Shown piece by piece: positions 1 through 20,948 of a stretch of 20,948 nt of DNA. Under the pieces are notes generated by a model. The model saw only the letters and a list, made by a program, of their open reading frames with translations, searched no databases and was not told where the DNA came from. Position 1 is the stretch's first letter. The number at the start of each line of letters is the position of its first letter. The position numbers were made by a program, and so were the translations under genes. Source of the DNA: a virus; IMG/VR virus record IMGVR_UViG_3300025887_000180, positions 1 through 20,948 of that record; one strand, given 5' to 3'.

Positions 1-1317
1 ACTGTAGCATTCCAACGTATCTGTGACTTGATGAATGATCGTGCAGGTCAGTTGCTTACACGTATCGACATCCTTGATGTGCTTAACCACCTTGGTACTA
101 CACTGTCCTCTCGTCGTTCAGCTGAGATTGCTTTGATGCCAGTGTCTGACCCTGAAGTAGATGCCTTCATCTCGGCTAAGAAAGACTTCTGGTTGCACGG
201 TAACGAACATCGTCAACAGTCCAACAACTCCATCGTCTTCCACAAGAAGCCAACCAAGTGGGAACTGTCATACATCTTCGACAAGATGGTTGAGGCTGGG
301 GGTTCTGAGCCTGGTTTCATTAACGCAGAGAGTGCAAAGAAACGTGCACCACACTTCAAGGGAGTTAACCCATGTGCTGAGATCCTCTTGGGTAACAAGT
401 CCTTCTGTAACCTAGTCGAGGTTGACTGGGGTAAGTTCCTCACTGACTTCGGTGGACTACAGGAAGCTGTTGAGATCGTAGCTCGTGCTAACTATCGTCA
501 GACATGTGTGAACCTAGACGATGGTGTGTTGCAACGTTCATGGCATGAGCTTAACGAGTTCCTACGTCTCTGTGGTGTAGGTGCTACGGGTATTGTTAAG
601 TTCTTGGATCACCACCAAGGTGTAAGCAACATCGAAGCTATGCTACAGGCACTACGTTCTTCTGCTAAGAAGGGTGCTAACTCTATGGCTGATGCCCTTG
701 GCTTGCCTCGTGCTAAGCTGGTCACTACAGTCAAACCTTCTGGTACCTTGTCTAAGATCATGGACACTACTGAGGGTGTACACAAGCCATTGGGTAAGTA
801 CATCTTCAACAACGTGACGTTCTCTAAGCATGACGAGATCATCCCAACTCTTGTAGCAGCTGGTTACAAGGTCATCGACAAGCCATTTGAATCTGACAGT
901 GTGTTGGTTACATTCCCTGTAGCCTACGAAGATGTTAAGTTCGATATGGTAGACGGCAAAGAGGTTAACCTTGAGTCAGCCATTGGACAGCTTGATCGTT
1001 ACAAGTTGATGATGGATCACTACGTAGACCACAACTGTTCTGTGACTATTAGCTATGACACAGGTGAGGTACCAGCTATCATTGACTGGATCTTGGACAA
1101 CTGGGAAACATACGTAGGTGTGTCATTCATCTATCGTAATGATCCTACTAAGACAGCAGCTGACCTAGGCTATGCTTACCTCCCACAAGAGGTTGTCTCT
1201 GAGGAAGTCTACCGTGAGTATGCTAACACACTGATGCCAGTGGACTTGACTAACCTGGCCTCTACAGATGATCTGTCTGACGAAGCTTGTGCTACAGGTG
1301 CTTGCCCAATCCGTTAA
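1..1317 (+). CDS. nrdJ: Class II (adenosylcobalamin-dependent) ribonucleoside-triphosphate reductase, C-terminal part
   Basis: The reading frame is open to the left edge, so only the last 438 residues are visible and the true start lies outside. The enzyme reduces ribonucleotides to deoxyribonucleotides by thiyl-radical chemistry and would feed phage DNA synthesis in the cytoplasm. Visible residue 125 lies in an NPCAE motif, the class II radical cysteine with its Asn/Glu partners (Cys408 in the Lactobacillus leichmannii enzyme). A second cysteine follows 11 residues later (visible 136), matching Cys419 of the active-site disulfide. The C-terminus ends CATGACPIR, and its cysteines at visible 430 and 435 have the spacing of the Cys731/Cys736 shuttle pair. 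All checkable catalytic residues are therefore present. Family length is about 740 aa, so roughly 60% is seen. A glutaredoxin follows 53 bases downstream and is a plausible reductant. The class assignment is strong; the monomeric triphosphate-reductase type is inferred from the cysteine spacing. Confidence 0.93.
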   Translation, partial: TVAFQRICDLMNDRAGQLLTRIDILDVLNHLGTTLSSRRSAEIALMPVSDPEVDAFISAKKDFWLHGNEHRQQSNNSIVFHKKPTKWELSYIFDKMVEAGGSEPGFINAESAKKRAPHFKGVNPCAEILLGNKSFCNLVEVDWGKFLTDFGGLQEAVEIVARANYRQTCVNLDDGVLQRSWHELNEFLRLCGVGATGIVKFLDHHQGVSNIEAMLQALRSSAKKGANSMADALGLPRAKLVTTVKPSGTLSKIMDTTEGVHKPLGKYIFNNVTFSKHDEIIPTLVAAGYKVIDKPFESDSVLVTFPVAYEDVKFDMVDGKEVNLESAIGQLDRYKLMMDHYVDHNCSVTISYDTGEVPAIIDWILDNWETYVGVSFIYRNDPTKTAADLGYAYLPQEVVSEEVYREYANTLMPVDLTNLASTDDLSDEACATGACPIR

Positions 1318-1370
1318 CTCTAACCACCTGAGCATGTGTCTAAACTGCTTACACCTTTAGGAGGTAACCA

Positions 1371-1598
1371 ATGACATTCATTATCATTACACAAGACCAG
1401 TGTTCTTACTGTGATAAAGCTAAGAAGCTTATGGTAGACAACAAGATCCACTCTGTAACTCACAACGTCCGTAGATCCAAGTGGCTCAAAGACTTGCTAG
1501 GTCAAGCAGGTATCACATCTGTACCTCAGATCTGGAACTCAGAGGGTGAATACATTGGTGGCTACGAAGAACTTGACAAGTACATCAAGAGCCTCTAA
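1371..1598 (+). CDS. Glutaredoxin-like thiol-disulfide oxidoreductase
   Basis: This 75-aa protein has a complete thioredoxin-fold glutaredoxin layout. A first beta strand (FIIIT) leads into the dithiol motif CSYC at residues 11-14. The cis-proline segment TSVPQIW has Pro52, and the glutathione-binding-type GGYEEL turn begins at about residue 63. The length is typical of compact phage glutaredoxins. A strong ribosome binding site (AGGAGGT, 1359-1365) sits 5 bases before the ATG. Lying directly after the ribonucleotide reductase gene, it most likely delivers electrons to that enzyme by reducing its C-terminal cysteine pair. That pairing is inferred from neighbourhood and known reductase biology. 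The basic stretch VRRSKWLKDLL in the middle is not unusual for phage members. Confidence 0.92.
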   Translation: MTFIIITQDQCSYCDKAKKLMVDNKIHSVTHNVRRSKWLKDLLGQAGITSVPQIWNSEGEYIGGYEELDKYIKSL

Positions 1599-1609
1599 GT
1601 TACAGACAA

Positions 1610-1686
1610 CTTCTCTTAGCTCAACTGGATAGAGCAAGTCACTTCTAATGACTAGGTTACAGGTTCGAGTCCTGTAGGGAAGACCA
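1610..1686 (+). tRNA. tRNA-Arg (anticodon UCU)
   Basis: A full cloverleaf can be drawn by hand. The acceptor stem is 1610-1616 with 1676-1682 (7 pairs, one U-G). T8 and A9 are 1617-1618. The D-stem GCTC/GAGC is 1619-1622 with 1632-1635, with GG in the loop. The anticodon stem AGTCA/TGACT is 1637-1641 with 1649-1653, and the loop CTTCTAA gives anticodon TCT (reads AGA). The variable loop has 5 bases, and the T-arm is ACAGG/CCTGT (1659-1663 with 1671-1675) with loop TTCGAGT. The discriminator is A1683 and CCA is encoded (1684-1686). It starts 11 bases after the glutaredoxin stop, so it is probably cut out of the polycistronic transcript. It likely supplements the host for AGA codons. Confidence 0.95.
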
Positions 1687-1700
1687 AATTGTCAGTGCAG

Positions 1701-1776
1701 GTTTGCCGACAACAACAGTTACCTTAGGCGTCAGTAACGCAGTTGTTGAGGGGTTCGATTCCCCTGCTAGACACCA
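1701..1776 (+). ncRNA. tRNA-like element with T-arm and CCA but no D-arm
   Basis: The 3' part is classic tRNA: a T-arm AGGGG-TTCGATT-CCCCT (1749-1765), a 7-base acceptor strand GCTAGAC (1766-1772), discriminator A1773 and CCA (1774-1776). No canonical cloverleaf can be completed. Instead, 1701-1707 (GTTTGCC) pairs with 1766-1772 at six of seven positions (two wobbles, one C-C). The 39 bases between the linker and the T-arm form one long hairpin: CAACAAC/GTTGTTG (1710-1716 with 1742-1748), a 1-versus-3-base internal loop, then GTTAC/GTAAC (1718-1722 with 1734-1738) and an 11-base loop. Total length with CCA is exactly 76 bases. It lies 14 bases after tRNA-Arg, and its CCA ends 19 bases before the next start codon. 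It could be a decayed tRNA or a functional tRNA-like RNA; the sequence alone does not decide. Confidence 0.5.
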
Positions 1777-1795
1777 CATTACAAGAGGATACAAC

Positions 1796-2236
1796 ATGAT
1801 TAAGAGACCCTTTAACAGAGCATTGTATGAGGCTTACGATAAGCCAGCTCGTAATGCATTGGTGACCTACCTAGAGTCAAAGGGTCATATCATTGTTAAC
1901 AACGAGGAGAACTACAATGTTGATGTAGTATCACAGAAGGGTGGCTTCACGTACTTCAATGAGGCCGAGGTTAAGACAGCATGGAAGGGTGACTGGAACA
2001 CAGCATGGGCTGAGATCAGACTACCAGGACGTAAGCAACGTCTCCTTGATAAGCATTCTTCTGTAGACGGTGTGCTAAACTTCTACATCTTTAGGCCTGA
2101 CTTCAAGCAAGCATGGAGGATCAAGGATACACTGCTAACACAGGACAGTCTCAAGGAAGCCAAGGGACGATACATCCAGAAGGGTGAGAAGTTCTTCCAT
2201 ATCCCATACACATCAGCAGAGTTGATTGAATTATAA
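1796..2236 (+). CDS. Putative PD-(D/E)XK-type nuclease
   Basis: This 146-aa protein starts at the ATG at 1796, preceded by AAGAGGA about 6 bases upstream. A longer in-frame start (TTG at 1703) would run through the tRNA-like element and is rejected. Residues around 40-60 show Asp43 in a short beta strand (YNVDVV), then Glu58-Val59-Lys60 in the strand EVKTAW. This is the D...ExK pattern of PD-(D/E)XK nucleases and Holliday-junction resolvase-like enzymes. A basic segment (EIRLPGRKQRLL) follows. In related marine podoviruses a small endonuclease sits near PhoH and the reductase, where it would degrade host DNA or resolve replication intermediates. The fold call rests on this one motif. No homology to T7 endonuclease I can be claimed by eye, although length and catalytic spacing are similar. 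Confidence 0.6.
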   Translation: MIKRPFNRALYEAYDKPARNALVTYLESKGHIIVNNEENYNVDVVSQKGGFTYFNEAEVKTAWKGDWNTAWAEIRLPGRKQRLLDKHSSVDGVLNFYIFRPDFKQAWRIKDTLLTQDSLKEAKGRYIQKGEKFFHIPYTSAELIEL

Positions 2237-2237
2237 A

Positions 2238-2942
2238 ATGGTACAGCAGCAACCCAAGAAGACAACTACTCGTCGTAAGACAACGTACAAGAATGCTGAC
2301 AAGAAGCCAGCCGTAGTCCTACTACCACGTACTGATAAGCAGAAGGACTTCATTGATGCTTTGAACTCCAGTTCTCAGATCTTTGTGTTAGGTCCAGCTG
2401 GTACAGGTAAGACATACATCACGGCTACTCATGCAGCACAGATGTATAGTGAGAAGAAGATTGATAAGATCGTTATCACTCGTCCTCACGTAGCTGTAGG
2501 TAAAGAGCTTGGGTTCCTTAAGGGTGACCTAGCCGAGAAGACTATGCCTTGGGCCTTGCCTGTCTTGGATGTCTTAGAGAAGCACCTTGGTAAGGGTGTA
2601 GTAGAGACAGCTATAAAGAACGGCAACATTGAGATGGCACCTCTTGCATTGATGCGAGGACGTAGCTTTGAGGATGCCTTCATCATTGTAGACGAGACAC
2701 AGAACATCACCACCCATGAGCTTAAGATGCTACTGACACGAGTGGGTGAGGGTACTACCATCGTACTCAATGGTGACGTACAGCAATCAGACTTGAAGGA
2801 AGCTGATGGGTTGTCTAAGGTTATTCATCTAGCCAAGAAACACATGCTACCTGTACCTATCATTGAGTTTGGTGTTGACGATATTGTACGGAGTGATATA
2901 TGTGCTCAATGGGTGAAGGTATTTATGAAGGAGAAACTGTGA
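2238..2942 (+). CDS. phoH: PhoH-family ATPase
   Basis: This is a 234-aa P-loop protein. After a basic tail (residues 1-25, rich in Lys, Arg and Thr), the PhoH core carries Walker A GPAGTGKT (52-59), the segment VITRPHVAVGKELGFL, and Walker B FIIVDETQN with Asp152-Glu153. The signature LNGDVQQSDL follows, and the gene ends soon after the core, as in phage PhoH proteins. PhoH is common in marine phages and belongs to the superfamily 1 helicase-like ATPases. Its phage role is unsettled; RNA handling or a phosphate-linked function has been proposed. The ATG at 2238 lies one base after the nuclease stop. An upstream in-frame TTG at 2226 would overlap that gene and is less likely. The ribosome binding site is weak, which suggests coupling to the upstream gene. 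Confidence 0.95.
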   Translation: MVQQQPKKTTTRRKTTYKNADKKPAVVLLPRTDKQKDFIDALNSSSQIFVLGPAGTGKTYITATHAAQMYSEKKIDKIVITRPHVAVGKELGFLKGDLAEKTMPWALPVLDVLEKHLGKGVVETAIKNGNIEMAPLALMRGRSFEDAFIIVDETQNITTHELKMLLTRVGEGTTIVLNGDVQQSDLKEADGLSKVIHLAKKHMLPVPIIEFGVDDIVRSDICAQWVKVFMKEKL

Positions 2943-3196
2943 ATAAGATGCATGAATACAATGAAGACAAGGGGTCACCTGTTGACCCAGTTAACAAGCC
3001 ACCTCACTACGGTAACGGTGAGATCGAATGTATCGACTACATGAAGGACAACATGGACCCTCTCATGTTCATGGGATACTTGGAAGGCAATGCTAAGAAG
3101 TATCTGCATCGATACAGGTACAAGAGTAAGCCAGTAGAAGACCTAGAGAAAGCCAGATGGTATCTCGACAGACTGATACAAGAGATGAAACAATAA
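2939..3196 (+). CDS. DUF3310 protein (T7 gp1.7-like)
   Basis: This 85-aa protein is predicted from the GTG at 2939, which overlaps the PhoH stop as GTGA and has AAGGAG (2928-2933) 5 bases upstream. ATG 2948 is a possible alternative with poorer spacing. The core is KPPHYGNGEIECIDYM, then an amphipathic helix ending EGNAKKYLHRYRYK, then LEKARWYLDRLI. This is the DUF3310 pattern found widely in phages and at one end of T7 gp1.7, a nucleotide kinase that phosphorylates dTMP and dGMP. A nucleotide-metabolism role would fit the neighbouring reductase, but this protein is much shorter than gp1.7, so kinase activity is inference. It is the last gene of the rightward module, 5 bases before the convergent terminator hairpin. 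Confidence 0.88.
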   Translation: MNKMHEYNEDKGSPVDPVNKPPHYGNGEIECIDYMKDNMDPLMFMGYLEGNAKKYLHRYRYKSKPVEDLEKARWYLDRLIQEMKQ

Positions 3197-3201
3197 AGAT
3201 A

Positions 3202-3229
3202 AAGCCCCTTGGATTTCTCCTTGGGGCTT
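3202..3229. terminator. Bidirectional terminator between convergent gene blocks
   Basis: The stem AAGCCCC (3202-3208) pairs perfectly with GGGGCTT (3223-3229). Inside it are a TT/TT mismatch and two further G-C pairs around a 6-base loop. On the minus strand the stem is followed by a T-rich run (TATCTTTATTGTTTC). On the plus strand it is followed by CATTCATTTCTT. It sits exactly between the last rightward gene (stop at 3196) and the last leftward gene (stop at 3233), which supports use from both sides. Confidence 0.85.
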
Positions 3230-3232
3230 CAT

Positions 3233-3376
3233 TCATTTCTTACGTTTCTTCTTCTTGGCTTCTTCTGCCGTCCTGAGAGCTATAGCTATTGCTTGCTTCT
3301 GAGGTTTACCGTGTTTCATTTCTAACTTGATGTTAGAGCTTACAGTTTTTTTACTGTAACCTTTCTTCAGTGGCAT
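3233..3376 (-). CDS. Small basic phage protein, 47 aa
   Basis: This short gene runs from ATG 3376 to a TGA at 3233-3235. It begins MPLKKGYSKKTVSSNIK, continues EMKHGKPQKQAIAIALR, and ends in a Lys/Arg-rich tail (KKKKRKK). The pattern of a KKGYSKKT start, a predicted helix-turn-helix-like middle (PQKQAIAIA) and a lysine tail recurs in many phage genomes as a small conserved protein of unknown role. GGGAG stands about 7 bases before the ATG. It fills almost all of the gap between the preceding 86-aa gene and the terminator. Its charge suggests binding to nucleic acid or packing in the virion, but no function is assigned. Confidence 0.8.
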   Translation of the reverse strand: MPLKKGYSKKTVSSNIKLEMKHGKPQKQAIAIALRTAEEAKKKKRKK

Positions 3377-3388
3377 GATGTATCTCCC

Positions 3389-3649
3389 TTACCATTTCAC
3401 CTTGTCGGCCCAGTAAGCTGCACTCATCTTACCCTTGGCTATGTTCTTGGCATGTCTGGCCTTGAAAGACTTCTGCCTAGCTGTAGGCTTCTTGTCTCCA
3501 CTGACACCCTGCTGACCAAACCTGATAGTCTTGATCTCATCACCTACCTTGGCTACAACAACATGAGATTTAGTTGCATGACTAGGTGTCTTCTTAGGTT
3601 TGTTGAACCCTGATACACCAGCTCTCTCTAGTCTAGGATCTTTAGCCAT
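3389..3649 (-). CDS. Conserved basic phage protein, 86 aa
   Basis: The protein has an N-terminal segment MAKDPRLERAGVSGFNKPK, then HVVVAKVGDEIKTIRFGQQGV, then a Lys/Arg/Ala-rich end (SFKARHAKNIAKGKMSAAYW). This is a recognisable arrangement in marine and other phages, where it is listed as a conserved hypothetical protein close to the lysis or structural genes. A central beta hairpin and a basic helical C-terminus can be predicted from the sequence. The ATG at 3649 lies inside the end of the outer-spanin gene (8-base overlap, AATGGCTAA), so translation is probably coupled. It is expressed with the late genes. No enzymatic motif is visible and no function is proposed. Confidence 0.85.
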   Translation of the reverse strand: MAKDPRLERAGVSGFNKPKKTPSHATKSHVVVAKVGDEIKTIRFGQQGVSGDKKPTARQKSFKARHAKNIAKGKMSAAYWADKVKW

Positions 3650-3824
3650 TGCAAGCTGCCCTCCATTTGGCTGAGAAGTTATCTACTTCTATGATTGTCT
3701 GTGTTGTATCATTACGTGATACAGTAGGGAGAGGGATAGAGCATATAGCCTCAGTCCCGTAGTTGGTTGTGCTTAGACAGCCTGTCAACAGCATCATTGA
3801 TGTCAACACTAATAGGGGTCTCAT
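3642..3824 (-). CDS. Outer-membrane spanin lipoprotein (Rz1-like)
   Basis: This 60-aa protein opens with a lipoprotein signal peptide: Arg2, a hydrophobic run LLVLTSMMLL, and the lipobox LTGC with Cys16 as the predicted lipidated residue. About 45 mature residues remain, as in small o-spanins. It starts inside the inner-spanin gene in a different frame (74-base overlap) with its own ribosome binding site (AAGGGAGAG just upstream of ATG 3824). That overlapping layout is characteristic of Rz/Rz1 pairs. The product would sit in the inner leaflet of the outer membrane and pair with the i-spanin to fuse the membranes at the last step of lysis. It indicates a Gram-negative host. Confidence 0.85.
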   Translation of the reverse strand: MRPLLVLTSMMLLTGCLSTTNYGTEAICSIPLPTVSRNDTTQTIIEVDNFSAKWRAACNG

Positions 3825-3984
3825 CTATTCTCTCCCTTATCTTCTTGTAGTCCTCTAGATCGTCTAGCTTATCCTCGTGCTTCTGTGTCTGCTTACCGTA
3901 GAGGTATACCCCGAAGAGAATACCAATAGCAGCAAGCAGACCAGATAACATACGGCTTAGCTTAGAGGTTAAGAGGGTAAACAT
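3751..3984 (-). CDS. Inner-membrane spanin (Rz-like)
   Basis: The 77-aa protein has one N-terminal membrane segment at about residues 12-30 (MLSGLLAAIGILFGVYLYG). A charged, coiled-coil-prone periplasmic stretch (31-57) follows, ending NDAVDRLSKHNQLRD, a typical i-spanin C-terminus. Its 3' end overlaps the lipoprotein gene in another frame, the usual spanin arrangement. The ATG overlaps the stop of the 834-aa hydrolase gene as TAATG (shared base 3984). With the outer partner it would span the periplasm and disrupt the outer membrane after the wall is degraded. A small holin would also have an N-terminal membrane segment, but the long charged tail and the overlapping lipoprotein favour a spanin. 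Confidence 0.82.
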   Translation of the reverse strand: MFTLLTSKLSRMLSGLLAAIGILFGVYLYGKQTQKHEDKLDDLEDYKKIRERIDETPISVDINDAVDRLSKHNQLRD

Positions 3985-6488
3985 TAGCCACCTAAGCTAC
4001 TGATATAATCTTGCAGTTGCTGTGATTCACTTGAAGTAAGATTACGATCACCGATTGCCTGTAATAGTGCAGAAATCTCAGGCGGTGTTGTTGGTGCAGT
4101 AGCCTGTCCACCCTCAGTTGACGTAACCTGCTGTTGCTGTTCAGGTAAGGTAGCTGTAGTATCTACAGGGGCTACAGGTGCAGCTTCAAGTGGTGTAGTA
4201 GTCACTCCAGCTGGTGTAGTAGAAGCTACAGTAGGAGCAGGAAGGAAGTCAGGGTCAGTACCAGCACGATACACAGCTTGACTTAGACCAGCTTCAGTAC
4301 CACCACCAGTCAAACCTTCAGGTCTACGGAAACCAAGCAGACGGTTCTTGTTAAAGGATGCAACAGTTACTGAGTCACCTTGATTGCCACCTAGAATGAG
4401 AATGTTACCATCAGCATCGAAGCCCTTGAAGAAACCTACGTGACCCTTAGCTGGATCTTCTCCACGAGACAGGACAACAATGTCACCTAGCTGTGGTGTC
4501 GTAACTTCTGTACCCCAATCCAAGAAGGAACGAGCATTAAGGGCGTTGGTACCATCAAGACCTGTCTTAGCTAGGGTAGCATTCACGAAGGCAGCACACC
4601 AAGCTGTTTGTGATGGGTCAATATCCACACCACCAGCCGAGAGGAAGTTAGCCAAGGTATCTTTTTGCTTTACTTCATTGAGGCCCAAGGCACTTTCAGC
4701 TGTAGTAATAAGGTCTGTAGTGGACTGGCTTGATAGTTGTGTCACATCAAAAGTGACAGCACCTTCAGGTTCGTCTACAGCAAGAGCACCTAGTGTTTGG
4801 TTAATAACACCAATAGCATCACGACGATCTACAGCACCCTCAAGATTATATAGACCAGCAAGTTGTACTACGTCTGTTACGTCATTCATTCTTCTGAAAC
4901 CGTCACGCACACCAGACAGTATGTCACCGCCATAGTTTTTCTGCAATGAACGGTTAAATTCTTCGATCCTAGATGTTGGAACTTTAGCTCGTAGTTGTTC
5001 TTGGTCGATAACGTAGTTAGAACCATTCCAATTAGCAGTAGATGTAGCCTCAATGGCTGCCATGTTACGTTGTTGACGTACAAGTTCAGTAGTCAGACCA
5101 CTGCGTACATAAGTACGGGCTACAGTAGCACCCTCAGGATCAACACCCTCCAATGCATTTACGTTCTTAACAAACTGTGGGCTGCCTACCAACTCAGTAA
5201 GGAAAGATGCAGACAAGAAGTCCTCATTGCTCATTGACATAAGCACAGCACCGATACCAGCTGCATTCTCTACGAACTGTTGACGACCCTCAGGGCGTTG
5301 CAGTGCATTGGTGTCAACCATCTTAGTCAACTGACCAGAAGCCTTAAGACCTTTGTAGTACTGCTGAGGTGTAAGCCCTTCAACCTTAGCTTGGATAGAG
5401 GGTGGTAGTGAATCTACTGTGATGTTACCTGATGGTGAGCCACCTAGTCCTACACCACTTTGTTCTACGATATGACCAAACAACTGAGGCTGTGTGATGT
5501 CTAGGTTAATTGAATCGCCTACATCCATAATAAATTTATTCAGATCACCCTTGCCCATCATGTTAGCTAGTCCCATAGGATCTTTGATAGCAGAGGCGGC
5601 AGCAAGAATAGAAGCAGTAGACCCCTCACCCTTTTCAAGAAGAACATTAGCTAACCCTGTAGTAATCTCTTCAAACAATAAATCAGAAGATGATGCTTTA
5701 GTCAGAGTTGAGAGGAGGTTATCAATGCTTGTGATCTTTGCTTGGGTAGCTTCCCACTGGTCGTTAGTTACACCAGATGGACGGGACACACCAACCTTAA
5801 GCTGAGCCCATGAAGCACCTAAGTTAGCTAATGTCTGTGGACCTACACGGCCACCTTGCTTTGTAGTGTTTACCAAGGCACCCAAGTTTGTGTTAAGGAA
5901 TGAATCAATAGCTGTACCGTAGGCAGACTCAGTTTGGACTGACCATGAATAACCTGCCTGAGACTTAGACAAAGCAATCACATCAGAGGCAGCTTGAAGC
6001 TGAGCCTTCTGACCAATAGCATACTCAATACGTTGCTCTTCCGAGGAATCTTGAGGTAGCAAAGCATACGAAGCTACGAATGAAGCTTGAACTTGAGGGT
6101 CTTGAAGAGCCTGTTGACGCATGAAGTCCTCAGTATCACGACCATACCCAGCCCACTCACGACCTGTAGTAGTTGTGTAGACATTCTTATACTCAGTACC
6201 AAACTCTACACCCTGCATAGCAAAGTTAGAGGCAAGCTGACGTTCAGCAATAAGACCAGCAGCTTCACCCTTAGTGTCTCTGATAGCTTGAACACGTTCC
6301 AGGCCCTGCTGAAATGTAGCCAAGTTAGGGTCTACCTTAGTTGAGCCTGAAGATGAGCCTTTAGAGGAACCCATAGTCCTCAGGAAGTCACCACCTAAAC
6401 CAGCAATAGCAGCCAGCATAGAGGGTTGTTCAACTGCTTGCTCAGGGGAAACTTCACTCTGAAGTGTTGGGGCAAATATACCAGCCAT
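3984..6488 (-). CDS. Internal virion protein with C-terminal peptidoglycan hydrolase domain
   Basis: This is an 834-aa protein. Residues 1-600 are mainly helical, Gln/Ala/Ser-rich and without a known catalytic motif, as in podovirus ejection proteins. Residues about 605-725 form a papain-like (CHAP/NlpC-type, TIGR02594-like) wall hydrolase. Cys631 lies in AWCAAFVNATL, His683 in KGHVGFFKG and Asn702 in LGGNQGDSV, with the linking segments WGTEV and GDIVVLSRG in the right order. A flexible Thr/Pro/Gln-rich linker (about 745-810) leads to a short helical end. By position it corresponds to the T7 gp15/gp16 region, after the 1448-aa gene. It is probably packaged in the head and opens the cell wall during genome entry; a role as the lysis endolysin is less likely but possible. 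ATG 6488 overlaps the preceding stop (TAATG), with AAAGG upstream. Confidence 0.85.
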   Translation of the reverse strand: MAGIFAPTLQSEVSPEQAVEQPSMLAAIAGLGGDFLRTMGSSKGSSSGSTKVDPNLATFQQGLERVQAIRDTKGEAAGLIAERQLASNFAMQGVEFGTEYKNVYTTTTGREWAGYGRDTEDFMRQQALQDPQVQASFVASYALLPQDSSEEQRIEYAIGQKAQLQAASDVIALSKSQAGYSWSVQTESAYGTAIDSFLNTNLGALVNTTKQGGRVGPQTLANLGASWAQLKVGVSRPSGVTNDQWEATQAKITSIDNLLSTLTKASSSDLLFEEITTGLANVLLEKGEGSTASILAAASAIKDPMGLANMMGKGDLNKFIMDVGDSINLDITQPQLFGHIVEQSGVGLGGSPSGNITVDSLPPSIQAKVEGLTPQQYYKGLKASGQLTKMVDTNALQRPEGRQQFVENAAGIGAVLMSMSNEDFLSASFLTELVGSPQFVKNVNALEGVDPEGATVARTYVRSGLTTELVRQQRNMAAIEATSTANWNGSNYVIDQEQLRAKVPTSRIEEFNRSLQKNYGGDILSGVRDGFRRMNDVTDVVQLAGLYNLEGAVDRRDAIGVINQTLGALAVDEPEGAVTFDVTQLSSQSTTDLITTAESALGLNEVKQKDTLANFLSAGGVDIDPSQTAWCAAFVNATLAKTGLDGTNALNARSFLDWGTEVTTPQLGDIVVLSRGEDPAKGHVGFFKGFDADGNILILGGNQGDSVTVASFNKNRLLGFRRPEGLTGGGTEAGLSQAVYRAGTDPDFLPAPTVASTTPAGVTTTPLEAAPVAPVDTTATLPEQQQQVTSTEGGQATAPTTPPEISALLQAIGDRNLTSSESQQLQDYISSLGG

Positions 6489-9400
6489 TATTCTGTACCT
6501 TTCAGGATAGATTGTGTAGCTTGTAGAGCATACGGTCTGTCTTGTTGAATCAAATTAGTTTGTATCTTGCTCCAGTTACTCTCTAGTGAGCTGCGAGTAG
6601 AGGCCCGAAGCTGACTTGTCTGAGAGAAAGAGAATCCTGAGAAACTGATACGTTCGTGTAGCTCTTCTACAAGCTGGATAGCTAAGTCTACATCAGACCT
6701 GTCACCTTCCATTAGAGTGAAGATTCTTTCAGCATCACGGTTAACTTCTTTACGGAAGTTAGAGAACTTCTTGTTGTCTGTGTAGATCTGCCCTAGACGA
6801 GAATAGTTCTCAACTACCTCAAGTGGTGTGAAGCCTGTAAGGGCTACGATACCGTCACCGACAGTCATCTCACTCTCAAGTTCAATACCATTCTTACTGC
6901 GATACACACCATTATTGAAGATGCCGTAAGCCTTAGCAATGTTGTCGAGACCTGAAGGTTGACGTAGTACTTTGATTACATCATCTGTCAGTGTTGCTGT
7001 GTGGCCGTGAATCAAGGAGCTTACTGAGTCAGTCACAGCTGAGTAGAGATTACCTGCAATCTCACCTGATGGACCAGCAATAGCACCGTAAGCACTCTCC
7101 TCAAAGACCTTCTTCCAAGTATCTGTGATAGCTCCTACTGGTGCTAGACGTTGACCGAGGCCAATCTCTACATCACCACCAAGAGCACCGATAAGCCCGT
7201 CAAGCATACCATACTTCATTGCAATATACCAGTTACTATCTGGTTCTACCCCTAGTTTCTCTCCGATGTAGTCTGAAGCAGACGCAAGACCAAAGCCTGT
7301 AAGACCATACATAGGTGCAAGGGCTACAAACAATCTAGCTCTCTCAGCCTTAGTGAAGTTACGGCCTACAAATACAGTCTCAAGGGAACGAAGTGTATAG
7401 GATAGCCACTGTGTAGGAACCTTCAGGTAGCCAGCTTGAACCTTACCACGAGACAGAGAGGACATGTTGAATGTCAGGTCTTGTTCACGTCTTGTGATCC
7501 ACTCACGGGCTTGGTCAGACAGGATAGATACTTTAGGGAACTTAGCTTTGAACTCGAAGGAGGCTGTGTTGATAGCTGTAAGACGAGCTAGACGTTCACC
7601 CTGCTTAAATGGGTACAAGCCCATGTCCAAGCCTTTAGTAGCCAGCTTATTGACATTGTAGCCAGCACCACTAAGGGCTGAGTACCTCATGCTTTCCCCG
7701 TTCCAACCTGAGATACCGAAGCCAACACCTGTACCATCTTCGATAGCATCACCGTCTACAACAGCACGACCTGAAGTGTGGATGTACTCAATAAGTTCAT
7801 CAGCATCCTTCTCAGAAATGGAAGCTGCCTTAGCTAGACGTTGAACTGCAAGCTTCCTCATCTCAGGTGTGTTAGCCCGTAGAGCAGCCCTCACAGGGAT
7901 CGTCATAGCTGCACCCTTGAGGCCATGAGTAGGGCTAATAGCCATTACTGTTGTAGCATGGAAGCCCTGCATAAAGAACTGGGATACGTTACCGAAACCA
8001 AAGGCAGTCTGGAAGCCAATCTTCAACAATCCATTGGTAGGGTCACCAAGGTTAAGCTGCTTACCTGTCTTATCAAAGACAAACTCAGCAATACCCTGAC
8101 CCATGTTAGCCATACTACTTGCAGCTTCATCTTGCATGTTAAGCTTACGCATAGTAATGTCACGTAGTTCCTTCATACGGCGAGAGAACTCATCCGTACC
8201 ACTAATCTTAGCCTCACGGAACAGCATCTCGAAGTCTGTAGAAGATACATTATCTGGGAACCAACTACGGTTCTTCTGTTGAACCTTCTTAACCCAGCCT
8301 ACCATAGCATTACGAGCATAAGCTCTGTTGCTGTAGGTGAATACTGAGTTACCGAACTGACCTAAGACAGAGTTGATAGGGTCTTCGTTGTAGGCTTTAC
8401 CACCACCAAAGTCCATGAGCACTGTATCGTTACGTCTCATGTCGTTAGTAACGTAATCGTCTGTCTTCATCCCAGTAAAGATGTCTGAGTTGTCTACCTC
8501 ACTAGACAGGATGTCATCATTACGGCCTCTGTAGTTGATGTCACCAGCCTTCAAGTCCCAGCCTTCATCATCCATAACTTTAACTAGATCATCGAAGTTT
8601 TGTACCCCAGGATTCCAGTCATTGTTAGCTTCAATGATGTCGTCGATAGCACTGTCACCATCTATCAAGGCACGTTGGATGCGACCAAGCTGCTCTTTGG
8701 CTGTCTTAGCTTGCTTCTCAGAGAATGTACCCATCAAAGCCTTAAGACGTTTGTCACCTAGTACAACAAAGTAGTTCAGGTTGGGGTTGGTTCTGGAACC
8801 ACCTGGGTTGTAGCCCATTACATCTGTAGGCTCAATGATACGAACCTGCTTAGGCTTGACTACATACTCTTGACCGTCAGCTGTAGGCTTGTCCAGCTTC
8901 CAGATAGGAATGTCTTCTGCCTCTAGGTCTTGGATACGGATCTTACCACCAAACTCAACATCTAGAATCTTAGCATCAGCTGGTACATCAGACTTGCTTA
9001 CTCTTTTAGCTGGTACGTAGAAGTTATCTTCGATCTTAACTGAGTTTTGGTAACCCTTCTCAATGTATCTGTTCAACAAGTTTGAGGTCTTGAGCAGGTA
9101 GTCAGCTTCTTCTACAGATGCTAGAGCTTTGTAAGCCTCCAAGGCATTGTCACTAGGTGAGGCACCGTTAGGGTGCATCTGTTGGTACTTAACAGTAAAC
9201 TCCCCATCAGTGTAACGTACACGTAGGGCAGAGTCAGCACCATCACGGAGTTGTGTATATACAGCTTGAACTGTGAAACGTTCTTGTGCACCTAGTCTCT
9301 GGATTGCTTTTGTGTAGGGGTCAGCAATGTTCTTGACAGCAGCACGAGCACCTTCTGCCATGCTTGACAAAGTACTTAGACGTTGAACATCACGTAGTGC

Positions 9401-10834
9401 AGCTGAACCTGCAACTTCATTGTTCATTACAAGACCAAGAGTGTTACGAACAAGACCAGCTTCGATACCCAAGCTAGGATCAATAGCCTTCTGTAGGCCA
9501 GAAAGGTTTACACGTTCAACTACCTCAACCAAGTAACCCTTGGAGAGATCATTAACATCAACTGGGACTACATTGGCATTAGTCTTTGTAGTAGCAACTA
9601 TATCATCAGCTAATTTCTGGACACCACGAGGGATGCTACCATCAGGTCTAGCCTTGTAGGGTACACCACCCTTAGCTTTACCGAATCTAATTGAAGTTAC
9701 GTAGTTGCCCAAGCCCTCGTCTACAACTTTCCAGTCATTGACAGGGTTAGTTACTTTCTTCTTGTACTTATCTGCAATGTTTCTGGCTGCAAGCTTGATA
9801 GCCTCAGGATCTGCTACACGACCAAAGGCACCCTTCTGGAACAAGTCATCAATACCCTTGATGATCTCATTCTCAGCAAACTTCTCAGTGAACTTAGCAG
9901 CTGAAGGACGAACAGGCTGTGGGGCTAGGTCGAGGTTAGATGGGGCTACGTTACCTAAGACCTCAGGGTCAGGGGATACACGTAGGAGAGTCTCACTGGC
10001 CTCAGCAGCAGCCTCAGAGCCTCTGATAGCACCTACCCTACCGATAGCTGTAGAGGATCTCATAGAGGTCTTCACAACAGCCTTAGCACCTACCGCAGCA
10101 AGTTGCCCAACACCGATAAGATCTAGTGCAGCAAATACTTGGTTCATTCCTTTGTTAGGATCGTAGCCAGCACCAAGTGTTTCGGCAGTCAAGTCAGCTA
10201 GAGACCCTAGTGTATTCTCAGCAAACAAACCTTCACTTGCTACATCGTCAGCAAAGGTATTGAACCAAGCACGGAACTCATCAGGAGCCATACGGGTAGC
10301 AGCATTGAGGATGTCAAGACTCTGTTGCTCAGTCTTAGATGTGATACCTTCGTATGTACCAATAGGTGATACATCTCTAAGAAATCTATCTACTGAGTTT
10401 AGTGTACGTTCAAAGGAACCCTTACGAGCACCAATCTCAAACTGACGAGCAGAGATGATCTCTTGTGCAATTTGGTAGTTGGTAGAAGCACGAGCATCTA
10501 CAGCTGAGTAGTCAGTATTGTTGACTGTCAATGCTTGCTCAGAGATAAAGGAGGAGTTACCAATGAACTCATTAGCCTTAGTCCCCATATCCTCAGCTTC
10601 AAGCTTCAACTCTTCAGCTGTCTTGTTCTGAGTATAGCCACGTAGGAAAGCTTCGTAGTACTGGTTAGACGAAGAGTCAGTTACTTTAGTCTTAGCATCT
10701 GTAGTACTAATTTCCTCACCTGTAACGGCTACAATATCCTCTGTTCTGTCTGCTTGAGGTTGTGATGCCTCCCCAAACTGTTTGTCTAATGAATTGATTG
10801 TGATGTTGTAGCCCAGTGGGGAATTATTAGCCAT
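6488..10834 (-). CDS. Very large internal virion (DNA ejection) protein, 1448 aa
   Basis: This is the largest gene of the window and lies exactly where T7-like phages keep gene 16. The protein is mostly alpha-helical and Ala/Asp/Asn-rich. Glycine-containing hydrophobic stretches occur near residues 210-240 and in the second half, around the segments GFQTAFGFGNVSQFFMQGF and LFVALAPMYGLTGFGLASA. Such stretches could insert into membrane during ejection. No lytic transglycosylase motif is seen at the N-terminus, unlike T7 gp16; the wall-degrading activity is in the next gene instead. It begins 2 bases after the gp14-like stop (ATG 10834) with a weak ribosome binding site, consistent with coupled translation. 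Length and context are the main evidence. A tail or head-internal structural role is likely, while the exact ejection role is inference. Confidence 0.75.
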   Translation of the reverse strand: MANNSPLGYNITINSLDKQFGEASQPQADRTEDIVAVTGEEISTTDAKTKVTDSSSNQYYEAFLRGYTQNKTAEELKLEAEDMGTKANEFIGNSSFISEQALTVNNTDYSAVDARASTNYQIAQEIISARQFEIGARKGSFERTLNSVDRFLRDVSPIGTYEGITSKTEQQSLDILNAATRMAPDEFRAWFNTFADDVASEGLFAENTLGSLADLTAETLGAGYDPNKGMNQVFAALDLIGVGQLAAVGAKAVVKTSMRSSTAIGRVGAIRGSEAAAEASETLLRVSPDPEVLGNVAPSNLDLAPQPVRPSAAKFTEKFAENEIIKGIDDLFQKGAFGRVADPEAIKLAARNIADKYKKKVTNPVNDWKVVDEGLGNYVTSIRFGKAKGGVPYKARPDGSIPRGVQKLADDIVATTKTNANVVPVDVNDLSKGYLVEVVERVNLSGLQKAIDPSLGIEAGLVRNTLGLVMNNEVAGSAALRDVQRLSTLSSMAEGARAAVKNIADPYTKAIQRLGAQERFTVQAVYTQLRDGADSALRVRYTDGEFTVKYQQMHPNGASPSDNALEAYKALASVEEADYLLKTSNLLNRYIEKGYQNSVKIEDNFYVPAKRVSKSDVPADAKILDVEFGGKIRIQDLEAEDIPIWKLDKPTADGQEYVVKPKQVRIIEPTDVMGYNPGGSRTNPNLNYFVVLGDKRLKALMGTFSEKQAKTAKEQLGRIQRALIDGDSAIDDIIEANNDWNPGVQNFDDLVKVMDDEGWDLKAGDINYRGRNDDILSSEVDNSDIFTGMKTDDYVTNDMRRNDTVLMDFGGGKAYNEDPINSVLGQFGNSVFTYSNRAYARNAMVGWVKKVQQKNRSWFPDNVSSTDFEMLFREAKISGTDEFSRRMKELRDITMRKLNMQDEAASSMANMGQGIAEFVFDKTGKQLNLGDPTNGLLKIGFQTAFGFGNVSQFFMQGFHATTVMAISPTHGLKGAAMTIPVRAALRANTPEMRKLAVQRLAKAASISEKDADELIEYIHTSGRAVVDGDAIEDGTGVGFGISGWNGESMRYSALSGAGYNVNKLATKGLDMGLYPFKQGERLARLTAINTASFEFKAKFPKVSILSDQAREWITRREQDLTFNMSSLSRGKVQAGYLKVPTQWLSYTLRSLETVFVGRNFTKAERARLFVALAPMYGLTGFGLASASDYIGEKLGVEPDSNWYIAMKYGMLDGLIGALGGDVEIGLGQRLAPVGAITDTWKKVFEESAYGAIAGPSGEIAGNLYSAVTDSVSSLIHGHTATLTDDVIKVLRQPSGLDNIAKAYGIFNNGVYRSKNGIELESEMTVGDGIVALTGFTPLEVVENYSRLGQIYTDNKKFSNFRKEVNRDAERIFTLMEGDRSDVDLAIQLVEELHERISFSGFSFSQTSQLRASTRSSLESNWSKIQTNLIQQDRPYALQATQSILKGTE

Positions 10835-10836
10835 TG

Positions 10837-11271
10837 TTATGGACCCACATTCTTAAGAAGAGCTGATGCATCAGGAGCAGGTGTTCCTCCACCAAAGCCT
10901 CCAAAAGATGAGAAGGCTTGCATACCAAGTCCAGCTACAGCACCAGCTGTCTGAGCCTTAGAGGATGCAATGCTGATCTCCTTAGAGAGACCTGACTGCT
11001 GACCTGCATAACCTAGTGAGCCGCCAAGCTGAGATGACAATGAAGATAGACCACCACCAAGAGCAGAGCCACCAATGATACCCATACCTTGAGCTGATGC
11101 CTGTGTCTGAGCACGTCTGATCTGAGCTTCCCTAATAGCCTGACGTTGGCTACGTTGAGCCTGTAGTTGCTGCTGTTGACGTTGAGCTGCTGCTGCCTTC
11201 TTTTGCTGACTGATAGACGAAACCGTGGCAGCTGTAGCTACGACTGCGAGTATAAGGGTGGCTGGGTTCAT
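10837..11271 (-). CDS. Internal virion protein, T7 gp14-like
   Basis: The 144-aa protein has an N-terminal hydrophobic helix (about residues 4-20, TLILAVVATAATVSS) followed by a Gln/Ala/Arg-rich coiled-coil region (23-60). A Gly/Ser-rich middle (62-95, with GGSALGGGLSSLSS) and an Ala/Gly-rich hydrophobic end follow. This profile of a membrane helix plus Q/A-rich coil matches small podovirus internal core proteins such as T7 gp14, which enters the outer membrane during genome ejection. Its place between the gp13-position gene and the giant internal protein supports this. A good ribosome binding site (AGGAG) precedes ATG 11271, and its gene begins one base after the preceding stop codon. Sequence similarity alone would be weak, so the call rests on composition and order. 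Confidence 0.78.
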   Translation of the reverse strand: MNPATLILAVVATAATVSSISQQKKAAAAQRQQQQLQAQRSQRQAIREAQIRRAQTQASAQGMGIIGGSALGGGLSSLSSQLGGSLGYAGQQSGLSKEISIASSKAQTAGAVAGLGMQAFSSFGGFGGGTPAPDASALLKNVGP

Positions 11272-11272
11272 T

Positions 11273-11599
11273 TTATTCTCCTATATATCTGTAGATAGAT
11301 AAGCCTTCGTGGTACTCAAGGTACTCAAAACCAAGTCTAACCACTAATCTAGCTAATTTTGTCTTGTCTGGTTCGAAGGCTATATGTGTCTCAGGATACC
11401 CTGACGCCTTAAAGAACTTATCCCAATCTTCAAGCATGAACTTCATTTCTATAAATGTTGAACGATCAAACTTGTCAACTACTGGTAAATGAATTGCTAC
11501 GAGACCTCCGCCGTACTCTATATGAGCTTCAAAGTTTTCACCCTTAATGCCGTTTAGTCTTTTGTATCGTGGTTGGTTAGAAACGTGAGTTTGCTGCAC
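11273..11599 (-). CDS. GNAT-like protein in the T7 gp13 position
   Basis: There is no ATG near the start. The likeliest start is GTG 11599 (108 aa), which overlaps the end of the tail tubular B gene by 23 bases; TTG 11611 would add four residues. The visible pattern is that of a small GNAT acyltransferase fold. A beta hairpin (FEAHIEYGGGLVAIHLPVV) is followed by helices (FIEMKFMLEDWDKFFKASG), a strand (THIAFEP), and a final KLARLVVRLGFEYLEYHEG-IYRY, which resembles the closing 'LGFE...Y' part of GNAT enzymes. T7 gp13 and relatives occupy this position and are needed for assembly of the internal core. Whether acetyl-CoA is bound is unknown; the usual glycine-rich RxxGxG/A signature is not seen. 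It could be purely structural. Confidence 0.65.
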   Translation of the reverse strand: MQQTHVSNQPRYKRLNGIKGENFEAHIEYGGGLVAIHLPVVDKFDRSTFIEMKFMLEDWDKFFKASGYPETHIAFEPDKTKLARLVVRLGFEYLEYHEGLSIYRYIGE

Positions 11600-13727
11600 T
11601 AATAATTCCAAAGCCTAGCAGTACGAAGTCCTTACCTGGTTCACTCTCGAACCTCAGTCTCATACTACGGCCATGACCTCTCATTTTAAGTCGTGTGGTT
11701 ACGACATTTTCAGGATAGTCCCAAGTGTTTAAGTTAGACTCGTTCACTACTGGTGTGTACTTGAGACGATAAGCTTGCTGTGGGTTAGAAGATGTTGTCT
11801 TACGGAAGTCCCAATAAGACGATACTAACAAGGAGGACTCACGTACTGGAGTATAACCTAGTTCGTCACTACCTGCAAACCCAGTCTCAGTGGGACGTAG
11901 ATACACCTGTATATACGGTGCATTCTTCTTGAGTACCAAGTCACCAAGGAAGTCATAGCCAGCTTCAGCATAGCTACTGTAGTCAGCTGTACCCCAGTCT
12001 AGGAAACCTATACCTTGGAAGAAGCCAATAGTCATCTTACCTGAGGCTGCATCGTAGACCATCAAAGATACTGAGCTGTCAGCTTGAGCTAACTGAGATA
12101 GCTTAGTCACTACTACATCACCACCAGCTGAGGTAACTACGTCATCACCTCCAGAGGTAAACACATCGAAGTCTACGAAGTCAGACCCAAAGCCTTGGAG
12201 ATACTCAGCACCGATAATGTAGTTCGAAGAACCTTCACTGTCAGATACTTCCCAAGGATAGAAGGCTTGAAGAGTGATATCTAACGTGAGTACTCTGTTC
12301 TTCTTGTTGAAGTCCCCAGTACCGTTGTTAGGGTAGAACCAATGCACTCGTTTATTTGTAGCATCATAGGCAGCTGTGCATCTCTGCTTGGCATTACCAT
12401 CAATACTATCGAAGAACTTCTGGATAGTAGGAATAGAAAGGTTCTGCTCTTGGCCCTTACCACTCGCAGGATCGAATGAGATAGTGTGGATGCCATGCTG
12501 TGACCACCACATAGGGATGTCACTTACAGTTACAAACGTAGATGTGTTGGTAATACCAATGTCAGTGATACGGGAGATAGAATACTCTGTAGCTCTGAAT
12601 ACATTGTCTACACCTGAGATCTGCCATACACCATTCTCAGCAAAGATAAGAAGAGTAGATCCAATTACATGTAGCTTCTTAATGTTGTGGGCATCAGGGA
12701 TTAAAATGACACCACCGTCTGTGTCTAACAAGTCACTGTAGTATTCTGATACTGGATCATTCTGTTGACTGCAACGACCAGCTTCATTGATGTTATCTAG
12801 CTGCTTACTGAATAGTATTCTACCACTATTCTTGGGAGAAGTCAATCCAGCATAAAAGATACGACCTGAGTAGGCTGCTACAGTAGAGAACCTTGATGCC
12901 TCAGTCTCAGTAGGTAAACCAGCTCTAACCTTATTAAAGAAATCTAGGACGTAGTGTCCGTTACCTGTAAGGGATGTACCAGCAAACAGCTTCTGCCACT
13001 CAGCCTCACTGAAGTTACCGTCAGCATTCTTACCTGAGTACCAAGGGTGTGTAAGGGGTGGGTAGGCTGTGTTAGCTGTCCTGTAGTCTGTTAAGGCAGC
13101 TGAACCTTTAGTATCTGTCCACCCTGCGTTAGTGGTGTCGTATATACGTCCAATAGATGGTGAAGCACTTTTTATTGAATAGTTTTCAGTTGGCCCTTGC
13201 CAATCAAAGTCTCTTACACGAGGAGTGATCTTAGTAGTTGTGATGCTATCTGTAGTGGGGTCATACTCAATATAGAAAGGATCAATAGCTGAGGAGACTA
13301 CAACAAGGTCACCATTAATAGATGCTACTTGCATACGAGATGTACCTGCACCTGGGCTACCAGCATTCTCGAAGGTTGTCAGGGCTACAGTGAAAGACTT
13401 CTGCCCAGCTGAGTAAGGCTCAGAGGCTAGGTTGTAGAAGTACAGTGTGTTGTTGTTCTGGACTACAAGGAACTCTAAACCAGGCTGACCAGCTACGTTA
13501 ACCCAACGGCCTGTAGTGAACTCACCTGTAGTTGTAACATTAAAGGTGGACAAGACATTACTCTCCTCCACCTCAACAGCTAGTCTACGTCTACGAGATC
13601 CATCCCTATTCAAGAGACAGTTAAGCTCATCAATAGATGCATCCTCAGGAAATGTTAGCTCACCAGCCTCAGTTATCAGGCCCTTGACGAACGTGTTTAC
13701 TACCTTTTGCTTTAGACTTTGTGGCAT
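11577..13727 (-). CDS. Tail tubular protein B (T7 gp12-like nozzle)
   Basis: The 716-aa beta-rich protein starts MPQSLKQKVVNTFVKGLITEAGELTFPEDASIDELNC in segments. This opening (FVKGL-TEA, TFPEDAS-DELN) is characteristic of podovirus nozzle proteins and fixes the start at ATG 13727, preceded by AAAGAG. Many alternating beta strands with Asn/Gly/Asp turns follow, as expected for the propeller-like T7 gp12 (about 790 aa). A local repetition occurs near residue 530 (FTSGGDDVVTSAGGDVVVT). The protein would form the distal hexameric tube of the short tail below tail tubular protein A. Its 5' end overlaps the 110-aa gene by 59 bases, and its 3' end overlaps the GNAT-like gene, so this stretch is a chain of coupled genes. 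Confidence 0.88.
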   Translation of the reverse strand: MPQSLKQKVVNTFVKGLITEAGELTFPEDASIDELNCLLNRDGSRRRRLAVEVEESNVLSTFNVTTTGEFTTGRWVNVAGQPGLEFLVVQNNNTLYFYNLASEPYSAGQKSFTVALTTFENAGSPGAGTSRMQVASINGDLVVVSSAIDPFYIEYDPTTDSITTTKITPRVRDFDWQGPTENYSIKSASPSIGRIYDTTNAGWTDTKGSAALTDYRTANTAYPPLTHPWYSGKNADGNFSEAEWQKLFAGTSLTGNGHYVLDFFNKVRAGLPTETEASRFSTVAAYSGRIFYAGLTSPKNSGRILFSKQLDNINEAGRCSQQNDPVSEYYSDLLDTDGGVILIPDAHNIKKLHVIGSTLLIFAENGVWQISGVDNVFRATEYSISRITDIGITNTSTFVTVSDIPMWWSQHGIHTISFDPASGKGQEQNLSIPTIQKFFDSIDGNAKQRCTAAYDATNKRVHWFYPNNGTGDFNKKNRVLTLDITLQAFYPWEVSDSEGSSNYIIGAEYLQGFGSDFVDFDVFTSGGDDVVTSAGGDVVVTKLSQLAQADSSVSLMVYDAASGKMTIGFFQGIGFLDWGTADYSSYAEAGYDFLGDLVLKKNAPYIQVYLRPTETGFAGSDELGYTPVRESSLLVSSYWDFRKTTSSNPQQAYRLKYTPVVNESNLNTWDYPENVVTTRLKMRGHGRSMRLRFESEPGKDFVLLGFGIISAANSRF

Positions 13728-14001
13728 TCTCTTTGTTCCGTTCTTCTCTGGCTTTGGCGAAGTACTCTCTTCGGGCGGCTGGGGTATCTTCCTTCTTACG
13801 GAGGTAGTCCTCTACAGCTTTCTTGGCTGCTCTGATGCTAGTAAACTTACCTGACAAAGCCTGTGGTACAGAACCCTTGGTAACTTTAATCTCAAAGAAC
13901 CTGAAACCACCGATAGACTTCTCAATGATAATATCTGTGACTAGCTTATCAGACTTACAAACACACCTTTGGTTGGATGTATCTTCTTCAAATTGAACCA
14001 T
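13669..14001 (-). CDS. Hypothetical 110-aa protein between the two tail tubular genes
   Basis: I do not recognise the family. Residues 1-60 look like a small alpha/beta domain (DIIIEKSIGGFRFFEIKVTKG, then ALSGKFTSIRAAKKAVEDYL). The two cysteines at 13 and 15 (RCVCK) could bind metal or be incidental. Residues 65-110 are very basic and helical (RREYFAKAREERNKENATK, then KSKAKGSKHVRQG). The ATG shares base 14001 with the stop of tail tubular A (TAATG), and the last 59 bases overlap the start of tail tubular B in another frame. The firm coupling on both sides argues that it is a true gene and made with the tail. A tail-assembly or DNA-binding role is only a guess. Confidence 0.75.
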   Translation of the reverse strand: MVQFEEDTSNQRCVCKSDKLVTDIIIEKSIGGFRFFEIKVTKGSVPQALSGKFTSIRAAKKAVEDYLRKKEDTPAARREYFAKAREERNKENATKSKAKGSKHVRQGPDN

Positions 14002-14720
14002 TAGGTTCTCCCGTAGTTTGGTCTCTTGTTAGCCATCTTAGTTTTGTACATGTCATTCTGTACTGAAGACTTTAGACGACGAGCTGACTGCTCAATCTTA
14101 GGGTCACTGCCTGACTTGAACAAAGAGAAGCAGACTGACTTAGCTTCAGCAAGGAGGTAGGGCAGCATGGTGTCATCAATGTCAGGAACGAAGCTATCAG
14201 TCTGACTAAAGGTTGGGTAGATATATCCGTAGGCTCTTGTCTTACTTGTCTGTAGGATTGCTTCTACAGATGCATCGAAGCTATCCATGACAATGTTCTC
14301 ATCATCAAAGCTTGTGTAGTAGGAAGGCATACAATCATTACGAATGTAGAGTGGAGTACCACCCTTCACGTCAGTAACAGTTACAACTGTTCCACTAGGG
14401 TTCATACGATCCAGGAAGGTGATAGGGTCTACATACTTAACGTAGCCGTAGTTAGTTCCTACGTTATACTGGACAGCCTCAAGCTTACGAGTATTAGTTG
14501 GATACTTGAAGTGAGTAGGCTTAAAGCTATCAGACAATGAAGTAAGCTTGATAAGCTGCTGATGCTCAGGAATGTCTCTAGCTGCTACAATATTAAAGAA
14601 TGTATCCTCAATAACAGAAGCAACTTGTTCAGCTTCTACAGTATCACTGATTGAGTTTACACCCTCTGAGTCCATGTCACTCAGAATGCTTTGTGTCATT
14701 TCAAGGAGGGTACGTTTCAT
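14001..14720 (-). CDS. Tail tubular protein A (T7 gp11-like adaptor)
   Basis: The 239-aa protein begins with a helical stretch (MKRTLLEMTQSILSDMDSE) and then TVEAEQVASVIEDTFFNIVAARDIPEHQ in segments, followed by a beta-rich middle (FKPTHFKYPTNTRKLEAVQYNV). The LLEMTQ-IL-D-DS start, the acidic helix before 'NI-AARDIPEHQ', and the C-terminal LLAEAKSVCFSLFKSGSDPKIEQSARR pattern are shared by podovirus gp11-like gatekeeper proteins (usually 190-240 aa). It would form the dodecameric ring joining portal to nozzle. Its location just before the nozzle gene, separated by one small gene, agrees. ATG 14720 overlaps the stop of the fibre-like gene (TAATG), so it depends on the promoter at about 15353-15380. 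Confidence 0.87.
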   Translation of the reverse strand: MKRTLLEMTQSILSDMDSEGVNSISDTVEAEQVASVIEDTFFNIVAARDIPEHQQLIKLTSLSDSFKPTHFKYPTNTRKLEAVQYNVGTNYGYVKYVDPITFLDRMNPSGTVVTVTDVKGGTPLYIRNDCMPSYYTSFDDENIVMDSFDASVEAILQTSKTRAYGYIYPTFSQTDSFVPDIDDTMLPYLLAEAKSVCFSLFKSGSDPKIEQSARRLKSSVQNDMYKTKMANKRPNYGRT

Positions 14721-15286
14721 TATGCTAAGGCCCCCATAGCTGTAAGGCTGGCAGATGCTATATCAAGTGTGAAGGCTGCACTACCTTTAACATAAATCTC
14801 TAGGTAATCATTAGTTGAGAATGTACCAATGTCAGTCAGAGTAGCATGTTTCCATTCACCAGAGACAGCTGTCACAATGATGTGACCACCATTCATAACA
14901 GAACCATTCTTGTAGAAGACGACTTCTAAGTCACGGCTAGTGCCTGAGTCATTCTTGTAGCTGAAGGTAAAGTTAGTGAAGGATACAATAGTCTCTGTAC
15001 CTGTGTACTTGAGACGAGCATTAGGGGATGCCTCACCTACCCAACCTTCAACTTCAGATATTGAGAACGTAGGGTTTAGAGGTGTGAAGCTAGTAGTTAC
15101 TGAATGTTGGTAGGCAGGTGTTACAGCATCAAATGGTACGTATCCATTAACGTACTTTTGAACTGTCTTCCAAGCACCTGCACCTGTACCATTGGCTACA
15201 TATACTTCATTAGCAGAAGCTGTAGATACACCCTTAGGTTCATGGAGATATGGGTCTGTGAGTGTACTGTGGTTTACATTAACCAT
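14720..15286 (-). CDS. Probable head fibre / capsid decoration protein
   Basis: This is a 188-aa protein. Residues 1-45 contain an anchor-like segment (DPYLHEPKGVSTASANEVYV, then ANGTGAGAW) of a kind seen at the N-terminus of phage head-fibre and decoration proteins. Residues 60-188 are strongly beta-rich with Thr, Ser, Gly and Asn (SVTTSFTPLNPTFSI, FTNFTFSYKND, HIIVTAVSGEWKHATLT, YLEIYVKGSAAFTLDIAS). This looks like a jelly-roll or TNF-like trimer module. It is the first gene after the sigma70-like promoter and directly follows the capsid gene, which favours attachment to the head. As no tail fibre is otherwise visible, a receptor-binding role is possible. AAGGA stands about 9 bases before ATG 15286. 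Function is inferred from motif, composition and position. Confidence 0.65.
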   Translation of the reverse strand: MVNVNHSTLTDPYLHEPKGVSTASANEVYVANGTGAGAWKTVQKYVNGYVPFDAVTPAYQHSVTTSFTPLNPTFSISEVEGWVGEASPNARLKYTGTETIVSFTNFTFSYKNDSGTSRDLEVVFYKNGSVMNGGHIIVTAVSGEWKHATLTDIGTFSTNDYLEIYVKGSAAFTLDIASASLTAMGALA

Positions 15287-15322
15287 GTCTATGTCCTTAG
15301 ATGTTAGTGGATATACTTATAG

Positions 15323-15346
15323 GGTATATACCATCGGGGTACCGAT
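15323..15346. promoter_or_regulatory. Two adjacent inverted repeats at the promoter start site
   Basis: Positions 15323-15332 (GGTATATACC) are a perfect 10-base palindrome. It abuts ATCGG-GGTA-CCGAT (15333-15346), a 5-base inverted repeat around 4 bases. Together they cover the predicted transcription start and first bases of the leftward transcript, where an operator or a 5' RNA hairpin would lie. No repressor is known in the window, so the role is inferred from position only. Confidence 0.5.
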
Positions 15347-15352
15347 AATGAA

Positions 15353-15380
15353 ATTATACAAGTTATTTCAGATCTGTCAA
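15353..15380 (-). promoter_or_regulatory. Near-consensus sigma70 promoter for the tail operon
   Basis: On the minus strand TTGACA (15380-15375) is followed after exactly 16 bases by TATAAT (15358-15353). Both hexamers match the bacterial consensus completely, and the spacer is one base short of the optimal 17. Transcription would start near 15346 and read into the fibre-like gene at 15286. The promoter lies in the only gap over 100 bases in the leftward block, immediately downstream of the capsid terminator. Confidence 0.85.
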
Positions 15381-15404
15381 TAACAAAATGGAATAAAGTA
15401 GGGA

Positions 15405-15422
15405 GGGGAGCCGAAGCCCCCC
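15405..15422 (-). terminator. Hairpin terminator after the major capsid gene
   Basis: On the minus strand GGGGGGC-TTCG-GCTCCCC forms a 7-pair stem (one G-U) closed by a stable C(UUCG)G tetraloop, 12 bases after the capsid stop codon. The tail is TCCCTACTTTATTCC, so the T-run is weak and delayed. Partial read-through or an RNA-stabilising 3' end is therefore possible. Confidence 0.75.
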
Positions 15423-15433
15423 AACCTTAGATC

Positions 15434-16408
15434 TTATACAGCTGGGTTGGTGACAACAGTCACGATACCCTCTGGACGGTACTTCTTAACACCGTAACGA
15501 GCAGTAGTTACATACTCGTGACGTTGCATGTCTTTGTTGTACTCGTAGTCAACCTCAGGCATCTGACGCCATGCACCCACGAATGGGTTAGCAGTCTGGT
15601 CAGCAGAGAAGAACAAGTTAGCAACACCGTTGTTGGTGGAGAAGTCGTTACCTGTTGTGCCATCCTTCTCAAGCAGAGCAGCATCAGCTACTGTACCCTT
15701 GAGGTAGTTGGATGTGTATACGTCGAAGCCGTAAACGTTAGCTACGAAACGCATACCAGTTGCGATACCATCACGAACGATACCTTCCCACATTGGGTTG
15801 TTGGACACGTTAACCAAGTTGGTCAGTGTGTTCAGCTGGTACTCAACGGATGGATCGACTACAGCAACCAAGCCACGGTCTGGAACGTTAGCTTTCTTCA
15901 AAGCAAAACGAGCAAATGCGAAGTCTTCAAGCTCAAGACGACCTGCGTTGCCACCAGAGATACGGTGTGCAATGCTGTTGATAGCTTCTGCGGAGTTAGC
16001 TGTAACACCAACTTCAGGGGAAGCAAAAGTCGTAGCTTCGAAGTGCTCCATGATTGCACGTTCTTGCTCAGGAACAAAACGGGCTTCCAGTTGTGCAGAG
16101 TAGAACGAGTCCTGTGCTGCCTTCTTGGTGATGTAAGTACCCGACTGGAGGTACTGGTCAACAGTGAACTGGAACTCGGCTGTGTCCATTGGTGTGTAGG
16201 CTACAGCAGAATCTTCTGTGTAGTCAGCAACAACAGTTTCACCGATTGTTGGGATAGTGAATGTGTCACCATCAGGGAAGCCGTCCAGCATACGGACGTA
16301 CTTCTGTGCTTGCATTTCATCACGGAGGATGTCTTTAAGCTCAGAGGAGTAAACCTCGGAACGAATGAGACGCTGCATGTCAGCGTTAGAGGAGATCATA
16401 CCAGCCAT
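15434..16408 (-). CDS. Major capsid protein
   Basis: The 324-aa protein lies directly after a scaffold-like gene and upstream of the tail genes, the standard place for the shell protein. It has an N-terminal helical arm (MQRLIRSEVYSSELKDILRD), a beta segment (GDTFTIPTIGETVVADY), a long central helix with KKAAQDSFYSAQLEARF, and late segments typical of phage coat proteins (LVAVVDPSVEYQL, VYGFDVYTSNYL, TTARYGVKKYRPEGIVTV). An HK97-type fold is expected for any tailed phage. Membership in a coat-protein subfamily cannot be fixed by eye. Translation signals are strong: AAAGGA (16422-16417) stands 8 bases before the ATG. The leader between scaffold and this gene contains a hairpin and a palindrome, and a terminator follows the gene, which suits a highly expressed protein. 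Confidence 0.9.
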   Translation of the reverse strand: MAGMISSNADMQRLIRSEVYSSELKDILRDEMQAQKYVRMLDGFPDGDTFTIPTIGETVVADYTEDSAVAYTPMDTAEFQFTVDQYLQSGTYITKKAAQDSFYSAQLEARFVPEQERAIMEHFEATTFASPEVGVTANSAEAINSIAHRISGGNAGRLELEDFAFARFALKKANVPDRGLVAVVDPSVEYQLNTLTNLVNVSNNPMWEGIVRDGIATGMRFVANVYGFDVYTSNYLKGTVADAALLEKDGTTGNDFSTNNGVANLFFSADQTANPFVGAWRQMPEVDYEYNKDMQRHEYVTTARYGVKKYRPEGIVTVVTNPAV

Positions 16409-16418
16409 TGTGCTAGTC

Positions 16419-16444
16419 CTTTATAAAGTGAAGGTTGTACCTTC
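16419..16444 (-). promoter_or_regulatory. Hairpin and palindrome in the capsid gene leader
   Basis: In the 42-base gap between scaffold and capsid genes, GAAGGT-ACA-ACCTTC (16444-16430, minus strand) is a perfect 6-pair hairpin. One base later comes the perfect 10-base palindrome CTTTATAAAG (16428-16419), whose right half contains the first bases of the ribosome binding site AAAGGA. An mRNA processing or stabilising site, or control of ribosome access, is possible; neither is proven. Confidence 0.5.
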
Positions 16445-16450
16445 GTTGAG

Positions 16451-17230
16451 TTAATTGCCAAACTTATCACCCATCCGCATCTTATCTTCCATAAGTTGTT
16501 GTTGGATCTTGGGTGAATAGTATGTGTGACGATCCGACTTACGGAGGTTCTGGTAATAGGACCAGTTCCGTTCAGCCGAAGTTTGCATGTTGACACCTTC
16601 TGTTCTGACCGAGCCTTGCACCATAGGGTTAAAGGATTTCTTCGGTTCTCCGATCAGGCTAAAGAAAGCATTGGGACTCTCAGCTGCAATCTCTTGCATA
16701 CGTTCAAGACTAATTCCAAGTTCTTGTGCTTTAGATTGGACTTTAGCTTTGGCCTCTGTGCCGTAGCTCTTTTCCAACTCCTGATCCACGATAGCTAGAT
16801 TCTGCTTTACCAGTCCATCCTTCTCTCGTGCAGTTAGTGTCTGTTCGACAAGGCTCTTCAGGTCTTCCTCACTCAGGTTAGGGTTGGTGTTCCCTTCTGA
16901 CGTGCCACCAATATTGTTGTTGTTATTGGGCATTACAGTATTCGCAGTGGTGGGTTCTGCGGCCTTATTCTGTAATTGGTCGAGAAGCTTTGCGGCATAA
17001 TCCTGTTTCCCTAGATCTTCTCTCAACTGAGTGAGTTGAGTTTCTAGTTGTTGGATGTAGTTATCAGCTTCGAGTTTCCCTTTAGCTAAAACTTCAGGGT
17101 TGCCCCAGTTCTCTCCCTTTGCCTCTACGAGCTTGGCTACAAAAGAATCCTGTGGTGGGGTTGTCTCTGTAGTTTGTTGCTCTGTCTGAGTAGCTTGTGT
17201 GGTTACATTACCCTCAGTAAATACACTCAT
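16451..17230 (-). CDS. Capsid scaffolding protein
   Basis: The 259-aa protein is acidic, rich in Gln, Glu, Thr and Asn, and nearly lacks cysteine. A disordered N-terminus (TTQATQTEQQTTETTPPQ) leads to a coiled-coil (about 52-90, YIQQLETQLTQLREDLGKQ). A linker with an Asn run (PNNNNNIGG) is followed by further helices (LSEEDLKSLVEQTLTAREKD) and a basic, aromatic C-terminal part (NWSYYQNLRKSDRHTYY, QQQLMEDKMRMGDKF). This is the typical look of podovirus scaffolds. Placement between the portal block and the capsid gene agrees. It would nucleate procapsid assembly and leave before or during DNA packaging. AAGGA stands 8 bases before ATG 17230. No protease is visible nearby, so exit through the shell rather than cleavage is more likely. 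Confidence 0.85.
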   Translation of the reverse strand: MSVFTEGNVTTQATQTEQQTTETTPPQDSFVAKLVEAKGENWGNPEVLAKGKLEADNYIQQLETQLTQLREDLGKQDYAAKLLDQLQNKAAEPTTANTVMPNNNNNIGGTSEGNTNPNLSEEDLKSLVEQTLTAREKDGLVKQNLAIVDQELEKSYGTEAKAKVQSKAQELGISLERMQEIAAESPNAFFSLIGEPKKSFNPMVQGSVRTEGVNMQTSAERNWSYYQNLRKSDRHTYYSPKIQQQLMEDKMRMGDKFGN

Positions 17231-17232
17231 AT

Positions 17233-17475
17233 TTATTCCTTGTGTTCCAGTGTGATTAATTTAATCAGATCGTCTAGAGACTGGTTATACTCATTGACTG
17301 CGATCTGGCGAAGCTCCCAGTTTGGGGCTTCATAATCACGAACGGATTGTTTCTTCTTGAAATCACGTTCGAGAATTTCTTTGAGAGAGTCGAAGGCATT
17401 CCGATAACCAAGTACCTCAGCCTTACGTTTCTCTTTGTCTTGTCCCTTGAGACCCTTAAGCCATGCTGTCTGCAT
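17233..17475 (-). CDS. Hypothetical 80-aa helical protein, portal-scaffold region
   Basis: I do not recognise a named family. The protein is charged and predicted to be nearly all helix (LKGQDKEKRKAEVLGYRNAFDS, broken after LG, then LKEILERDFKKKQSVRDYE). A Pro/Asn turn (APNWE) leads to a second helical half (LRQIAVNEYNQSLDDLIKLI). Small proteins of this size and character are often found between portal and scaffold or capsid genes in podoviruses. The start codon (ATG 17475) lies 2 bases after the stop of the 69-aa gene, and the end is 2 bases before the scaffold start, so all three are co-translated in practice. A structural or assembly role is likely from position only. Confidence 0.8.
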   Translation of the reverse strand: MQTAWLKGLKGQDKEKRKAEVLGYRNAFDSLKEILERDFKKKQSVRDYEAPNWELRQIAVNEYNQSLDDLIKLITLEHKE

Positions 17476-17477
17476 TA

Positions 17478-17687
17478 CTACCGTTTCTTCTTAGGGAGTG
17501 GACGGGGTTCTGGTGTTCTCATCTCAGCACTTGGGCTTACGTCTACGATACGGTTTCTACCCAGTGGCAGAGGCCCTGCGGTACGCATCTCAGCACGAGG
17601 ACTCACATCTGTGTACGGACGGGCCTGAGGACGAGGTGATGTCTTAGGGGCTGTAGGACGAGCCTTAGGACGCATAGGTTTCTTCAT
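17478..17687 (-). CDS. Pro/Arg-rich 69-aa protein with an internal repeat
   Basis: The protein is very basic and proline-rich (MKKPMRPKARPTAPKTSPRP at the start, PLPKKKR at the end) and is probably disordered. It carries a ten-residue motif DVSP[R/S]AEMRT twice, at residues 27-36 and 49-58, exactly 22 residues apart, each followed by a Pro/Leu-containing linker. The repeat is also visible in the DNA (17580-17609 and 17514-17543). It begins 2 bases after the portal stop, with GATGGGAA upstream of ATG 17687. No known domain fits. A peptide-like linker that binds a repeated partner such as the portal ring, or binds packaged DNA, would suit its charge and place, but this is speculation. Confidence 0.75.
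   Translation of the reverse strand: MKKPMRPKARPTAPKTSPRPQARPYTDVSPRAEMRTAGPLPLGRNRIVDVSPSAEMRTPEPRPLPKKKR
17514..17609 (-). repeat. Tandem 22-codon repeat within the 69-aa gene
   Basis: Two copies of a 30-base unit encoding DVSP[R/S]AEMRT lie at 17580-17609 and 17514-17543, offset by 66 bases. The copies share the protein motif in nine of ten residues but differ at many silent positions, which suggests an old duplication kept by selection on the protein. Confidence 0.7.
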
Positions 17688-17689
17688 AA

Positions 17690-19432
17690 TTAAATTCCCA
17701 TCTGTTGAGCAGCCATCAGCTGTTCTTGGTTAACTGCTTCTGCTTCTTGCATCTGCTGTTGTGTTTCTAGTTGTTCACTAACGGCGATGTTCTCACTGAA
17801 CAATGTTGGCTCACCAAGCTCATCAGCTAGGATACGAGCAAACTCTTTACCTGACATGTGAGCTGCTACAGAAGGATCAGCAAGTTTGATCTGATACAAC
17901 TGTGTAAGGTTCTGTACACGACGAGCACGTTCAGCAAAGTGACGAGCACCTACAGGGACGATCTTACCTTTGGCTGTGATGTCATCCTTGGTGATTGTAC
18001 GGAACAACACAGCACCTGTAGCATCATCCATAACTCGGATGGTGTCAGACATGTTCATGTTACGACGGCTAACTTCAAGCATTGCATTCAAGATAGGCTC
18101 AAGGAATACTCTCTCGAAGTGGGCAGTCTTGTGTTCGAAGATACGTGAGGCAGCATTCTGTAGGGACTGTACCTCAAAGGCTGTCTTCTCGCCAGCAGTA
18201 CGGATACCCATAGCTTGCTTAGGTGCACCAGCCATCTCTTCCATCTTGTCTTCCAGCAGCCTAATTTGCAGGTCTGCTTGCAAGGCTGTGGCATCAGGTG
18301 CCATGTAGCCTACGTCACCCTCTTCACCGATATAGATACGGCCACCAGGCTGGAAGTCAAAGTCTTCTACATCACCACGGATCTTGAGCATAGGGTATGC
18401 GATCTGGTCGAACACATCAGCCTTAAGATTCTCAAGGTGGTCGATACGGTACTGCATACCTACGAGGTTATCCAGTGGACCCATCGCATAGAGGTTGTCA
18501 GGACGTGGACGCCAGCCAGCATGGAAGATAGGAGCACTACCCAACCAGCTAGGGTTCTCTTCGTTAGCCAGTACGTAGGCACGGTCAACAACTGTAATGA
18601 CACGATCACTGTGCAGCTTACCTGTAGACGCATCATAGAAGTCACCGTAGAAGGTGAGGATCTCTACATAGTCAGACTCGTAGTACTGTTGAATGGACGA
18701 GAAGCCATCAGCAATAAAACCATCAGCCTTGTAGTTATCATCAGAGCCACGGATGGATGCACGAGCACCAATCATCTTGTTGAAGATAGCTTCCAAGTGG
18801 GAGTTAGATGGATCTTCATCAATCATACGACGAATCTCACCAAGCGTCTTGATAGACTTGATGATCTTAGGAGACTTAGCAAAGCTAGATGCTGTAGGAT
18901 TGAAGGCTAGATCGAATGGAGAGATACGTACAACCTTAGGTCCAACGTAGTTTACAACTAGATCACCAGCTTCTTTAACCTGATAGGAGTCTTCCCAAGT
19001 CACAGTAGCAAAGCAGTTACCGTACTGGATGTAGTCATACAACAGATCAGAAGCAATGTTAGTGAAGTCAGACTGACGAACCTTGTTGTTCATGTAGGCT
19101 TGGATCACATCACGTTTAGCTTTGACGTTACTATCTTTTGTGTCAGCCTCAAACCGCATCCACTTCTGCTGTGGGAACAACGTAGCAAAGTAGTTAGCAT
19201 GAAGGTTGTCCATGATCTGTGTCAGCTTAGGTGTAGTGGTGCTGTTAGACCAAGGCAACATAGCATTCTTTGTTGTCCGTGTGTCAGTGGCGTACAGATA
19301 GTTACGGAGTTCTTTCCACTCGTCTACCTTCTTCTGACGAAGGTTAGACCAATCCTGCCAACGAGTAGCAATCTCCACAGCCATCTGGTCAGGACCAAGC
19401 AAAGATTTTAGTTCGATAGTTGTGCCAGCCAT
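17690..19432 (-). CDS. Portal protein (head-tail connector)
   Basis: The 580-aa protein follows the terminase gene directly. N-terminal helices (ATRWQDWSNLRQKKVDEWKE) and LRNYLYATDT precede LPWSNSTTTPKLTQIMDNLH, a pattern typical of podovirus portals. The clip/stem region (GPLDNLVGMQYRIDHLENLKAD in segments) and a long C-terminal helical crown ending in a Gln/Ala/Met-rich tail (QLETQQQMQEAEAVNQEQL) follow. Length is within the range of T7 gp8-like and related portals (about 530-600 aa). It would form the dodecameric ring at one capsid vertex, dock the terminase and later hold tail tubular protein A. The ATG follows the terminase stop directly (TAAATG) with GAGGAG upstream, so expression is coupled. 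Confidence 0.92.
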   Translation of the reverse strand: MAGTTIELKSLLGPDQMAVEIATRWQDWSNLRQKKVDEWKELRNYLYATDTRTTKNAMLPWSNSTTTPKLTQIMDNLHANYFATLFPQQKWMRFEADTKDSNVKAKRDVIQAYMNNKVRQSDFTNIASDLLYDYIQYGNCFATVTWEDSYQVKEAGDLVVNYVGPKVVRISPFDLAFNPTASSFAKSPKIIKSIKTLGEIRRMIDEDPSNSHLEAIFNKMIGARASIRGSDDNYKADGFIADGFSSIQQYYESDYVEILTFYGDFYDASTGKLHSDRVITVVDRAYVLANEENPSWLGSAPIFHAGWRPRPDNLYAMGPLDNLVGMQYRIDHLENLKADVFDQIAYPMLKIRGDVEDFDFQPGGRIYIGEEGDVGYMAPDATALQADLQIRLLEDKMEEMAGAPKQAMGIRTAGEKTAFEVQSLQNAASRIFEHKTAHFERVFLEPILNAMLEVSRRNMNMSDTIRVMDDATGAVLFRTITKDDITAKGKIVPVGARHFAERARRVQNLTQLYQIKLADPSVAAHMSGKEFARILADELGEPTLFSENIAVSEQLETQQQMQEAEAVNQEQLMAAQQMGI

Positions 19433-20948
19433 TTAGCTTGCTCCTCGGAATCTACTGTTAGCCCATACGATATTAGTGTTGTTGGTTCGTCTGACATGCT
19501 GTGAAGGTTTGACTGCAATGTCGATAGCTGAAGCAAGAGCATCTTTAATATCGTCATGGGGTGGGTGTCTCATTGACAACTCTTCTTCAAGAGTCTGAAT
19601 GTTACCACCTCTATAGTGCCAGATCTGAAGGTTATCATAACGTGGCTCAAGGGTAGAGGCAATTCGTTCCTCTTTGTTACCTTGGTGTTTGTTAGGTCTG
19701 TACTCATCAATGCTGATAGCTAGGCCATGCTGCTTGATTAGTTCTTTGAGTTGCTTAACGATAGCCTGTTGAGCTACTGTAACTTCTGCTCTCATCTTAC
19801 GGAAGGACCACTTAGCTGACAGCTGAAAGATGTGGTCGAAGTATTCTGAGATACGGTCAGTACGGAAACGATCAATGTCGAGTACGTAGATGTTATTCAT
19901 GTGGTCTACACCTACTACAACAATAGCTGTGTAGTCGGCCTTCTTAGATAAACTAAATGCAAAGTCAATAGATGCTACAACATTAAGCTTACGATCTTTG
20001 TAGAACCAGAAGCCATTCTCTTGTGTGAGATGCTTACGTTCGTAGTACTGGAACTTAGTACGATCAACTGGTACGTTGTCAGGGTCACTAGGATCGTTGT
20101 AGTACTGTGCTCTAAACTGAGACTTGTCTAAGTACTGTCCACGTTTCTTAGCTAGGATCTGCATTGTAAAGCCAAAGAACTTACCGTCCTTACGTTGCTG
20201 CTGAGGCCACAGGAACTCACCAGTCCCATCACCCCGATCCTCTACTGCTCTCTCGAACACTTCGTAGATCTGTTCTTCTGAGACCTTGTTACCTTCGTTG
20301 TCGTACTGATCCTCTGTCATCTGCATCAGATCGTTGTACAGGTCAGAAGGGTGATAACGAGTACCTACAATCCATTCCTTGGCGTTGGCACCTTCGATGG
20401 AGGAGAGGAGTGAGTACTGGCTCTTAACCTTCTCACGGCCCTCATTTGTGTAAGCATTCTCATAAACAACAACGTCATCAAGCACAGCAATGTCGCAGTG
20501 CATACCAGTAAGGGAGGTAGTAAGGCCACCAGTAAAGATGGATGGGTCACGTACGTTCTCCTTCTTACGGGCTGGGTGGTCTAACATAATCTCTGAGTTA
20601 GTCCACTTAGTTCTCTTTCCTTCTTCTTTGTTGACATGCTCAGGCCAGTAACGGCGGTATGTCTCAGAGGTAAGGATAGACTTAATGAAACCTAGTTGTT
20701 TCTCAGCAAGGTTAGCTGTAGCTGAGATGTAGAGGATACGCAGTGTAGGATCTTTAGTTAGCTCCCATGCTGCACGATAAGCTACAAGTCTAGACTTACC
20801 GTGGTCACGAGGGAACAGCAGGAGCTGGTGTGTCTTAGAGTTAGGTCTAGTCCACCAAGAGCATACGTCCTCATGAGCTTGACCTAGTATCTGCTCAGGT
20901 GCTATCAGCTTAATGAATGTGGCTAGATCACTCTCAGCTGCAAGCCTA
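19433..20948 (-). CDS. Terminase large subunit, N-terminus beyond the window
   Basis: The frame is open to the right edge; 504 residues are visible. The ATG at 20587 is internal, because the conserved ATPase start lies upstream of it. Visible residues 46-52 (PRDHGKS in LLLFPRDHGKS) are the Walker A motif, and 151-160 (CDIAVLDDVV) is Walker B with Asp157-Asp158. The segment IVGTRYHPSDLYNDL (193-207) corresponds to the coupling motif region. The C-terminal nuclease half contains VASIDFAFS with Asp328 and a late HDDIKDALASAIDIA with further metal-binding acidic residues, as in RNase H-like terminase nucleases. The enzyme powers genome packaging through the portal encoded next and cuts the concatemer. 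It is the first visible gene of the leftward block; no small terminase subunit is seen. Confidence 0.93.
   Translation of the reverse strand, partial: RLAAESDLATFIKLIAPEQILGQAHEDVCSWWTRPNSKTHQLLLFPRDHGKSRLVAYRAAWELTKDPTLRILYISATANLAEKQLGFIKSILTSETYRRYWPEHVNKEEGKRTKWTNSEIMLDHPARKKENVRDPSIFTGGLTTSLTGMHCDIAVLDDVVVYENAYTNEGREKVKSQYSLLSSIEGANAKEWIVGTRYHPSDLYNDLMQMTEDQYDNEGNKVSEEQIYEVFERAVEDRGDGTGEFLWPQQQRKDGKFFGFTMQILAKKRGQYLDKSQFRAQYYNDPSDPDNVPVDRTKFQYYERKHLTQENGFWFYKDRKLNVVASIDFAFSLSKKADYTAIVVVGVDHMNNIYVLDIDRFRTDRISEYFDHIFQLSAKWSFRKMRAEVTVAQQAIVKQLKELIKQHGLAISIDEYRPNKHQGNKEERIASTLEPRYDNLQIWHYRGGNIQTLEEELSMRHPPHDDIKDALASAIDIAVKPSQHVRRTNNTNIVWANSRFRGAS

Follow-up and report, generated by a model that had tools for sequence, protein, structure and literature searches.

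A phage tRNA-like RNA with one long arm at the anticodon-arm position, apparently from an undescribed family

A gene for a tRNA-like RNA is located at positions 1691–1776 on the plus strand of the marine phage record IMGVR_UViG_3300025887_000180, the 20.9 kb of which were analysed as a whole and are called the window here. In this RNA an acceptor stem, a T-arm and an encoded CCA are combined with a miniature D-arm and a single long arm which carries an 11-base loop. A complete copy, including the loop octamer AGGCGTCA, is found on at least 52 other contigs of uncultured phages in IMG/VR (a count made by hand over contig names) in about 20 variants, and compensatory base changes beyond chance, as expected of a structured noncoding RNA family, were detected among them. 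As judged from these sequences the RNA belongs to a real and apparently undescribed family and is not a broken tRNA.

Locus and folded plan

In the window a glutaredoxin gene is followed by a canonical tRNA-Arg (UCU; 1610–1686, identified by ARAGORN and Rfam), the tRNA-like RNA, and the gene of a 146-amino-acid protein (1796–2236), the latter three all on the plus strand. The 5' start of the RNA is 4 bases past the end of tRNA-Arg. Its predicted mature form extends from G1 to CCA, and full-length matches of CM R1 were obtained in relatives. The protein, taken for a nuclease in a preliminary description of this DNA, has no Pfam match, and in relatives its gene is not invariably the neighbour. 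A mechanical open reading frame with a TTG start (1703–2236) passes through the tRNA-like RNA; since the variation among relatives tracks base pairing and not codon positions, ATG 1796 is more likely than TTG 1703 to be the true start of this gene. Further upstream, directly after the ribonucleotide reductase (RNR) gene, the motif AGCATGTGNNTAAACTGCTTA is located at 1331–1351 and at no other place in the window (expected number of copies, 0.04). Of 186 loci 59 have the first 19 bases of the motif, among them the isolates SIO1, P12053L and ICBM1-3, and in L016, L055, L102 and L121 these bases immediately precede the tRNA-like RNA; the motif is possibly a phage promoter.

The acceptor stem, as read from the sequence, is formed by GTCAGT (1691–1696) and GCTAGAC (1766–1772) with A1769 bulged out, and four of its six pairs show double-sided changes among relatives. 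The preliminary description had proposed an acceptor with six of seven positions paired. The number of six pairs stands, the frame does not, and the U-G reported there as third pair was a product of that frame, pair 3 of the conserved frame being C-G. Adjacent to the acceptor is a mini D-arm of 10 bases, GCAGGTTTGC (1697–1706, GC-AGGTTT-GC), with a GG as in the D-loop of tRNA. It had been overlooked when one hairpin was thought to replace both the D and the anticodon arm. It is present in all members with only position 1704 variable, even in those retrieved by patterns which do not require a mini D-arm.

The long arm is built from 7 base pairs, an internal loop AACA/GCA, 5 base pairs, and the 11-base loop CUUAGGCGUCA. 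CGACAAC (1707–1713) and GTTGTTG (1742–1748) make up the outer helix, GTTAC (1718–1722) and GTAAC (1734–1738) the inner one, the second pair of which changes on both sides. The 5' side of the internal loop (1714–1717) reads AAYA in most members and the 3' side (1739–1741) GCA, ACC, or GCC; the terminal loop CTTAGGCGTCA occupies 1723–1733. A single long arm with 12 pairs at 1710–1748 had already been described, and the arm is real, but not in that register. Pairing of 1710–1716 with 1742–1748 shows no double-sided changes and is broken in some variants, whereas the conserved register, 1707–1713 with 1742–1748, is paired in 100% of cells and has three pairs with double-sided changes among relatives. 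The slip by three bases is made possible by the repeat CAACAACAAC.

The T-arm AGGGG TTCGATT CCCCT (1749–1765) is perfect and covaries in L108 (TAGGG/CCCTA). Both the T-arm and the encoded CCA (1774–1776) are exactly as first reported; discriminator A73 together with CCA (1773–1776) is shared by most members. A 5-base-pair T-arm with CCA in register occurs at two places in the window, namely in tRNA-Arg and in the tRNA-like RNA, and in none of 100 dinucleotide shuffles of the whole window. The plain folding energy is ordinary (z = -1.0); the case for the structure rests on covariation.

Covariation and carriers

Members of the family were collected by pattern scans with the loop, with the 5' half, and with the D-arm and T-arm alone. 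The scan by loop brings back the D-arm and the scan by D- and T-arm brings back the loop, so that two independent routes meet in one family; close relatives have the same interval, and very divergent members were reached by the scan with D- and T-arm alone. In 11 aligned variants compensatory change was found in 10 of the 25 base pairs, a value as high as this being reached by 0 of 500 shuffles. The structure given above is paired in 97.1% of cells and has ten pairs with 18 double-changed cells, counts which exaggerate the number of independent events as the 11 variants share kinship; slid versions of it attain at most 53% paired. The same fold, with one pair added and with ten double-changed pairs, was obtained by RNAalifold without a supplied structure. 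When 19 variants were parsed, the divergent ones by hand, all 124 outer pairs (13 distinct helices) and 92 of 96 inner pairs (11 distinct helices) were formed. Swapped strands still pair 85–87% in this set, many variants being alike, and the test on the 11 aligned variants is therefore the stronger one.

Even in members in which every helix is different, the mini D-loop, the octamer AGGCGUCA, the T-loop, and the loop length of 11 bases are fixed. L140, L150, L153, L159 and their groups have nearly no helix sequence in common with the window and show the same plan in the same places. Both the octamer and the length of 11 are found in all 19 parsed variants, the loop reading NYWAGGCGUCA with the exception of L140, which has C at the third place. 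The acceptor is irregular in several members, with either a bulge or a mismatch at pair 6. The L105 and L150 groups have a bulge at the same place, after pair 3, an argument for regarding the bulged acceptor seen in the window copy as tolerated and not as a sign of decay. CCA is absent in L108 and L171, and the L150 group has T73. Two other pairings were discarded: a hairpin GCGU/RCGC, which has no covariation and is broken in L121 and L123, and the pairing TTGTC/GACAA, formerly put forward as a switch, which is not conserved (L003, L004, L104).

The window record is related to the Cobavirinae of Rhodobacteraceae (SIO1, P12053L, ICBM1-3, CRP-4/5), and its host is suggested by these relatives alone. 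The RNA is carried by phages as different as Cobavirinae-like podoviruses, a T4-like contig, and a contig of 300 kb (L174), and it often lies within tRNA arrays. By reading of its proteins the genes of L153 appear T4-like, and L159 encodes a portal-like protein. In one lineage the RNA is found 2–5 bases past tRNA-Arg and before the 146-amino-acid protein gene or an HNH-like gene. Other lineages lack tRNA-Arg at this place, and the RNA is flanked by RNR on one side and by glutaredoxin, PhoH, or another gene on the other; the L105 group has it near tail and terminase genes, and in L140, L150, L152, L155, L156, and L170 it is 1–6 bases from tRNA-Leu, tRNA-Ser, or tRNA-Arg, with the tRNA genes of L170 coming after it. 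With neighbours as varied as RNR, glutaredoxin, HNH, PhoH, portal, and tail genes, the RNA is not bound to one gene. An HNH-like endonuclease follows it in place of the 146-amino-acid protein in L096 (around 2698) and L108 (around 6369), a swap which marks the spot as a site of gene exchange.

The RNA is absent from nine isolate genomes (eight Cobavirinae and CRP-7), and it was not found by DNA-similarity searches of isolate phages. No tRNAs were reported for the group in a cobavirus survey (PMC6775973). In P12053L, ICBM1-3, CRP-4, and CRP-5 the glutaredoxin and 146-amino-acid protein genes overlap, so that the site offers no room for the RNA in the annotated isolates. In a check of bacterial genomes one exact core pattern had three matches in 84,980 genomes, none with a T-arm or D-arm, a search which a diverged host homologue could escape.

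Comparison with known RNAs

ARAGORN did not recognise the RNA as a tRNA, Rfam yielded nothing above the level of the T-arm, and among the matches listed for the tRNA model RF00005 there was none to it even at E≤10. As these RNAs are missed by ARAGORN and Rfam, a set of phage genes in tRNA arrays has apparently been overlooked. With canonical tRNA it shares the layout of acceptor, T-arm and elbow, the TTCRATT T-loop, the GG of the D-loop, CCA, and the location in tRNA arrays. Unlike canonical tRNA it has a D-stem of 2–3 base pairs with a loop of 4–6 bases and an acceptor of 6 base pairs, at times bulged, and it lacks the anticodon arm and the variable loop. From the marks of a canonical tRNA the T-arm and CCA were thus found, while a 5-base-pair anticodon stem with 7-base loop and U33 is absent from the 19 variants. 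These have a single bipartite arm with an 11-base loop, in agreement with the earlier remark that no normal anticodon loop can be placed. For a class II cloverleaf, a 7-base anticodon loop, and an intron in the anticodon arm no arrangement was found that agrees with the variants.

Plant-virus tRNA-like structures (e.g., RF00233) are likewise viral tRNA mimics with a CCA end. They are, however, the 3' ends of RNA genomes and contain an acceptor pseudoknot, whereas the RNA described here is encoded in the tRNA arrays of DNA phages; the Rfam plant-virus model scored 11.3 bits against a gathering score of 40. In the engineered tRNA scaffold acceptor, T- and D-arms are retained and a cargo hairpin replaces the anticodon stem-loop (PMC3753655). 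The same principle of shell plus hairpin applies here, the differences being that the phage RNA is natural, has a shrunken D-arm, and carries a fixed cargo loop. Allo-tRNA and tRNA-Sec are natural tRNAs of noncanonical shape (PMC7609411) and differ from it by an anticodon arm, a long variable arm, and a 12–13-base-pair acceptor branch. No account of such an RNA was found in the literature searched. The preliminary description had called for a covariance search and an alignment of related phages, and had named a long arm without compensatory changes or a cloverleaf in close relatives as results that would speak against its proposal. Compensatory changes are present in the long arm and no relative has a canonical cloverleaf, which supports the suggestion made there that this phage tRNA-like RNA forms a new class.

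Possible function and a wider class

On balance, the sequences favour a conserved phage family of non-decoding, processed tRNA mimics whose invariant loop would be recognised in trans by a conserved partner. The RNA would be cotranscribed with tRNA-Arg and excised like a tRNA, by RNase P at G1 and by 3' trimming to CCA. The acceptor would be stacked on the T-arm, with the GG of the mini D-loop probably set against the T-loop to form the elbow. This tRNA shell would provide stability and maturation, and the long arm would offer the loop NYWAGGCGUCA to its partner, via base pairing or protein binding. In tRNA geometry a 12-base-pair arm with an internal loop cannot set an anticodon at the normal distance, and decoding is unlikely because the long arm has at least 12 base pairs plus an internal loop. 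Conservation centres on the elbow of D-loop and T-loop and on the 11-base loop, while the helices retain pairing only, a pattern that would be expected if a ligand loop were presented by a stable tRNA shell. That a tRNA shell without decoding keeps one loop unchanged in phages of very different kinds suggests a conserved target in the host and a nontranslational use of phage tRNA arrays. With 86 bases and one 11-base loop the RNA is also a small, defined object for the study of non-decoding tRNA-like RNAs.

The octamer AGGCGUCA has its exact complement in UGACGCCU at positions 1826–1833 of E. coli 23S rRNA, a sequence also present in an Oligoflexales 23S rRNA; a chance match to E. coli rRNA is expected for 6.6% of octamers, and one to rRNA common to both species for 1.6%. 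This universal 23S site is a weak, post hoc lead for the target of the octamer. Inside the window no loop target above chance was found. A complementarity of the window-type loop to 16S rRNA was discarded, as it was a match by eye using stem bases which divergent members do not share, and the 16S rRNA of L183 lacks ACTGACGC.

A rather unlikely alternative is a decoy, a tRNA mimic which would occupy or sponge a host enzyme that handles tRNA or cuts it in defence. Phages do use tRNAs against tRNA-cutting defences (PMC11555353, PMC10264068), and a fixed loop on a tRNA shell, encoded within tRNA arrays, would fit. The known cases, however, concern functional tRNAs and not decoys, the 11-base loop does not resemble the anticodon loop, 7 bases long, that tRNAs have, and a single loop shared by many types of phage would require one enzyme of wide distribution. 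It is improbable that the RNA is a processing signal in cis, at which cuts by RNase P and 3' tRNA nucleases would delimit tRNA-Arg and the mRNA downstream of it. Its position between the two in the window agrees with this, but a plain T-arm and acceptor would suffice, leaving the invariant 11-base loop and the D-loop unexplained; moreover downstream genes vary, some copies are located between tRNA genes, and in L170 tRNA genes follow.

Still less probable is a tagless relative of tmRNA, in which a charged tRNA-like domain would bind SmpB/EF-Tu and stalled ribosomes, a long helix taking the place of the anticodon arm. The likeness to the tRNA-like domain of tmRNA (RF00023 and relatives), pointed out in the preliminary description, holds for the layout of acceptor, reduced D-arm, long helix at the anticodon-arm position, T-arm, and CCA, and for nothing beyond it. 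The closed hairpin of about 40 bases leaves no room for a tag, the absence of which had been noted before, and pseudoknots are lacking. The alanine identity pair G3-U70 is absent, pair 3 being C-G or U-A in 11 of 11 aligned variants, and the Rfam tmRNA models reach only the 17-base T-arm with 10–11 bits. A decayed tRNA, as was also considered, or a chance fold is hardly conceivable: the bulged acceptor of the window copy and the ordinary folding energy stand against covariation and strict loop conservation, and neither relaxed constraint nor a cloverleaf in any relative was found.

Besides the putative trans-acting mimics, the scan by D- and T-arm returned RNAs invisible to ARAGORN with the mini D-arm GCAGGTTNGC, a paired acceptor, a T-arm, and unrelated central arms (L136, L139, L144, L146, L149, L161/L163, L167, L169, L172, L176, L177, L179, L182). 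In L136 and L149 the central arm has the 11-base loop CRGAACTAGTC. An acceptor pairing of at least 5 pairs abutting the mini D-arm was found in 13 of 25 non-family hits, which include ordinary tRNAs with the motif elsewhere, as compared to 8.5% for swapped strands. These sequences give a strong lead to a wider mini-D class of tRNA-like RNAs. Tentatively, a natural phage 'tRNA-chassis' class might be envisaged, consisting of a minimal shell with the mini D-arm GCAGGTTNGC and exchangeable central hairpins. The AGGCGUCA family would be one type, and every type would have a conserved host partner of its own, here possibly 23S 1826–1833. If this were true, the AGGCGUCA type may act on host ribosome assembly. 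As a separate observation in a tRNA array, ARAGORN detected a permuted tmRNA with the tag GNTNYSYRMAA at 1684–2062 of L173, amid the tRNA genes of a 245-kb viral contig.
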